A stretch of 64,000 nucleotides of DNA from Salinicoccus sp. Bachu38. Lineage in GTDB: Bacteria; Bacillota; Bacilli; Staphylococcales; Salinicoccaceae. This document shows, one piece after another, positions 1-64,000 of the stretch; the stretch's first letter is position 1, and the number at the start of each line of letters is the position of its first letter. The DNA is taken from positions 1,612,001 through 1,676,000 of the forward strand of contig NZ_CP138333.2 of assembly GCF_038561955.2 (NCBI RefSeq), written 5' to 3'. Position numbers and translations under genes: made by a program. The notes beneath the pieces are model-generated. The model was not told where the DNA came from, did not search any database, and saw only the letters and a list, made by a program, of their open reading frames with translations.

Positions 1-1
1 T

Positions 2-2407
2 TTTACTGCCTATGACACAATCTGGAACATCATCCTCTTTACAGTGCTTGCAGCCACCCTGGTGGGCATACTTGCATTCAGCATCGGCGTCGGCTATTTT
101 GCAGCCCTCATAAATGATGAGGAGATCCAGCCGGCTGAAGAAGTGAACACGGCGCTGACTGAAATGACGGAGAGCACCACTGTCGCTTTCGGCTCAGGCG
201 AAGCACTCGGTACTTTGAGGGCAGACCTGATACGGGAGCGTGTAGACTATGAAAATATTTCCCCACATGTCGTTGAAGCACTCATAGCCACCGAGGATGA
301 ATACTTCTATGAACATAACGGCGTCGTGCCAAAAGCCTTCATGAGAGCCGCACTCCAGCAGGTCGCAGGTTCGGAATCGGGTACAGGCGGCAGTACGCTG
401 ACGCAGCAGCTGGTAAAAAATCAGCTGCTGACGAATGAAACGACATTCGACCGCAAGGCGACAGAACTCCTGCTTGCATTCCGCGTGGAAAAGCTTCTGT
501 CCAAGGAAGAAATCCTGGAAGCCTATCTGAACGCCGTATCTTTCGGCCGTAATGCCAACGGCCAGAACATCGCCGGTGTACAGGCTGCTGCAGAAGGAAT
601 ATTCGGCAAGGATGCAGATGAATTGAACCTCGCGGAAAGTGCCTTCATTGCCGGTCTCCCGCAGAACCCTTATGCATACACTCCTTTCATGCAGGGCGGT
701 GCAGTCAAGGAGCCAGAATATCTCGAGGCAGGCAAGAACAGGCAGCGCTTCGTATTGGAAAGGATGCTTCTGGAAGGCAAGATCACCCAGGAGGAGCACG
801 ACGAAGCTGTTGAGTATGACCTGTACGCCAATCTGACCGACAGCGTGACTGTGCCGAACCAGAACTATCCATTCCTGACCGATGAGGTGGAAAGACGCAG
901 TATAGACATACTTAAGTATCACCTTGCCGAAGAAGATGGCCTGACACGTGAGGATGTCGACTCCACTCCTCTTATCAACCAGGAGTATACAGGCATGGCG
1001 AACACTGCACTGAGAAACCAGGGCTATCATATCGAAACGACAATCGATAAGACGATCTACGACACGATGCAGGATGTAAAGGACAATTCAAGCTACTATT
1101 ATGGATCGAGAAGCATCGAAGACGCTGAGGATGCTACAGAGGAGGAGCAGGAAGCAGGCGATGAAGTGTTCGAACACGAACTTGGCGCCATGCTGAAAGA
1201 CAACCAGACCGGCAAGATCCTCGGTTTCATCGGCGGACGGGACCATGAACGGTCTTCCATCAACCATGCGACCCAGACGAGCCGCCAAGCCGGCTCGACT
1301 ATGAAACCGCTGATCACCTATGGTCCGGCGCTCGATAAAGGACTGATTGCTCCGGATACAGTACTGCTGGATGAAATCTTCACTATACCGAACCCTTACG
1401 GAGACGATTACAGCCCCCGAAACTATGATGTGGATGAGGAATTCGGACTCGTTTCCGCCAAGCATGCACTCAGCAACTCATACAACTTGAGCACTCTGAG
1501 GCTGTGGGCGGATGTCAGACAGCATAACCCTCAGGAGTACTTCCAAAAAATGGACATACCGATCAGTGATACTTTCTATTCCAATGAAGATACACTTGTT
1601 CCATCAATGCCTCTAGGCTCCAACAACATGTCGGTCGAGGACAATGCGAACGCATTCTCCACTTTCGCAAACAACGGCGAAATGGTCGACAGCTACATGA
1701 TCGAATCGATCACCAGCCCGACCGGCGAAGTCATATATGAGCATGAAAGTGAATCCACCCAGGTATTCAAGGATTCTACAGCCTATCTCATGACCGACAT
1801 ACTCAAGGAAACCTTCCAGACCGGTTCCGCCTACTATATCCAGGACTACTACAACAGTGTCAACGACACTTATGACTGGGCGGCCAAGACGGGTACATCA
1901 AACGGATTTGTGGATTCATGGTTCATGGGCTACAATCCAAAAGTCACACTTGGAGTCTGGATGGGATACGACCGTAATATTCCACAGGTGGCCAACCAGG
2001 ATAGTGAACAGCACCTGCACATCTATAACTGGCGCGATATTGCCCAATCACTGAGCGAAGTTGCTCCGGAACAGATGGGAGCCAATGAACGGTTCAGCCG
2101 ACCTTCTTCTGTCAGGGAAGTCGAATACTGTGCCCTCACCATGGAAATGGAAGAGGACTGCGAAGATGATCTTGATGATCCTCGTGAAGGTCTGATCGCA
2201 GAAGATACACGATTGACCGACAAGGACAGTCTGAGCGACTCCGAAATCATGCAGAGGATGGGAGAGGACTTCGACTCCGAACTCAGCACTTCGGATCTCC
2301 GCGGTACGGTGACGAATTCCTATGATGACCGCTATCGTGTCGGAGGCAGTTCCTCCAGTTCGGACGATGATGAAGATGAAGATGAAGACGAAGAAGATGA
2401 TGAGTAA
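2..2407 (+). CDS. Class A penicillin-binding protein (5'-truncated)
   Basis: Bifunctional peptidoglycan glycosyltransferase/transpeptidase acting outside the membrane. The frame is open to the left edge, so the true start lies outside the window; the GTG at 44 is only an internal start-like codon. A membrane helix is encoded near 30-120. The glycosyltransferase domain shows EDEYFYEHNG and GGSTLTQQ. The transpeptidase domain shows STMK (SxxK), SYN (SxN) and KTGT. The C-terminus ends in a Ser-rich stretch and then an almost purely Asp/Glu tail, unusual for the family but plausible in a halotolerant organism. The gene is convergent with fhs and shares a symmetric terminator with it. Confidence 0.93.
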   Translation, partial: FTAYDTIWNIILFTVLAATLVGILAFSIGVGYFAALINDEEIQPAEEVNTALTEMTESTTVAFGSGEALGTLRADLIRERVDYENISPHVVEALIATEDEYFYEHNGVVPKAFMRAALQQVAGSESGTGGSTLTQQLVKNQLLTNETTFDRKATELLLAFRVEKLLSKEEILEAYLNAVSFGRNANGQNIAGVQAAAEGIFGKDADELNLAESAFIAGLPQNPYAYTPFMQGGAVKEPEYLEAGKNRQRFVLERMLLEGKITQEEHDEAVEYDLYANLTDSVTVPNQNYPFLTDEVERRSIDILKYHLAEEDGLTREDVDSTPLINQEYTGMANTALRNQGYHIETTIDKTIYDTMQDVKDNSSYYYGSRSIEDAEDATEEEQEAGDEVFEHELGAMLKDNQTGKILGFIGGRDHERSSINHATQTSRQAGSTMKPLITYGPALDKGLIAPDTVLLDEIFTIPNPYGDDYSPRNYDVDEEFGLVSAKHALSNSYNLSTLRLWADVRQHNPQEYFQKMDIPISDTFYSNEDTLVPSMPLGSNNMSVEDNANAFSTFANNGEMVDSYMIESITSPTGEVIYEHESESTQVFKDSTAYLMTDILKETFQTGSAYYIQDYYNSVNDTYDWAAKTGTSNGFVDSWFMGYNPKVTLGVWMGYDRNIPQVANQDSEQHLHIYNWRDIAQSLSEVAPEQMGANERFSRPSSVREVEYCALTMEMEEDCEDDLDDPREGLIAEDTRLTDKDSLSDSEIMQRMGEDFDSELSTSDLRGTVTNSYDDRYRVGGSSSSSDDDEDEDEDEEDDE

Positions 2408-2409
2408 TC

Positions 2410-2445
2410 AAAAATCGCCCCTATCGATCGATAGGGGCGATTTTT
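2410..2445. terminator. Bidirectional rho-independent terminator (pbp / fhs)
   Basis: A perfect 36-nt palindrome with core ATCGCCCCTATCGATCGATA and flanking A/T runs lies between the convergent pbp and fhs genes. The A-run on one side and T-run on the other make it usable on both strands. Confidence 0.9.
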
Positions 2446-2470
2446 CTTGATCTTATATTCTTTTTTATTT

Positions 2471-4138
2471 TTAGAACAGGCCTTTGGAGTTGCCGTCGGC
2501 ATCCACATCCATGTTCACTGCTGAAGGGACTTTAGGCAATCCTGGCATTGTCATGATATCTCCTGTCAGGGCAACGACGAATCCTGCTCCTGCCTTGGCG
2601 ACAACTTCCCTTACAGTCACCTTGAAGCCGTTTGGGCGTCCGAGGAGTGAAGGGTCATCGCTCAGGGAATACTGTGTTTTTGCCATGCATACCGGGAATT
2701 CTCCCCAGCCGTGGCGGTCGATTTCTGCCAGCTGCTTCTTGGCTTTGTCTGTAAAGTTGACACCGTCTCCGCCGTAGACTTCAGTAACGATCTTTTCTAT
2801 TTTCTGATCGATCGGAAGTGAATCTTCATAAAGATGCTTGAAGTTTTGTGGTTCATCGAGCACTTCAAGTACCTTCTCAGCAAGTTCCGTACCACCTGAA
2901 CCACCATGCTCCCACACTTTGGTCAGGGATACCCGTACATTCTGCTCCTCGCACCAGTTGAGGACGTAGTCCCTCTCTTCGTCCGTGTCCGTCACGAAGT
3001 CGTTGAGTGCAACGACTGGCTCAATGCCGAACTTGCGTGCATTTTCGATATGCTTCTCAAGGTTTGCGATGCCCTCTTTCAGTGCATCCACATTCGCTTC
3101 ACCCAGATCTTTCTTGGCAACGCCGCCATTCATCTTGAGTGCACGGATCGTCGCCACAAGTACAATCGCATCAGGTGCGAATTCACCTTTTCTTGCTTTG
3201 ATGTTCATGAATTTCTCTCCACCGAGGTCGGAACCGAATCCACATTCCGTAACGACGATGTCAGCAAGTTTCCTTGCAGTGTTCGTTGCGATGAGTGAGT
3301 TGCATCCGTGTGCAATGTTGGCGAAAGGTCCACCATGGATGAGTGCCGGAGTACCTTCCATCGTCTGTACGAGGTTCGGCTTGATGGCCTCTTTCAACAG
3401 AAGTGCAAGTGCCCCTTCGACTTCGAGCTGCCCGACTGTAATCGGTTCCTTGTCATAAGTGTAGCCGATGACAATGTCAGCCAGCTTTTTCTTGAGATCG
3501 ATTATGTCACTTGCAAGACACAGCACCGCCATGATTTCACTCGCCACTGTAATATCAAATCCATCTTCTCTTGGGACGCCGCGTGTCGGCCCACCAAGTC
3601 CTACTACCACCTGGCGCAGTGCACGGTCGTTCATGTCCAGCACGCGTTTCCAGGTTACACGTCTTGGATCGATATTCAGTTTATTGCCGTGATGGATATG
3701 GTTGTCGATGAATGCTGAAAGTGCATTGTTGGCTGTTGTGATCGCGTGAAGGTCTCCGTTGAAATGGAGGTTGATTTCTTCCATCGGAAGCACCTGTGCA
3801 CGTCCACCGCCTGTCGCACCACCCTTGATGCCCATTACCGGGCCGAGGGAGGGTTCGCGGAGTGCCACCATAACATTCTTCTCGAGCTGGTTGAACGCAT
3901 CTGCGAGGCCCACAGTACAAGTGGACTTCCCTTCCCCTGCCGGTGTCGGGTTCATTGCGGATACGAGTACGACTTTGGATTGCTTTTCATTTCCTTCGAT
4001 CTTATGTATGTCGACTTTTGCCTTGTATTTGCCATACATCTCTAAAGCATCATGCGGAATACCCGCCTTTTCTGCAATTTCCTCAATAGGTTTGATGTCT
4101 GCTTTCGCAGCAATTTCCTGGTCTGTCAAATGTGCCAC
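2471..4138 (-). CDS. fhs: Formate-tetrahydrofolate ligase
   Basis: ATP-dependent synthesis of 10-formyl-THF from formate and THF in one-carbon metabolism, in the cytoplasm. The 555-residue length is normal for the family. The nucleotide-binding motif TPAGEGKST is near residue 68, followed by the family-typical [20 protein letters not shown] region (residues about 92-112). The start is GTG at 4138, with AAGGAG about 10 nt upstream. It is transcribed alone, bounded by hairpins at both ends. Identity is clear from the conserved motifs. Confidence 0.97.
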
Positions 4139-4201
4139 CCTGTCATCTCCTTTTTACATTAATATGATTCCTACCCTTCCATTATGCCATAATAAACAGA
4201 A

Positions 4202-4230
4202 AATTGCCCCTAATATTTATTAGGGGCAAT
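4202..4230 (-). terminator. Rho-independent terminator after acsA
   Basis: The stem ATTGCCCCTAA / TTAGGGGCAAT with a short AT loop is followed on the minus strand by TTTTC. It lies just downstream of the acsA stop and upstream of fhs. Confidence 0.8.
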
Positions 4231-4237
4231 CAGGTTT

Positions 4238-5950
4238 TTAATCGTCATCCATGGAGGACAGGTCGCCTGTCGGCAGGTCAAGCTCCCATGCTTTCAGCAC
4301 GCGGCGCATGATCTTACCACTTCTCGTCTTAGGCAGCTTATCCTTGAATTCAATCTCTCTTGGCGCAGCATGTGCTGCAAGGCCTTCTTTGACATATTTG
4401 CGGATCTCTTCTTTCAGTTCATCCGTCGGCTCGTTGCCTTCCCTGAGCGCGATGAACGCCTTGACGATCTCTCCTCGGACGGGGTCCGGCTTGCCGATTA
4501 CCCCTGCCTCCTGTACTGCAGGATGCTCCACGAGCTTGGATTCTATTTCGAATGGTCCAACACGCTCACCGGCTGTCATGATGACATCATCCACACGGCC
4601 CTGGAACCAGTAGTAGCCATCTTCATCCTTATAGGCGGAGTCACCGGATACATACCAGTCGCCGATGAAGTAGGAATCGTACTTGGCATCATTCTTCCAG
4701 ATTTTGCGCATCATCGCAGGCCATCCGCGTTTCATCGCCAGGTTGCCCATGCGGTTTGACGGCAGTTCGTTGCCTTCATCGTCTATGATTGCCGCTTCAA
4801 TACCCGGCAGCGGTTTGCCCATGGAACCGCCTTTGATATCCATTGCCGGCATGTTGACGATCATATGTGCCCCTGTTTCGGTCATCCACCAAGTGTCATG
4901 GATTCTCAGGTTGAACACCTTCATTCCCCATTTGACCACTTCCGGATTGAGCGGTTCACCAACTGACAGTACATGGCGGAGCGAAGACAGGTCATAGTCG
5001 TTTACGATTTCATCCCCTGCCCCCATGAGCATACGGAATGCCGTCGGCGCACTGTACCAGATTGTTATGTTCAAGTCCTGGATGGCACCATACCACGATT
5101 CAGGGGAGAAACGGCCGCCGACTACGACGTTCGTTGCACCGTTCAGCCACGGTGCAAATATACCGTATGATGTACCCGTCACCCAGCCCGGGTCGGCTGT
5201 GCACCAGTAGACATCGTCCTCTTTGAGATCAAGCACATATTTGCCGGAGATATAGTGCTGGACCATGGCATGCTGGACATGCAGAACTCCCTTCGGCTGA
5301 CCTGTCGACCCACTCGTATAGTGCAGGATAAGTCCATCTTCCTTGTCCAGCCACTCTATATCGAATTCATCACTCGCCTTCTCGTAGCTAGCATCGAAAT
5401 CGACATACCTTTCATCGGAACCATCTCCGACGACGACGACTTTCTCAAGATTCGGCAGATCATCCATAGGAATTCTTGGCAGCAGCTCAGGTGTCGTAAT
5501 GATGACTTTGGCATCACTGTTCTCGAGACGATCCTTTACTGCCTTTTCCATGAATGCTTCAAACAGCGGACCTACGATTGCACCGATCTTCAGGGCACCA
5601 AGCAGTGAAAAGTAGAGTTCGGGACTTCTTGCCATGAAAATGAATACACGGTCCCCTTTGACAACTCCTGCTTCATCCCTGAGGACATTGGCGGCTTTGT
5701 TGGATGCTTTCTTCAGGTCCTCAAATGTATATGAGAGTTTCTGGTCGCCATTTTTATAGTGAAGTGCGACTTTATCACCACGACCATCTTCAACATGCTT
5801 GTCTATGCACTCATAGGCCATGTTGTATTTCCCGGTCTCATACCAGGAGAATTGCTTCTCCACTTCTTTCCAGTCGTGGTTTTTCACCGCCTCGTCATAA
5901 TCCTTCAAGTTAGGATTCTGATCCGTTGCTTCGTAAAGTTCTACCTTCAT
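4238..5950 (-). CDS. acsA: Acetyl-CoA synthetase
   Basis: AMP-forming acetate:CoA ligase, 570 residues, close to B. subtilis AcsA. It activates acetate via acetyl-AMP. Visible motifs are the P-loop-like YTSGSTGQPKG, TETGA, the hinge region SGDSAYKDEDGYYWFQGR and the C-terminal PKTRSGKIMRR, whose second lysine is the residue acetylated by AcuA in related systems. ATG start with a GGGGAG ribosome-binding site. It is divergent from acuABC, the same arrangement as in B. subtilis, which implies control by reversible lysine acetylation. Confidence 0.96.
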   Translation of the reverse strand: MKVELYEATDQNPNLKDYDEAVKNHDWKEVEKQFSWYETGKYNMAYECIDKHVEDGRGDKVALHYKNGDQKLSYTFEDLKKASNKAANVLRDEAGVVKGDRVFIFMARSPELYFSLLGALKIGAIVGPLFEAFMEKAVKDRLENSDAKVIITTPELLPRIPMDDLPNLEKVVVVGDGSDERYVDFDASYEKASDEFDIEWLDKEDGLILHYTSGSTGQPKGVLHVQHAMVQHYISGKYVLDLKEDDVYWCTADPGWVTGTSYGIFAPWLNGATNVVVGGRFSPESWYGAIQDLNITIWYSAPTAFRMLMGAGDEIVNDYDLSSLRHVLSVGEPLNPEVVKWGMKVFNLRIHDTWWMTETGAHMIVNMPAMDIKGGSMGKPLPGIEAAIIDDEGNELPSNRMGNLAMKRGWPAMMRKIWKNDAKYDSYFIGDWYVSGDSAYKDEDGYYWFQGRVDDVIMTAGERVGPFEIESKLVEHPAVQEAGVIGKPDPVRGEIVKAFIALREGNEPTDELKEEIRKYVKEGLAAHAAPREIEFKDKLPKTRSGKIMRRVLKAWELDLPTGDLSSMDDD

Positions 5951-5991
5951 AATAATAACTCCCCTTTTGTGTTTTCTCTTTTACACTTCTT

Positions 5992-6021
5992 ATTATATAA
6001 TAGAATAGAACAATTTTTCAA
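5992..6021 (-). promoter_or_regulatory. SigA-type promoter of acsA
   Basis: On the minus strand, TTGAAA (6021-6016), an 18-nt spacer and TATAAT (5997-5992) sit about 40 nt upstream of the acsA start. No CcpA cre site could be seen in the 104-bp acsA/acuA intergenic region. Confidence 0.5.
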
Positions 6022-6054
6022 AATAATTAAAATAAAATCCAGGAGGGCTTCTTT

Positions 6055-6687
6055 TTGCATCACATAAAGACTTATTATAAAGAAGAGTACGAGACGGAAA
6101 ATCACTCATTTATCCTTGAAGGACCTTTGACTGCCAAAGAGCTTTCCGGCTTCACATATGATGATGGTCTTGATGCTTTCCGCCCGCCGGTCGAGCAGTT
6201 CGAAGCGATAAAGGAAATCGCCGACCTGGAAGAAGGTAGAATCCTGATCGTCAGGGAGGGGGATCACATCATCGGATACGTGACCTTCCTCCATCCCGAC
6301 CCCATGGAACGCTGGTCTGATGGCAACCTTCCCTATATCATGGAGCTCGGTGCCGTCGAAATCAGTCTGGACTACCGCAGTTTCGGCCTCGGCAAACGTC
6401 TGCTGAAGCTGTCCATGCAGGATGAGTTCATGGAAAATTACATCATTATCACAACGGAATACTACTGGCATTGGGACCTTAAGAACAGCGGTCTTGATGT
6501 GTATGAATATAAGGACTTGATGATCAGGCTGATGGCGAGTGCCGGGTTCGAGGTCTTTCAGACGAACGACCCCGAAATCACTGGCCACCCCGCCAATACG
6601 CTCATGGCACGTGTAGGCAGGAATATCAAAGAGGAACAGATGATGGCTTTTGATAAGCTGAGATTTAAAAACCGCTTTTTTTTCTAG
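6055..6687 (+). CDS. acuA: Acetoin utilization protein AcuA, protein acetyltransferase
   Basis: GNAT-family acetyltransferase of 210 residues; the B. subtilis orthologue acetylates and inactivates AcsA. The start is TTG at 6055, chosen because AGGAGGG lies 7-8 nt upstream and no other start fits. The central region (LGAVEISLDYRSFGLGKRLL) matches the GNAT acetyl-CoA-binding loop, with a Q/R-x-x-G-x-G/A-like segment. It is the first gene of acuABC and divergent from its target acsA. Confidence 0.92.
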   Translation: MHHIKTYYKEEYETENHSFILEGPLTAKELSGFTYDDGLDAFRPPVEQFEAIKEIADLEEGRILIVREGDHIIGYVTFLHPDPMERWSDGNLPYIMELGAVEISLDYRSFGLGKRLLKLSMQDEFMENYIIITTEYYWHWDLKNSGLDVYEYKDLMIRLMASAGFEVFQTNDPEITGHPANTLMARVGRNIKEEQMMAFDKLRFKNRFFF

Positions 6688-6697
6688 GAGGAGAGAA

Positions 6698-7339
6698 ATG
6701 CTAGTTGAAAGAATTATGACCAGTCCGGTCAGAACACTGACGCCCGAACACACGATTGAAGATGCACTGAATATGATGAGCACCTACTCTTTCCGTCACA
6801 TCCCGATCATTGATGATGCTGAAAATCTGGTGGGTATCGTCTCCGACAGGGATATCAAACTGACACTGCCTTCCGTGCTTTCGGATGATGATCCCGATTT
6901 CACACTGAAAGTGCCCATATCGAGGATTATGCGCAAGCGGGTCACCTACTGCCATCCGCTGGATTTCGTCGAGGAGATCGCGCTTGATTTCTATCACTAT
7001 GCAATCGGCGCGATACCAGTCCTCAGAAATGGCAGGATTGTGGGTATCATCACCCAGAAGGATATGCTCAATACCTATCTGGAACTGACTGGAATTACAG
7101 AGCCGGGCTCGATAATAGAAGTGGATATCGAAGACCGTACCGGTGTCATCTATGATATCGGCAAGGTGTTCAAGGATCTCAACATAAAGATCGTGAGCAT
7201 TTCCGTCTATAGAAACAAGGAGAAGAAGGGGTATAAGACAATTGTGCTGCGGGTACAGGCAATGAATCCGAGAAAAGCCATCGATACACTCAAAGACAGA
7301 GGGTTCACCGTGCTTGAACCCTCGCAGATGGGCCAATGA
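6698..7339 (+). CDS. acuB: AcuB, CBS-domain protein with C-terminal ACT-like region
   Basis: A 213-residue protein with two CBS domains (about residues 1-60 and 75-135; typical VxxxxSDRDIK and GIITQKDML segments) followed by an ACT-like region. CBS pairs usually bind adenine nucleotides; the exact role of AcuB is not settled. The ribosome-binding site AGGAGGAG overlaps the acuA stop, and the gene overlaps acuC by 4 nt (ATGA), so translational coupling is likely. Confidence 0.9.
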   Translation: MLVERIMTSPVRTLTPEHTIEDALNMMSTYSFRHIPIIDDAENLVGIVSDRDIKLTLPSVLSDDDPDFTLKVPISRIMRKRVTYCHPLDFVEEIALDFYHYAIGAIPVLRNGRIVGIITQKDMLNTYLELTGITEPGSIIEVDIEDRTGVIYDIGKVFKDLNIKIVSISVYRNKEKKGYKTIVLRVQAMNPRKAIDTLKDRGFTVLEPSQMGQ

Positions 7340-8487
7340 CAAGACCACTCTATGTGTACGATGATGCATTGCTCAAGTACCGCTTCCACGCCACCCACCC
7401 CTTCAATCAGATGAGGCTGAAGATGACGACCGATCTACTGATGGCGTCGGGTCATCTTAGGGCCGCGGATATCATCAGACCGCGCGAAGCAACTGACGAG
7501 GAGCTCGAACTGGTACACAAGAAGGATTTCATCGAAGCCGTGAAGCTTGCAGGTGAGGGAAAACTGCCTGAAGACAAGATGGAGAGCTATGGCCTCAATA
7601 CGGAGGATACGCCAAGTTTCGAAGGCATGCATGAGAAAAGCCGCATGCTTGTAGGGGCCACATTGAGCGCTGTGGAGGCTGTCATGGATGGAAGGACGGA
7701 TAAGGCACTGAGTCTTGCTGGGGGACTTCACCATGGCTTCAGCGGACGGGCAAGCGGCTTCTGCATCTATAATGATTCGGCGGTCGCCATAGAATATATC
7801 AGAAGAAAGTATGGCAAACGTGTACTCTATATCGATACCGACGCCCATCATGGTGACGGTGTGCAATGGATCTTCTATGACACGAACGAAGTCATGACCT
7901 ACTCCATCCATGAAACAGGCCGATACCTGTTCCCGGGGACCGGAAGCCTGACGGAACGGGGCACTGAAGAAGGATTCGGTTTTGCAGTCAACCTGCCCAT
8001 CGATGCTTTCACTGAAGACACCTCCTTCCTGGAGATATTCAAGGAGACGCTCGAAGCGGCAATCAGAAAGTTCCAGCCGGATGTGATATTCAGCCAGAAT
8101 GGTGTCGATGCACATTTCCGGGATCCGATGACCCATCTGGCACTGACTTCGAGAACCTTCGAGGAGATTCCCCGCTTTGTAAACCATATGGCCGACAAGT
8201 ATACGGATGGCAAATGGATTGCCGTCGGTGGGGGCGGCTACAACATATGGCAGGTCGTCCCGCGCATGTGGGCCCAGATATGGCTCAGTATGACCGGCAC
8301 TCCCGCTCCCCGCGGCCCCTTGCCGGAAGCATTCATGGAGCAGTACCGTTCCAGGAGCCCGGTCGACTTCCCTGAAAATTGGGAGGATGTGCTGACCGAC
8401 TATAGCGACATCCCCCGGCGTGAGGAAATCAGTGAAAAGAACCGCAGCATGCTCACCCGGGCCATGCTCCACCTGGAGGAGCAGTAA
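7336..8487 (+). CDS. acuC: AcuC, histone-deacetylase-family protein deacetylase
   Basis: Zn-dependent deacetylase of 383 residues; in B. subtilis it reactivates AcsA by removing the acetyl group. HDAC signatures are intact: GGLHHGFSGRASGFC, the metal/catalytic DTDAHHGDGVQ, SIHETGRYLFPGTG, NGVDAH and GGGGYN. The ATG overlaps the acuB stop (ATGA). It is the last gene of acuABC and is followed by a strong hairpin shared with the convergent ccpA. Confidence 0.95.
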   Translation: MTRPLYVYDDALLKYRFHATHPFNQMRLKMTTDLLMASGHLRAADIIRPREATDEELELVHKKDFIEAVKLAGEGKLPEDKMESYGLNTEDTPSFEGMHEKSRMLVGATLSAVEAVMDGRTDKALSLAGGLHHGFSGRASGFCIYNDSAVAIEYIRRKYGKRVLYIDTDAHHGDGVQWIFYDTNEVMTYSIHETGRYLFPGTGSLTERGTEEGFGFAVNLPIDAFTEDTSFLEIFKETLEAAIRKFQPDVIFSQNGVDAHFRDPMTHLALTSRTFEEIPRFVNHMADKYTDGKWIAVGGGGYNIWQVVPRMWAQIWLSMTGTPAPRGPLPEAFMEQYRSRSPVDFPENWEDVLTDYSDIPRREEISEKNRSMLTRAMLHLEEQ

Positions 8488-8501
8488 GCTTTGAACACAC
8501 T

Positions 8502-8541
8502 AATAGAAAAGACGGACTCCTCGGAGTCCGTCTTTTCTATT
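8502..8541. terminator. Bidirectional terminator (acuC / ccpA)
   Basis: A 19-bp perfect stem (AATAGAAAAGACGGACTCC and its complement) with a TC loop lies between convergent genes. The ccpA stop codon lies inside the right arm. Confidence 0.92.
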
Positions 8542-9526
8542 TCGTTGTTGCCCGGTATTCAATTTTATAGGGAAGGATGACATTCGCCTCTTCCACAGTC
8601 TCTTCATTCATGTATTTGGTGAGCAGACGCATTCCGACTGCCCCGATATCATACAAGGGCAGGGCCACACTCGACAATGGAGGCCGTACCATGTTCACCA
8701 GGCGCGTATTGCTGCAGCTCATGATCTGTATTTCATCCGGTACCGCGATGTTGTGGTCCATCGCACCGTGCAGCACGCCGATGGCTGTTTCATCACTCAT
8801 TGTAATGACGACATCCGATTTCAGTTCCTGTATCTTGCCAAACAGGGATTTACCCGACTGGTAATCTTCGGCTGCGGAAAGGATGTACTGCTCATCGAAA
8901 TCCTTGTTCTTCTCCTGGTAGGCCGCTTTTATGCCTTCCTCAATGTGACGCTCCAGCTGTTCCGAATAGGAAGCTTTGACAAATGCAATCTGTTCAGCGC
9001 CTTCCTCAAGGAATTTTGAAGCAGCCTCCTTGATGGCTTCATAGTAGTCTATGTTGACGGATGGCATGTTTTCATCCTTCTCGCTGGTACCGCATATGAC
9101 AACTGGGAGATGTGAGCCCTTTATGTCATTGAGCGTCTCCTCGTTCAATGCACCACCCAGGAAGACGATGCCATCGACCTGCTTGCTGATCAGGCCAAGG
9201 AAAGCATCCCTTTCCTTTTCCGGATCATTGTCTGTGTTCGTAATGATGATCTGATAGTTATACATCTCGGCAATATCGTCCAGACCACGTGCCAGAGAGG
9301 AATAGTACAAGTTTGAAATATCCGGAATGATGACACCGACAGTCGTCGTCTTCTTGCTAGCCAGACCGCGTGCCACGGCATTCGGACGATAGTCCAGCCT
9401 TTCTATAACATCTTTAACTTTTTTTCTTGTTTCCGGCTTGACGTTGGGATTCCCGTTAAGCACTCTGGAAACTGTTGCCATCGATACTTTGGCCTCTCTG
9501 GCAACATCATATATGGTAACCGTCAT
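8537..9526 (-). CDS. ccpA: Catabolite control protein A
   Basis: LacI/GalR-family global regulator of carbon catabolite repression, working with HPr-Ser46-P on cre sites. The start is set at ATG 9526 (MTVTIYDVAREAKVSMATVS, the canonical N-terminus and helix-turn-helix), giving 329 residues, the normal CcpA length. GGGGGTG lies upstream; an open extension to 9634 has no support. It contains the LacI-type core (VGVIIPDISNLYYS; VDGIVFLGG). It sits directly after aroA, as in Bacillus and Staphylococcus. A cre-like site precedes it. Confidence 0.97.
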   Translation of the reverse strand: MTVTIYDVAREAKVSMATVSRVLNGNPNVKPETRKKVKDVIERLDYRPNAVARGLASKKTTTVGVIIPDISNLYYSSLARGLDDIAEMYNYQIIITNTDNDPEKERDAFLGLISKQVDGIVFLGGALNEETLNDIKGSHLPVVICGTSEKDENMPSVNIDYYEAIKEAASKFLEEGAEQIAFVKASYSEQLERHIEEGIKAAYQEKNKDFDEQYILSAAEDYQSGKSLFGKIQELKSDVVITMSDETAIGVLHGAMDHNIAVPDEIQIMSCSNTRLVNMVRPPLSSVALPLYDIGAVGMRLLTKYMNEETVEEANVILPYKIEYRATTK

Positions 9527-9546
9527 ATTGCACCCCCGCACGCTTT

Positions 9547-9560
9547 TGAAAGCGCTTTTT
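9547..9560 (-). promoter_or_regulatory. cre-like CcpA operator upstream of ccpA
   Basis: The plus-strand reading TGAAAGCGCTTTTT is close to the cre consensus TGNAANCGNTNNCA. It lies about 20-35 nt upstream of the ccpA start, just downstream of a possible -10 (minus-strand TATTAT/TATAGT). Its position suggests autoregulation by roadblock. Binding is inferred. Confidence 0.55.
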
Positions 9561-9596
9561 GTACTATAATAACATGACTGTAAAGTTTCGTCATGG

Positions 9597-10616
9597 TTAA
9601 ATGAGACTAAAATAAAATTTATCGAATTCCTCAAGGGACATCTGCTGCGCCCTGTCGCTCAGAGCAACGGCTGGATCCGGATGGACTTCTGCCATTATAC
9701 CATCGGCACCTGCTGCAATTGCCGCTTTGGCACAATCCGACATGATTTCCTTCCTCCCTGTGGAATGTGTGACATCCACCAGGACAGGCAGGTGGCTCGC
9801 CTGCTTGAGCAGGGGGACAGCCGAGATGTCCAACGTGTTTCTTGTGCTTTTTTCGAATGTCCGTATCCCCCGCTCACAAAAGACCACATTGCCATTGCCT
9901 TCAGCCAGTATATATTCGGCGGCATACAGGAACTCTTCTATCGTCGCACTCATGCCCCTTTTCAGGATCACCGGCTTGCGGGAACGTCCCACTGCCTTGA
10001 GCAGTTCGAAATTCTGCATGTTCCTGGCACCGATCTGAAATGCATCAAGCTGGTGTTCGGCCATGCTGACATGTTCTGGTGCAACGATTTCGCTGACCAC
10101 TGCGAGGCCATGCGCTTCTTTTGTCTTCCGGAGTATCTCGAGCCCCTCCTCCCCCAGGCCCTGGAAATCGTATGGCGAAGTGCGGGGTTTGAATGCCCCA
10201 CCCCTGATCATTTTCAGGCCTTTCTGTTTGAGGTCCGACGCCACTTCTGCAACCTGGTTGTAGGATTCCACTGCACAGGGGCCGAATATATGGGCAGGTG
10301 CATTCCCGCCTATCTCGGCGTCGCCGATCCTGATGATCGTGTCCGCGCTCTGATGTGCCCTCGACACCAGAAGGGGCGGAGGCTCTTCCGCACTTGCCTG
10401 CCGGGAGGATGCGTCGGTCAGACTTTCGAGCAGAGCCTGTACAAAATCGGCATCGTATACACCTTCATAATTGGACAGCAGCTTGCTGTAGTGGTCTGCA
10501 TCATCGATTCTTTTCCCGCTGTGACCAGTTATTGCTGCCCTTCCATCCAACAGCTCCAATAGGGCTGTATCAATCTCCATCAATTTTTCCCTGACCAAAG
10601 CATCGTCCTGGTTCAT
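9597..10616 (-). CDS. aroA: DAHP synthase with N-terminal chorismate-mutase-like domain
   Basis: 3-deoxy-D-arabino-heptulosonate 7-phosphate synthase, first step of the shikimate pathway, as the B. subtilis-type AroA(G) fusion. The start is set at ATG 10616 because GAGGTGG sits 6 nt upstream; the GTG at 10625 lies inside that ribosome-binding site. Residues about 1-75 correspond to the AroQ-type chorismate mutase domain. The rest is DAHP synthase with FGPCAVES, RGGAFKPRTSPYDFQGLG, VSEIV, QIGARNMQN, LKRG and VDVTHSTGRKE. The mutase domain looks eroded (see findings). It is upstream of ccpA on the same strand. Confidence 0.93.
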   Translation of the reverse strand: MNQDDALVREKLMEIDTALLELLDGRAAITGHSGKRIDDADHYSKLLSNYEGVYDADFVQALLESLTDASSRQASAEEPPPLLVSRAHQSADTIIRIGDAEIGGNAPAHIFGPCAVESYNQVAEVASDLKQKGLKMIRGGAFKPRTSPYDFQGLGEEGLEILRKTKEAHGLAVVSEIVAPEHVSMAEHQLDAFQIGARNMQNFELLKAVGRSRKPVILKRGMSATIEEFLYAAEYILAEGNGNVVFCERGIRTFEKSTRNTLDISAVPLLKQASHLPVLVDVTHSTGRKEIMSDCAKAAIAAGADGIMAEVHPDPAVALSDRAQQMSLEEFDKFYFSLI

Positions 10617-10635
10617 ATTGTCCACCTCATAAAAT

Positions 10636-10661
10636 CAACCACATGCCGGAACATGTGGTTG
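10636..10661 (-). terminator. Terminator-like hairpin after ytxH
   Basis: CAACCACATG / CATGTGGTTG stem with a 6-nt loop, followed on the minus strand by ATTTTAT. It lies between ytxH and aroA, so aroA probably has its own promoter. The T-run is weak. Confidence 0.55.
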
Positions 10662-10685
10662 AAAAATAATGATATCATGTTATTA

Positions 10686-11162
10686 CTATTTTTTGTCTTC
10701 GTCAAGCTTTTCAGCGTATTTCGACATATCTACCGTCCTCGGATCATCAGTGTGCGGTTCATTCACTTCTTCCTGAATCGCATCCTTCTGAGCTTTGACT
10801 GCAGATTCATCGAGGGATTTCACCCTCTTCTTCTCATCCATTTCGCTTTTCTTGGCTGAGATATCGCCTTTCTTATCTTCCATCTTGTCACGCAGCTGAT
10901 TCGTCTTGTCCTGTACTTTCTCTTTGAAGTCTGCACCTTCTTCGCTGCCGCTCTCCTTGTTTTTGGAAAGCTTTTGGGTCTGCTCGGAAATATCATCCCT
11001 TAATGCATCCCCGGATTTCGGTGCGAGCAACAGTCCGCCAATTGTTCCAACGAGAAGACCGACGGCAAGGCCGATGGAGAAATCCCTTCCGGTCGTCTGG
11101 TTGATCTGCTCCTCATATTCTTCAACACCATGAAGGTGCCGATCACGGTTATAGGTTTCCAT
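10686..11162 (-). CDS. ytxH: YtxH-family membrane-anchored protein
   Basis: A 158-residue protein; the start is set at ATG 11162 (METYNRD...) because GGGAGG lies 7 nt upstream; an in-frame ATG at 11177 lies upstream of that ribosome-binding site. A single Gly/Leu-rich membrane segment (about residues 30-50) ends in LLAPKSG, typical of YtxH. A long, highly charged Lys/Glu/Asp tail predicted as helical or disordered follows. Co-transcribed with the upstream DUF948 gene, as in B. subtilis ytxGH, a known general stress pair. No enzymatic motif is visible. Confidence 0.82.
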   Translation of the reverse strand: METYNRDRHLHGVEEYEEQINQTTGRDFSIGLAVGLLVGTIGGLLLAPKSGDALRDDISEQTQKLSKNKESGSEEGADFKEKVQDKTNQLRDKMEDKKGDISAKKSEMDEKKRVKSLDESAVKAQKDAIQEEVNEPHTDDPRTVDMSKYAEKLDEDKK

Positions 11163-11176
11163 ATAAGAACCTCCCA

Positions 11177-11743
11177 TTATTTGCTGTCGTTATCAAGCCC
11201 AGCATTCACACGATCTTCATCGAGGTTGTCATTCGTCGTTACCGACTGGTTTACAGCTACCGGCAGATTATCCGGATCGTCTTCAGCCGTAGTTGAATAT
11301 TTGGTGTTGAAAGCACTGTTGCGCTTCTGTCTCATCTGCCATTTGTCTGCAACTTCCATCGCAACATTGGACCATTGCACAACTTGGGAAATCTTATCTT
11401 CATTCTGTGATATGTTGTGAGTGATTGAATTCGTCACCCGGTCAACCGAAGAATTCAGGTTATTCATGGATTGTCCGATACCTTGCACGGCATCCACTAC
11501 AGAATTGAGTTTAGCAGATTTGCCCTGTACATCCTCTGCCAGACGGTTCGTCTTGTGCAGGAGATCAGTTGATTCCCTGGTAATGCCTTGAATCTGTCCT
11601 TCTACTCCATCAAGTGTCTTTGCTACATGATCCAGATTCTTTTTGACTGAGAACAGTACAACTGCCAAAGCAATACAAAGAATCAGGAAGGCAATAGCAG
11701 CAACACCTGCGGCAATATATAAAATTATTTGCCAATCCATCAT
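11177..11743 (-). CDS. ytxG: DUF948 (YtxG-like) membrane protein
   Basis: A 188-residue protein with one N-terminal membrane helix (about residues 6-30) and a long amphipathic/coiled-coil region, then a polar tail; this is the DUF948 layout. Two adjacent ATGs exist (11743 and 11740); GGAGG fits the second slightly better. It is the first gene of ytxG-ytxH. A sigma-B-like promoter lies upstream (11787-11811), and the B. subtilis orthologue is a general stress gene. Molecular role unknown. Confidence 0.82.
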   Translation of the reverse strand: MMDWQIILYIAAGVAAIAFLILCIALAVVLFSVKKNLDHVAKTLDGVEGQIQGITRESTDLLHKTNRLAEDVQGKSAKLNSVVDAVQGIGQSMNNLNSSVDRVTNSITHNISQNEDKISQVVQWSNVAMEVADKWQMRQKRNSAFNTKYSTTAEDDPDNLPVAVNQSVTTNDNLDEDRVNAGLDNDSK

Positions 11744-11786
11744 AACGCCTCCATCTATATCTTTATTTGTTATTCATTCTTTAAAT

Positions 11787-11811
11787 TAACCCAAATGGCA
11801 ATGGTATAAAC
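11787..11811 (-). promoter_or_regulatory. Candidate sigma-B promoter of ytxG-ytxH
   Basis: Minus strand: GTTTAT (11811-11806), 13-nt spacer, GGGTTA (11792-11787), against the consensus GTTTAA-N12/15-GGGTAT. This is the weakest -10 of the six candidates, but supported by the known sigma-B control of ytxGH in B. subtilis. Confidence 0.5.
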
Positions 11812-11817
11812 ATTTTA

Positions 11818-13116
11818 TTAGGATAATAACTCGGTAAATCTTTTCTCATATTTTTGGATGTCGCCTGCTCCCATGAAGATGATGACAGCTTCCTTATGTG
11901 AATTGAGCTTGTCGATATCCCCTTCTGCCAGCAGTTCGGCATCCGGAATCAAATCCACAAGGTCCCGGCTTGACAGATCGCCCGCCTGTTCCCTTGCTGA
12001 ACCGAAAATATCCACAATGTAGGATTTGTCCGAGGCGGACAGGGCTTCTGCAAACTCATTCAGGAACTTTTCCGTCCGGGAGAAAGTATGGGGCTGGAAA
12101 ACTGTGACGATTTCCCTCCCATTATATTTCTTCCTTGCCGTTTCAAGGGTGGCCTGTATTTCTTTGGGGTGATGTGCGTAATCGTCGACGATGACCATGC
12201 CATTTTTGAACGTTTCGCTGAAACGTCTCTTCACCCCCCCGAAAGTCATGAATGCCTTTTTGATATTTTCCATATCAAGCTTCTCCAGGTAGCCCACTGT
12301 GATCACCGCAAGGGAATTCAACACATGGTGGTCTCCATACATCGGAATCGTGAACCTGTCCAGGAACTCGCCTTCCACGTGGACATTGAAGCGGGTCCCA
12401 TTGGGGAGGACTTCAATGTCGGAGGCACTGATGTCGAATTTGTCTCCGATGCCGTAGAAATAGACAGGAACATCATAGGACATGCTTCTTGTATGGCTGT
12501 CCCCCCCATAGGCGATCACAGCCTTTTTGACCTGACTCGCCATTTCGGAAAATGCATCGATGACATCCTGGAGATCCTTGAAATAGTCCGGGTGGTCGAA
12601 ATCTATGTTGGTGATGATGGCATAATCAGGATGATAGCTTAAAAAGTGCCGCTTGTATTCGCAGGATTCGAAAGTAAAGTATTTGCTGTCCTCAAGACCA
12701 AAACCTGTGCCATCCCCTATGAGGAAAGTCGTATCAACGTCCCCATTCATCACGTGGCTGAGCAGGCCCGTGGTGGAAGTCTTGCCGTGGGCACCAGTGA
12801 CCGCAATTGAGGTGAACTGGTTCATGAATTGTGAAAGGAACTCATGGTAGCGTATGACCGGGTATCCCCTTTCCCTTGCTGCGCTGATTTCGGGATGGTC
12901 ATCACCAAAGGCGTTGCCTGCAATGTAGGTGAAACCCTCCACGATGTTCGACGCATCAAAGGGCAGGATCCTTATACCCTTGTCCCTGAGCTGGTGTTCA
13001 GTAAACACTTCCTTTTCTATATCGGCCCCCTGGACCTCATGACCGAGGTCATGAAGCACCTGGGCCAGCGCACTCATGCCTGCGCCCTTGATTCCTATAA
13101 AATGATATTTTTCCAT
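11818..13116 (-). CDS. murC: UDP-N-acetylmuramate-L-alanine ligase
   Basis: Cytoplasmic Mur ligase adding L-Ala to UDP-MurNAc in peptidoglycan synthesis, 432 residues. It shows the N-terminal [11 protein letters not shown] nucleotide-binding loop, the ATP P-loop [22 protein letters not shown] and [13 protein letters not shown] 13116. It lies 28 nt downstream of the sftA-like gene, probably in one operon with it. The order ytpR-sftA-murC is shared with Bacillus and Staphylococcus. Confidence 0.96.
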
Positions 13117-13144
13117 GAGCTCACCATACTTTCATAAAATGGAT

Positions 13145-14878
13145 TCATCGGAATATCCCTTTCAGATGAGAAAGGACATCTTCCTTGATTTCTTGGGACA
13201 GCACTCCGGCATTCACGCGGAGCGGCTTATTGGACGTGGGAATCTGGATCAGCATATCATTGCCTTCAGTGAGCTCTTTCGCCCCTTCAACAACCTTGGA
13301 CTTTCCATCCTTGAATGATATGCGCGTCTGCATCATCTGGAGCAGTTCGAAACGGATTCCCACATCATTTCTTGAGTGGTTCATGATGAGGTGTATGCCG
13401 AGCGGCTTCCCTTTCTTCAGGATCTGTACAATCGCCCGTATGGCTTCGGGATTATTATGCTCGAACAGCTCTGCCAGGTCGTCGATGACGACCACCATCA
13501 CGCTTTTTTTAGCTTCATTGCTGACCCGCTGGTTGAAGCTGTCCAGGTTGCGTACATGTGCCCTTCTGAATTGGTTGTGCCTGTTGTTCAGCTCTTCCAG
13601 AACATTCTGCAGTACATGCTTGCCGGTGATGGACTTCGGTGCACTGAACATATGAGGCAGGTCTTCATATTCCTTGTAATGGGCCTTGTCGGAAGCGATC
13701 ATGATCTGAAGCTCCCTCGGATTATGGTTCATCATGAGGGATACGAGGATGTTATCGACCACTGCAGATGAATGGTCCGGCTCCCCTCCATAGATCAGTA
13801 CCTGGCCTGCCTTCTTCAAAGGAAAACTGAAAATCTGATCATCCACTGTTTTCCCCACTACAAATTTGAAGTCATTTTTCCTGAGTTTGAGGCTGCTGGA
13901 GGAAAACAGCGTACTGAAAGGTATCGGATACGGATCCGGTAGGATGAACTCCACACCTATGTTACTTGTTCCCGCAATGGGGACGATCAGTTTAAAGTCT
14001 TCAAACGGCAGCTCAGAAAGCAGGTGTTCCTTCAGCTTTCCAACGACATTCAATCTGAAGTTTCTTTTCATCGAAAGCTCATAGCGGCCGACGATGCCAT
14101 TGGTTCTGTAGGCAGCGACTTTAACAGGCACACCAATAGCGTCAAAAGCAGCAACTATTTCCTCGGAGAGCGCTTCGTCCACGCTGTCGTAGCTGCTGTT
14201 CTGACCTTCGCCCAGTATATGTAGGGGTGGCAAGGTGCTTTTCGGGCCACTCCGTTTTACCTGATTCTGATTTTTGGATCTGTATTTATTCTTGTCGTAG
14301 GGAGTCATCATGACATTGAAAGGAGAAACGGATTTCTGATCAGCGGCATTATCTGCAGCGGGAGTTTCTGCACCCGCTTCCTTCTCCATCTTTGTTTGGC
14401 CGGACTGGCCGGTCACAACGCCGATGGATCTTTCAGCCTCTGCCTTTTTCGCCCTTTCTTCCATCCGCTTCTGCTGCTTTCTTTCACGCTGTTGCCTTTC
14501 CCTTTTCAGTTCTTCCACAATCGGTGATGAATATCCGGATTTCTGATCTTCAGGGGAAGTATCTGACTCATCCTGTTTTCCAGCATTCGGATTCCCTTTC
14601 GAGCCATGGATTGCAGAAGGCACTGCACGCGCTTTGCTGATTGTATTTTTCCCTGGTCTCTTCCTGGAATAGCGACTCCCGCCCAGCAGCGACTTCTGCT
14701 GCTCTTTTCTTATGGGATCGCTGTTTTCCTGTTCTTTTCCTGGTGCCTCGGGCCGTTTTTTAATGGTTTCATCGCCATCCTTGTCATCCATGTCCAGGGG
14801 GAACCTGAAACGTTCCCTGTCGGAATGACCATCTTCAAGCCTATGATTGAATTGTCTTCTCCTTCTTGATCTATCCAT
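13145..14878 (-). CDS. Degenerate FtsK/SftA-type DNA translocase homologue
   Basis: 577 residues from ATG 14878 (GGGTGAG upstream; GTG 14887 lies inside it). Residues 1-210 are highly charged, low-complexity and probably disordered. Residues about 230-575 align by eye with the FtsK/SpoIIIE motor: DEALSEEIVAAFDAIGVPV, GVEFILPDP, a Walker-B-like VVVIDDLAEL near residue 464, GIHLIMNHSR and NKPLRVNAGVLS. The Walker A loop, normally GATGSGKS, reads GGEPDHSS (near 365) with no lysine, and no gamma domain follows. The position matches ytpT/sftA. Probably not an active motor; a structural or regulatory role is inference. Confidence 0.8.
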   Translation of the reverse strand: MDRSRRRRQFNHRLEDGHSDRERFRFPLDMDDKDGDETIKKRPEAPGKEQENSDPIRKEQQKSLLGGSRYSRKRPGKNTISKARAVPSAIHGSKGNPNAGKQDESDTSPEDQKSGYSSPIVEELKRERQQRERKQQKRMEERAKKAEAERSIGVVTGQSGQTKMEKEAGAETPAADNAADQKSVSPFNVMMTPYDKNKYRSKNQNQVKRSGPKSTLPPLHILGEGQNSSYDSVDEALSEEIVAAFDAIGVPVKVAAYRTNGIVGRYELSMKRNFRLNVVGKLKEHLLSELPFEDFKLIVPIAGTSNIGVEFILPDPYPIPFSTLFSSSSLKLRKNDFKFVVGKTVDDQIFSFPLKKAGQVLIYGGEPDHSSAVVDNILVSLMMNHNPRELQIMIASDKAHYKEYEDLPHMFSAPKSITGKHVLQNVLEELNNRHNQFRRAHVRNLDSFNQRVSNEAKKSVMVVVIDDLAELFEHNNPEAIRAIVQILKKGKPLGIHLIMNHSRNDVGIRFELLQMMQTRISFKDGKSKVVEGAKELTEGNDMLIQIPTSNKPLRVNAGVLSQEIKEDVLSHLKGIFR

Positions 14879-14889
14879 CCGTCTCACCC

Positions 14890-15480
14890 TTATTTCACTT
14901 CAAATGGTTGCGCTACTTCATAGCTATCGTCCAGTACATAGATGCCCTTCACTCCGTCATCCTCAAGGTTCAGTTCCTTCTTCGAACAGATCATGCCCTT
15001 CGATTCCACGCCCCTCAGTGTTGAAGGCTTGATATAGAGCCCGTCAGGCATGATTGCACCGACTTTTGCCACAACGACCTGCTGGCCGGAATCGACATTC
15101 GGAGCACCACAGACGATCTGCAGCTCTTCCTCCCCGACATCTACCTTACAGACATTCAGCTTGTCTGCATCCGGATGCTTTGATTTTTCCGTCACTTTTC
15201 CAACGACGAACTTGGGAGAGAGATCCGGATTGATCTTTGCGATCCCTCTGCTCTCGAGCAGTGAGTTGATGCTCCCGAGTATCGTTTCATCCGCCTCGAT
15301 GTTCACTTCGTCCGGCAATGCGATATGCTTGGACGCATCGAAAATATTCAGGCCGATGATTTCATCATCGCTCTTGATCACTGTCAGATCTTCATGGAAT
15401 TCATATGTCGGGTTTTCCGCTTTTTTCAAAGTGACGAGCAGTACATCTCCAACATGCTGGTAATTATAAGTCAGTTTCAT
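14890..15480 (-). CDS. ytpR: YtpR-type tRNA-binding-domain protein
   Basis: A 196-residue protein with a DUF4479-type N-terminal half and a C-terminal OB-fold tRNA-binding domain like that at the start of PheT ([39 protein letters not shown]). Its cellular substrate is not established. ATG 15480, overlapping the upstream gene by 4 nt; GAGGTAGAG lies upstream. The orthologue has the same position next to sftA and ytpQ in Bacillus. Confidence 0.92.
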
Positions 15481-16289
15481 TCATCTCTACCTCTTTTATG
15501 ATTCTTTTGTTTGCCCAGTATGAATACTGGTTCCAGTTTCTTTTCACGATAAGAGAACGAGAGGGAAGTAATCGGTGTCAGCCCTTCAGCGAAGTACTGC
15601 ATCATCATCTGTGCCATGATATCGTAACCGACACTGTTCCTCACGTTCGCGATGATCAGCACATCCTGGTGCGGCAGGCCGACCATCATCTCTCCATCGA
15701 AGTTCTCGTGCATTTCATCGAGAAGCTGTGTGTTCAATATGCGCGTCGCATCGTATCCATCGTTATGGTTGATGAAATAGAAATCATTCTCCTGGATCGT
15801 CTCCTTCTTGTGTGAGACAGGCAGACGCTTCATATTTTTATCAGCCAGCTTCCTCAATGCCTCCTTGTCCAACCCCAAAGTCTTCAGAAGGGGCTCATCA
15901 ATCAGCCGATAGCTGTTCTTGAAATCTATTGCGTAATATATTTTCGTTTCATTCGTATGGTCATCCACGACAAACGGGTCGCCATTCTTATTCTTCCTGT
16001 GGAAGCTTGAAGAACGGATGACGGGATATACGCCCGATTCATCCAGCGTGATCGCTTCCTCTTTCATGCGTTCAAGCGTCTCATCTATATAATAGACGAT
16101 TTCCTCTATGAAATTCTCGTCCTTCTTTACTTTATCCACCGCTTTTGACAGTGCAATGTCCAGGCCTTTGCCATTATCATTGCGCTCCACCCTGAGCATC
16201 TCCTCTTCACGGTCGAAGGAAGTCTGGAAATCACTCCGTTTTTCATTGAGCTTCTCTATGATTCTATTTTTAAGCTGGAAAATATTCAT
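15477..16289 (-). CDS. ytpQ: DUF1444 protein (YtpQ)
   Basis: A 270-residue cytoplasmic protein of the DUF1444 family; function unknown. The start is set at ATG 16289 ([10 protein letters not shown]...) because GGAGG sits 7 nt upstream; an open extension to 16322 lacks a ribosome-binding site. It overlaps ytpR by 4 nt (ATGA), so they are translationally coupled. The neighbourhood matches B. subtilis ytpQ-ytpR, but thioredoxin-like YtpP, expected just upstream, is replaced here by a membrane protein. Confidence 0.88.
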
Positions 16290-16305
16290 GAAATTGCCTC
16301 CAGTT

Positions 16306-17301
16306 CTATTCTTTCGCACCAATTCTTAGCTTCTGATCTCCGTCCTTGATCAGTCCTGCGCGTTTCAGCAAAGTATAGAATAACAGAGTTACCAGGGCAG
16401 GTAAAACGATTTGGAACACGAGGATGAGCAGCCATACCTCCAGGGAAGGCCCCATCGTCTCTATCGTCATGATCTGCCCGACCAGGCCGCTGGTGCCCAT
16501 TCCGGCCCCGGCAGCATTGTTTTCCATCGGGAAGAAAACCGTCATTACAGGAGCGATGACAGCACTTGCCAGAACAGGGGGCAGGATGACAAACGGATTC
16601 AATAGTACATTCGGCACCTGCAGCATGGATGTGCCGATTCCGATGGATATCAGTCCTGAAAACCCATTATCCCTATACCCGGTCACAGCCAATCCTACCA
16701 TATGGCAACAGCACCCGATGACCGCAGCTCCCGCGGCAAGGCCGCTCAGGTCGAGCATCAGTGCAAGCGCTGCGCTGGAGAGCGGCGCAGTCAATGTAAT
16801 TCCGAAGATGACTGCCACGAGCATCCCCATTATGAAAGGCCTCTGCTCGGTGGCAAACACGATCACTTCGCCCATGCTCGTCATGAAGTCACCGATTACA
16901 GGGCCGATGAACCGGGCAACGAGGTAGCCCAGTACAATCGTCAGGAATGGCGTCACAATGATGTCGATCTTCGTTCTTCCTGCGTACAGGCGGGCGACTT
17001 CAATTGCGATGATGCTTGCGATATAGCTGCCTGCCGCACCCCCCATATCATAGGCGGCATAACTCACGACGACCACTGAAAATATCACAAGTGGCGAAGC
17101 CTTCAGACCATAGGCGATGGCGGCACCAATTGCGGCACCAGTCATGCCCATCGCCACTGCACCAATCTCCTTGAGGCTTTCAAGATAAGGGACATAAGTC
17201 CCGATCGTATCGATGATCAGCCCGATGATGAGTGAAGAAAACAGACCGAGTGCCATGAAACTCATGCCATCAATGAACCATCTTCTCAGGAGGCTTCTCA
17301 T
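16306..17301 (-). CDS. PTS EIIC-like / PfoR-type membrane protein
   Basis: A 331-residue, very hydrophobic protein with about eight to ten membrane segments and Gly/Ala-rich loops, resembling the PTS_EIIC_2 (PfoR-like) family. No IIA or IIB domain or phosphorylation-site cysteine/histidine context is seen, so a complete sugar PTS is not encoded here. The ATG shares one base with the upstream M42 peptidase stop (TGATG). Substrate unknown; an uptake or sensory role is a guess. Confidence 0.75.
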   Translation of the reverse strand: MRSLLRRWFIDGMSFMALGLFSSLIIGLIIDTIGTYVPYLESLKEIGAVAMGMTGAAIGAAIAYGLKASPLVIFSVVVVSYAAYDMGGAAGSYIASIIAIEVARLYAGRTKIDIIVTPFLTIVLGYLVARFIGPVIGDFMTSMGEVIVFATEQRPFIMGMLVAVIFGITLTAPLSSAALALMLDLSGLAAGAAVIGCCCHMVGLAVTGYRDNGFSGLISIGIGTSMLQVPNVLLNPFVILPPVLASAVIAPVMTVFFPMENNAAGAGMGTSGLVGQIMTIETMGPSLEVWLLILVFQIVLPALVTLLFYTLLKRAGLIKDGDQKLRIGAKE

Positions 17302-18383
17302 CAGCGGCCCCTCAACTGCTCGACTCTGTCATCATCGATGCCCCTGACGAGCTCCGTCAGCATCTTCTTCGCATGGAGATAGTCGTTCGAATTGATGATG
17401 GAGTGGCTGGTATGGATATAGCGGGCCACGATTCCCACAACGGCACTGACTACGCCTTCATTGGAGACGTGGATGCTGCCTGCATCCGTGCCGCCCGGAG
17501 ACTGGTAATACTGGAACTTGATGTCATGGCTGTCGGCCGTCTCAAGCATATAGTCGCGCATCGGCTTGGACAGGATCATCGTCCGGTCCATGATGCGGAC
17601 CAGTGTTCCTTCTCCGATCCTGCCCATGTCATCCTTCTTGCCCAGCATGTCGTTCGCCGGAGAACAGTCAACTGCAAATGCCACATCCGGCTTTATCAGG
17701 TTGGAACTCACTTTTGCGCCTCTGAGGCCCACTTCCTCCTGGACATTGGCACCGACATAGAGGTCGCATTCGAGGTCGACATCAGCCAGCGCCTCCAGCG
17801 TCTCTATGGCGATCAGACAGCCATAGCGGTTGTCCCACGCTTTCGCCAGCAGCTTGTTCTCCTGCTCCATCACTTCGAAATCGACATCAGGCACTATGGA
17901 GTCACCCGGACGGATGCCCATGGACTCCAGCTCTTCCCTGCTGTCTGCACCGACATCAAGAAGCATATCATCAAGTTCAACGGTCTTGCTCTTGCCATCA
18001 CCTTTTCTGAAGTGCACGGGAACACTGCCAATGATGCCGGTGATCCGCCTGTCTTCGGAAGTTCTGACTTTGAATTTCTGGCTCAGCAGGACATCGTTCG
18101 ACCAGCCGCCGAGGGGGGTGAACTTGATCATTCCATTTTCCGTCAACTGCGTGACCATGAAGCCGACTTCATCCATATGACCGGCAATCATGACTTTCGG
18201 GGCATTTTCGGTCTTCGATTTCTTGAGCGCAAAAATGCCTCCAAGTCCGTCCTGCAGGATTTCATCCGCAAAAGGCTCCATCTCTTGCCTCATATAGTCG
18301 CGGACCTGGTCCTCAAAACCGGGAGCCCCATGAAGCTCCGTCAATGCTTTCATCCTTTCAAGTGTCCTGTTTTCAATTTTCAT
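17301..18383 (-). CDS. M42-family metallo-aminopeptidase (YtoP-like)
   Basis: A 360-residue cytosolic glutamyl/leucyl-type aminopeptidase of the M42 (FrvX/YtoP) family. Metal-binding and catalytic positions are intact: AGHMDEVGFMV, AWDNRYG, the general-base Glu in QEEVGLRGA, AVDCSPAND, GGTDAGSIH and YIHTSHS. ATG 18383 with GGAGG 6 nt upstream. First gene of the tight minus-strand operon that runs to murC. Orthologous to B. subtilis ytoP by position and motifs. Confidence 0.92.
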   Translation of the reverse strand: MKIENRTLERMKALTELHGAPGFEDQVRDYMRQEMEPFADEILQDGLGGIFALKKSKTENAPKVMIAGHMDEVGFMVTQLTENGMIKFTPLGGWSNDVLLSQKFKVRTSEDRRITGIIGSVPVHFRKGDGKSKTVELDDMLLDVGADSREELESMGIRPGDSIVPDVDFEVMEQENKLLAKAWDNRYGCLIAIETLEALADVDLECDLYVGANVQEEVGLRGAKVSSNLIKPDVAFAVDCSPANDMLGKKDDMGRIGEGTLVRIMDRTMILSKPMRDYMLETADSHDIKFQYYQSPGGTDAGSIHVSNEGVVSAVVGIVARYIHTSHSIINSNDYLHAKKMLTELVRGIDDDRVEQLRGR

Positions 18384-18454
18384 TCGAATCCTCCTTTTTG
18401 TAATCCTCCGATTGATAAATATGTTAAACTTATGGCGATAAGGAGGTCATATAC

Positions 18455-18754
18455 ATGCTATCCAAAACCGCCAGGCTACTGCTCTTCGCTTCAGTCATCC
18501 TATTGCCGGTGTGCATCTGGATCAGATTGAACAGGCATATCCACCCCCAGACGGTCATCGACCGGCTGCACAGACAGTATGGAGACATCTCATTCGTATC
18601 GATTGACTATCATTCCAACAAAAACAAGTTCCTCGGAATCGACCGCGAGGTCTTTACAGGCCGCTTCCACGCACTGACCGGTGATGGAAAGAAACGCTAT
18701 CAATTCACCGCCGATGCATATACGGGAGAAATCATGGAAGCTACTGAACTGTAG
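18455..18754 (+). CDS. Small PepSY-type membrane-anchored protein
   Basis: A 99-residue protein with an uncleaved N-terminal membrane helix (about residues 7-25) and an extracytoplasmic domain resembling PepSY (VSIDYHSNKNKFLGIDREVFTGRFHA; AYTGEIM). B. subtilis has a comparable small gene (ytzB) at this place. AAGGAGG lies before ATG 18455. Divergent from the M42 operon and overlapping the convergent aminotransferase by 14 bp, with no terminator between. Function unknown. Confidence 0.72.
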   Translation: MLSKTARLLLFASVILLPVCIWIRLNRHIHPQTVIDRLHRQYGDISFVSIDYHSNKNKFLGIDREVFTGRFHALTGDGKKRYQFTADAYTGEIMEATEL

Positions 18755-19943
18755 ATTTCGTGATTTTTTTGAATGTGCGGTGTATCCTTTCCAGACCGTC
18801 TTCAATCCTGTGTCGGCTCGAGGCGACATTGAACCGGAAATGCTGGTTATTTTTCACATCATATATGTGCCCAGGCGACACCGCAATGCCACCGATATCA
18901 ATCAGTGCCTTGTGCACTTCCTCGTCTTCCAGGCCACTCTTTTCAAAGCTGATCCATGCCAGGTAGGTCGCGTCCGGCTTTTTGAAATCCAGCCATTCGG
19001 ACATGTGGGCAGCGATGTAGGCTTCGACCAGCTGCATGTTCTGCTCGATGTGCCTGTTCAACTCATCCACCCATGGCCCGCATTCCGTATATGCTGCATG
19101 TATCGCTTCCAGCGCCAGGCTGTTCGCAGCACCCATACCATACTTTGAGGCGATGTTGCGGCCGATTTTAAGGCGCAGGTGCCTGTTTCTCGTAATGAAA
19201 TAGGAATGCGGGATGCTGGCAAGGTTGAAAGTCTTTCCAAGACCTGTAGTCACCAGAATCGGATCCCCTGCCTCCATCAGCTCCACCATCGAAACGAACT
19301 GCTCTTTAGGCCGTGTGAAATCCATATGGATCTCGTCACTGATGAGAAAGACACCCGTCCTGAGGCAGATGTCACGGATCTTCGCCAGTTCGTCGCGCGT
19401 CCACACCTTCCCTGTCGGATTGTGCGGGCTGCAGTGGATGTAGGCCTTCACATCTTCCCTTCTGCACAGCTTTTCAAAATGATCGAAGTCAAACTCATAG
19501 GTGCCCTGATTTCTAATCAGGGGGCAGTCGACGATCTCCCTGCCATTCCCTTTCAACATCCCAATGAATGCATTATAGGATGGCATGGTGAGGATGATGC
19601 CATCCCCTTCTTCGGAAAATTGTCTGACCACTTCACCGATTGTAAACATCACAGAGGGTGCATAGTGGATCTCCTCATCCTCCAGGGTGATGCCAAACCT
19701 CTGGTGCCACCAGCCTTTCACCGCTCCATGGAACTTCGGGTTCTGCCACTTCGTATAGCCGAATATGCCATTGTCGATACGTTTCTTCATTGCCTCTGCG
19801 ACTGCTTCCGGTGTTTCGATGTCCATGTCTGCAATCCAGAATGGTTCCAATCCGCCCGTACCAAAGAGTTTTTCCGTCCCTTCGTACTGGACGCTGTATG
19901 TACCTTTCCTTGTCGTCTGCCTATTGAAGTCAAAACTGCTCAA
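18741..19943 (-). CDS. MalY/PatB-type PLP aminotransferase / cystathionine beta-lyase
   Basis: Class I/II fold-type-I PLP enzyme of about 400 residues. The MalY/PatB group cleaves C-S bonds of cystathionine or S-conjugates. Visible: FWIADMDIETP, HCSPHNPTGKVW, SDEIHMDF, and the PLP-lysine region TTGLGKTFNLASI. The start is set at TTG 19943 because GGAGGAG lies 5-6 nt upstream; an extension to 19982 would include that ribosome-binding site as coding. It overlaps the PepSY gene tail-to-tail. Confidence 0.88.
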   Translation of the reverse strand: MSSFDFNRQTTRKGTYSVQYEGTEKLFGTGGLEPFWIADMDIETPEAVAEAMKKRIDNGIFGYTKWQNPKFHGAVKGWWHQRFGITLEDEEIHYAPSVMFTIGEVVRQFSEEGDGIILTMPSYNAFIGMLKGNGREIVDCPLIRNQGTYEFDFDHFEKLCRREDVKAYIHCSPHNPTGKVWTRDELAKIRDICLRTGVFLISDEIHMDFTRPKEQFVSMVELMEAGDPILVTTGLGKTFNLASIPHSYFITRNRHLRLKIGRNIASKYGMGAANSLALEAIHAAYTECGPWVDELNRHIEQNMQLVEAYIAAHMSEWLDFKKPDATYLAWISFEKSGLEDEEVHKALIDIGGIAVSPGHIYDVKNNQHFRFNVASSRHRIEDGLERIHRTFKKITKSTVQ

Positions 19944-20025
19944 GAAATCTCCTCCAAACTGACCAGAATTTATATTGTCCAACTATATTTTATCATTCTT
20001 TCCTGAGGAAATACACGGCATAAAA

Positions 20026-20047
20026 AAAGCACCTTCAGAAAGATGCT
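20026..20047 (-). terminator. Terminator overlapping the trmB 3' end
   Basis: Minus-strand stem AGCATCTT / AAGGTGCT followed by TTTTTTT. The stem includes the trmB stop codon region. Confidence 0.75.
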
Positions 20048-20667
20048 TTGAGTCTGTATATTTTATTTCCCTTGGCTGAAAACTTGTCTTCATATTCCGT
20101 CCGTATATTGTCCTCCGGCTCGTCTGCATGAAGATCGAGCTTCACTTCATGGAAGACCATGCCGAAATTGTTCAGGCTCTCGAGGCTGTATTCAAACAGC
20201 CCCCTGTTATCCGTCTTGAACTGGATGAGGCCATCTTCAGCCAGGATGGAGCGGTACTTCGAAAGGAATGCCCCGTGGGTCAGACGACGTTTTTCATGCC
20301 GGTTCTTCGGCCATGGATCGGAAAAATTGAGATAGATCCGGTCCACTTCATCCTTCTGGAAATACATATCCATTTCACTTGCATCAAGCAGCAGAAGTCT
20401 GACATTTTCAAGCCCGGCCTCCAGAACCTTTTCCACCACACGTATCATGACATTCTTGTCCAGCTCTATGCCGACATAATTGATGTGCGGATTGCGGGCT
20501 GCCAGTTCCGTTATGAATGTGCCCATTCCTGTTCCGACCTCTATATGAAGCGGTTTGTTGTCGGGAAAGAAGTCGCCGACCTTCCCGGAATAGCTGCCGT
20601 CCGTATCCACAATATTGCTGTTCTCATTCAGAAATTCCATTGCCCAGGGCTTATTGCGCATTCTCAT
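20035..20667 (-). CDS. trmB: tRNA (guanine-N7-)-methyltransferase
   Basis: SAM-dependent methyltransferase making m7G46 in tRNA; 210 residues, normal length. Motifs: EVGTGMGTFI (SAM motif I), YVGIELDKNV, the TrmB signature SDPWPKNRHEKRRL, and FKTDNRGLFEYSLE. ATG 20667. It follows the ytmP kinase-like gene, as in Bacillus (ytmP-trmB). Confidence 0.96.
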   Translation of the reverse strand: MRMRNKPWAMEFLNENSNIVDTDGSYSGKVGDFFPDNKPLHIEVGTGMGTFITELAARNPHINYVGIELDKNVMIRVVEKVLEAGLENVRLLLLDASEMDMYFQKDEVDRIYLNFSDPWPKNRHEKRRLTHGAFLSKYRSILAEDGLIQFKTDNRGLFEYSLESLNNFGMVFHEVKLDLHADEPEDNIRTEYEDKFSAKGNKIYRLKASF

Positions 20668-20710
20668 TTAAGTTTCCCACCTGTTACTCATATCACTCGA
20701 ATATTTAATA

Positions 20711-21502
20711 TCATATAAAACGGTCTCTCTGTATTACTTTGTTGAGGAAGATGATCCAATCATTCATATCCTTGAAACGCTTATGGTCTTCATACCATTG
20801 GATCATTGTGATCGCCTGAACGAGTGTATACCACTTCATGCGTTTCATCAAAGTCCTGTCCAGCGGCTTGCCGTAGACTTCCAGCCATTCCTTCCAGTCA
20901 TCCGGTTCCACATAAGTGTAGAGGATCATGCCAAGATCTATCGCAGGATCCGCAATCATTGCACCTTCCCAATCCACCAGATACAGCTCATCCTGGTCGG
21001 AGAGGAGCCAATTGTTGTGATTGACGTCTCCATGGCATACTGTACAGAATGCCTCGTCGATCAGGGGCATCTCATTTTCCAGGTATTGGATTGCAGAACG
21101 GACGGTATGATGGGCATTGACTTTCGGGGATAATGAGGTCTGTATCTTGTTAAGCAACAGATCCGGCAGCATGGGTTTCATGCCGAGCTTTTTCAGCATA
21201 GTGAGAAGAGGACCTGATGTATGGATTTTCTTCATCAGTGAGGCTACCCTCTCCGAGTGCATCTCTTCACGGGTCAGCTCCCGGCCATTTTTCCAATGCT
21301 GTGCTGTCACTACTTCTCCGGTCTCTATTCTTTTGGTCCAGACCAGTTTCGGTACAATACCTTCAGCGGACAGCGCTGCAAGGAAAGGGCTGGCATTGCG
21401 TTTCAGGAACAGCTTCCTGCCATCTTGCTCTGCCTTATAGGCTTCACCAGATGCTCCACCAACGGGGTCAAGTGTCCAGCCGAGCTGATAGAAATGCTCC
21501 AA
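20711..21502 (-). CDS. ytmP: Aminoglycoside/choline-kinase-fold phosphotransferase (YtmP-like)
   Basis: About 263 residues with the APH/choline-kinase fold: an N-lobe GGASGEAY nucleotide loop, LKRNASPFLAALSAEGIVPKL, the catalytic loop CHGDVNHNNWL and the metal-binding DWEGAMIADPAIDLG. All three active-site motifs are intact, but the substrate is unknown. The start is uncertain: TTG 21502 has GAGGTG 6 nt upstream, while GTG 21511 overlaps that element. The pair ytmP-trmB is conserved in Firmicutes. Confidence 0.87.
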   Translation of the reverse strand: MEHFYQLGWTLDPVGGASGEAYKAEQDGRKLFLKRNASPFLAALSAEGIVPKLVWTKRIETGEVVTAQHWKNGRELTREEMHSERVASLMKKIHTSGPLLTMLKKLGMKPMLPDLLLNKIQTSLSPKVNAHHTVRSAIQYLENEMPLIDEAFCTVCHGDVNHNNWLLSDQDELYLVDWEGAMIADPAIDLGMILYTYVEPDDWKEWLEVYGKPLDRTLMKRMKWYTLVQAITMIQWYEDHKRFKDMNDWIIFLNKVIQRDRFI

Positions 21503-21511
21503 ATTCCACAC

Positions 21512-21724
21512 CTCTTTTCATCATCAAAGAAAAAAGCGCTAAATATTTAAAAATAAGATAGCGCCAGTTTCTGTTCGTGTTATAAATTTTATAGGGTTTT
21601 ATAGTTTATTTCAAGGACTATTATCCACAGATTTTATGACAACCGGGCGTTACGTGTCCACAAAACCATACAGTGTAAGCGTTGAAGCCCCAAAAATTTA
21701 TTAGGGTAATTTTTCAGGTTAACA
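21512..21724. other. Intergenic region between dat and ytmP with hairpin and DnaA-box match
   Basis: An AT-rich 213-bp gap. It holds GCGCTA (21536-21541) / TAGCGC (21559-21564), a hairpin followed on the minus strand by TTTTTT and a likely late terminator for the pepV-dat transcript. TTATCCACA at 21621-21629 matches the DnaA-box consensus exactly, and a weaker related TGTCCACAA lies near 21656. No ORF is apparent. Confidence 0.5.
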
Positions 21725-22573
21725 TTATTTAACCAGGTTTAATTTGTGAATTTTTTGGTTGAATCCTTCCTGTATCACCTGCGTGATTTTGCCTTTCGAA
21801 CCGTCAGCAATCCTCTCGCCATCCACATTGGAAACAGGTGTCACTTCCTGGGTCGTGCTTGTGATGAACACTTCATCCGCCGCCTTCAGTTCATCAATGG
21901 TGAATGGCTTCTCCTGATATTCTATTTCCCGCTCCTGTGCAATCTTCAGCACTTCCTGTCTCGTGATGCCATTCAATATCAGGTGGTTTGCCGGATGGGT
22001 CCTGAGTACTCCCTCGCTGACGATGAATACATTTGTGGAGGACCCTTCTGTCACTACCCCATCACGATGCAATACTGTTTCATGGGCACCGGCGCGCACC
22101 GCACGTTCCTTTTCCATGACATTGGCCAGCAGGTTGAGACTTTTGACATGGCATTTCAACCATCTGTAGTCATTCGCCGTGATGATGCCCACGCCATTCT
22201 CCATTTGGAGGGAAGGCCGTGACAAAGCATTCATATAGGCGAGGACGACAGGTTCGGCACCTGCAGGATAGGCATGGTTCCTTGGGTCTATGCCCCTCGA
22301 TACCTGGATGTAGATGGATCCGTTTTCGATGCTGTTCCGCTCCTTCAGCTGGGTGATGATTTCAATGAGTTTCTCCTGTTCAAGACCGTTGATCTCGATT
22401 TCTGATGCACTCCTGACCAGACGGTCCATGTGCTCCTCAAGTGTAAAGAACTCATTGTCATATACTCTTACCACTTCATATACGCCATCACCGAAATAGA
22501 AAGCGCGGTCGTTATAGTCTACTGAAATTTCATCGTCTCTTTTGAATTCTCCATTATAGTAGCTTATTTTCAT
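21725..22573 (-). CDS. dat: D-amino acid aminotransferase
   Basis: PLP fold-type-IV enzyme (282 residues) interconverting D-Ala/2-oxoglutarate and pyruvate/D-Glu, supplying D-amino acids for peptidoglycan. Motifs: YYNGEF, DRAFYFGDGVYEV, the PLP-lysine context CHVKSLNLL and the signature VVTEGSSTNVF. The start is set at ATG 22573 with GGGTGAG close upstream. Overlaps the upstream pepV by 20 bp, so they are co-transcribed, as in Staphylococcus. Confidence 0.95.
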   Translation of the reverse strand: MKISYYNGEFKRDDEISVDYNDRAFYFGDGVYEVVRVYDNEFFTLEEHMDRLVRSASEIEINGLEQEKLIEIITQLKERNSIENGSIYIQVSRGIDPRNHAYPAGAEPVVLAYMNALSRPSLQMENGVGIITANDYRWLKCHVKSLNLLANVMEKERAVRAGAHETVLHRDGVVTEGSSTNVFIVSEGVLRTHPANHLILNGITRQEVLKIAQEREIEYQEKPFTIDELKAADEVFITSTTQEVTPVSNVDGERIADGSKGKITQVIQEGFNQKIHKLNLVK

Positions 22574-23984
22574 CCATCTCACCCTTTATACAGATTCTAT
22601 GCAGTGCTTCAAGGTAGATCTCCGTTGCCTTAAGCAGCTCATCGATCTTCATGCGTTCGTTTTTCTGGTGCATCGTATCTACAGTATCCTTGAACATCGC
22701 CCCAAAGGCAACACCCTTTTTCAAGGTGCGGGCATATGTTCCGCCTCCGATGGTGAATGGTTCCGTGTCATCGTCCACATGATTCCGGTAGGCATCGGTC
22801 AATACCGCCACCAGCGGGTCTTCCCTGTCCACATAATGGGGAGGCTGATACTCAAGATCTTCAATGGTGAAGCCCTGATTGTATACATCTTCCTTCAGGC
22901 TGGCCATGCCGGCTTCGAAATCGATGCCTTTTGGATACCTCAAGTTGACGCCGAATATGCCACCATCCACTTCCGTGTAGTTGATCATGCCCACATTCAC
23001 GCTCGTCTCCCCCATTTCAGGATGCGAGAAGTTCATTCCGAGCAATGAGCCGTCCGTGCTGCCGACCAGCCGCTCCATCGCAAATTCCGCGAAGGCTGCT
23101 GCATTATTGTCCAGCGCCAGACTGTGCAGGAAGCGGAGGAGAATCAGGCCGGCGTTCACTCCGATTTCCGGAGTGGAGCCATGGACACTCCGCCCCTGTA
23201 TGCTCAATTTCAAGAATCCGTTATCCACCTCGTAGGCACCTTCCGCATCGACTTCCCTCAGGAAGTCCTCGTAGGACTGGATCACTTCACTCATATTCTG
23301 CTGAACCTTCAGCTTCGCTTCCGCATCTTCCGGAACCATATTGTACCGTTCACCGGAAATCAGCACCTTCAGCTCAATTTTCGGCTCCCGTTCATCCAGC
23401 GGCATCGGCTTCTGCACGAAATTGAATGTGGAGATGCCTTTTTCTCCATGGATCAATGGAAACGCAGCATCCGGTGCAAATCCGGCATCGGGCATCTGCT
23501 CCGATTTGAAGTATGCATCCGTACACTGCCAATCCGATTCTTCATCGGTGCCCACAATCAGACGTGTGCGATATTTGAATGGCAGTCCCTGTTCATGGAG
23601 TATCTTCATTGCATAGTAGGCTGCAATGGTGGGCCCCTTGTCATCCTGAACACCACGTGCCACTATCTCATCATCGATGATTTCAGGAACGAACGGATCC
23701 GTATTCCAGCCTTTGCCGGGAGGTACAACATCCACGTGTCCAAGGATGCCGAACAGCTGCTCACCCTCCCCGGCTTCGATATGGCCAGCAACATTCTCCA
23801 CATCCAGTGTGGACATGCCATCGCGGTCCCCCAGCTCCAGCATGTAGTCCAGTGCCGCCTTCGGCCCGGTTCCCACCGGCGCTCCACTGGATGGCTCGCC
23901 TTTCACACTTTCAATTTTCAACAGCCCCATCAGATCTTCAATCAGACTTTCCCTGTAGTCATCCACCAGCGCTTTATAATCCAT
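22554..23984 (-). CDS. pepV: Dipeptidase PepV (M20 family)
   Basis: Zn-dependent cytosolic dipeptidase, 476 residues. M20/PepV motifs are intact: GHVDVVPPGKGWNTDPF, GVQDDKGPTIAA, GTDEESDWQC, FPLIHGEKG and the late GGGTYAR / KNERM region. The start is set at ATG 23984 (MDYKALVDDY...) with GGGAGAG upstream; an extension to 24026 has no ribosome-binding site. Operon with dat. Confidence 0.95.
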   Translation of the reverse strand: MDYKALVDDYRESLIEDLMGLLKIESVKGEPSSGAPVGTGPKAALDYMLELGDRDGMSTLDVENVAGHIEAGEGEQLFGILGHVDVVPPGKGWNTDPFVPEIIDDEIVARGVQDDKGPTIAAYYAMKILHEQGLPFKYRTRLIVGTDEESDWQCTDAYFKSEQMPDAGFAPDAAFPLIHGEKGISTFNFVQKPMPLDEREPKIELKVLISGERYNMVPEDAEAKLKVQQNMSEVIQSYEDFLREVDAEGAYEVDNGFLKLSIQGRSVHGSTPEIGVNAGLILLRFLHSLALDNNAAAFAEFAMERLVGSTDGSLLGMNFSHPEMGETSVNVGMINYTEVDGGIFGVNLRYPKGIDFEAGMASLKEDVYNQGFTIEDLEYQPPHYVDREDPLVAVLTDAYRNHVDDDTEPFTIGGGTYARTLKKGVAFGAMFKDTVDTMHQKNERMKIDELLKATEIYLEALHRICIKGEMDENKLL

Positions 23985-24054
23985 GAACGTACTCTCCCAT
24001 CGTATGTAACAGAATCTTTTTTTCAATAATAAAGAAAAAAATATGTAAAAACAA

Positions 24055-24084
24055 GAGAACAGGCCAATAATTGCGCCTGTTCTC
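24055..24084 (-). terminator. Terminator after the LEA-like gene
   Basis: GAGAACAGGC / GCCTGTTCTC stem with a 10-nt loop, followed on the minus strand by TTGTTTTT and a further T-run. Separates the LEA-like gene from pepV. Confidence 0.88.
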
Positions 24085-24096
24085 CATTAATATAAG

Positions 24097-24858
24097 CTAT
24101 TTCTTTTTGTTTGAACCTTCATCATCATCTGTAACGACATGGATATTATGGTTACCGTCCTTTTCTCCCTCGTCGTCCACAACATCTACATTTGTTGCAT
24201 TGTCTTTGTTCAGGCCACCGAAGGAGACATCATCCTGCAAGTGCTCCTCGGAATGGATACCGCCTTCTGAGACCCATTCATTGTTCATCTGTTCTGCAGT
24301 CAACTGGCCTTCAGCATCCATTCTGTCAGGTTTTGTATAATGCTCGTCATCATCGTTTACACTACTTTTTCCCTGAGTGGGTGAAATCTTGTCATTCTGG
24401 TTGTTTTCATCATTTTCATCATCTGCAGCCTGGCCAGACTTATTCTTATCCATTCTGGATTTTGCCTTCTCCTGGGCGGATTGGGCATAGCCTTTCGGAT
24501 CTTCCTTAGCCTTACTGAACTCGGATTTTGCTTTCTCCTGATATTCTCCGGCCTGCTTCGTCACCTTCTCCTGATATTCGCTTGCCTGTTTGGTGACTTT
24601 TTCCTGAACATTCTGGGCGTAGCCTTTAGGATCCTGCTTCACCCTGCCATATTCGCTTTTGGCCTTCTCCTGATACTCCCCGGCCTGTTGGGACAGCTTG
24701 TCCTGAACATTCTGGGCATAGCTTTTAGGGTCTTCCTTCACTTTATTGTATTCACTCTTCACAACATCGCGATTTTCTTTTTTGGACAATTGCTTGGCAG
24801 CGACTGCCAGCCCGAGCATTGCCGCGACTTTCAGTAGTCCTCCTGTTTTTCTAGCCAT
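24097..24858 (-). CDS. LEA-like repeat protein with YtxH-type N-terminus
   Basis: 253 residues from ATG 24858 (MARKTGGLLK...; GAGGTG upstream). A short hydrophobic N-terminal segment (residues 8-22) is followed by Lys/Glu-rich helical repeats built on 11-residue units: S-E-Y/F recurs at residues 35, 68 and 112, giving periods of 33 and 44. DPKxYAQ occurs three times and KQAxEYQEK-type units recur. Group 3 LEA proteins use 11-mers of this kind and protect against drying and salt. The C-terminal about 110 residues are acidic and low-complexity. It has the best sigma-B promoter match in the window. Confidence 0.75.
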   Translation of the reverse strand: MARKTGGLLKVAAMLGLAVAAKQLSKKENRDVVKSEYNKVKEDPKSYAQNVQDKLSQQAGEYQEKAKSEYGRVKQDPKGYAQNVQEKVTKQASEYQEKVTKQAGEYQEKAKSEFSKAKEDPKGYAQSAQEKAKSRMDKNKSGQAADDENDENNQNDKISPTQGKSSVNDDDEHYTKPDRMDAEGQLTAEQMNNEWVSEGGIHSEEHLQDDVSFGGLNKDNATNVDVVDDEGEKDGNHNIHVVTDDDEGSNKKK

Positions 24859-24905
24859 TTCCAACACCTCTTATTAAGTATTTTGTTTTGATATCTGATT
24901 CCTAT

Positions 24906-24930
24906 TTACCCCATCAGAATACCCTTAAAC
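24906..24930 (-). promoter_or_regulatory. Candidate sigma-B promoter of the LEA-like gene
   Basis: Minus strand: GTTTAA (24930-24925, perfect), 13-nt spacer, GGGTAA (24911-24906). The -35 overlaps the stop codon of the upstream pseudouridine synthase gene. Closest match to the consensus among the six found. Confidence 0.72.
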
Positions 24931-25617
24931 CTTTTTAATCAACTTGATTTCATTTTCACGCAGTCTTCGATAGCTCCCTGCTGCTAGATGTTCATCCAGC
25001 ATCAGGTCGCCGAAGCTGATGCGATGGAGTGCAGTGACTTCATTGCCCAGATGATGGAACATCCTTTTGACCTGGTGGAATTTGCCTTCGGTGATTGTCA
25101 GCTCCACCTCGTGGGAGGACAATTTTTTCGCGATTGCCGGTGCCGTTGTAAAATCCTTCAGGGGAATGCCGGTCTCAAGCTGCGAAATGTCACCCTCCGT
25201 GACTTCGGACTCGAGCTCAGCGACATAGGTCTTTCCTATTTTGCTCCTGGGGCTCAGCAGTTCATGTGCGAGCTTCCCATCGTTGGTGATGAGCAGCAGG
25301 CCGGTGGTGTCCTTGTCCAGTCTGCCGACCGGAAACAGCTGGTCCTTCTGTGGATGGTCGATCAGATCGATGACCGTTGGTGTCGGCCCTTTTTCAGTCG
25401 ATGAAATGACACCGGCCGGCTTGTTGAGCATGATGTGGATTTCCGATTCCAGCACTACGGATCCGCCGTCCAACAGTATTTCATCATCTGGCGATACCCT
25501 GGACTTCGGGTCTGTGACGATTCCGCCTTCCACCGTAATCCGCTTCTTCCTTATCATATTCTTCACTTCGCTGCGGCTGCCGATGCCGGCATTTGCCAAG
25601 TACTTGTCCAGTCTCAT
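24925..25617 (-). CDS. RsuA-family 16S rRNA/small-subunit pseudouridine synthase
   Basis: 230-residue enzyme isomerising uridine to pseudouridine in rRNA. An N-terminal S4 RNA-binding domain (MRLDKYLANAGIGSR...) precedes the catalytic domain with GRLDKDTTGLLLITNDG, whose Asp is the catalytic residue, and a C-terminal EGKFHQVKRM motif. ATG 25617 follows the murJ stop with no gap (TAG-ATG). The exact target (RsuA-type or other) cannot be told from sequence alone. Confidence 0.92.
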   Translation of the reverse strand: MRLDKYLANAGIGSRSEVKNMIRKKRITVEGGIVTDPKSRVSPDDEILLDGGSVVLESEIHIMLNKPAGVISSTEKGPTPTVIDLIDHPQKDQLFPVGRLDKDTTGLLLITNDGKLAHELLSPRSKIGKTYVAELESEVTEGDISQLETGIPLKDFTTAPAIAKKLSSHEVELTITEGKFHQVKRMFHHLGNEVTALHRISFGDLMLDEHLAAGSYRRLRENEIKLIKKV

Positions 25618-27252
25618 CTAAAGCACCTTCAATCTCTTCCTGATTTTGTCCGCCCGGCTGCCGAGTATTTCATCTGCCAGCCCGGTCTTGAATGACAGAA
25701 GCAGGTACACCAGCCCACCGGCCGGCACAGCCACTGCCATGATGAGGACGGAATTCAATTTTTCCGATACATCCACATTGAATATGAATGCATAATAGAT
25801 GAGCTCCACCACCAGCAGCATGACAAGGCTGTATACCACGATTTCAGCCAGCGGTCTGAGGAGCGGCCTGAAGCGGAATTTGCCATACTTCCTGATGATT
25901 ACAAAGTTGATGAGTACACCGATGCTGAGTGCAATGCCTGTTCCCATCACGGCACCGACCGTCTGGAACTGCATGATGAGCGGAATGTTGATCGCCGCCT
26001 TGATGGCCAGCATGATCAGGACCACATACAGGGTCAGGTTCTGCTTATCGATGCCCTGAACAATCGAGCACGTGATCGTGAACAGTGAGATTGCGATGCT
26101 CACCGGTGCATAGAAGAGCAGGATCTTTATTCCCATTTCATTATAGCTGTAGAACGATGTATAGAGCGGTGCCGAGAGGATCATCATCCCGATGGCTGCA
26201 GGAATGACGAAGAAGAGCAGCATGAGCACCATCATCCTGATCTGCTCGTGCACATCCCCCATCCTGCCCCGCTGGTAGTTCTTCGTTATGAATGGAAGTA
26301 TCGTAATCGCGAACGCAGAGGCGAAGGCCGTCGGAATCATCACCAGCTTGTGAGTCGTCAGGTTCAGCATGCCGAACCATGCATCATGGTACTGCTCCGG
26401 CACGCCGCCGAGTGCAAGACCGTTGTTATGGGTCAGCTGGTCGATGAACAGGGTCAGCGGAATGCTGATGCTCACGATGATGAAAGGAATGCCATAGCGG
26501 ATGATTTCCGAATACATCTCACGATATGAAAAATCATAGTCGGTGTCATCGGTCGCAACCATGCGATCGATATGCCCCTTCCTTTTCCTCCAGAAATACC
26601 AGAGCGTCCCCATGGCAGCAAGGACACCGACGAATGCGGCGAAAACTGCAACTTCATTTGCTGTCTGGACGGTACCATCCAGAACATAGATGACGAGGAA
26701 GGCGCCGCCGAGCAGGAAGGCGATCCGGATCAGCTGTTCGATGACTGCAGAGACGCTTGTCGGGCCGAATGATTCGAACCCCTGGAAGATGCCGCGCCAT
26801 GTCGCCATGAACGGCACGACGATGACGGCTACACTCACGACCCGTATGATGCGCGTGACATCCTCAGTCGACCAGCGATGGGCGCCGTCCCCCGCTGCCA
26901 GCATCTGCAGCTCGGCGATGAAGGGGGCAGCCATGAAAAGAATGAGAAAAGCGATGACTCCGGAGCCCAGCATGACGAGCAGGCTCGAGCGGTACAGTTT
27001 CTGGCTGGTCGCGTAGGCGCCAAGCGCATTGTACTTCGATACATACTTGGATACGGCCCCCGGCACACCTGCTGCCGCAAGCGAGAGCATGATGGTGTAC
27101 GGTGTATAGGCGTACCCATACAGGGCGAGATTTTCCTCGCCGCCCATTATGCTGTAAAATGGAATGAGGTAGAGCATTCCCAATAACTTCGTGATGAATG
27201 TTGCCATGGTCAGCAGGAATGTACCCCGTACCAGATTATTTGAATCAGACAT
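25618..27252 (-). CDS. murJ: Lipid II flippase MurJ-type (YtgP) membrane protein
   Basis: A 544-residue polytopic membrane protein of the MOP/MVF polysaccharide-flippase superfamily with about 14 predicted helices. It begins with LVRGTFLLTMATFITKLLGMLYLIPFY-like sequence typical of YtgP/SpoVB relatives. In B. subtilis YtgP is the lipid II flippase. ATG 27252 with GAGGG. Followed immediately by the pseudouridine synthase, as in Staphylococcus. A paralogous flippase role cannot be excluded. Confidence 0.88.
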   Translation of the reverse strand: MSDSNNLVRGTFLLTMATFITKLLGMLYLIPFYSIMGGEENLALYGYAYTPYTIMLSLAAAGVPGAVSKYVSKYNALGAYATSQKLYRSSLLVMLGSGVIAFLILFMAAPFIAELQMLAAGDGAHRWSTEDVTRIIRVVSVAVIVVPFMATWRGIFQGFESFGPTSVSAVIEQLIRIAFLLGGAFLVIYVLDGTVQTANEVAVFAAFVGVLAAMGTLWYFWRKRKGHIDRMVATDDTDYDFSYREMYSEIIRYGIPFIIVSISIPLTLFIDQLTHNNGLALGGVPEQYHDAWFGMLNLTTHKLVMIPTAFASAFAITILPFITKNYQRGRMGDVHEQIRMMVLMLLFFVIPAAIGMMILSAPLYTSFYSYNEMGIKILLFYAPVSIAISLFTITCSIVQGIDKQNLTLYVVLIMLAIKAAINIPLIMQFQTVGAVMGTGIALSIGVLINFVIIRKYGKFRFRPLLRPLAEIVVYSLVMLLVVELIYYAFIFNVDVSEKLNSVLIMAVAVPAGGLVYLLLSFKTGLADEILGSRADKIRKRLKVL

Positions 27253-27331
27253 TTTATAACCCTCTTACTTTAAGAATAATCTCCATTATAATCGAAAGCA
27301 TATCAGTTTTAAACAAAAAGGAGAACAGCCC

Positions 27332-28582
27332 ATGTACCAGACGATAGTAGTCGGTGGTGGTGTAAGCGGACTCATGGCCGCCTATGCCGCTTCCGAGAAC
27401 GGCAATCGCGTATTGCTCATAGAAAAGAACAAATCCCTCGGGAAGAAGCTGCTGATTTCAGGCGGCGGCCGGTGCAATGTTACGAACAGGCTCCCCTACG
27501 AAGAGATCATCCGGCATATTCCGGGCAATGGCAAATTCCTCTACGGCCCCTTCAGCACTTTTGACAACGAAAGCATCATCCGGTTTGTCGAGTCCCGCGG
27601 CGTCTCCCTCAAGGAGGAGGACCATGGCCGGATGTTTCCGGTCACGGACCGGGCGCAGGATATCCTGAAAGTATTCCTGGACGCGCTTGAGGAGAACAGG
27701 GTTGAAATCAGGACGGAGACCGTCGTCAGGAAGGTGCTGGTGGCGGATGATCACGCAATGGGCGTAGAGCTGACGGACGGGACCGTAATCCGGGCGGACA
27801 GCCTCATCATCACCACAGGAGGCCGGAGCGTCCCGCAGACCGGTTCGACAGGCGACGGCCACCGTTTTGCCGAATCCGCCGGGCATACGGTTACGGAGCT
27901 GTTTCCGACCGAGGTGCCCATCACCTCGCCCGAACCTTTCATCAGGGAAGGCAGGCTCAAGGGGCTCAGCCTGTCTAATGTCGCCCTTTCCGTCCTGAAG
28001 AAGAACAGGAAGCCGAGGGTGACCCATCAGATGGATATGATCTTCACCCATTTCGGCGTCAGCGGTCCCGCCGTCCTCCGCTGCAGCCAGTTTGTCCATA
28101 AGGAACTGCAGAAGCAGAAAAGCGGAACCGTCCTCATGTCCCTCGATTTCTTTCCGGAGAAAAGCGCAGGCGCCCTCAGGGCGATGATTGAGGAAATCAT
28201 TGCCGCCAACCGGGACCGCTCCCTGAAAAATACACTGAAGACATTCCTTCAGGAGCGCCTCGTCCTCTTCATGCTGGATTTTCTGGACATTGACGGTGCA
28301 TCAAGCGGCCATCATGTATCCAAGGAGAACATCGAAAAGGTCGTCCAGTTCCTCAAAGCTTTCGAGTTCCGTGCCGACGGCACCCAATCGATCGAAAAGG
28401 CATTTGTCACCGGCGGTGGTGTGAAGCTTGCTGAGATCACACCCCAGACGATGGAGAGCCGCAAGGTGGCAGGCCTCTATTTTGCCGGAGAGGTGCTCGA
28501 CATCCATGGGTACACCGGTGGCTACAACATCACGAGTGCCCTGGTCACCGGCTATGTGGCAGGGCACAGCACCACCCTATAA
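27332..28582 (+). CDS. HI0933/BaiN-family FAD flavoprotein
   Basis: A 416-residue flavoprotein of the HI0933 (YtfP) family; reaction not established. N-terminal FAD-binding VVGGGVSGLMAAYAA, then KKLLISGGGRCNVTN (family signature), a middle TGGRSVPQTGSTGDGH and the C-terminal FAGEVLDIHGYTGGYN. ATG 27332 with AAGGAG. Divergent from murJ and convergent with leuS. Confidence 0.93.
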   Translation: MYQTIVVGGGVSGLMAAYAASENGNRVLLIEKNKSLGKKLLISGGGRCNVTNRLPYEEIIRHIPGNGKFLYGPFSTFDNESIIRFVESRGVSLKEEDHGRMFPVTDRAQDILKVFLDALEENRVEIRTETVVRKVLVADDHAMGVELTDGTVIRADSLIITTGGRSVPQTGSTGDGHRFAESAGHTVTELFPTEVPITSPEPFIREGRLKGLSLSNVALSVLKKNRKPRVTHQMDMIFTHFGVSGPAVLRCSQFVHKELQKQKSGTVLMSLDFFPEKSAGALRAMIEEIIAANRDRSLKNTLKTFLQERLVLFMLDFLDIDGASSGHHVSKENIEKVVQFLKAFEFRADGTQSIEKAFVTGGGVKLAEITPQTMESRKVAGLYFAGEVLDIHGYTGGYNITSALVTGYVAGHSTTL

Positions 28583-28598
28583 GGGCCCATGCAAAATA

Positions 28599-28647
28599 AA
28601 GAACACCTCCCGTCAGGCTGTTTCCTCAGCCCCTGGGAGGTGTTCTT
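28599..28647. terminator. Bidirectional terminator (flavoprotein / leuS)
   Basis: 13-bp stem AAGAACACCTCCC / GGGAGGTGTTCTT enclosing an inner GGCTG-CAGCC stem; lies between convergent genes. Confidence 0.88.
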
Positions 28648-31059
28648 CTAGTTTGCTACGATATTTACAAGTTTATTCGGTACAACGATGACTTTCCTGA
28701 CGGTCTTTTCCCTGATTGCTTCCTGCACCCTGTTGGATTCGATTGCAATGCGCTCCAGATCTTCCTTTGTCGCTTCTGTCGGCACGTTCATCTTTTCCTT
28801 CACCTTGCCGTTGACCTGGATGACAATTTCAATCTCATTCTCGACCAGTTTGGCTTCATCGAACTGCGGCCACGCTTCATATGCGATCGTGCCCGCATGC
28901 CCCAGCTTTTCCCACAGCTCTTCTGCTACATGGGGTGCCACAGGGGCAAGGAGTTTGACGAACCCTTCGATATGGAATCTGCCCAGTTCCTCCTGCTTGT
29001 AGCATTCATTGATGAATACCATAAGCTGGGAAATGGCCGTATTGAAGTTCAGGGACTCGAAGTCCTCCGTCACCTTTTTGACGGTCTCATGGTATACCTT
29101 ATCAAGATCCGGCGTCTCCCGTGCAACAACATTTCCTCTCAACTGGCCTTCCTCATCCACGAGCAGTCTCCATACACGGTCGAGGAAACGGCGTGCACCG
29201 TCGAGCCCATTGTCGTTCCATGCGACGGAGGCCTCGAGCGGCCCCATGAACATCTCATATAGACGCAGGGTGTCTGCACCATGGGAACGGACGATATCAT
29301 CCGGATTGATGACATTGCCTTTGGACTTGCTCATCTTTTCATTGCCCTCACCGAGGATCATGCCCTGGTTGAAGAGTTTCTGGAAAGGCTCCTTCGTGTG
29401 GACCACGCCGATATCATAGAGCACCTTGTGCCAGAACCTTGCATAGAGCAGGTGGAGCACCGCGTGTTCCGCTCCGCCAATGTAGAGGTCCACCGGCATC
29501 CAGTGTTCAATCTTCTCTTTTGAGGCAAGTGCTTCCGTATTGTGCGGATCGATGAACCTCAGATAATACCAGCAGCTGCCTGCCCATTGCGGCATTGTAT
29601 TGGTCTCCCTGCGGCCCTTCACTCCATCCTCCCTGACGACCGTTATCCAGTCCTCATTGTTGGCAAGCGGAGATTCTCCGGTGCCGGAAGGCTTGATCTG
29701 GTCCATTTCAGGCAGCATCAGCGGGAGTTCTGATTCATCCACGACACTCATCGTACCATCTTCCCAATGGATGACCGGAATCGGTTCACCCCAGTAGCGC
29801 TGACGGGAGAACAGCCAGTCACGAAGCTTGTATGTCGTCTTCTGCTCCCCAGCCCCCTTCTCTTCCAGAATGCGGATTGACTTCTCGATCGCCGCTTCCT
29901 TGCCGAGGCCATCCAGTTCGCCGGAATTGACATGCTCTCCGTCACCCGTATAGGCTTCTTTTGAAATGTCCCCGCCTGCAACCACTTCCTTGATCGGCAG
30001 GTCGTATTCCTGGGCAAATTCATAGTCGCGCTCGTCATGTGCCGGCACTGCCATGATCGCGCCTGTACCATAGGAAGCCAATACATAGTCCGCAATCCAT
30101 ATCGGCATTCTTTCACCGGACAGCGGATTGATGGCGTAGGCACCTGTAAACACGCCCGTCTTCTCCTTGGCCAGGTCGGTACGCTCAAGCTCGCTCTTTC
30201 TGGCCGCCTTCTCCTGGTAGGCTTCTATTTCGGACCGGTATTCATCCGTCGTGATGACGTCGATCAGCTCATGCTCCGGAGACAGGACCGCATAGGTCGC
30301 ACCGTGGATCGTGTCGGGCCGGGTCGTGAATGCAGTGAATGACTCGCCTGTATTTTCTATGTCGAAGCGGATGTTCGCCCCTTCTGATTTGCCGATCCAG
30401 TTCCTCTGCATGTCCTTCAGGGATTCCGGCCAGTCCAGCTCATCCAGATCCTCAAGCAGACGGTCTGCGTATTCAGTGATCCTGAGCATCCACTGCTTCA
30501 TCGGCTTCCTGACGACCGGGTGGCCGCCACGCTCGGAGAGGCCATCGATGACTTCTTCATTGGCCAGTACCGTACCGAGTGCTTCACACCAGTTCACCGG
30601 CACTTCGTCGATATATGCGAGACCCTTATTGTACAGTTGGATGAAGATCCACTGCGTCCACTTGTAGTACTCCGGGTCGGTCGTATTGATTTCACGGTCC
30701 CAGTCATAACTGAAGCCGAGCTCCTTGATCTGGCGGCGGAAGTTGTCGATGTTCTTTTCATTGAACGCTTTTATATCATTGCCGGTATCGATCGCATACT
30801 GCTCAGCCGGCAGGCCGAATGCATCCCAACCCATCGGGTGCAGTACGTTATATCCCTGCATCCTTTTCATGCGTGAAATGATGTCCGTTGCCGTGTAGCC
30901 TTCGGGGTGCCCGACATGGAGCCCCGCACCTGAAGGGTACGGGAACATGTCCAGTGCATAGAATTTCTTCTTGCCGAACTCTTCTTCCGTTTTGAAAATC
31001 TTTTCATTTTCCCAGTGGGACTGCCATTTTCTTTCGATGTCCATATGATTGAACGCCAT
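28648..31059 (-). CDS. leuS: Leucyl-tRNA synthetase
   Basis: Class I aminoacyl-tRNA synthetase, 803 residues (family-typical). The HIGH-type motif reads HVGH within [16 protein letters not shown], and the KMSKS motif is in [10 protein letters not shown]. The editing domain ([12 protein letters not shown]) is intact. ATG 31059. Preceded by a T-box leader with a Leu specifier, so it is controlled by uncharged tRNA-Leu. Confidence 0.98.
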
Positions 31060-31083
31060 AAAAATCCTCCTTGAATATAAATA

Positions 31084-31275
31084 ATCCCATGCCTATATAA
31101 GCATGGGACGATCATATATGTATACGACCGCGGTACCACCCGCATTCACTGTTAAGTGCAACTTCGTTCGATGGGATTCAGTTCAGTCCGGATGAGTTCA
31201 TATGGACCCACTACTGGTTCACAGCACCCACCAGCTCTCTTGGAATGGAGTCGCATACTACTATTTCCAACACTT
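31084..31275 (-). promoter_or_regulatory. T-box riboswitch (leucine)
   Basis: On the minus strand the leader contains the T-box core GGGTGGTACCGCG (near 31142-31129) and a terminator stem CCCATGC / GCATGGG (31086-31107) followed by an AT-rich tract. The upstream specifier region reads GAACTCATC, giving a CUC leucine codon at 31196-31194. Uncharged tRNA-Leu pairing to the specifier and T-box would favour the antiterminator and leuS expression. Confidence 0.93.
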
Positions 31276-31278
31276 ATA

Positions 31279-31307
31279 AATATAGAATATATTGATGCAA
31301 TAAGCAA
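31279..31307 (-). promoter_or_regulatory. SigA-type promoter of the leuS leader
   Basis: Minus strand TTGCTT (31307-31302), 17-nt spacer, TATATT (31284-31279), just upstream of the T-box leader. It lies very close to the ogt stop. Confidence 0.6.
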
Positions 31308-31316
31308 GCTGTATAT

Positions 31317-31823
31317 TTACTTGGAGCGGATATCGAGACCTTCCAGCTCAAGCAGCCGGCGTTTCTTCCCGATGCCTCCCGTGTATCCCCCGAGCGTGCC
31401 GTCAGAGGCGATCACCCGGTGGCAGGGCACAATGATGGAAATCGGATTCCTGCCATTCGCATTCGCTACAGCACGCGAATGGTTGGGGCCGCCACAGTCT
31501 GCAGCTAGCGCTTTATAGCTCAGCGTTTCCCCATATGGGATGCTTCTGAGCCTGCGCCATACCTTCTGCTGGAATTCCGTTCCTTTATGCTCGAGGCTGA
31601 TCGGCACTTCGAAATCCGTACGGTTGCCGTCGAAGTATTCCCCGAGTTCCCGGACGCACTGGCGGATGGCTCCGGAAGCATCCTCCAGACTATCGCCATC
31701 GGCACCCCCTCCCATGACAGCCGCTTCATCTGCATGATCCAGTTCGACGATTGAACCCGCTTCCGAACGGATTTTCAGCCAGCCGATCGGTGTGTCCATA
31801 AAATAGATCTCCTTCATATTCAT
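31317..31823 (-). CDS. ogt: Methylated-DNA-protein-cysteine S-methyltransferase
   Basis: Suicide repair protein removing O6-alkyl groups from guanine; 168 residues. The active-site motif IIVPCHRVI contains the acceptor cysteine, followed by GGYTGGIGKKRRLLELE. A helix-turn-helix segment (VWRRLRSIPYGETLSY) precedes it. ATG 31823 overlaps the upstream permease stop (TGATG); a second ATG at 31817 has better ribosome-binding-site spacing. Co-transcribed with the ABC genes. Confidence 0.95.
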   Translation of the reverse strand: MNMKEIYFMDTPIGWLKIRSEAGSIVELDHADEAAVMGGGADGDSLEDASGAIRQCVRELGEYFDGNRTDFEVPISLEHKGTEFQQKVWRRLRSIPYGETLSYKALAADCGGPNHSRAVANANGRNPISIIVPCHRVIASDGTLGGYTGGIGKKRRLLELEGLDIRSK

Positions 31824-33367
31824 CAGTCCTTATAGGTGATTTTGAAACCTCCATCATAACGCGCCCCGACTTTCCGGAGCATCCATAGCGAGACGAGCGC
31901 AAATGCGAGGAGTACGCCTCCTGCAGCAAGCAGCTGGGCGGTTGAAGCACCCCCGTCACCGAGCAGCCCCAAAACAAGGGCTGTCAGCACCAGCACAACG
32001 AAGATTGCGATGGTGATCACCATGTTGCTTGCAGTATCCAGCCGTTTCACCGGGTTCTTGCTGCTTACGACCGGATTGGCACTGCCGATATACATGCCCA
32101 CTGGCACTCCAGCCATTGAAACCAGTATGATGAAAATCAGCAGCTGGAACAGCACCTCCATACCTGCGGATGAGAACACCCAGGCGATGCCGAAGACCAC
32201 CATCATTATGGGGGCTGTCGTCAAAATGGTGAAACCATACTTTGCACCGGCAATATGCCTGCCAGAGAGCGGCAGTGCCTTCAGCATCGCAAAATGCTCC
32301 GCATCACGTGCAGTATTGTACGCCCCGATGAACAGAGACATGACGAGCGTCGCCCCTATTGCCGTAACGAGAAGCTGGGATGCCCCGAGGCCCCCCGACT
32401 CTGCACCCCCTTCCACCGATGTGGAAAAGTAGATGAAGAGCAGCGGCATCAGGTAATATGGCAGCAATGCTGCAATCTCCTTGAAGTTCCGGATTGTGAG
32501 CTTCAGATCCTTTTCCATGAGCGACCCAATGGGATGACGCACACGGTCATCCGTCGCCCTGTGTTTTCTGCCTGCACGCCCGCCCACTTCCCATCCACGG
32601 GAAAGTGCATGCACCGACACAAGTGCAGTTGCATTGAAGATCAGTACAGCAGCTGCAATGAGAAACAATACAGCCAGGAGGCCTGTGAGCACTTCATAGT
32701 CGTACAGGAAGCCACTGAACGAAACAGGCATATCTGCCAGGAATGCCAGCACACCGCCGGCGGATTCCCCCACCTGGAACATGACGAAGTAGACCAGGAT
32801 GAATGAGATTCCACCGAGAAAGGAAAGTATTTCACTGACCTTCCTGACGGGGAGGATATTCGCCGTCAGGAAAATGAGTGCATACGCCAAAGCGGTGACG
32901 AGGATGGCCAGCATGGAAAAGTAGACCAGACTGCCGGCCAGCAGCATCCATTGTCCGAACCTCATGGAAAGCGCGGTGCCGACGACCACCCCCAAAGGCA
33001 GAAGGATTGATGCTGCATACACGAGGACATGCTTGATGAACTTGGCGAAGAACAGTTCAGCGGCTGATATGGGAAATGACAGGTAGAGCTGCACATTTCT
33101 GTCCAGAATCATATCCTTGATGATGAAATGCATCGACAGCAGCAGCAGAATGGCAGTCCCGGTGATTGAAAGCAGCAGTATATATCCATCCAGCATGCTT
33201 TCATCAAAAGAAAGTGTCAGCGAGAACACCACTGAAACAAGCATCGGCAGAGGAAACAGCAGCAGCAGGAGCCCGAGGATGATGTAGAGTACCATCTTCG
33301 TCTCCCCCAGCGACTTCCAATAGTTGAAGAGGGACCGCATTTCTGTCCTTAATATCAGGCGGACCAT
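31823..33367 (-). CDS. ABC-2-type exporter permease
   Basis: A 514-residue integral membrane protein with roughly ten to twelve predicted helices in two halves separated by a charged loop (about residues 250-290). Forms an ABC exporter with the ATPase encoded 2 nt upstream. Substrate unknown; B. subtilis YthPQ is a similar ATPase-permease pair. ATG 33367. Confidence 0.82.
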   Translation of the reverse strand: MVRLILRTEMRSLFNYWKSLGETKMVLYIILGLLLLLFPLPMLVSVVFSLTLSFDESMLDGYILLLSITGTAILLLLSMHFIIKDMILDRNVQLYLSFPISAAELFFAKFIKHVLVYAASILLPLGVVVGTALSMRFGQWMLLAGSLVYFSMLAILVTALAYALIFLTANILPVRKVSEILSFLGGISFILVYFVMFQVGESAGGVLAFLADMPVSFSGFLYDYEVLTGLLAVLFLIAAAVLIFNATALVSVHALSRGWEVGGRAGRKHRATDDRVRHPIGSLMEKDLKLTIRNFKEIAALLPYYLMPLLFIYFSTSVEGGAESGGLGASQLLVTAIGATLVMSLFIGAYNTARDAEHFAMLKALPLSGRHIAGAKYGFTILTTAPIMMVVFGIAWVFSSAGMEVLFQLLIFIILVSMAGVPVGMYIGSANPVVSSKNPVKRLDTASNMVITIAIFVVLVLTALVLGLLGDGGASTAQLLAAGGVLLAFALVSLWMLRKVGARYDGGFKITYKD

Positions 33368-33369
33368 GG

Positions 33370-34095
33370 TCAGATTCCCCCGGTCAATTTCAAAAAGATA
33401 TCCTCGAGCGTCGCGTCCGGTTCTTCGAGTCGGCCCCTCAGTTCAGCCAGGGAGCCGTGTGCCAGGTTTTCACCATTATATATGATCAGAATATCCGTCG
33501 CTATCTCTTCTGCAAGTGCGAGGTTGTGCGTGGTCAGAAAGACCGTCTTCCCCTGAGTGATGTAGTCACGCAAATAATTCTTCAGGTTCCTGTTGCTTTT
33601 GGGATCGAGTCCCACCGTCGGTTCATCGAGGAACAGGATATCCGGACGGTGCACCAGGGCACCGATCAGCGCCACTTTCTGCCTCATGCCATGCGAGTAT
33701 TCCTCAACCAGCGTGTCGAGCTTCCCTTCGAGATCGAACAGTTCCAGGAGCTTCTGCTGCTCTTCCCTGAAATCCGTCTCATCCATCCTATAGGCACTGG
33801 AGATGAAATTGAGGTACTCCCTGCCAGTCAGCTTCCCGATGAGGTCCGGTGTGTCCGGGATGAAGCTGATCCGTCTTTTCAGATGAACCTTGTCCATCCC
33901 CATCTCCTCCCCGAACAGCTCAACTGAGCCAGATGTGGCCCTGAGCAGCCCTGTCATCATCCGTATGGTCGTGGATTTCCCCGAGCCGTTCGGTCCGATG
34001 AAGGCGAAAAGTTCACCTTCCCCCACCGAGAATTCAAGATCCTTCACTGCATGGTGGCCGCCATATTCTTTGCCCAATTGCTTCACTTTGATCAT
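33370..34095 (-). CDS. ABC transporter ATP-binding protein
   Basis: A 241-residue ABC ATPase with Walker A GPNGSGKST, signature YSHGMRQKV (in place of LSGGQ), Walker B ILFLDEPTVGLDP and the H-loop TTHN. ATG 34095 with GGGAG upstream. Partner of the downstream permease; domain type fits ABC-2 exporters. Substrate unknown. Confidence 0.92.
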   Translation of the reverse strand: MIKVKQLGKEYGGHHAVKDLEFSVGEGELFAFIGPNGSGKSTTIRMMTGLLRATSGSVELFGEEMGMDKVHLKRRISFIPDTPDLIGKLTGREYLNFISSAYRMDETDFREEQQKLLELFDLEGKLDTLVEEYSHGMRQKVALIGALVHRPDILFLDEPTVGLDPKSNRNLKNYLRDYITQGKTVFLTTHNLALAEEIATDILIIYNGENLAHGSLAELRGRLEEPDATLEDIFLKLTGGI

Positions 34096-34256
34096 ATTAT
34101 CTCCCTGTCTTTCATAAACATCATTATTATACCTCCATGATACATCAAGTGGCCGCCGGTATAAACTTTCTTCAAGCGGGTCGGACCATCAAATCGACAT
34201 GCAATTTCATTGCTCTGATGTGGTACAATGCCAAATATGAACAAGAGGTGAGAAAG

Positions 34257-35210
34257 ATGACGGATTTCAAATACAGTTTTGATGATAAGCGGTACCACAC
34301 CCTGAACTATCATCTTAAGAATACATTCAATGAGAAGATCTTCAAAGTCGCCCTGGATGCCGGGTTCGACTGCCCCAACAGGGATGGTACCGTAGCCTAC
34401 GGGGGATGTACATTCTGTTCGGTTGCGGGCAGCGGCGATTTTGCCGGGGACCGTGTCGACCCCATCCCCGTCCAGTTTGAAAAGATCAGATCCGGAATGC
34501 AGGACCGGAAATGGAAGAACGGCAGGTACATCGCCTATTTCCAGTCATTCACCAACACCCATGCCCCGCTTGAGGTACTGCGTGAAAAGTTTGAAGCTGC
34601 ACTGGAAATAGATGGCGTCGTCGGCCTCTCAATCGGCACACGCCCGGACTGCCTGCCGGATGATGTCGTGGAATACCTGGCTGAACTGAACACGCGTACA
34701 TACCTCTGGGTGGAGCTCGGTCTCCAGACCGTCCATGACAGTACATCAAAGCTGATCAACCGTGCCCATGACCTGGGCTGCTACCATGAGGGTGTAGAGA
34801 AGCTCAGAAGACATGGCATCAATGTCTGCAGCCACATCATCAACGGCCTGCCCCAGGAAGATTATCGGATGATGATGGAAACTGCCGAAGCCGTGGCGGC
34901 CATGGACGTGCAGGGCATCAAGATCCACCTGCTCCATCTCCTGAAGGGCACGCCCATGGTGAAGCAGTATGAAAAAGGCCTGGTATCCTTCCTGAACCAG
35001 GAAGACTATATCAACCTCGTGTGCGACCAGCTCGAAATCCTTCCGGAGGAAATGATCATCCACCGCATCACAGGAGACGGTCCCATCGACCAGCTCATCG
35101 GCCCGATGTGGAGCACGGACAAATGGAACGTACTCAACAGCATCGACGAGGAGCTAAAAAGAAGGGACACCCATCAGGGAATCAGATATAAGGAGAAGAT
35201 CAATGCTTAG
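34257..35210 (+). CDS. mnmL: Radical SAM protein MnmL (YtqA)
   Basis: A 317-residue radical SAM protein of the TIGR01212/YtqA family. Iron-sulfur cysteines are in the segment FDCPNRDGTVAYGGCTFCS. The start is set at ATG 34257 (MTDFKYSFDDK...) because GAGGTGAG is 4-6 nt upstream; an extension to 34137 is not supported. In B. subtilis, YtqA and YtqB have been linked to the wobble modification mnm5s2U34 of tRNA. Overlaps ytqB by 8 bp. Confidence 0.9.
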   Translation: MTDFKYSFDDKRYHTLNYHLKNTFNEKIFKVALDAGFDCPNRDGTVAYGGCTFCSVAGSGDFAGDRVDPIPVQFEKIRSGMQDRKWKNGRYIAYFQSFTNTHAPLEVLREKFEAALEIDGVVGLSIGTRPDCLPDDVVEYLAELNTRTYLWVELGLQTVHDSTSKLINRAHDLGCYHEGVEKLRRHGINVCSHIINGLPQEDYRMMMETAEAVAAMDVQGIKIHLLHLLKGTPMVKQYEKGLVSFLNQEDYINLVCDQLEILPEEMIIHRITGDGPIDQLIGPMWSTDKWNVLNSIDEELKRRDTHQGIRYKEKINA

Positions 35211-35763
35211 ACGTGTACTGCCCCAGGCAAAAACGCTTGCACAGGATATCGTACAGGACGGGGATGCCGTCGTGGATGCCACATGCGGCAACGGCCATGA
35301 CACGAAGTTTCTTTCGGAACTCGTGGGCGCCGCCGGCAAAGTGTACAGCTTCGACATCCAGGCCGAGGCGATCGAGAACGCCCGGTCGCTGTGCGGCAGC
35401 CATGGCAACATAGAGTTCATCCTGGATTCACATGAAAACATCGACCGCTACGTTGACAGCCGTCCCCTGAAGGCCGCCATGTTCAATCTCGGGTATCTTC
35501 CGAGAGGTGACAAATCGATTACGACAACACCCGCCTCCACCATGCTTGCCATACAGAAGCTTTTCGATCGGCTTGCAGATGGCGGACGCATCATCATCGT
35601 CGTCTACCACGGCCACCCGGGCGGCAAGACTGAAAGGGATGCGCTTATGGAGCAGCTCTCCCAGTGGCCGCAAAAGGAAGCACAGATACTCAAGTACCAG
35701 TTCATCAACCAGAAGAACGACGCCCCATTCCTATTATGCATAGAGAAAAACAGACACGCCTGA
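35203..35763 (+). CDS. mnmM: tRNA wobble-uridine methyltransferase MnmM (YtqB)
   Basis: A 186-residue Rossmann-fold SAM methyltransferase with DATCGNGHDTKFL (motif I) and FNLGYLPRGDKSITT (motif IV region typical of YtqB). Linked in B. subtilis to the final methylation giving mnm5s2U in tRNA. Its ATG lies inside the last codons of mnmL (8-bp overlap), so the two are coupled. Ends at a strong hairpin. Confidence 0.92.
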   Translation: MLRRVLPQAKTLAQDIVQDGDAVVDATCGNGHDTKFLSELVGAAGKVYSFDIQAEAIENARSLCGSHGNIEFILDSHENIDRYVDSRPLKAAMFNLGYLPRGDKSITTTPASTMLAIQKLFDRLADGGRIIIVVYHGHPGGKTERDALMEQLSQWPQKEAQILKYQFINQKNDAPFLLCIEKNRHA

Positions 35764-35777
35764 AGTCAGGCGTGTCT
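35752..35777. terminator. Bidirectional terminator (mnmM / ytpA-like)
   Basis: AGACACGCCTGA / TCAGGCGTGTCT stem with a 2-nt AG loop followed by TTTCTATTT; convergent genes end on both sides. Confidence 0.88.
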
Positions 35778-35779
35778 TT

Positions 35780-36583
35780 CTATTTCAGGAGACCAATCCT
35801 GAACAGCTGGGCGCTTAGGAAACGCTCCATATGGTAATAAGGAACCGAAGTCTCCTCCCTCTGGAAGATGCTGTGTTCGATTCCGTTCAGCATATGGATG
35901 GAGAGCTCTCCCGTATTCATGCGTTTGATGTATTTGGCGGTCAGATAGGGTTCGATGATATCGTTCTCCCGGCTCAGCATCGCCAGGACTGGGAGGTCCG
36001 GGAAGTCATCCATGAACTCCGTCGTTGATTTCATCTGGTTGATCACCGTACGGTACCAGTGATAGCTCACCTTTCTGACCAGCAGTTCGTCGTTTTCGTA
36101 CTGGTTCAGAAACTTCCTGTCTTCGGTGAAATAGCTGAAATGGATGCCCGGGTCAAAACGCGTCGTATCACTCGATGTCCTGACACTCGTCCGTATTGTA
36201 TTCTTCCTGTTTATGAAGGACTGCTTGAATGCCAGCAGTGGATTGAGCAGGATGAGGCCATCTGCGATGATGAGGTTCTGGCGGATGGCTTCAATTGCGA
36301 TCAGTCCGCCCAGCCCTTGTCCAAGCACAAAGGTCGGCAGCCGATATGCCCGCGCCACTTCATGCCATTCATGGACGCGGTCCAGGTACTGTGTGAAATC
36401 GGTGATGTGCCCTTTATTCATGCGTGTGGTCTGGCCATGGCCCGGCAGGTCTCCCGTTATGACATGATACCCTGAATTTCTCAGCTGTGATATCACCTGT
36501 GCGTAGTATTCATGGTGCTCCATCATGTCATGTATGACAACGATTACACCCCTGGCCTGCTTGTCCGTTTCCCATTTCCACAT
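35780..36583 (-). CDS. Alpha/beta-hydrolase-fold protein (YtpA-like) lacking the nucleophile Ser
   Basis: A 267-residue homologue of YtpA-type lysophospholipase/monoacylglycerol-lipase proteins; it starts MWKWETDKQARGVIVVIH and keeps GDLPGHGQT. The nucleophile elbow, normally GHSMG, reads GQGLG (residues 88-92; codon GGG at 36316-36314), so the catalytic serine is glycine. The oxyanion HG is HD (18-19). A C-terminal His (IEHSIF) remains. Probably inactive as a classical hydrolase. ATG 36583. Confidence 0.82.
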   Translation of the reverse strand: MWKWETDKQARGVIVVIHDMMEHHEYYAQVISQLRNSGYHVITGDLPGHGQTTRMNKGHITDFTQYLDRVHEWHEVARAYRLPTFVLGQGLGGLIAIEAIRQNLIIADGLILLNPLLAFKQSFINRKNTIRTSVRTSSDTTRFDPGIHFSYFTEDRKFLNQYENDELLVRKVSYHWYRTVINQMKSTTEFMDDFPDLPVLAMLSRENDIIEPYLTAKYIKRMNTGELSIHMLNGIEHSIFQREETSVPYYHMERFLSAQLFRIGLLK

Positions 36584-36664
36584 TGCAATGCTCCTAACAT
36601 ACTGTAATTCATTCTTATATGATAAACTTATTATAACAATCCAATAGAAGAAAGGACATGAGAA

Positions 36665-37165
36665 ATGATACTCGACTACAAAGGCAACACTCCAAAGATT
36701 AATGAAAGCGCTTTTATCGCTCCGAATGCTACGGTAATCGGAGATGTAGAAATCGGAGAACAGTCATCCGTATGGTTCGGGACCGTGCTGCGGGGAGATA
36801 TTGCGCCGATCCGGATCGGCAGCCATACGAATATACAGGACCTGTCGATTCTTCATGAAACACCGGACATGCCACTTGTAATAGAAGACAATGTGACTGT
36901 CGGACATAAGGTGACCCTCCATAGCTGCACCATCAGAAAAAATGCATTGATCGGCATGGATTCTACAGTGCTTGACGGTGCAGTCATCGGGGAGAACGCC
37001 TTCATCGGTGCAGGGAGCCTTGTGACACCAGGTACCGAAATACCAGCCAATACGCTGGCGTTCGGAAGGCCAGCCAGGGTTGTGAGGGATCTGACTGATG
37101 AAGATCTGAAAGAAATGAAAAGGATCAATGAAACATATGTCAATCATATCCCCCACTACAAATAA
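36665..37165 (+). CDS. Gamma-class carbonic anhydrase-like hexapeptide protein
   Basis: A 166-residue left-handed beta-helix protein with repeated [LIV]-G-x-x hexapeptides. The three metal-binding histidines of the gamma-CA/YrdA family are visible (LHETPD and VGHKVTLH). Carbonic anhydrase activity is not proven for most short members. ATG 36665 with AAGGAC upstream. Divergent from the ytpA-like gene. Confidence 0.9.
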   Translation: MILDYKGNTPKINESAFIAPNATVIGDVEIGEQSSVWFGTVLRGDIAPIRIGSHTNIQDLSILHETPDMPLVIEDNVTVGHKVTLHSCTIRKNALIGMDSTVLDGAVIGENAFIGAGSLVTPGTEIPANTLAFGRPARVVRDLTDEDLKEMKRINETYVNHIPHYK

Positions 37166-37190
37166 AATATAATTTTGACATATTTTTGAT

Positions 37191-37215
37191 GTCTAAAAAA
37201 TGCAATTAAGGGTAG
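37191..37215 (+). promoter_or_regulatory. Candidate sigma-B promoter of proline dehydrogenase
   Basis: GTCTAA (37191-37196), 13-nt spacer, GGGTAG (37210-37215); each hexamer differs from GTTTAA/GGGTAT at one position. A TTGACAT...ATGTC-type imperfect inverted repeat (37176-37195) overlaps the -35. Confidence 0.5.
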
Positions 37216-37251
37216 AATATAAACTGTTACGAAAGATTCGGGAGGTAAATT

Positions 37252-38241
37252 ATGCCATTATTAAGAGATGTATTCATCGCACTATCAGGAAACAAAGTAT
37301 TGAATGACGCAAGCAAGAAGATTGGCCTGAAGTTCGGGGCCAACAAAGTTGTAGGCGGCATCACAGTAGATGAGACGATTGAACGTATCAAAGATATCAA
37401 TTCCCAGGGGATGAGTGTCAGCTTTGACAACCTTGGTGAATTCGTCACCAATAAAACGGATGCCACAAAAGAAAAGGATCTCATCCTGAAAATGATACAG
37501 GCCATCGGTGAGGAAGGCGTGGATGCCTCGGCCTCCGTCAAACTGTCGCAGATCGGCCTCAACATCGACTATGATTTCTGTCTGGATAATGTCAGGGAGA
37601 TCATGGACGCTGCAAAAACACACGATATGTTCGTCAACATCGACATGGAGAACCATGCAGCCTATGATGATACCATCCGTATCGTCGACCAGCTCATGGA
37701 GGAATACGACAATGTGGGCACCGTGCTGCAATCCTATCTGTTCAGCGCAAAAGACGATGTCTACAAGTATAAGGACAAAAGAATCCGTTTTGTCAAAGGG
37801 GCCTACAAGGAGTCGCCGCAAGTTGCCCTCCAGGCCAAGGAAGACATCGACAAGGCATTGGAGCTTCTGATCAGACTCCACCTGACCAAAGGGGAAGGAT
37901 TCACCTCCATAGCAACCCATGACCACAACATCATCGAAGATATCATAGAGTTCATCAAGGAAAATAACATTCCGAACGACCGATTCGAATTCCAGATGCT
38001 TTTCGGCTTCCGCAAGGAACTCCAGAGGGAGCTCGTGGAGAGGGGATATAGCGTATGTGTCTACATTCCGTTCGGCACCGACTGGTACGCCTACTTCATG
38101 AGAAGGCTCGCAGAGCGTCCACAGAACATCAATCTGGTCGTCAAATCGCTTACCAATGACCCCAAATTCAAGGCTGGTGCTGCGGCGGCAGGGGCAATGA
38201 CCATCGGATTTGCCGCTCTGAAATACTTTACAAGAAAATAG
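37252..38241 (+). CDS. Proline dehydrogenase
   Basis: Monofunctional FAD-dependent proline dehydrogenase (329 residues) oxidising proline to pyrroline-5-carboxylate at the membrane. Motifs: DNLGEFV, VNIDMENHAAYDDT, FVKGAYKESP, ATHDHNI, FGFRKELQRELV and the C-terminal FMRRLAERPQN (substrate-binding Arg pair). ATG with GGGAGG 7 nt upstream. P5C dehydrogenase is not adjacent. Relevant to use of proline as an osmolyte. Confidence 0.95.
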   Translation: MPLLRDVFIALSGNKVLNDASKKIGLKFGANKVVGGITVDETIERIKDINSQGMSVSFDNLGEFVTNKTDATKEKDLILKMIQAIGEEGVDASASVKLSQIGLNIDYDFCLDNVREIMDAAKTHDMFVNIDMENHAAYDDTIRIVDQLMEEYDNVGTVLQSYLFSAKDDVYKYKDKRIRFVKGAYKESPQVALQAKEDIDKALELLIRLHLTKGEGFTSIATHDHNIIEDIIEFIKENNIPNDRFEFQMLFGFRKELQRELVERGYSVCVYIPFGTDWYAYFMRRLAERPQNINLVVKSLTNDPKFKAGAAAAGAMTIGFAALKYFTRK

Positions 38242-38254
38242 ACTGACCAATATT

Positions 38255-38284
38255 AAAAGCGCAACTTTAAAAAGTTGCGCTTTT
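38255..38284 (+). terminator. Terminator after proline dehydrogenase
   Basis: AAAAGCGCAACTTT / AAAGTTGCGCTTTT stem followed by T-run. Confidence 0.9.
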
Positions 38285-38443
38285 TTCATTTACGATGAGC
38301 ATCGGACCAGATATATCAAATGAGAGTATAAAGTTTCGCCTCCATTCTATACACTCTCTTCCAGAGTTTTCTTATGTTAATATATAAAAAGACATTATCT
38401 GATTTTTGCACTTCACCCAATCATTACTGAGGGAGGATACATA
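38285..38443. other. crcB leader region
   Basis: 160 bp upstream of the first crcB. Holds GAGAGTATA (38322-38330) / TATACACTCTC (38348-38358), a bulged inverted repeat. No sequence resembling the fluoride riboswitch (crcB motif) could be found. Confidence 0.4.
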
Positions 38444-38809
38444 TTGAAAAAATATCTATTCATATCATTGGGTGCCATGATCGGTGCACTCCTGAGATCT
38501 TCAATTTCCTTTGCAACGGTGTCCGGTGCATCACCCTTTTTCATGGGCACGCTGATTGTGAACATGAGCGGTGCCTTCGTCGCCGGTGTTCTGCTCAGAA
38601 GATTCCATGACAGGGAGGGCCATCTGCGTGATTTTCTCATCACTGGGCTTTTGGGAAGTTTCACTACCTTCTCCATGTTGACATATGAACAGTATCTCCT
38701 GCTTTCCTATGGTGAATACTTCATTTTCATCATTTATCTTGCAGTGAATATGGCCGGCGGTTTCTGCCTTGCCCTGTTGGGTTGGAAGGCAGGTGGAATG
38801 GGACGATGA
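38444..38809 (+). CDS. crcB: Fluoride channel subunit CrcB/FluC 1
   Basis: A 121-residue protein with four membrane helices; Fluc channels export toxic fluoride as dual-topology dimers. Signature LGSFTTFSML and an N-terminal GAMIGALLRS arginine motif are present. TTG start at 38444, with GGGAGGA 6-7 nt upstream. Overlaps the second crcB by 4 nt, the usual layout for heterodimeric pairs in Gram-positives. Confidence 0.93.
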   Translation: MKKYLFISLGAMIGALLRSSISFATVSGASPFFMGTLIVNMSGAFVAGVLLRRFHDREGHLRDFLITGLLGSFTTFSMLTYEQYLLLSYGEYFIFIIYLAVNMAGGFCLALLGWKAGGMGR

Positions 38810-39165
38810 TTGAACTGGTTCTCCTTGCCCTGAGTGCCGCTCTGGGCGCTGTCATAAGAGGCTATATCGTTTCTTTGAAGCTGTTCGACCGCTTCAGCCT
38901 GCCATACGGCACTTTCACCGTCAATGTTCTCGGCGCGTTCATGATGGGACTGTGCATGCCGATTGTTGCCCAGGAAAGCCTACTCTACTTTATGATTATA
39001 TTCGGCTTCCTGGGCGGGTTGACCACCTACTCCGCATTCACCCTCGATCAGCTTCGGCTGTTCGAAGCGAAGGCCTTCAAGGAACTCGCCAGATATACCT
39101 TCACCATGATGTTCTTCTGCCTCGTCGCCCTCGCGCTTGGGCTTCTGATCGGTGTCTCTTTCTGA
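38806..39165 (+). CDS. crcB: Fluoride channel subunit CrcB/FluC 2
   Basis: A 119-residue partner of the preceding gene: ALGAVIRG, VNVLGAFMMG and FLGGLTTYSAF signatures, four membrane helices. ATG 38806 overlaps the first gene's stop (ATGA). The pair probably forms an antiparallel heterodimer. Followed by a strong bidirectional hairpin. Confidence 0.93.
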   Translation: MIELVLLALSAALGAVIRGYIVSLKLFDRFSLPYGTFTVNVLGAFMMGLCMPIVAQESLLYFMIIFGFLGGLTTYSAFTLDQLRLFEAKAFKELARYTFTMMFFCLVALALGLLIGVSF

Positions 39166-39168
39166 TTT

Positions 39169-39211
39169 CACAAAAAAGGCCTGCATCCAGTGGATGCAGG
39201 CCTTTTTTGTG
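39169..39211. terminator. Bidirectional terminator (crcB / aldehyde dehydrogenase)
   Basis: 21-bp perfect stem (CACAAAAAAGGCCTGCATCC...) with a single-base loop between convergent genes. Confidence 0.93.
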
Positions 39212-39213
39212 AT

Positions 39214-40593
39214 CTATATCTTCATTGAAGTGATTTTTGTTTCCAGATACGGTTCGATGCCTTCCGGTCCGCCTTCGCGTCCGATGCCGCTCTCTTTCAA
39301 ACCGCCGAATGGGATGTGTGCCGCACTTGGTTTGCCATTATTCCAGCCGAGTACGCCGAAATCAAGACCTTCCTGCAGCCTGATGCCATCACGATAGCTT
39401 TCAGTGAAGAAGTATGCCGCGAGACCGTATTCCGTGTCGTTGGCCTTCTCTATCGCTTCATCGAGGGTGGAGAATGTCTGGATCGGGGCAACTGGACCGA
39501 ATGTTTCTTCATTCATGATCAGCATGTCGTCCGTAGCACCCGTGATGACCGTCGGTTCGATGAAGTAGCCGGCATCCTTGGTGCCTTCGCCGCCGGCAGT
39601 AATCTGACCGCCTTTGTCCTTTGCATCACTGATGTGCTTCATGACCTTGTCATAGCCATCCTCATTGATCATCGGCCCCACTTCAACGCCTTCGTCGAGT
39701 CCGTTTCCGACCTTCAGGGTCTTCACACGCTCTGCAAACTTCTGACTGAAGGCTTCCGCAACATCTTCATGTACATAGAACCTGTTGGCACATACACATG
39801 TCTGTCCGGAGTTTCTGAATTTCGTCGCTACCGCATGTTCCACAGCAGTATCCAGATCTGCGTCCTTATGGACCACAAGCGGTGCATGGCCGCCGAGCTC
39901 CATCGTGATGTTCTTCACCGTGGACGCCGCCCCCTCCATCAGCGTCTTGCCGACGGCAGTGGAACCTGTAAAGGTCAGTTTCATGATCTTTTCTGATTTT
40001 GAGAAGACTTCTCCGACATCCTTGCCTGATGCCGTCACATACTGGATGACGCCCTCTTCGAAGCCCGCCTCCAGGGCAAGGTCGAGAAACTTGATTGCCG
40101 ATAGCGGTGTTTCACTCGCCGGTTTCACGAGGAAAGTACATCCTGCAGCCACTGCGGGTGCTGCTTTCCTTGCCATCATCGCCACTGGGAAGTTCCACGG
40201 TGTAATCGCCGCAACCACCCCGATCGGCTGTTTGGTCACCACCAGGCGCACATCATCTTCATGCTGGGGTATCGTCCGTCCATATACCCTTTTTCCCTCT
40301 TCGGCATAGTAGTCGATGTAGCTGCATGCATACTCCACTTCACCGGTCGCTTCCTTGAGCGGCTTGCCATTCTCTTTAGTGATCAGTTCTGCAATTTCGT
40401 CTTTATTTTCCCGTATGAGCTCAGACCATCTGACCATCAGTGCACTGCGATCATGCGCGTTCTTCTTCCTGTACTGCTTGAACATCTCGTGTGCCTTGTC
40501 GATCTTCTGTTCAATGTCCGCTCTGCTTTCCTTCTTGACCCTGTCAACCTCTTCCCCGGTAGCCGGGTTCAGTACAATTATTTCTTCAGACAT
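39214..40593 (-). CDS. gabD: Succinate-semialdehyde-dehydrogenase-type aldehyde dehydrogenase
   Basis: 459-residue NAD(P)-dependent aldehyde dehydrogenase. Motifs: TPWNFPVAM, FTGSTAVGK, catalytic Glu in TMELGGHAP, catalytic Cys in NSGQTCVCANRF, NEETFGPV and PFGGLKESG. Sequence style fits GabD (succinate semialdehyde to succinate), but substrate is not fixed by motif. The start is set at ATG 40593 with AAAGGAGG upstream; an open extension to 40659 is not supported. Confidence 0.88.
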   Translation of the reverse strand: MSEEIIVLNPATGEEVDRVKKESRADIEQKIDKAHEMFKQYRKKNAHDRSALMVRWSELIRENKDEIAELITKENGKPLKEATGEVEYACSYIDYYAEEGKRVYGRTIPQHEDDVRLVVTKQPIGVVAAITPWNFPVAMMARKAAPAVAAGCTFLVKPASETPLSAIKFLDLALEAGFEEGVIQYVTASGKDVGEVFSKSEKIMKLTFTGSTAVGKTLMEGAASTVKNITMELGGHAPLVVHKDADLDTAVEHAVATKFRNSGQTCVCANRFYVHEDVAEAFSQKFAERVKTLKVGNGLDEGVEVGPMINEDGYDKVMKHISDAKDKGGQITAGGEGTKDAGYFIEPTVITGATDDMLIMNEETFGPVAPIQTFSTLDEAIEKANDTEYGLAAYFFTESYRDGIRLQEGLDFGVLGWNNGKPSAAHIPFGGLKESGIGREGGPEGIEPYLETKITSMKI

Positions 40594-40617
40594 TGCTACG
40601 CCTCCTTTGGAATAAAT

Positions 40618-40650
40618 AAAAAGCCCTATAAAAAAATTATAGGACTTTTT
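40618..40650 (-). terminator. Terminator after the NERD gene, overlapping the gabD promoter
   Basis: AAAAAG-CCTATAA / TTATAGG-CTTTTT stem with AT loop, followed on the minus strand by TTTATTTATT. It contains the -10 of the gabD promoter. Confidence 0.78.
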
Positions 40651-40664
40651 CATATTCAAAACAA
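40636..40664 (-). promoter_or_regulatory. SigA-type promoter of gabD
   Basis: Minus strand TTGTTT (40664-40659), 17-nt spacer, TATAAT (40641-40636). The -10 hexamer sits in the upstream gene's terminator stem/loop. Confidence 0.55.
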
Positions 40665-40673
40665 AGGATACGA

Positions 40674-41582
40674 TCAGGGATTCAGTTGGAAGATTGCTTC
40701 TGCGATCTCATCCAGGTCTTTGACTGTGTACTGGAACCTGCCATGGAAGACGTATTTCAGGAAGAAGTTTTCCAGTTCTTCTTCCCCGACAAGGACTTTT
40801 ATGGATGGATCTGTAGAGTAGTTGCTGATGGAGTAGTTTCCATTGTCCTGTGGATTGAAATAGAGCATCGGCACGACATCATATTGGAGCTTGAAGACGT
40901 TCTTCAGCTTCTCAGCCGATATCTTCGTCTCTTCTATCGTGTCATTGTAGTAGTTGACCGATACATTCTTGTCATCCGACTTTTCGAAGATCAGGGTCTG
41001 TTCCTTGGATTTGTCCAGGTCCAGCAGGTCGAAGAAGGATTCGATGTATGGCAGCTCTTCAAAATTGCTTTCATCCACCCCGTGCAGTATATGACCTTTC
41101 CAATACTTGGAATCGATCAGATATATACCGGTGCGCGTGAGCACCAGATGGTCGATCTTGCGTGTGTTTGTATAGTTCCTCGAAGGCAGATAGACATTGG
41201 ATAGTATATACATGTCCGTTTCCCTGATCTTTTCATCACGTACAAGACGCTCTTTCAACTGGATCAGCGAGAGGTCGGTCAGATATTCACCCTTGTCCAC
41301 TGTAAACTGGCGCAGGCTTGAAAGTTTATTATTGAGCAGGGTTGTATCATTATGGTACTTTTCGTTCAGTGATGATACTTCCTTCTTATACTCCAGGCGC
41401 TGCTCTTCATTGTCGGATTCATATTTTTCTACCAGGCTTTCCTTCTCTTTGCCATATTCGTCCTTGAGCGCATTGACTCTATTCCTATGCTTGAGATAAT
41501 AGACCAGGAAAGCGATGGCAATGGCAAGCAGCAGCACCAGCAGTGCAATGACGATTGGATTAGTGAAAATTTCCGTATTCAT
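40674..41582 (-). CDS. NERD-domain membrane-anchored protein
   Basis: A 302-residue protein with an N-terminal membrane helix (about residues 10-30), a coiled-coil segment rich in Lys/Glu (35-90) and a nuclease-related (NERD) domain. The core RKIDHLVLTRTGIYLIDSKYWKG shows the D...DxK arrangement of PD-(D/E)xK folds. Substrate unknown; DNA processing is only suggested by fold. ATG 41582, single-gene unit with own terminator. Confidence 0.82.
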   Translation of the reverse strand: MNTEIFTNPIVIALLVLLLAIAIAFLVYYLKHRNRVNALKDEYGKEKESLVEKYESDNEEQRLEYKKEVSSLNEKYHNDTTLLNNKLSSLRQFTVDKGEYLTDLSLIQLKERLVRDEKIRETDMYILSNVYLPSRNYTNTRKIDHLVLTRTGIYLIDSKYWKGHILHGVDESNFEELPYIESFFDLLDLDKSKEQTLIFEKSDDKNVSVNYYNDTIEETKISAEKLKNVFKLQYDVVPMLYFNPQDNGNYSISNYSTDPSIKVLVGEEELENFFLKYVFHGRFQYTVKDLDEIAEAIFQLNP

Positions 41583-41899
41583 AGCTCCTTCTCAATTCCC
41601 TTCCATATTGTAATTTCTGTCGTCTTGCCTAAGACTTTGTTCATTATATCAAAATAATATCTGTTTACGATCAAAAACGGATATTTTCATAAAAATCTAT
41701 TTACCATCCATCATATCTGTGTGAATCTACCATTTTAATTCATTGCCCCATCAATGGAAGTTCCAAGACTTTATCCGGATTATCATATTTTTATGTTTTA
41801 ACATCCCCGCCCCGGGTACCTGTGTACTAACTTGCTAGGCAGAGAGAGAACTAGCAAGCAGCTTAGCATGCAGACTATTAGAAATTGGGAGGATTGGTT
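41583..41899. other. 317-bp intergenic region between the NERD gene and the short lipoprotein
   Basis: Divergent regulatory region. It holds a sigma-B-like promoter (41795-41819) and, right after its predicted start, a hairpin CTTGCTAG (41831-41838) / CTAGCAAG (41851-41858) in the 5' leader of the lipoprotein. The NERD side has a TATAAT-like box. No ORF is seen. Confidence 0.5.
41795..41819 (+). promoter_or_regulatory. Candidate sigma-B promoter of the short lipoprotein
   Basis: GTTTTA (41795-41800), 13-nt spacer, GGGTAC (41814-41819); each hexamer one mismatch from consensus. Predicted start is just before a CTTGCTAG/CTAGCAAG hairpin. Confidence 0.52.
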
Positions 41900-42082
41900 A
41901 TGGAACTCAGAAAGTATCTAATGGCCGGCGGACTTGCTTCAGTTCTCGTGCTCGGTGCCTGCGGCGGCGGTTCTTCTGAAGAAGAAACGACAGAAGAAGG
42001 AACAATGGAAGAAACGACGATGGAAGATGAAACAATGGAAGACGAAACAATGGAAGAGCCGACAGAACAGGATACCGAATAG
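41900..42082 (+). CDS. Short acidic lipoprotein (60 residues)
   Basis: ATG 41900 with GGGAGG 7 nt upstream. The signal peptide MELRKYLMAGGLASVLVLGAC ends in the lipobox LGAC, so the mature product would be a lipid-anchored peptide of about 40 residues made almost only of Gly, Ser, Thr, Met and Glu/Asp (repeats of MEDETMEE type). The signal peptide closely resembles that of the DUF5067-like lipoprotein at 53932. Likely a real small gene: good ribosome-binding site, promoter and terminator. Function unknown. Confidence 0.78.
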   Translation: MELRKYLMAGGLASVLVLGACGGGSSEEETTEEGTMEETTMEDETMEDETMEEPTEQDTE

Positions 42083-42105
42083 AAAGCATCCCGTCTCATC
42101 CAATC

Positions 42106-42137
42106 AGAAAGGCTCCGGAATATTCCGGAGCCTTTCT
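42106..42137. terminator. Bidirectional terminator (short lipoprotein / metK)
   Basis: Perfect palindrome AGAAAGGCTCCGGAA-TA-TTCCGGAGCCTTTCT followed by TTG; convergent genes end on both sides. Confidence 0.92.
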
Positions 42138-42143
42138 TTGCGT

Positions 42144-43337
42144 CTAATTCACTTTGATGCTTGAGAGTTCCTCTTTGAGCCGCGTGGCCTTGTCCAGCTT
42201 CTCCCATGGGAAATCCTGGTCTTCCCGGCCGAAGTGGCCGTAGCTTGCCGTACTCTTGTATATCGGTCGGCGCAGGTCGAGCATATCTATGATGCCGTCC
42301 GGAGAAAGGTTGAAAATCTTTCTGATGACTGCGACGATATCCGTCTCGCTGTAGGATGAAGTGCCGAATGTATCCACAGATATGGAAACGGGTTCGCTGA
42401 CCCCAATTGCGTATGCCAGCTGGATTTCGCATTTGGAAGCGATCCCCGCAGCAACGATATTTTTTGCGATATAGCGTGCTGCATAGGCTGCAGAGCGGTC
42501 GACTTTGGTCGGATCCTTGCCGCTGAAGGCCCCGCCGCCATGGCGTGCGTAGCCACCATAAGTATCGACGATGATCTTCCGTCCGGTCAGTCCGGCGTCC
42601 CCCTGCGGGCCGCCGATGACGAAGCGTCCCGTCGGATTGATGATATATTTCGTTTCCTCATCAAGCAGTTCGGCCGGCACCACTTCACGGATGACGTGCG
42701 TAAGCAGATCCCGCTGGATCGTCTCCTTTTCAATCTCTTCGTGATGCTGTGTCGAGATGACGATCGTATCCACCCGCTTGACCTGGTCATTCTCATCATA
42801 TTCGACAGTGACCTGCGTCTTGCCGTCCGGTCTCAAATAGTCGATGATATTCTCCTTGCGCGCCTCGGTCAGGCGCCTTGACAGCTTATGGGCCAATGCT
42901 ATCGGCAGAGGCATCAGTTCTTCAGTCTCATCACATGCAAAGCCGAACATCAGCCCCTGGTCCCCCGCTCCGGTGGATACGGCATCCGTCTCCCTCGTCT
43001 CCACAGCATTGTTCACCCCTTGGGCGATATCGGAGGACTGTTCGTCTATTCCGGTAAGGACGGACATCGTCTTGTAGTCGTAGCCATATTTGGCAAGGAC
43101 ATAACCGATATCCTTCACCGTCTCCCTCACTATTTTCGGGATGTCCACATAGGTGTTCGTGCTTATTTCTCCGACGATCAGTGCCATGCCTGTATTCACT
43201 ACAGTTTCACAGGCGACCCGGGCATGGGGGTCCCCTTTCAGTATTTCGTCCAGGATTGCATCCGATATCTGATCCGCAATTTTATCAGGATGTCCCTCCG
43301 TCACGGATTCGGAAGTAAAAAGTCTACGCTCTGCCAT
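42144..43337 (-). CDS. metK: S-adenosylmethionine synthetase
   Basis: Makes SAM from methionine and ATP; 397 residues. Motifs: [50 protein letters not shown] (adenine/phosphate loops) and [18 protein letters not shown] 43337. Controlled by a SAM-I riboswitch in its leader. Convergent with the short lipoprotein gene. Confidence 0.98.
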
Positions 43338-43385
43338 TAAAAATATCTCCTTTATGATTATTAGCTATCTCCCAGTAGCAAAAAA

Positions 43386-43535
43386 TAAAGCCTTTTCCCA
43401 ATAATACGAGAAAAGGCTCCGCTCTTCCCCTTATCGATCAGAATAACTTCTGCATCCTTTAGCACCTTTCTTTGTTGAAAAGAGGTTGCTGGGTTTCGTC
43501 GGGTATGTTCCCTCCACCGGCTCTTGATAAGAGAT
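43386..43535 (-). promoter_or_regulatory. SAM-I riboswitch (S-box) of metK
   Basis: On the minus strand: CTCTTATCAAGAG-CCGGTGGAGGGA, then GAAACCCAGCAACC, AAAGGTGCTAA and a closing GATAAG, the conserved S-box elements. The terminator stem AGCCTTTTC / GAAAAGGCT (43390-43419) with a following T-rich tract lies downstream. SAM binding would favour termination. Confidence 0.96.
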
Positions 43536-43547
43536 AACTTAACATAT

Positions 43548-43576
43548 AATATACTAGATGATGGGAATCAAATCAA
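43548..43576 (-). promoter_or_regulatory. SigA-type promoter of metK
   Basis: Minus strand TTGATT (43576-43571), 17-nt spacer, TATATT (43553-43548), immediately upstream of the S-box. Confidence 0.6.
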
Positions 43577-43684
43577 GGTAATAATATTTTACAATTATTA
43601 TGTCACATCAATTATCAATGTGTTATACTAATTCGTGAAAGTACCTGATTACTTTGTAAACTACATAAAACGGGGGCAATAATT

Positions 43685-45265
43685 ATGGTAAACCATTCCG
43701 AACGCATTCAAAATCTGGTGGCTAAGGATACTTCGCATGTCCAGCTTTCCACATCCAAGCTGGTCGAAAAGTCTTTGAAGAGGGGAGAAGGCAGACTGAC
43801 GGAGACGGGTGCGCTGCGTGCTGAAACGGGCAAATATACCGGACGCAGCCCGAAGGACCGCTTCATCGTCGAAGATGGTGTATCAAAGGACAAGGTCGAC
43901 TGGGGTGAGGTCAACCAGCCCATCTCGGAGACGGTCTTCGACAATCTGTTCACCAAGGTCATCGACTACCTGGGGGAGAAGGAGGAGGTCTTCGTCTTCA
44001 ACGGCTATGCAGGCGCTGATGAAAGGACACGCCTCAACCTCAGTGTGGTGACCGAGTTCAGCTGGCACAGCATGTTTGCGCGTACGATGTTCATCCGTCC
44101 GGAAACGAAGGAAGAAGCCCTCGGCATGGATCCACAGTTCACGATCGTTTCTGCACCGACCTTCAAGGCCGACCCTGAGACCGATGGAACCAAATCGGAA
44201 GCATTCGTCATCGTGTCCCTCGAAAAAGGCATCATACTGATCGGTGGCACGGAATATGCGGGAGAGATGAAGAAATCCATCTTCTCGATTATGAACTACC
44301 TGCTGCCCGAGCAGGACGTAATGAGCATGCACTGCTCTGCCAATGTAGGGGAAAACAAGGATGTCGCCCTCTTCTTCGGCCTCTCCGGTACAGGCAAGAC
44401 GACGCTGTCTGCGGACGCCCAGCGCGAACTCATCGGTGATGATGAGCACGGCTGGAATGAAAACGGCGTGTTCAATATCGAAGGGGGCTGCTATGCGAAG
44501 ACGGTCAACCTTTCTCCTGAGAAGGAACCTGAAATCTTCAAGGCGATCAAGTTCGGTTCGGTGCTCGAGAATGTTGTCCTCGATGAGGATGGGAACCCGG
44601 ACTACGATGATGGTTCACTGACGGAGAATACACGTGCCGCCTACCCGCTCGACCATATCGACAATGCGCGCATCCCGTCCGTGGCGGGACATCCCAACAC
44701 GATCATATTCCTGACTGCAGATGCCTTCGGGGTGCTGCCGCCGATCTCCAAGTTGACGAGGGATCAGGCAATGTACCACTTCCTGAGTGGGTTCACATCA
44801 AAACTCGCCGGTACAGAACGCGGCATCACTACGCCACAGCCTGTATTCTCAACATGCTTCGGTTCACCTTTCCTGCCGCTTAGTGCCAAAACCTATGCGG
44901 ATATGCTCGGAGGTCTGATCGATAAGCATAATGTGGATGTATACCTGGTCAACACCGGCTGGAGTGGCGGCGAATACGGTGTCGGCAAGCGCATGGACCT
45001 CAAATATACACGGTCCATGGTGAGGCGTGCCATCAGCGGTGAACTCGCACTCAATGCCTTTGAGGAGGATTCCGTATTCGGCCTCAGCATCCCGTCTTCA
45101 GTGGCAGGTGTCCCGAAAGAGATACTGAACCCACGCAATACATGGGTTTCCGAAGAAGCCTATGATGAGAAAGCCAATGAGCTCAAAAAATCATTCATTG
45201 AAAACTTCAAAAAGTTCGGCGCCGAATCCGAGGACATCGCCAAAGAAGGCGGCTTTACACTATAA
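43685..45265 (+). CDS. pckA: Phosphoenolpyruvate carboxykinase (ATP)
   Basis: Converts oxaloacetate to PEP in gluconeogenesis; 526 residues. ATP-type PEPCK motifs: [16 protein letters not shown], kinase-1a P-loop [19 protein letters not shown] and [13 protein letters not shown] 43685 with GGGGG upstream. Divergent from metK as in Bacillus and Staphylococcus. Acts in the same acetate/gluconeogenic physiology as acsA/acuABC. Confidence 0.97.
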
Positions 45266-45285
45266 CGGAATAATACTGCGAAAAA

Positions 45286-45319
45286 GAGCCGGATATCAGT
45301 AGAATCTGATATCCGGCTC
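45286..45319. terminator. Bidirectional terminator (pckA / ytkD)
   Basis: GAGCCGGATATCAG / CTGATATCCGGCTC stem with a 6-nt loop between convergent genes, with A-run and TTC on the sides. Confidence 0.88.
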
Positions 45320-45321
45320 CT

Positions 45322-45780
45322 TCATGTGGTTTGATCGTCATTCCGGATTTTCCGATACAGGTAGTCGATGCATGGATCTGCAAGCAGGAAGCTCCTCCGC
45401 TCCTCCGGTATGTCTTCAACTGCCGTGTACAGGACCGGTCCATATGTCTCCATGTACTCGCACTTGAAAAACATATCCGCTACTTCGGCTAGATACACGC
45501 CTTTGACGAAAGGCTTGCTGCCATGGACGGTGTAGACACCGATGAACCGCATATTTCCGATACTTGCGCCCGTCTCTTCGAACACTTCCCTGTGCACCGC
45601 TTCCTCCGCACTCTCACCCGGCTCTATCTTGCCCCCCGGAAATTCTATACCCCGCACCTTATGGTCGGTGAACAGATATTTACCATCCATCACACAGATG
45701 GCCAAAATGTGATCCATATCCCTGGTATATTCGAATTCGAGCGTCACTTTCCGGTTGCTGCGGTCTTTAAATTCAAGCAT
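45322..45780 (-). CDS. ytkD: Nudix hydrolase (YtkD-like)
   Basis: 152-residue Nudix protein. The Nudix box [27 protein letters not shown] fits Gx5Ex7REUxEExGU. B. subtilis YtkD acts on nucleoside triphosphates including 8-oxo-dGTP; by neighbourhood next to pckA this is its orthologue. ATG 45780. Convergent with pckA. Confidence 0.88.
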
Positions 45781-45856
45781 CCTATCATCTCCAAATTTGC
45801 TTAAACCCAGTGTACCCTATATCATTATAGTTATAAATGCTATAGTGGTGATTAAA

Positions 45857-46099
45857 ATGAAAACAGTGATTCTATATATGATGCGGTTCTATCAGAAGGC
45901 AATCTCCCCCATGTTCCCCCCGAGCTGCCGGTTCAATCCGACATGTTCGAATTATGGAATCGAGGCAGTTCAGGAGCATGGTGCCCTGAAGGGGAGCTAT
46001 CTGGCAGTGAAGCGGATCCTCAAGTGCCATCCCTTCCATCCGGGCGGCTATGATCCGGTGCCCCTGAACCCGAAGAACTATGAGAAAAAGGAGCAGTAA
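45857..46099 (+). CDS. yidD: Membrane protein insertion efficiency factor YidD
   Basis: 80-residue membrane-associated protein assisting YidC-dependent insertion. Family signature: [23 protein letters not shown] and [18 protein letters not shown], with the three conserved cysteines. The start is set at ATG 45857 with GTGGTGA upstream; a longer ORF from 45755 overlaps ytkD and lacks support. Confidence 0.95.
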
Positions 46100-46121
46100 C
46101 CTAACGGTTGCTGCTCCTTTT
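46086..46121. terminator. Bidirectional terminator (yidD / menE)
   Basis: AAAAGGAGCAG / CTGCTCCTTTT stem with inner AACC/GGTT pairing; overlaps the yidD 3' end and the menE stop. Confidence 0.85.
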
Positions 46122-47504
46122 GATGTTGTAGATCTGCTGGTTCCGGGCTCTCGACACCTTGCCTGTCGAAGTCATGATGATGTTCCCGACGCGGTGTATC
46201 TCCTTCGGCAGTTTGTACCTGGCGAGATGCCGCTTGAGATGGGCCATGATTTCCTCATCTTCCAAGCGCCTCCCATTGGCCAGTTCAACGAGCAGGATGG
46301 GCACTTCTCCCCACTCCTGGTCCTTCCTTTTGACGACCGCAGCATTCACGACTCCGGGATGGGTATTGATGACATCCTCAATCTCTTTCGGATAGACGTT
46401 CTCACCCCCGCTGATGATCAGATCTTTCCGCCGGTCCAATATATAGAGGTATCCTTCTTCGTCGATATGGCCCATATCCCCGGTCCTGAAATACCCATCA
46501 GAGACTTCCATCTCGGCATTCAGGTAGCCACCCGTAATCGGTCCACCGCGTACAAGGAGTTCACCATCATTGCTGCTGTCGACCACGATATCTATATTAT
46601 CGAGCGGCTTCCCTACCGTGCCGTCAAGGATCTTTGGATCATCCGGTGCAATGGAGACAATCTGGGAGCATGTTTCGGTCATGCCGAATGAGTTGTAGAC
46701 CGGCAGTCCCATGGAAAGTGCATTGTCCAGAATATCCTTTGTTACACCGGCACCACCGAGGAGTATGCCTTCCAGCCTATGTTCGGCCATCTCATACTTC
46801 ATCAGCCGCTTCAGCATGATGGGCACCATGCTTGTGTGGGTCACTCCATATTCCGCGATGGTTTTCCATATCTTCTCCTCTTCAAACTTTTCGATGAGCA
46901 CCATGGTACAGCCTCGGATCACCGACCGCAACAGGACGGAGAACCCTGATATATGGTATATGGGGTTGATGTTCATCCATATGCTGTCCCGGGTGTAGCC
47001 GAAACGCCTCTCACAGCCCATGGCAGAAGCGTAATGGTTATCATAGGTCTGGGTGACGGCCTTCGCCCTCCCCGTTGTCCCTGATGTGAACATGATCGAC
47101 AGGACATCACTGCCGGAGGCGTTTCTGCTTTCTCTGGAGCCGGATGCCATATTCTGGATCTCCTCCCATTTATACACCCTGTACCCTTCCAGGTCGACAG
47201 GTTCGGTCGCCACGATCGTATCCACTCCGATGTCATCCAGCTGGGCTGCGATCTCCCTTCCGGTCAGACGGGTATTGATCATTACAATTTCAATGTTGGC
47301 AAGCATGGCCGCATGGATGGCGTACACTGCATCCAGAGTGTTGCCGATGAAAAGGGCAATGCGCGGCCGGTCGAGGGATTCGAGGCGGCCCTTCATTTCC
47401 ACTGCCGTTTTATACAGTTCCGAGAAGGTCACCTCAGTGCCTTCGAAAATGACTGCCGGCTTATCCGGCATCTCCCCGGCACGGGATTGTAGCCAATTGT
47501 ACAT
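46101..47504 (-). CDS. menE: o-Succinylbenzoate-CoA ligase
   Basis: AMP-forming acyl-CoA ligase of menaquinone synthesis; 467 residues. Motifs: MFTSGTTGRAKAVTQT (P-loop), FGMTETCSQ, RTGDMGHIDEEGYLYILDRRKDLI and a C-terminal STGKVSR lysine motif. ATG 47504 with AAAGGTGG. Lies 53 bp after menB, separated by a hairpin, so expression may be by read-through or a local promoter. Confidence 0.94.
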   Translation of the reverse strand: MYNWLQSRAGEMPDKPAVIFEGTEVTFSELYKTAVEMKGRLESLDRPRIALFIGNTLDAVYAIHAAMLANIEIVMINTRLTGREIAAQLDDIGVDTIVATEPVDLEGYRVYKWEEIQNMASGSRESRNASGSDVLSIMFTSGTTGRAKAVTQTYDNHYASAMGCERRFGYTRDSIWMNINPIYHISGFSVLLRSVIRGCTMVLIEKFEEEKIWKTIAEYGVTHTSMVPIMLKRLMKYEMAEHRLEGILLGGAGVTKDILDNALSMGLPVYNSFGMTETCSQIVSIAPDDPKILDGTVGKPLDNIDIVVDSSNDGELLVRGGPITGGYLNAEMEVSDGYFRTGDMGHIDEEGYLYILDRRKDLIISGGENVYPKEIEDVINTHPGVVNAAVVKRKDQEWGEVPILLVELANGRRLEDEEIMAHLKRHLARYKLPKEIHRVGNIIMTSTGKVSRARNQQIYNIKRSSNR

Positions 47505-47525
47505 AATCTATTCCACCTTTAAAAA

Positions 47526-47545
47526 AGCCCATCATCTGATGGGCT
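47526..47545 (-). terminator. Terminator-like hairpin between menB and menE
   Basis: AGCCCATCA-TC-TGATGGGCT stem followed on the minus strand by TTTTTTAAAGG. It would reduce menE transcription relative to menFDHB. Confidence 0.8.
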
Positions 47546-47557
47546 GCTGGTAAATGC

Positions 47558-48376
47558 TTATGGGAATCTTGGGAACTGTCCGAAGTCAGGCTTTCTTTTT
47601 TCCTTGAAAGCTTCCCTGCCTTCTTTTGCCTCGTCTGTAGTGTAATAGAGCAGCGTTGCATCCCCTGCCATCTGCTGCAGGCCTGCAAGGCCATCGGAGT
47701 CGGCATTCATGCCCGCTTTCAGAAGACGCAGTGCCGTTGGTGAATGTGCCATCATCTCTTCGCACCATTGGACCGTCTCGTCTTCCAGTTCTTCGAGTGG
47801 CACCACTGTGTTTACGAGACCCATATCCAGTGCTTCCTCTGCATTGTACTGTCTGCACAGGTACCAGATTTCGCGCGCTTTCTTGTGGCCGACGATGCGT
47901 GCCAGATATCCGGCGCCGTAGCCTGCATCGAAGGAACCGACTTTCGGGCCGGTCTGACCGAAGCGTGCGTTGTCTGCAGCGATTGTCAGGTCGCATACCA
48001 CATGGAGCACATGGCCGCCACCGATCGCATATCCGGATACCATGGCTACAACAGGTTTCGGAATGACACGGATCAGACGCTGAAGATCCAGTACATTCAG
48101 TCTTGGAACTTCGTCTTCCCCGACATAGCCGCCATGGCCGCGCACTTTCTGGTCTCCACCGGAGCAGAACGCCATATCGCCTTCACCTGCCAGGACGATT
48201 ACCGCAACATTCTGGTCGTCCCGTGCCCGTGTGAATGCGTCGATCATTTCAGTGACCGTCAGCGGAGTGAATGCATTCCTTACTTCCGGACGATTGATCG
48301 TCACTTTGGCGATGCCATTGTAGAACTCATATTTGATTTCTCTATATTCTTTGAGTGTTTTCCATTCTCTTGCCAT
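47558..48376 (-). CDS. menB: 1,4-Dihydroxy-2-naphthoyl-CoA synthase
   Basis: Crotonase-family ring-closing enzyme of menaquinone synthesis; 272 residues. Motifs: [62 protein letters not shown] 48376 with AGGAGG. Follows menH with a 3-bp gap. Confidence 0.97.
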
Positions 48377-48379
48377 TCT

Positions 48380-49165
48380 TCATCCTCCTAGTAGAAAATC
48401 TATTACTATTGTACCAAATTTTTCGCGGGCTTCCATATGAATGTTGTGCCCCGCCCCCTCGATGATTTCAAGGCGGGCATCCGGGAGCAGCTGTGACATT
48501 CTGGAATTGATCGCTATGAACTTCTCATCCTGTCCGCCTGTCAGAAGCAGTACAGGGAGATCGATATTTCCAAGCTTTCCCCAATAGGACGGCTGGACGC
48601 CTGTGCCATACTTCACCAGGCTGTCCGCCGCTTCTTCCGGCTGCTGGGACAGACGGTTGAGTCGTTGCTGTTCCAGAGTCTTTGCTGAGAGGTCCCGCTG
48701 GCTGCTGAACAGTCCCATGTCCTCCCAGCTGTCGACGAATGCAGTGAAGTCTTCATTGATGTGTGCTGCCCTCCTGTAATCAGCATGCCGGCGCGCCTCC
48801 CGCTCTTCGTCCGATGCGATGCCGGGAGAACTGCTCTCCAGAACGGCACGTTTGACATATTCGGGATGGCTGGCGATGAAGGACAGGGCGACCCTGCCCC
48901 CCATCGAATAGCCGAGTATATCCACCTTTTGGATATCCAGAGATACGAGGAGCTGACGGATGCCCTCCGCAATATCCTCCATGCCATAATCGATGCCGGC
49001 ACTTGGGGTGCCGCCGAAGCCTGGAAGGTCGACTGTAAGCGTGTTGAAGTGTGGCGACAGGTCGCACGCCAGTCCTTCCATGCTCGTCATGTCGGCCAGG
49101 AATCCATGCAGCAGCAGGATCGTCCGGCTTTTACCGTTATTGGAGAATCGATGGTTAAATCTCAA
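48380..49165 (-). CDS. menH: MenH, SHCHC synthase (alpha/beta hydrolase)
   Basis: 2-Succinyl-6-hydroxy-2,4-cyclohexadiene-1-carboxylate synthase, 261 residues. The hydrolase triad is intact: nucleophile GYSMGG, Asp in GGQDEKF and His in GAGHNIHME. TTG start at 49165 overlapping the menD 3' end by 11 bp, with GGTGAAA upstream. Third gene of menF-menD-menH-menB. Confidence 0.93.
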   Translation of the reverse strand: MRFNHRFSNNGKSRTILLLHGFLADMTSMEGLACDLSPHFNTLTVDLPGFGGTPSAGIDYGMEDIAEGIRQLLVSLDIQKVDILGYSMGGRVALSFIASHPEYVKRAVLESSSPGIASDEEREARRHADYRRAAHINEDFTAFVDSWEDMGLFSSQRDLSAKTLEQQRLNRLSQQPEEAADSLVKYGTGVQPSYWGKLGNIDLPVLLLTGGQDEKFIAINSRMSQLLPDARLEIIEGAGHNIHMEAREKFGTIVIDFLLGG

Positions 49166-50831
49166 CAGATTTCACCACGTCTTCAATCTGTCTGCGCAGA
49201 TCCTGATGGGATTCGACGTTCGTCACCCTGTCCGTCTTAATTTCTATGATGTTCCGGCCCTTCCGGTTCATGAGCCCGCTCGTGATGTCTTCGACCTTGT
49301 CCGTGTGCATGTAGTTGAAATTGTACAGCTCGGCGGTGTGTCTGAAATCAAGATCCAGCGGGGTGCCGAAAAGCCGCTCGAAATGTTCCTGGTTGTCGTT
49401 CTGGGGCAGGAAGCTGAATATGCCGCCCCCATTATTGTTGAAAACGATGATATTGATATCGATGTCCTCAAGCTTCGACATGATCAGTCCGTTCATATCA
49501 TGGTAGAGCGCAATGTCCCCGATGACGAGGGTGAGCGGCGTCTTCACAGCCATGCCGAGCGCTGTGGAGACGACGCCGTCTATGCCGTTTGCGCCCCTGT
49601 TCGCATATATCCTCTGGGTATTGTCCAGGTCGTACCGCTCCCCATCCCTGATTGGCATGCTGTTGGAGAGGAATACTGCACGCTGCGGCGGTGTATGTCT
49701 GATGATTTCATACATGAAGCGCCCTTCATCATCATAGTCCGCGATATATTTTTCGATCCTTTTGCTGATACGGGCATCGAGTGCCATCAGCCAAGCCTTG
49801 GGACCCGTGCTGCCGGATGAGAATTCGATCGATTTCACGATTTCACTGATGGTGCCCACATAGGCTTCCTTCGGTGCCACAGGGAATGTCTTCAGTGTCT
49901 GGTGCTCACTGATCAGATACTGTGGAATAGCCGACTGTGCCAGAAATTTGTTGGTCGCCTTCGATGTGAGCGGTTCACCGATACGCACGATGAAGTCGAC
50001 TTCCCGCTCAAGCCTCTCGAACTGATCGGGGTGCATGCTGTTGAAGATGAGGTCCTGGTGCGTGATGGCACCTGCCAGGTTCCGCCGGATATGCTGGCGG
50101 GGATCCGTGATCACTGTCAGGTTGTCCCTGTCCAGGATCGGCGTGATGGCATCCAGTTCTTCGACCGTCTCCCCGATCAGCACAATACCGTGGCCATCGA
50201 GGTGGATGCCCGTCTCGGGAACTGTTTTGTACTGGGTCAGTGCCTTTGGTGTCCTGAAGAAGAGGTCGGTCCGTGTCATGTCGGGCATCAGTGGTTCCCT
50301 GATCGGTATATTGATATGCACCGGGCCCATTTCCAAGCCCCTGAGATACTGTGCACACTGCATGACTTTCGTCTCGAGCAGGTTCGGAAGGGAGTCATGT
50401 ACATCCGCAATCGGCAGTTCCGTATAATACCGCACATAATTCCGGTACATGTCCCTCTGGTTGATCGCCTGCGGCGCCCCCACATCCCGCAGTTCATGCG
50501 GGCGGTCTGCAGTCAATGCGATGAGCGGGATATGGCTCAGATCCGCTTCGGCGATTGCCGGCAGATAGTTTGCCGCTGCCGTGCCCGAAGTGCATATGAG
50601 TCCCACGGGGGACCGTTCCACTTTGGCCAGTCCGAGTGCAAAGAAAGCCGCACTCCTTTCATCCGGATGGATATGGGTATGGATGTCCGGATGAAGCTCT
50701 GCTGCCAGTGCGAGTGGCGTAGAACGCGAACCTGGACTGATGACGATCTCCTGCACCCCATGGGACTGCAGCAGATCCATAAGCGTGAAGACCTGATACG
50801 TCAATGCTTCCTGATGACCTGATGGATTCAT
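49155..50831 (-). CDS. menD: SEPHCHC synthase
   Basis: Thiamine-diphosphate enzyme condensing isochorismate with 2-oxoglutarate; 558 residues. Motifs: SPGSRSTPLALAA, ThDP-binding Glu region GLICTSGTAAANYLPAI, GANGIDGVVSTALG and the GDIALYHDMNGL ... NNNGGGIFSFLPQ cofactor loop. ATG overlaps the menF stop by 4 nt. Confidence 0.96.
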   Translation of the reverse strand: MNPSGHQEALTYQVFTLMDLLQSHGVQEIVISPGSRSTPLALAAELHPDIHTHIHPDERSAAFFALGLAKVERSPVGLICTSGTAAANYLPAIAEADLSHIPLIALTADRPHELRDVGAPQAINQRDMYRNYVRYYTELPIADVHDSLPNLLETKVMQCAQYLRGLEMGPVHINIPIREPLMPDMTRTDLFFRTPKALTQYKTVPETGIHLDGHGIVLIGETVEELDAITPILDRDNLTVITDPRQHIRRNLAGAITHQDLIFNSMHPDQFERLEREVDFIVRIGEPLTSKATNKFLAQSAIPQYLISEHQTLKTFPVAPKEAYVGTISEIVKSIEFSSGSTGPKAWLMALDARISKRIEKYIADYDDEGRFMYEIIRHTPPQRAVFLSNSMPIRDGERYDLDNTQRIYANRGANGIDGVVSTALGMAVKTPLTLVIGDIALYHDMNGLIMSKLEDIDINIIVFNNNGGGIFSFLPQNDNQEHFERLFGTPLDLDFRHTAELYNFNYMHTDKVEDITSGLMNRKGRNIIEIKTDRVTNVESHQDLRRQIEDVVKSVEI

Positions 50832-52192
50832 CTGTTCTCTACCCCCAGTACATTAAGCATTGGTGTGAATTTGACACGTGTCTCTTCAAATTCCTTCTCG
50901 CTGGAAGACCCTTTGACAATGCCGCACCCTGCGAACAGTGTTGCACTGTTGGCATGCAGCAGCATGGACCTTATGGCAACGACGAACTCGCTCTCATTGT
51001 CCTCGTGGATGAGACCGATCGGTGCTGCATAAAGTCCTCTTGTGCCGTATTCCTCTTCCATGATGTACTGCCGTGCCCGGTCCTTCGGCATGCCGCCCAC
51101 AGCCGGCGTCGGGTGGATGGCATCCAGCAGTTCAAATATGCCCGTCTCTTCCGCCAGTTCCGCTTTGATCGGCGTATGAAGATGATAGATGTACCTGTTT
51201 TCCAGTATATTGGGCTCGGGGCCGAATTCCACCCAGTCCGTAAATGGTTCGAGATCACTGACGATGGATTCCCTCACAAGCTCATGCTCATACCGGTTCT
51301 TTTCATCATTCAGAAGAAATGACTTCTGGGTTTCATCCTTCGTCTCGTCCCCGGTACGTTCCGATGATCCTGCTATCGCATTCGTCTTCAGAGTGTTCCC
51401 CTGGACGTCAAAAAGCTTTTCAGGCGATTTCGACACAAAGAGCGACTTCCCTTTTTCATAATAGATCGTATATGTGCCAGTTTCGTCATTCAATCTTTTC
51501 AATAAAAAAAGAGGGTCTATCGTTGATTTGAATGTCAGGAGACGCTGTCTCGCCAGCACCACTTTTCTGAAGACCGTTTCATCCAATACACTCACAGCCT
51601 GATCGACGAGTGACTTCCACTCCTCTGGAAAGATGTCCTTTTCCATATTGATCTGTGGCGCTTCAAATTCTTTTACCTCGACTGCTGCAATGTTTTCAAG
51701 CTCTCCTGAAATGCTGCCCAGGACAGAAGCCATGTCCACGTCCGCAAGCGGAACCGAATAGAACAGTTCCCTATTGACCAGGTCGAACTGCCACTTCGGA
51801 AGGTGGAACTCCACCATGGTAAAATCATTCCATTCATCAGAAGTGTCCTTATCATCAAAGCGCGTGCCTCCAAAAAGGCTGAGGGAGGATTTCATATCCT
51901 CTTCAAGCACCACTTTCTGGATCTTGTCATATAATGTAGATTTCTGGTTGGATAGTGCCTTGGAGGAATACTTGTCCCTTTTGATACTTTCAAGGTATTC
52001 AATACCGACGGTGTTATATCTGTCGTCTTTGGAACGGAACCAGTACCTTGCCCCCTGCGACTGACGGAAATATGAAAATATCTTCTGTTCATCTATATCA
52101 TATCCGTCAATGGGCAGCTGCAGACTGAGGTAGGCTCTGTCTGAATCCAGTCTGACGTCATCCAGAATGTTTTGATATGCTTCCAAATTCAT
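50828..52192 (-). CDS. menF: Isochorismate synthase
   Basis: Converts chorismate to isochorismate, the entry step to menaquinone; 454 residues. Chorismate-binding domain motifs: RKVVLARQRLL, FVSKSPEKLF, AIAGSSERTGDE, HPTPAVGGMPK and the terminal FAGCGIVKGSSSEKEFEET. ATG 52192. First gene of the men operon, divergent from menA. Confidence 0.96.
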   Translation of the reverse strand: MNLEAYQNILDDVRLDSDRAYLSLQLPIDGYDIDEQKIFSYFRQSQGARYWFRSKDDRYNTVGIEYLESIKRDKYSSKALSNQKSTLYDKIQKVVLEEDMKSSLSLFGGTRFDDKDTSDEWNDFTMVEFHLPKWQFDLVNRELFYSVPLADVDMASVLGSISGELENIAAVEVKEFEAPQINMEKDIFPEEWKSLVDQAVSVLDETVFRKVVLARQRLLTFKSTIDPLFLLKRLNDETGTYTIYYEKGKSLFVSKSPEKLFDVQGNTLKTNAIAGSSERTGDETKDETQKSFLLNDEKNRYEHELVRESIVSDLEPFTDWVEFGPEPNILENRYIYHLHTPIKAELAEETGIFELLDAIHPTPAVGGMPKDRARQYIMEEEYGTRGLYAAPIGLIHEDNESEFVVAIRSMLLHANSATLFAGCGIVKGSSSEKEFEETRVKFTPMLNVLGVENR

Positions 52193-52311
52193 TACTACAC
52201 ACTTCTTTCCGCATAATTAATACTATTTTATCATTTATTCATTTACCTGTGTATGATATATAATCAAATGTGCTAAAATTGTTATCATCATTATTAAAAA
52301 GGAAGATCGCC

Positions 52312-53229
52312 ATGCAAGGAACAGATACACATACAGGTATCAAAAAATATATCAGCCTGACCCGTCCGCATACACTCACTGCCGGATTCGTACCGGTGCT
52401 CGTCGGTACAGCAAGTGTACTGCTGTTTTCATCCATCAGATGGGACATGTTTTTTGCGATGCTGATCGCCACCCTGCTCATCCAGTCTGCAACAAACATG
52501 TTCAACGAGTACTTCGATTATAAGAAGGGGCTCGACAGCCGTGAATCCGTGGGGATCGCCGGGGCGATCGTGCGAAACGGCATGTCCCCCCGGGCTGTGC
52601 TCAGCATCGCAGTGATTTTCTATATTTTCGCTGCCCTGATCGGTATCTACATCACCGTGAACAGCTCATTCTGGGTGCTCGTGGCCGGCATTATATCAAT
52701 GGCTGTGGGCTACCTCTATACAGGAGGTCCCTACCCTATTTCATGGACGCCCTTCGGTGAAATTTTTGCCGGCTTCTTCATGGGCACCGTGATCATCATG
52801 ATCACATTCTTCATCCATACGGGTACACTGCACTACTTCCCGCTTCTAATGTCGGTCCCTGTCGCCATAACAATTGGACTCCTGAACATGGCCAACAATA
52901 TCAGAGACCGGAAAAAGGATAAGGAAAGCGGCAGGAAGACATTCGTCATACTCGTCGGGAAACCGATTGCCGTAATCACAACCACCGCGCTGCTCGCATT
53001 CTCCTACATTTTCATCGGGTGGGTGGCGTTTTTCAAGCCCTACGGATCTGTATTCATGATTCTGACCTTCCTCTCCCTGCCCATATTCATAAGGACAGTC
53101 AAACTGATGTGGAAAGGCAGTACACCTCAGGAACTCATTCCAGCCATGGCCTCCATGGGCAAACTGAATACGATTTTCGGCCTGCTCCTGACAGTCGGCC
53201 TCCTCCTGTATGGAATGACGGGAATTTAA
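52312..53229 (+). CDS. menA: 1,4-Dihydroxy-2-naphthoate polyprenyltransferase
   Basis: UbiA-family membrane prenyltransferase, 305 residues, about eight or nine helices. Two Asp-rich motifs: NEYFDYKKGLDS and NNIRDRKKDKESGRKT. The start is set at ATG 52312 (MQGTDTHTG...) with AAGGAAG upstream. Divergent from menFDHB, as in Staphylococcus. Makes demethylmenaquinone. Confidence 0.95.
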   Translation: MQGTDTHTGIKKYISLTRPHTLTAGFVPVLVGTASVLLFSSIRWDMFFAMLIATLLIQSATNMFNEYFDYKKGLDSRESVGIAGAIVRNGMSPRAVLSIAVIFYIFAALIGIYITVNSSFWVLVAGIISMAVGYLYTGGPYPISWTPFGEIFAGFFMGTVIIMITFFIHTGTLHYFPLLMSVPVAITIGLLNMANNIRDRKKDKESGRKTFVILVGKPIAVITTTALLAFSYIFIGWVAFFKPYGSVFMILTFLSLPIFIRTVKLMWKGSTPQELIPAMASMGKLNTIFGLLLTVGLLLYGMTGI

Positions 53230-53258
53230 AAGCTCTGGCGATGATCGCCAGAGCTTTT
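53228..53258. terminator. Bidirectional terminator after menA
   Basis: AAAAGCTCTGGCGAT / ATCGCCAGAGCTTTT stem with single-base loop; convergent genes on both sides. Confidence 0.92.
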
Positions 53259-53768
53259 TCAAACCATTCTATTCTGCTGCATACTTGTATAGAAATCACG
53301 GAAGCACTGGAAATGATTCGGGTTCAGATTGCGCAATGTACGATTCCGTACAGCGCCCCTTTCGTTCAGGATCTTCAGGAAGAGCACTCCTGCTTCATAC
53401 CTGGATGAGTCCGAGTCATCGTGGTCGAAATCCATATTCTTGATTTCATCGATACGGAACTGGGTGATGGTCCAGTCCGCCTCCTCGTTGAAATCCTTGA
53501 GGATGGACTTATGTACACTGATGATCTCATCATCAAGCAGGAAATAGAGGGCCGTACGCGTGAGGTTGATCTTGCATGTACCGATGCAGTGGACCTGCTT
53601 GAAGCGGTAGCTTTCGAAGTCGATGTTCTCCCTTAAAAAACGTTTTGCGACTTCAAGGAATTCCTTCTCTCTGCCGTCAAGTTCATGTTCCACTGTGAAA
53701 ATTTCTTCTATGCTCTGCGGCAGTTCAACATTATCCAGATATTCATTTACTTCATGATAGGCTATCAT
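53259..53768 (-). CDS. Protein of unknown function (169 residues)
   Basis: Not recognised. The start is set at ATG 53768 because CGGAG lies 7 nt upstream (ATG 53774 is too close). Acidic, cytoplasmic-looking, no membrane segment or signal peptide. A mixed alpha/beta pattern includes LTRTALYFLLDDEIISVHKS and a C-terminal LRNLNPNHFQCFRDFYTSM; two cysteines lie in VHCIGTCKI. The pattern of a strand-rich middle with RTALYFLLDDEI recalls PH-like domains, but this is weak. Single gene, convergent with menA. Confidence 0.72.
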   Translation of the reverse strand: MIAYHEVNEYLDNVELPQSIEEIFTVEHELDGREKEFLEVAKRFLRENIDFESYRFKQVHCIGTCKINLTRTALYFLLDDEIISVHKSILKDFNEEADWTITQFRIDEIKNMDFDHDDSDSSRYEAGVLFLKILNERGAVRNRTLRNLNPNHFQCFRDFYTSMQQNRMV

Positions 53769-53866
53769 ATGCATTCTCCGTATTGTTTTCTTTCATTCTA
53801 TACAAGAGATTGTACAAATTCAACAAAAATGCGTAGACATCAACTATTTCGAGAATAGAAATAATA

Positions 53867-53894
53867 TTGATTATTCTCAGAATTATATTATAAT
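53867..53894 (+). promoter_or_regulatory. SigA-type promoter of the 241-residue lipoprotein
   Basis: TTGATT (53867-53872), 16-nt spacer, TATAAT (53889-53894). An inverted repeat GAGAATA (53851-53857) / TATTCTC (53872-53878) flanks the -35 and could be an operator. Confidence 0.55.
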
Positions 53895-53931
53895 TGACAT
53901 GTATCTTTATATTTATAGGGGGAAATTTCAC

Positions 53932-54657
53932 ATGACGTTAAGAAAATATCTGCTCGCCGGTGGCCTTTCAACTGTGCTCGTTTTGGGCGCATGCGGTGGA
54001 GATAGCGGTTCGGAAGAGGAAACAACCGAGGAAGAGACCGCCCAGGAAGAGGCTGAAGACACTGGAGAAGAGACAACCACTGAGGAAGATACTTCTGAAG
54101 AATCAGGTAGCGGGTCCTCCTCGGAAGATGGCGAAATCACACATTCCGGTGAATATGGAGACTACACTGTGACCGAATTCGGCCAGTATACAATCGAGCC
54201 GGAAGAAGTTGAAGAGGAAACGGCTGAAGAAGAGACTGAAGAAGGTGCGGAAGCACCCCAGCCGACTGAAGTGGTGACCATCGAATTCGAATTCACGAAC
54301 AACTCCGATGTAGCCACTGCACCACAGGAAGCATTCGGTCTCGACCTTGCTGTCAGACAGATCATGGAGGGTGGAGAAACGACACTCGAAAACCTGACGA
54401 TGGATCTGCCTGATGACTATGAAAAAAGTGAGGAAGCAGCTGCAGCTGCCGAGATGATCGAACCTGGTGAGACGGCGACAGCAGTCCTTGCATATGGCCC
54501 GGTCGACCCGGAACTTGAAACCGTCCTCCAGAGCCGTGACAATCCGATGGCCGAAGAGGAAATCGAACCCCTCGACCATACGATTGAACTCGAAAACACC
54601 GAGTCTTCCGAAGAAGAGACGACTGAAGAAGACACCGAGGAAGATTCCGAAGCATAA
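53932..54657 (+). CDS. DUF5067-like acidic lipoprotein
   Basis: 241 residues, ATG 53932 with GGGGGAAA upstream. Signal peptide with lipobox LGAC (Cys21), then about 50 residues of Glu/Thr-rich linker, then an Ig-like/beta domain (GEYGDYTVTEFGQYTIEP ... VVTIEFEFTNNSDVATAP ... ETATAVLAYG) resembling DUF5067/DUF4352 lipoproteins. Ends in a second Glu/Thr tail. Signal peptide nearly identical to that of the 60-residue lipoprotein at 41900. Ligand unknown. Confidence 0.82.
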   Translation: MTLRKYLLAGGLSTVLVLGACGGDSGSEEETTEEETAQEEAEDTGEETTTEEDTSEESGSGSSSEDGEITHSGEYGDYTVTEFGQYTIEPEEVEEETAEEETEEGAEAPQPTEVVTIEFEFTNNSDVATAPQEAFGLDLAVRQIMEGGETTLENLTMDLPDDYEKSEEAAAAAEMIEPGETATAVLAYGPVDPELETVLQSRDNPMAEEEIEPLDHTIELENTESSEEETTEEDTEEDSEA

Positions 54658-54667
54658 TCTCACCACC

Positions 54668-54695
54668 ATGACCCTGACACACTGTCCAGGGTCAT
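54668..54695 (+). terminator. Terminator-like hairpin after the lipoprotein
   Basis: ATGACCCTG / CAGGGTCAT stem with 10-nt loop and TTCATTT. The next gene's ribosome-binding site follows directly. Confidence 0.65.
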
Positions 54696-54714
54696 TTCAT
54701 TTAAGGAGCATATC

Positions 54715-55494
54715 ATGATAGTCACAACAGGCGGAAGGACCGACCAGCAGACCATAATGCATGCCCGGTCACTCTCCGAAAAATACAATTTCCCCTATAT
54801 CAACAGATCGAAGCAATCCATATGCAAATTGAAGGAACGGTATCAGCAGGACATCATCACAGTCAGCAGAAAAGGTATCGCCATCCATCCCCTGACGCAG
54901 GAAGAGCCGCTTACATTCCATCCGAATATGGCGATGGTGCGCGCCAAAAGGATGCTCAATGGAGAAACGGATCCCTTCATAGAAACTGCTGGGATTGCAC
55001 CCGGCATGAGTGTGCTCGACTGCACCATGGGACTCGCCGCAGACAGCATCATCGCCAGTCTCGCTACCGGCCGTGAAGGTCGGGTCACGGCCCTCGAAGC
55101 CGATCCCCTGCTCCATCTGCTCGCTGCAGAGGTGCTGCAGGCTTTCACCACTCCAAACCAGAAAATCAATGAAGCCATGGACAGGATAGAAACGATAAAT
55201 GCAGAACATCATGAATTTCTTGAATCGCAGACCGATGACTCATATGACATCATCTACTTCGACCCCATGTTCAGTGAGATCATCGACAACGCAAACGCCA
55301 TCCGCAACATCCATCACCAGACCCGCCAGTCCGGACTCCGGCCGGAAACCATCACAGAAGCCCGGCGCGTTGCCAGAAGACGCGTGGTGCTGAAGGACCA
55401 CTGGAAGAGTCCGAAATTCATGGAACTGGGGTTCATCCAGCTGAAGCGGAAGACCAGTCTCTTCCATTATGGGTATATCGATGTACAGGATTAG
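54715..55494 (+). CDS. SAM-dependent methyltransferase-like protein
   Basis: A 259-residue protein. Residues about 85-190 carry a Rossmann methyltransferase pattern: GMSVLDCTMGLAADSII (motif I), VTALEADPLLHLL (acidic motif II) and DIIYFDPMFSE (motif IV, DPMF similar to the DPPY of RsmJ/N6-type enzymes). The N-terminal TTGGRTDQQTIMHARSL region suggests kinship to the B. subtilis YpiP group. Likely an RNA methyltransferase; target unknown. ATG 54715, AAGGAG upstream. Confidence 0.82.
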   Translation: MIVTTGGRTDQQTIMHARSLSEKYNFPYINRSKQSICKLKERYQQDIITVSRKGIAIHPLTQEEPLTFHPNMAMVRAKRMLNGETDPFIETAGIAPGMSVLDCTMGLAADSIIASLATGREGRVTALEADPLLHLLAAEVLQAFTTPNQKINEAMDRIETINAEHHEFLESQTDDSYDIIYFDPMFSEIIDNANAIRNIHHQTRQSGLRPETITEARRVARRRVVLKDHWKSPKFMELGFIQLKRKTSLFHYGYIDVQD

Positions 55495-55519
55495 AGCTGA
55501 CACCATGAATGTCGCCCAT

Positions 55520-55544
55520 GTTTAGGAAGGACCATACTGGGAAT
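55520..55544 (+). promoter_or_regulatory. Candidate sigma-B promoter of the Cys-rich protein
   Basis: GTTTAG (55520-55525), 13-nt spacer, GGGAAT (55539-55544, perfect GGGWAT). About 40 nt upstream of the start codon. Confidence 0.6.
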
Positions 55545-55582
55545 ATAAAGCATGTATAAAAAATTCCTAGGAGTGATCATTG

Positions 55583-55909
55583 ATGGCACACGAACAGCAT
55601 CAGCAGCTGCTCGATACTTTACATGAATGCATGGAAGAATGTAACCATTGCTTCGATGCCTGTCTCAAGGAAGACGACGTCAAGATGATGGCCGAATGCA
55701 TCCGCCTCGACAGGGAATGTGCGGACATCTGCGGTTATCTGGAACAGGCGATTTCCAGGAATTCACCATTTGTAAAAGAACTCGCCCAAGTATGTGCAAC
55801 AATTTGTGAAGCATGTGGCAAGGAATGTGAAAAGCACGACCATGACCACTGCCAGAAATGTGCAGAAGCATGCTTCAAATGTGCAGAAGCGTGCAGAAAC
55901 GCTGCATAA
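55583..55909 (+). CDS. Four-helix-bundle Cys-rich copper-storage-type protein (DUF326/Csp-like)
   Basis: 108 residues with about 16 cysteines in CxxxC-type spacings (ECMEECNHCFDAC; VCATICEACGKEC; CQKCAEACFKCAEACRNAA) and an HDHDH cluster. This is the DUF326/Csp3 pattern, where Cys line a helix bundle that binds many Cu(I) ions. No signal peptide, so cytosolic. ATG 55583; a TTG at 55580 is also possible. No copper ATPase, chaperone or CsoR gene is nearby. Confidence 0.88.
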   Translation: MAHEQHQQLLDTLHECMEECNHCFDACLKEDDVKMMAECIRLDRECADICGYLEQAISRNSPFVKELAQVCATICEACGKECEKHDHDHCQKCAEACFKCAEACRNAA

Positions 55910-56030
55910 TCCACACACCCTTCATCAGACAGGAGGCTCATTCAATCATGAGTCTCCTGTCTTAAATTTTATCCATTCAATAAAAATAGTCTGAAACCAT
56001 CTATACTTCAAATATACAGGCTGGAATGAG

Positions 56031-56540
56031 GTGGCAGCAATCTATAGGAGAACCAGAAAATTATACATATTATCAGCCCTCATGGCATCCATATCCCTCT
56101 TTCTCGCCGCCTGCATCACACGCCCATCACCCGATCTGCTGAAAGACCCCTCTCCCAGACAGGAACTCCCCGCCCAGTCAGAGGACATCACCCTGTCACT
56201 CGAACAGACAACCCATACACTGCCTGTAGAAAAACTGAACCTTAGTATTCGTAACACCGGTAGCTCCTTCTATACATATGGTGAATTCTTCTACGTCGAA
56301 AAAGAGATCGAAGGCAAATGGTACATGCTCGAAATCGACGACGCCATCTTCGATGACTTCGCATCATTCGACAACTACGGCAACAGACTCGCTCCCGGAG
56401 AGACCATGGAGGAAATGATAAACCTAAATGACTATGCCCTCACCCTCAATCCTGGAAAATACAGACTCGTCAAGGCCTTCAGCAGCGAAGCCACCTCCGA
56501 AACCACCTGGCTCTCAGCAGAATTTGAAGTGGTGGATTAG
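56031..56540 (+). CDS. Lipoprotein with Ig-like domain
   Basis: 169 residues. Signal peptide with basic N-region (RRTRKLYILSALMAS) and lipobox LAAC. The rest is beta-rich: VEKLNLSIRNTGSSFYTYG, EFFYVEKEIEGKWYML, APGETMEEMINLNDYALTLNPGKYRLVKAF, typical of bacterial Ig-like domains in secreted lipoproteins. GTG start at 56031; the best ribosome-binding-like GAGGTG overlaps the start, so initiation is uncertain. Function unknown. Confidence 0.75.
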   Translation: MAAIYRRTRKLYILSALMASISLFLAACITRPSPDLLKDPSPRQELPAQSEDITLSLEQTTHTLPVEKLNLSIRNTGSSFYTYGEFFYVEKEIEGKWYMLEIDDAIFDDFASFDNYGNRLAPGETMEEMINLNDYALTLNPGKYRLVKAFSSEATSETTWLSAEFEVVD

Positions 56541-56571
56541 TTCGTATGCACCCCACCCTCGCCTAGAACCT

Positions 56572-56612
56572 CCATATTCATACTAATTAAAAGTAATTTA
56601 GTATGAATATGG
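56572..56612 (+). terminator. Long AT-rich hairpin after the Ig-like lipoprotein
   Basis: 15-bp perfect arms CCATATTCATACTAA / TTAGTATGAATATGG with 11-nt loop. A T7 run follows only after ATAACCCCC, so its efficiency as a terminator is uncertain. Confidence 0.55.
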
Positions 56613-56627
56613 ATAACCCCCTTTTTT

Positions 56628-56648
56628 TGTAACCGATAGTCAGTTACA
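56628..56648. promoter_or_regulatory. Inverted repeat upstream of the DUF4352-like gene
   Basis: TGTAAC (56628-56633) / GTTACA (56643-56648) with a 9-nt spacer, about 125 bp upstream of the next start; possible operator. Confidence 0.35.
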
Positions 56649-56773
56649 CTGAATATAGAAAGTATTTCCAAATAAGAAAGTATCAAAAAGTACCTATTTT
56701 ATAATATGTGCTTATTTTTTTACTTTATTTTTGGAAATATTGTGTAAAAAATACATATATAGGGGGTAAATTT

Positions 56774-57403
56774 ATGGCGGAAGAAAGACAGAAGAAAAAA
56801 GGTGGATGTCTGAAGTGGGCAGCAATCATCATTGGAGTCCTGATACTATTCGGAGCCTGTACGGCTGCATTTACTGGTGGCGGAGAAGATACTGGCGATA
56901 CTTCAAGCGATTCAAATGCATCTGATCCAGCAGACACAGCAACTGAAGAAGCGACAGAAGATAATACTGAAGAAGCAACAGAAGAAGATATTTCGGATGC
57001 AGTTGAAGAAGAAACTGAGACTACAGATGAAAACTTGGCTGTCGGTGATTCTACAGAAATTGACGGCATCACTTTTACGTTAAACGACGCCTACTATACT
57101 GATGAGAGAAATGAATTCGCAGAAGTTGAAGCTGATAACGTTCTTGTGCTAGATATGACATACGAGAATAATTCTGGAGAAGATATCAGCGTAGGTGGAG
57201 ATGTTTCAGTTTACGCAGACGGGACTAAACTAGAGTCTTATCCAATTAATGAAATGCTGATGGACAGCTTGTCTGATGGTAGAAATATTTCAGGCAAAGA
57301 AGGTTTTGCAATGGTCGGAGAGCCTTCTGAAATTGAAGTTGAGTTTTCTCCTTTAATGTCCTTTAGTGGAGAAAAAGCAATTTACACAGTAAATCCTGAA
57401 TGA
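56774..57403 (+). CDS. Membrane-anchored DUF4352/DUF5067-like protein
   Basis: 209 residues, ATG 56774 with AGGGGGT. A Lys-rich N-terminus and one hydrophobic helix (about residues 14-34, ending GACTAAF; an imperfect lipobox LFGAC) are followed by a Glu/Thr/Asp-rich linker (about 38-90) and a beta domain (LAVGDSTEIDGITFTLNDAYYT ... DNVLVLDMTYENNSGEDISV) typical of DUF4352. Codon use is more AT-rich than its neighbours. Function unknown. Confidence 0.8.
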   Translation: MAEERQKKKGGCLKWAAIIIGVLILFGACTAAFTGGGEDTGDTSSDSNASDPADTATEEATEDNTEEATEEDISDAVEEETETTDENLAVGDSTEIDGITFTLNDAYYTDERNEFAEVEADNVLVLDMTYENNSGEDISVGGDVSVYADGTKLESYPINEMLMDSLSDGRNISGKEGFAMVGEPSEIEVEFSPLMSFSGEKAIYTVNPE

Positions 57404-57417
57404 ATGTAACTACCCAC

Positions 57418-57449
57418 TGACCACTCAACACTTGAGTGGTCAGTTTTTT
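57418..57449 (+). terminator. Terminator after the DUF4352-like gene
   Basis: TGACCACTCAA / TTGAGTGGTCA stem, 3-nt loop, followed by TTTTTT. Confidence 0.9.
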
Positions 57450-57549
57450 AGTCATTCATAAAACCCAAGTCTCATATCACAGTATTTATCAAACCCATCA
57501 ACTTACTATGAGAATAAAAATCATTGAATCTTCTTGAGATTCGCAGAAA

Positions 57550-57585
57550 AAAGCCCTCTTCAAATCAAAATTTGAAGAGGGCTTT
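57550..57585 (-). terminator. Terminator of the tRNA cluster
   Basis: AAAGCCCTCTTCAAAT / ATTTGAAGAGGGCTTT stem; minus-strand T-run follows. Downstream of the last tRNA (Ser). Confidence 0.9.
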
Positions 57586-57608
57586 GACTATCTAATTGAT
57601 AAGAGTAA

Positions 57609-57696
57609 CGGACAGTGAGGGATTCGAACCCTCGATACGGGGTTGCCGTATACACGCGTTCCAGGCGTGCGCCTTAAGCCGCTCGGCCAACTGTCC
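57609..57696 (-). tRNA. tRNA-Ser (GGA)
   Basis: 88-nt cloverleaf with long variable arm; acceptor GGACAGT/ACTGTCC, discriminator G, anticodon loop CTGGAAC. CCA is not encoded. Confidence 0.96.
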
Positions 57697-57733
57697 ATGA
57701 TTGAAAAAGAAGTGAGCAGGCTCACTTCTGGTA

Positions 57734-57805
57734 TGACCCGTACGGGATTCGAACCCGTGTTACCGCCGTGAAAGGGCGGTGTCTTAACCACTTGACCAAC
57801 GGGCC
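57734..57805 (-). tRNA. tRNA-Glu (TTC)
   Basis: 72-nt cloverleaf; acceptor GGCCCGT/ACGGGTC, anticodon loop CTTTCAC. CCA is not encoded. Confidence 0.96.
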
Positions 57806-57806
57806 A

Positions 57807-57881
57807 TGGCTCCACAGGTAGGATTCGAACCTACGACCGATCGGTTAACAGCCGATAGCTCTACCACTGAGCTACTGTGGA
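57807..57881 (-). tRNA. tRNA-Asn (GTT)
   Basis: Acceptor TCCACAG/CTGTGGA, discriminator G, anticodon loop CTGTTAA; encoded CCA at 57809-57807, only one base away from the tRNA-Glu 5' end. Confidence 0.96.
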
Positions 57882-57890
57882 ATAATGTAA

Positions 57891-57964
57891 TGGAGCGGGT
57901 GATGGGAATCGAACCCACGACATCAGCTTGGAAGGCTGGGGTTATACCATTTAACTACACCCGC
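57891..57964 (-). tRNA. tRNA-Gly (TCC)
   Basis: Acceptor GCGGGTG/CACCCGC, discriminator T, anticodon loop CTTCCAA; CCA encoded at 57893-57891. Confidence 0.96.
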
Positions 57965-57976
57965 AAAACCAATAAG

Positions 57977-58050
57977 GGCGGCTGATGGGGATCGAACCCA
58001 CGAATGCCGGAACCACAATCCGGTGTGTTAACCACTTCACCACAACCGCC
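57977..58050 (-). tRNA. tRNA-His (GTG)
   Basis: Acceptor GCGGTTG/CAGCCGC with extra 5' G(-1) opposite discriminator C, anticodon GTG. CCA is not encoded. Confidence 0.95.
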
Positions 58051-58062
58051 ATAATATTAGAA

Positions 58063-58135
58063 TGGTTCAGGACGGAATCGAACCGCCGACACTGTGAGCT
58101 TCAATCACATGCTCTACCGACTGAGCTACTGAACC
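58063..58135 (-). tRNA. tRNA-Phe (GAA)
   Basis: Acceptor GGTTCAG/CTGAACC, discriminator A, anticodon GAA in ATTGAAG. CCA is not encoded. Confidence 0.96.
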
Positions 58136-58163
58136 TTGGTATGTATAGTCAAAAAAAAAATAA

Positions 58164-58239
58164 TGGCGGTCCCGACGGGAATCGAACCCGCGATCTCCTG
58201 CGTGACAGGCAGGCATGTTAACCGCTACACCACGGGACC
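58164..58239 (-). tRNA. tRNA-Asp (GTC)
   Basis: Acceptor GGTCCCG/CGGGACC, discriminator G, anticodon loop CTGTCAC; CCA encoded at 58166-58164. Confidence 0.96.
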
Positions 58240-58253
58240 TATATGTAAAACTA

Positions 58254-58327
<74 letters not shown>

Positions 58328-58362
58328 GTAATATTATTGTGCGCTTTCAACGCCTGATACAT

Positions 58363-58391
58363 ATACTATACGTTTTATGAAATATTTTCAA
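58363..58391 (-). promoter_or_regulatory. Promoter of the tRNA cluster
   Basis: Minus strand TTGAAA (58391-58386), 17-nt spacer, TAGTAT (58368-58363), about 35 bp upstream of tRNA-fMet. Confidence 0.6.
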
Positions 58392-58506
58392 GCGGTTTTT
58401 TCAATTTCGTTACGTAAAATTTACACTTTGGACAAAATTTATTGTTTGTAAGTATTTCATATGAATTAAGGGTAAAAGATATAAAAATGTTTGAGGAGGA
58501 TAATTG

Positions 58507-60048
58507 ATGAGTGAATTCAACAATGACAATATCTCTTTTTGGACCGATACTGTAGACTTGCCCTCTTACCCTACTCTTGAAAACGATACAAGTACAGAGG
58601 TGCTGGTCGTCGGGGCTGGGATCACCGGACTGATGAATGCCTATCAGCTTGCCATGCAAGGCCACCAGGTGACCGTCATCGAAGGCAATGAAGTGCTCAG
58701 CGGAACGACGGCGAATACGACAGCGCGCATCATGGCGCAGCAGGGTCCACTCTACAGTCAGGTCAGCAAGCAGAAGGACAAAGAGACGGCCCGCCTCTAT
58801 TATGAATCTCAGATGGCGGCAATCGATGAAATTGAATCGGTTGCCGAAAAGCACAGCATAGACTGTGACTTCAGAAGAGTCGACGGCATCATATATGCTG
58901 AAAATGAAAGCTCGGTCAAAGACCTGGAAAAGGAGGCCAAGGTCTATGAGAAACTCGGCATAGATGGCTCACTATTAAAGGAGCAGCTGGATCTTCCTTT
59001 TGAAACCGTCGCCCAACTGGTGATGAGGAATCAGGGAGAATTCCATCCCCTGAAGTTTCTCAAAGGTATATTGGAAGTCCTTGAGGAAAAAGGAGTCAAA
59101 ATATATGAACATACGATGGGCAAAGGTGTTGAAGACAATACATTGAAGACGTCTGAGGGGAAAAACATAGATTTTGAACATCTCATAGTAGCCACACACT
59201 TCCCATTCCTCGACTACCAGGGGTTCTACTTCAACAGCTTTAAGATCAACCGGTCATATGGACTCGTCGTCACTACTTCCACCCCACCATCCGAAGACCT
59301 GTCATTGAACGGTTATGATGGTCCCAGCCTGACGACAAGAAATATAGTCAACCCGGACAAGGAGTTGCCTACCGTTCTCTTTGGCGGTCTCGGACATATG
59401 TCCTATGATGAAAAGGATATGACGGAGCAGTTGGAAAAACTCAGGCTCTACTCTGATCAAAAGACGACCAACCACGAGCGCCTATACGCCTTCAGGGCAC
59501 AGGACCAGATGACGGCGGACTCCCTCCCCTACATCGGATATTTCGACCAGAAGCATGACAACCGATTCGTCGCTGCCGGGTTCAACAAGTATGGCATGAC
59601 CAATGGGGTCCTCTCCTCCATGATCATCAGTGATCTGATCGAGGGCAAGGAAAACCGTTATCGTGACATGGTCAGTCCGCACAGGAAGAAAGGCACATTC
59701 GCCGAACTTAAACAGTTTGCTACGACGCCGATTGAGAGCCTCGGAGTCGAAGCGAAGAACATGCTGAAAAGCTATCCCGACATCAATGAGACGAATCTTT
59801 CTGCAGGCGAAGGTGCCGTCGTCCGGGACGGCGTAATGAAGAAGGGGCTTTATCGGGATGAAAACAGCAATGACTACCTGGTCGTGGACAACCGCTGTAC
59901 CCATATGGGATGCAGTCTGAGCTGGAACCAGGAGGACAGGACATGGGACTGCCCGTGCCACGGTTCCCGCTTCAACTTCAAAGGCAATGTAATAGAAGGT
60001 CCCGCAACAGAAGATCTCGATGTGGAGACGAAGAAATCGGAAAGCTGA
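58507..60048 (+). CDS. FAD-dependent oxidoreductase with C-terminal Rieske domain (YhfW-like)
   Basis: A 513-residue protein: DadA-type FAD oxidoreductase (VLVVGAGITGLMNAYQLA; GTTANTTARIMAQQG) to about residue 410, then a Rieske [2Fe-2S] domain with CTHMGC and CPCHGS, both Cys-His pairs intact. B. subtilis YhfW has the same architecture. Donor unknown. The start is set at ATG 58507, GAGGAGGA 6 nt upstream. Stands alone after the tRNA cluster. Confidence 0.9.
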   Translation: MSEFNNDNISFWTDTVDLPSYPTLENDTSTEVLVVGAGITGLMNAYQLAMQGHQVTVIEGNEVLSGTTANTTARIMAQQGPLYSQVSKQKDKETARLYYESQMAAIDEIESVAEKHSIDCDFRRVDGIIYAENESSVKDLEKEAKVYEKLGIDGSLLKEQLDLPFETVAQLVMRNQGEFHPLKFLKGILEVLEEKGVKIYEHTMGKGVEDNTLKTSEGKNIDFEHLIVATHFPFLDYQGFYFNSFKINRSYGLVVTTSTPPSEDLSLNGYDGPSLTTRNIVNPDKELPTVLFGGLGHMSYDEKDMTEQLEKLRLYSDQKTTNHERLYAFRAQDQMTADSLPYIGYFDQKHDNRFVAAGFNKYGMTNGVLSSMIISDLIEGKENRYRDMVSPHRKKGTFAELKQFATTPIESLGVEAKNMLKSYPDINETNLSAGEGAVVRDGVMKKGLYRDENSNDYLVVDNRCTHMGCSLSWNQEDRTWDCPCHGSRFNFKGNVIEGPATEDLDVETKKSES

Positions 60049-60119
60049 TAGGCTTTAAAGTTCTTCATTCAGACAAATACATTCGCGGTAAAACATAAAA
60101 AAACAAGACAATCCACCAA

Positions 60120-60161
60120 AACACGGATAAAAAATCTGTTCATCTATTTTTTATCCGTGTT
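60120..60161 (+). terminator. Terminator after the Rieske oxidoreductase
   Basis: 16-bp near-perfect stem AACACGGATAAAAAAT / ATTTTTTATCCGTGTT with 10-nt loop, followed by ATTTTATG. Confidence 0.7.
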
Positions 60162-60385
60162 ATTTTATGTTCCATTAATTTAAGTGACTTCTTTCCAATG
60201 GATCCAGCCCTACACCCCAATCACCGGCTCCTCCTCTCCCCCAAAGGGTATGCATACTTCATCTTCATTAAACTAATGTAATTAAATTTCTAACTTAATA
60301 AAAACAAAGTTTTATATTTTGAGTTTTAAATTCATTTATAAATGTGCTTTTAGTCACAATATAACCCATAGTACGCGGTATAAAG

Positions 60386-60414
60386 TTGATTTATTCATCT
60401 ATTAAGTATATAGT
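60386..60414 (+). promoter_or_regulatory. SigA-type promoter of the NCS1 permease
   Basis: TTGATT (60386-60391), 17-nt spacer, TATAGT (60409-60414). Confidence 0.6.
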
Positions 60415-60462
60415 ATTAAAGTCATGCAATTTGAAAATTTCATAGAAATGGAGAGGATATGT

Positions 60463-61947
60463 ATGGGATCTGTGAAAGTGACAGATCAAAAGATTGATCA
60501 TGAGATTGAAGAACAGGAAGATGATTACTCATTGGACAAAGTTCCTTACAAAGAAAGGAACATGGGCTGGTTCAGCATTACCAACATAACCTTTGGTATC
60601 GCAACTGCAATCTTCTACTTCCAGCTGGGCAGTGTCATGGCACTTCAATTCGGTGCAGTGAACGCGCTCATATCAGCTGGCTATGCCATCATTGTAGCAG
60701 GTATCATGGGTACGATTATTTCCTACTTATCTGCAAGATCCGGGATGAACGTCAACCTGATGTCGCGGGGCGGCGGCTTCGGTTATATAGGCGCTTCATT
60801 GACTTCGCTGATCTATGCTTCCAACTTCATCATGTACTGTGCCTTTGAAGGCATGATCCTTGTTTATGCGGTACATGAGTTTTTCCCGGCCATTCCATTA
60901 TGGGTGCTGATCGTCGTATTCGGTACACTCGTCATCCCATTGAACTGGTTCGGCATCAAGCAGCTGGATAAACTGCAGAAATGGTCTCTGCCAATATTCT
61001 TCGCATTCCTTATCGCAGCAATTACTGTTGCACTATTCACTACATCACTATATGATGGCCGCTTCTGGACCTACATGCCAGAAGGCGTACAGGTTGGCGG
61101 CACGGCGCTTCTGATGTGCATCGGCATGCAGCATGGCATCATGGGACTAACTGCACTGCTTGCATCAGACTACGCACGGTTCCTGAAACCTGAACATATC
61201 AAAGTGGGGTCCATCATGATCGGCGTCATACCACAGATCTTCTGTTACGGCGTCATGGGTGGACTCGGCATATGGTTCGGTGTCCGTCTCGCGGAACCGA
61301 ATCCTGGTGTCTACATCGTCCAGCTGCTCGGAATCGGTGGCGCACTCTTCACGATGCTCACACAGATCCGTATCAATGTAACGAACATCTACAGCAGCTC
61401 CCTATCACTGTCGAACTTCTTTGAAAATGTGTTCCGCTTCACACCGGGACGCAGGTTCTGGATCGTCGTTGCAGGCGTCACTGCAATGGTCCTCATGCTC
61501 GGCGGCATCGTAGACCATCTGGATGCAGCATTGATCTTCCAGGGTGTATTCCTTCTTGCATGGGCCGCTGTATTGATCACCGACGCCCTCATCGTCAAGA
61601 TGATGCTGAAGATTGGCCCTGCATTCTATGAAGCACGCCAGGAGAACCTGTACAAGTGGAATCCGGTTGGCGTAGTGGCGCTCATCGTTTCCAGTGCCCT
61701 CGGTACCGTGGCTGCACTCGGATACATGGGTACATTTCTCGAGAATACCGCTGCATTCTTTGCAGCAGCACTTGCAGCCGTACTCACAGTCCTAATGGCT
61801 GTCCTGACAAAAGGAAGATACTACCTTAAAAATGAGGTCGATGACATCGACAAGGAAGACTACCTTTACGAGCCGAAAGCAGAGAAGAAAAGAACCGTGC
61901 CGGTTCGACGTCCGGTCACAGTCAATGCAGAAAGCATGAACAAATAG
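60463..61947 (+). CDS. NCS1-family (cytosine/purine-type) permease
   Basis: 494-residue membrane transporter with about 12 helices; soluble acidic N-terminus and basic C-terminus. The segment VPYKERNMGWFSITNITFG and LMSRGGGFGYIGASL resemble the cytosine/purine permease (NCS1) family. Substrate not determinable. The start is set at ATG 60463 with GGAGAGG upstream; a longer ORF from 60424 lies over the ribosome-binding site. No catabolic partner gene is adjacent. Confidence 0.87.
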   Translation: MGSVKVTDQKIDHEIEEQEDDYSLDKVPYKERNMGWFSITNITFGIATAIFYFQLGSVMALQFGAVNALISAGYAIIVAGIMGTIISYLSARSGMNVNLMSRGGGFGYIGASLTSLIYASNFIMYCAFEGMILVYAVHEFFPAIPLWVLIVVFGTLVIPLNWFGIKQLDKLQKWSLPIFFAFLIAAITVALFTTSLYDGRFWTYMPEGVQVGGTALLMCIGMQHGIMGLTALLASDYARFLKPEHIKVGSIMIGVIPQIFCYGVMGGLGIWFGVRLAEPNPGVYIVQLLGIGGALFTMLTQIRINVTNIYSSSLSLSNFFENVFRFTPGRRFWIVVAGVTAMVLMLGGIVDHLDAALIFQGVFLLAWAAVLITDALIVKMMLKIGPAFYEARQENLYKWNPVGVVALIVSSALGTVAALGYMGTFLENTAAFFAAALAAVLTVLMAVLTKGRYYLKNEVDDIDKEDYLYEPKAEKKRTVPVRRPVTVNAESMNK

Positions 61948-61962
61948 ACTGGACAGAAAATG

Positions 61963-62002
61963 AAAGTGGGACGGAGATCGCTAATGATCTTCGCCCCACT
62001 TT
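61963..62002 (+). terminator. Terminator after the permease (GTGGGAC-type hairpin)
   Basis: AAAGTGGG-x-CG-x-AGATC / GATCT-x-CG-x-CCCACTTT stem with 6-nt loop, T-run after. Resembles the GTGGGAC-containing intergenic hairpins of Staphylococcus genomes. Confidence 0.82.
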
Positions 62003-62009
62003 TTATATG

Positions 62010-62345
62010 CTAGAATCCCGTCCCACTCTGCTGATCGACTTCTATCCAGTCCTGGGACCAATTTTCGATATCTCTCAGTACAGGTTCAAGGGACCGTCCT
62101 TTTTCTGTAAGCGAATATTCTATGACTACAGGTGTCTCAGGGTACACATCCCTTTTTATGAGACCTTCCTGTTCCATATCCTTAAGCCTGTCGGAAAGTA
62201 CTTTACCACTGATGCCGATTGCGGCCTGTATTTCCCCAAAGCGTTGGGGTGCTTCCAGCATCTGATAGATGACCAGAGCCGTCCATCTTTGGCTGAGCAG
62301 CGAAACTGCCTTTTCGAATTTGGGACAAAGAATTGATTGTTTCAA
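62010..62345 (-). CDS. HxlR-family transcriptional regulator (CatR/YodB-like)
   Basis: 111-residue winged-helix regulator: WTALVIYQMLEAPQRFGEIQAAI ... SGKVLSDRLKDMEQEGLIKR is the HxlR core. Cys7 (ILCPKFEKA) matches the redox-active N-terminal cysteine of B. subtilis YodB/CatR, which sense quinones and diamide. TTG start at 62345 (an in-frame stop lies just upstream); the ribosome-binding site AAGGA is about 11 nt away. Divergent from a catE-type gene, the known target type of CatR/YodB. Confidence 0.88.
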   Translation of the reverse strand: MKQSILCPKFEKAVSLLSQRWTALVIYQMLEAPQRFGEIQAAIGISGKVLSDRLKDMEQEGLIKRDVYPETPVVIEYSLTEKGRSLEPVLRDIENWSQDWIEVDQQSGTGF

Positions 62346-62367
62346 CTTGTATCACATCCTTGATGTA

Positions 62368-62396
62368 ATTATACCATATGTTACCTTTAGACATAA
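62368..62396 (-). promoter_or_regulatory. Promoter of the HxlR gene
   Basis: Minus strand TTATGT (62396-62391), 17-nt spacer, extended TGG-TATAAT (-10 at 62373-62368). A GTAAC half-site lies between -35 and -10. Confidence 0.5.
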
Positions 62397-62441
62397 AGAT
62401 ATGATTTTACTTTACATATTTAAATTAGTAATATACACTAG

Positions 62442-62456
62442 GTTACATAAAGTAAC
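62442..62456. promoter_or_regulatory. Operator-like palindrome GTTAC-N5-GTAAC
   Basis: Perfect 5-bp arms (62442-62446, 62452-62456) between the putative -10 and ribosome-binding site of the catE-type gene. A related half-site GTTAC lies at 62380-62384 in the hxlR promoter. Likely HxlR binding sites. Confidence 0.5.
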
Positions 62457-62474
62457 TTTAATTAGGAGGCAATT

Positions 62475-63326
62475 ATGAATTTCCACACACCCCCTGCGAC
62501 ACATGTTTCCCACGTTAAGATCAATGTATCCGATATGAAGGAAGCTCTGAATTTCTATACCGGCCTGCTCGGCTTCTCAATTTTGGAACAGAGTGACAAA
62601 GACGTCCAGCTGACTACTGACAACAAGACAAGTATCCTCTCACTCCACAAACCGGAAAATCCTGTAGAAAAGAGAAGGACATCCGGGTTGTATCACTTCG
62701 CAATCCTCCTGCCTGAACGTGCGGATCTCGCTGCAGTCACCATCCACCTTGCCAAAAATGACGTCAGGCTGGGCGCTTCCGACCATAAGGTGAGCGAAGC
62801 CCTCTACCTCAATGACCCCGACGGCAACGGTATCGAAATATACAGGGACCGCAAGCCCGAAGAATGGACCTGGAATGGTTCGCGGGTGGAAATGACGACA
62901 GACCCACTGGATTTCGAAAACCTCGTTGAATCACTGGATTCAGGCCAGGAGTGGCAGGGCATGCCGGAAGGTACCATCATGGGCCACCTCCACCTGCATG
63001 TCTCGGACATGCCTTCTGCTGTAAATTTCTACACGGAAGGACTCGGTCTTGAGGTTGTAAGTGAATTCCCCGGCCAGGCGGCCTTCATGTCCTCTGAAGA
63101 CTATCACCACCACATCGCCGTCAATATATGGAACGGCATCGGTGCACCAAAGCCCGAATCAGACAGTGTGGGACTCAATGCCTTCATCATGAGCTATCCC
63201 GACACAGCATCACTCAATGCCGCAGCCAAAAGGCTTGAGGACTTGGGTCATGAAGTCGGTTCAGAAGACGGAGCAACCGTTTCGTACGACCCTTCCGGCA
63301 ACAAGGTCATCATGACAACAGACTGA
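62475..63326 (+). CDS. catE: Catechol-2,3-dioxygenase-type VOC protein (CatE-like)
   Basis: 283 residues with two vicinal-oxygen-chelate domains (about 8-125 and 170-280). Metal/signature segments: HVSHVKINVSDMKEALNFYTGLLGF, YLNDPDGNGIEIYRDR, GHLHLHVSDMPSAVNFYT and HHHIAVNIW. B. subtilis CatE (YfiE) is an extradiol dioxygenase induced by quinones. ATG 62475 with AGGAGG. Divergent from an HxlR regulator. Confidence 0.9.
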   Translation: MNFHTPPATHVSHVKINVSDMKEALNFYTGLLGFSILEQSDKDVQLTTDNKTSILSLHKPENPVEKRRTSGLYHFAILLPERADLAAVTIHLAKNDVRLGASDHKVSEALYLNDPDGNGIEIYRDRKPEEWTWNGSRVEMTTDPLDFENLVESLDSGQEWQGMPEGTIMGHLHLHVSDMPSAVNFYTEGLGLEVVSEFPGQAAFMSSEDYHHHIAVNIWNGIGAPKPESDSVGLNAFIMSYPDTASLNAAAKRLEDLGHEVGSEDGATVSYDPSGNKVIMTTD

Positions 63327-63338
63327 TTTTCCCCAATG

Positions 63339-63365
63339 CCCGCAATACTCTGTATTGAGGGTTTT
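63339..63365 (+). terminator. Terminator after catE
   Basis: CCCGCAATAC / GTATTGAGGG stem (one G-A mismatch) followed by TTTT. Confidence 0.78.
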
Positions 63366-63368
63366 CTA

Positions 63369-63393
63369 GTTTGAATTTTTCCCCAACGGGAAT
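63369..63393 (+). promoter_or_regulatory. Candidate sigma-B promoter of the acidic 160-residue gene
   Basis: GTTTGA (63369-63374), 13-nt spacer, GGGAAT (63388-63393, perfect GGGWAT). Placed 30 bp upstream of the start codon. Confidence 0.6.
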
Positions 63394-63422
63394 AACTATT
63401 TAAAAAACGGGGGTCACTATAC

Positions 63423-63905
63423 ATGTATAAGAATCAATACAAACCATTCAAGACTGAAAAGGATGCAGAAATCTATCTGGACAACTACATCGACCTTAAG
63501 AATTATGTCGTCATATCCAAACAGGACCTGTCCGGGCTCAAGTCGAAGTTCGAAGAGTTGAAGATCATCGATGGGAACGTCGATCATCCGGACCGTGACA
63601 TCGACAAGCTGGACTTCGATGAAGGCAGCAAGCAGGACCTCATGAACCACTATGAAAATGACGAAGTGATCATCTTCGAAGGACTCAATCAGGAAGACAC
63701 CGATTCCCCACAGATGGATGCGGTAAGTGAAAAGTACACGAATGTCGTCCCGAGGGATGAATATGACACCGAAGTCGTCGATGTGAACACCGGTGTCCGT
63801 ACGATGTTTGAAGTCGAGGACAACAACCCGGATATGGTTACAGAGGATGAAGGGGAATACTTCAAGAAGCATGACGATGAAGAAGAGCAGTTCCTGAACA
63901 GATAG
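63423..63905 (+). CDS. Acidic protein of unknown function (160 residues)
   Basis: Not recognised. ATG 63423 with GGGGGT upstream. No signal peptide or membrane segment; about a third of residues are Asp/Glu. Segments of note: YLDNYIDLKNYVVISKQDLSGLKSKFEEL, DHPDRDIDKLDFDEGSK, and a C-terminal EEEQFLNR. A sigma-B-like promoter and own terminator suggest a stress-induced cytosolic protein. No catalytic motif seen. Confidence 0.78.
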   Translation: MYKNQYKPFKTEKDAEIYLDNYIDLKNYVVISKQDLSGLKSKFEELKIIDGNVDHPDRDIDKLDFDEGSKQDLMNHYENDEVIIFEGLNQEDTDSPQMDAVSEKYTNVVPRDEYDTEVVDVNTGVRTMFEVEDNNPDMVTEDEGEYFKKHDDEEEQFLNR

Positions 63906-63934
63906 CAGGCAATTTGAATCGATATTGAATTACT

Positions 63935-63964
63935 GGCGCAACTGATTGCAGTTGCGCCTTTTTT
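63935..63964 (+). terminator. Terminator after the acidic 160-residue gene
   Basis: GGCGCAACTG / CAGTTGCGCC stem with 4-nt loop, followed by TTTTTT. Confidence 0.92.
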
Positions 63965-64000
63965 ATATGACATTACACAAAAAAATCCCGCAACCAGGAG

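Follow-up and report, generated by a model that had tools for sequence, protein, structure and literature searches.

The closest described relatives of the protein studied here are Bacillus SftA and Staphylococcus aureus FtsK (SAOUHSC_01857), which are soluble divisome DNA translocases. SftA of B. subtilis is reported to bind the Z-ring with the support of SepF and FtsA (PMC11790237). S. aureus FtsK is described as acting beyond segregation: it associates with Trigger Factor and with the amidase Sle1 in one complex, Sle1 being a hydrolase which it also controls and which is degraded when FtsK is missing (PMC12755775, PMC12272431). Type VII secretion offers established cases of degenerate FtsK-type ATPase domains: the DUF and degenerate ATPase domains of EccC/EssC belong to the FtsK superfamily, have degenerate cis and trans ATP elements and are kept for another job (PMC11154593). 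A search of the open-licence literature returned no report of a motor-dead SftA/FtsK, which is weak evidence of absence.

The window, meaning the whole stretch of 64,000 nucleotides which we analysed, comes from the genome of Salinicoccus sp. Bachu38, a single contig of 2.62 Mb. It contains the following cluster:

13145..14878, minus strand: motor-dead SftA/FtsK orthologue, 577 aa, ATG at 14878 with an alternative GTG start at 14887 (by synteny)
11818..13116, minus strand: murC, downstream neighbour (by synteny)
14890..15480, minus strand: ytpR-like gene, upstream neighbour (by synteny)
15477..16322, minus strand: DUF1444-like gene, member of the conserved cluster (by synteny)

We take the last two genes to be ytpR-like and DUF1444-like by name. 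The original prediction placed the gene beside murC, in an uninterrupted frame that made it no simple pseudogene; murC does lie directly downstream, and the frame is open throughout 13145-14887 on the minus strand, the 577 aa being counted from the ATG at 14878. Among named relatives, the Salinicoccus luteus orthologue is nearest, at 92% identity. The family of the window (f1) was represented by 33 genomes from six genera. Its loci have the gene order DUF1444-ytpR-X-murC (at one of them, L027, a contig edge leaves just X and murC visible) in common with 13/13 loci of a second family (f4), which by inference is the Staphylococcaceae. In all 13 of the f4 loci X is a full-length SftA/FtsK, and the same ytpR-murC position is seen for SftA/FtsK in other Bacilli genomes. 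By position, the window gene is the SftA/FtsK orthologue of f1.

The domains and former ATP-handling sites of the window protein are:

13949..14233, minus strand: FtsK alpha domain, residues 216-310 (PF17854, 32.5 bits)
13376..13900, minus strand: FtsK/SpoIIIE motor (RecA-like) domain match, residues 327-501
13766..13789, minus strand: former Walker A slot GGEPDHSS, residues 364-371, aligned to GATGSGKS of 23/23 active SftA
13478..13495, minus strand: degraded Walker B VVVIDD, residues 462-467, with Asp467 at the catalytic Glu position
13406..13408, minus strand: Lys491 at the arginine-finger position (Arg620 of P. aeruginosa FtsK), by alignment
13370..13381, minus strand: phosphosensor and loop II positions NHSR (ATQR in active proteins), residues 500-503, by alignment

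When compared to Pfam, the protein matched FtsK_SpoIIIE at 55.2 bits (cut-off 24) as well as FtsK_alpha (cut-off 22.9), the motor score being much weaker than in the two active orthologues compared (55 vs 217 bits). FtsK_gamma (PF09397) had no Pfam match in the window protein vs 91–99 bits in both of these orthologues and in the SpoIIIE of the same genome, and the prediction that the gamma winged helix is missing was thus upheld. The protein is also shorter than SftA/FtsK, whose open frames cover roughly 710–1360 aa. Its maximum 19-residue Kyte-Doolittle mean is 1.40, indicating no transmembrane span; the maxima are 1.26 and 1.33 in two active SftA and 2.72 in the genome's own SpoIIIE. Both the core (pI 8.8) and the N-terminus (pI 9.8) are basic. 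In the predicted model the FtsK alpha-beta motor fold is kept and an early-starting helix replaces the P-loop slot; an earlier full-length model, built from 6 sequences, was poor (pLDDT 44.5), and the low-confidence N-terminus is probably disordered. The same change of a P-loop slot into an early-starting helix has been seen by crystallography in EccC/EssC, where the domains in question are single parts of a multi-ATPase secretion pump, whereas in the window protein it affects the sole motor domain of a chromosome-segregation protein (PMC11154593).

We aligned 31 f1 proteins (one of them, L027, cut by a contig edge) with 13 f4 and 10 other Bacilli SftA; the two f1 genomes outside the alignment are G018, where the gene is in two contig fragments, and G019. 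The P-loop reads GATGSGKS in 23/23 active SftA. In the aligned f1 proteins the second and third P-loop glycines are lost, bar one G, the lysine position holds S, D, A, T, V, H and only once K, and G018 and G019 likewise have no P-loop. The loss of Walker A, which the original prediction saw as GGEPDHSS, therefore extends to 33/33 f1 genomes, which rules out chance, a sequencing error or a one-strain pseudogene. The pattern [AG]x4GK[S/T] was found nowhere in the 31 f1 proteins or in the f2 protein described below, and the sole GKT of the window protein (residues 342-344) is aligned to positions upstream of the P-loop slot. The prediction had also described a recognisable Walker-B-like VVVIDD. 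This is present, with the first Walker B Asp invariant (31/31), but it has to be counted as degraded too because the catalytic Glu (Glu596 in P. aeruginosa numbering) is lost, the position being D in 28/31, N in 2/31 and E in 1/31 f1 proteins. A DE pair is retained in two f1 genomes, G017 and G019. In P. aeruginosa FtsK, Arg620 is described as the canonical arginine finger, Thr630 and Gln631 as the phosphosensor and Arg632 as part of the DNA-gripping loop II (PMC9410874). The finger is K in 31/31 f1 proteins vs R in 23/23 active SftA, the phosphosensor residues Thr630 and Gln631 occur in 0/31 and the Arg632 equivalent is Arg in 14/31; all 31 keep the trans-acting Arg548 equivalent. The f1 motor has lost both cis and trans ATP elements while keeping its fold. 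GATGSGKS, VIDE, the finger motif and the gamma signature were all present at 26 further f4 loci from 25 new genomes, bringing the f4 genomes examined to 38 of 108.

No internal stops were found in any f1 match across the 33 genomes and six genera. In G014 the match with the active-SftA profile extends a few codons beyond the stop of the gene (one TAA), which we took for an end-extension, as the family search gave no internal stop. For eight pairs drawn from twelve loci, all of the window's genus (Nei-Gojobori; dS > 1 in two pairs), dN/dS was 0.085–0.139 for the whole gene, 0.031–0.125 for the alpha-motor part and 0.113–0.267 for the N-terminal part, indicating purifying selection. Values for the neighbouring genes were 0.023–0.057 (murC), 0.035–0.067 (DUF1444) and 0.054–0.218 (ytpR), and the gene, lying above murC and DUF1444, is under genuine but weaker constraint. 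Of all 6-residue segments of the motor, the one that varies most within f1 falls in the former P-loop (rank 1/258), and 71 positions that are invariant in active SftA vary in f1. On the other hand, 16 sites are ≥ 95% conserved in f1 for a residue other than the active consensus, 63 columns are invariant among 16 f1 proteins, and f1 has further conserved residues of its own, clustered in QFRRAHVRN and, in the stretch separating the alpha match from the motor match, in SSSLKLRKNDFKF..GK..DD..FS. A variable P-loop together with newly conserved sites points to a changed protein and not a decaying one. With the family-wide motif loss, the dN/dS values, the new conserved residues and a second, intact SpoIIIE, the proposal of a pseudo-ATPase kept under selection is well supported.

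Active SftA across the Bacilli carry the short motifs FRFP, PS[AP]IxG and PFNVxM within an otherwise variable N-terminal region, to which f4 SftA add IVxEIxxER. The window protein has all four:

14795..14809, minus strand: motif 1, FRFPL, residues 24-28 (pattern F[RKP]FP[LIMFV])
14603..14635, minus strand: motif 2, KARAVPSAIHG, residues 82-92 (pattern PS[PASV][IV][HYF]G)
14495..14521, minus strand: motif 3, IVEELKRER, residues 120-128 (common to f4-type SftA)
14300..14323, minus strand: motif 4, PFNVMMTP, residues 186-193 (within f1, in the window's genus only)

Motif 1 was found in 29/31 f1, 13/13 f4 and 9/10 other Bacilli SftA (of the two f1 proteins without it, L027 is truncated at a contig edge), motif 2 in 31/31, 13/13 and 10/10 as well as in the f2 protein, motif 3 in 26/31, 13/13 and 0/10, and motif 4 in 12/31, 13/13 and 10/10. 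Chance matches were rejected, since shuffled N-termini gave expectations of 0.010, 0.000 and 0.063 of 31 for motifs 1, 2 and 3, and at most 0.063 for any of the four. The PSAIHG block is doubled in the N-terminus of L010 and L014, both from the window's genus. FRFP and PS[AP]IxG are, on sequence grounds, candidate divisome-docking motifs; the literature found assigns no partner to either. The P375S suppressor in B. subtilis sftA was considered as a pointer to a motif and gave no link, motif 4 lying at residue 457 in L097, a Bacilli SftA of similar length (953 aa). It should be noted that an MSWF start, which we take to be a membrane helix, is present in 13/13 f4 SftA vs 0/31 f1 proteins, 30/31 of which have a basic stretch at the start instead, so that docking cannot be unchanged.

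The genome has just one other FtsK_SpoIIIE match, a SpoIIIE-like protein in which GSTGSGKS is intact and the gamma domain scores 98.9 bits; its 4TM match is weak and does not reach the Pfam cut-off. A DNA pump is therefore still encoded elsewhere in the genome, by a separate and complete gene. The window protein resembles SpoIIIE in fold and differs from it in having no membrane spans, intact motor or gamma domain. The same genome encodes at L105:1423-2589 (approximately C1:325131) a protein of 388 aa with a signal-like start, three LysM and a C-terminal CHAP, which by architecture is presumably like the S. aureus amidase Sle1. When the family alignment was used to scan viral contigs, no relative was found; 64 viral-contig loci (L114-L177) encode FtsK/SpoIIIE-type relatives, with GKS at the P-loop in 18/18 of the viral matches listed.

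At the same locus in the one genome sampled from a further family (f2, G033), we found a homologue with a 572-aa open frame and no P-loop (C2:306274-307989; L199:3275-4990). Its Walker B is reduced to INGF, it has Lys at the arginine finger, and it matches the Pfam motor at 48.6 bits with no alpha or gamma match. Of the four N-terminal patterns it keeps motif 2 only, as PSAIFG. This homologue is still more degenerate than those of f1. Its best BLAST E value is 9e−34 against active f4 SftA vs 1e−15 against f1, which puts it nearer to the former, and it has the f1-specific residue at 3/13 comparable sites (375, 490 and 491), three more sites being gaps. The murC tree left f2 without placement. 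A six-gene tree of 18 loci recovered f1 as one clade (SH-aLRT/bootstrap 100/100) and joined f1 and f2 at 95.4/91; by AU test, f2 with f4 was not rejected (P = 0.247) and f2 outside f1 and f4 was rejected (P = 0.0017). A single loss for f1 and f2 together is the favoured reading. That the motor was lost no later than the base of f1 is firm, as the loss is common to all six genera. In the f3 family of the same order (G034-G048), 11/15 genomes have a single FtsK-type match, 3/15 have two or three and 1/15 has none (G046, 96% complete), and SftA may be lost altogether there.

We consider it probable that the gene encodes a motor-dead SftA/FtsK orthologue retained as a non-translocating divisome adaptor. 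The scaffold or divisome role originally predicted is plausible, on the indirect evidence of the N-terminal motifs shared with active SftA, the presence of SepF in 33/33 f1 genomes and the non-motor role that has been published for S. aureus FtsK. The motor would have died at or before the f1 base and the product would have been retained as an adaptor. Its N-terminus, with the linear motifs of active SftA, would dock at the Z-ring, and the surviving alpha-beta fold may form an interaction platform, possibly self-associating, which would neither bind ATP nor move DNA or read polarity sequences; DNA pumping would be left to SpoIIIE. By analogy with S. aureus FtsK, a likely cargo would be a chaperone-bound septal hydrolase. 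We infer that what f1 retained of SftA is its docking and cargo functions, the motor having been discarded. Counting against an adaptor, motif 4 is missing from 19/31 and motif 3 from 5/31 f1 proteins, the f2 protein has one of the four patterns, the MSWF start is gone from f1, the gene is less constrained than murC and DUF1444, and the invariant Arg548 equivalent is also what a role in mixed rings would predict.

That role, as a regulatory or braking subunit in mixed rings with active SpoIIIE that tunes septal DNA translocation, seems unlikely to us. The motor-like fold kept in the model and the invariant Arg548 equivalent and first Walker B Asp would suit it, and SpoIIIE-SftA mixed oligomers have been considered in B. 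subtilis, where the rescue is reported to have proved SftA-independent (PMC4744071). However, the arginine finger, the canonical trans residue, is Lys throughout f1, the 71 positions mentioned above are free to vary, no alpha domain is matched in the f2 homologue, and f1 SftA-type proteins have just 24–27% identity to the family's SpoIIIE. The basic core, N-terminus and protein start could instead indicate a static, ATP-free clamp on DNA, or a tether for the nucleoid, at the division site, which the loss of gamma and of the loop II Arg from more than half of the f1 proteins makes quite improbable.

It is very doubtful that ATP is still bound via a rearranged pocket, as a nucleotide switch or slow ATPase: the invariant Walker B Asp, the DE pair in G017 and G019 and the GKT at 342-344 might be read in this way, but in the alignment the GKT falls on VALGKD/VAMGFK of active motors, the rest of the protein has no P-loop pattern and the slot is the most variable part of the motor. 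Least credible is a slowly decaying gene heading for full loss, as may have occurred in f3. The loss of gamma and ATP motifs in f1, of the alpha domain too in f2, and the f3 genomes with a single FtsK-type match or none would fit such a course; frames free of internal stops, dN/dS far below 1, the 63 invariant columns and the 16 sites conserved for a new residue all argue against it.

The retention of an SftA/FtsK without its ATP-burning parts throughout f1 and its six genera suggests that the protein has an important job besides DNA pumping. A lineage which keeps this protein under selection without the ATP residues makes the question of DNA pump vs divisome organiser directly testable, and the two short N-terminal motifs and the new set of conserved residues are the parts that could carry a non-motor function. 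It also cautions that a DNA translocase by fold need not translocate anything. We tentatively suggest, as a possibility, that in f1, and perhaps in f2 too, a pumping motor became an ATP-independent divisome adaptor. What selection chiefly maintains in SftA/FtsK of these cocci would then be its non-motor role, docking at the Z-ring and controlling the delivery of septal hydrolases, and all pumping would fall to SpoIIIE. If true, this would be a natural separation-of-function experiment.
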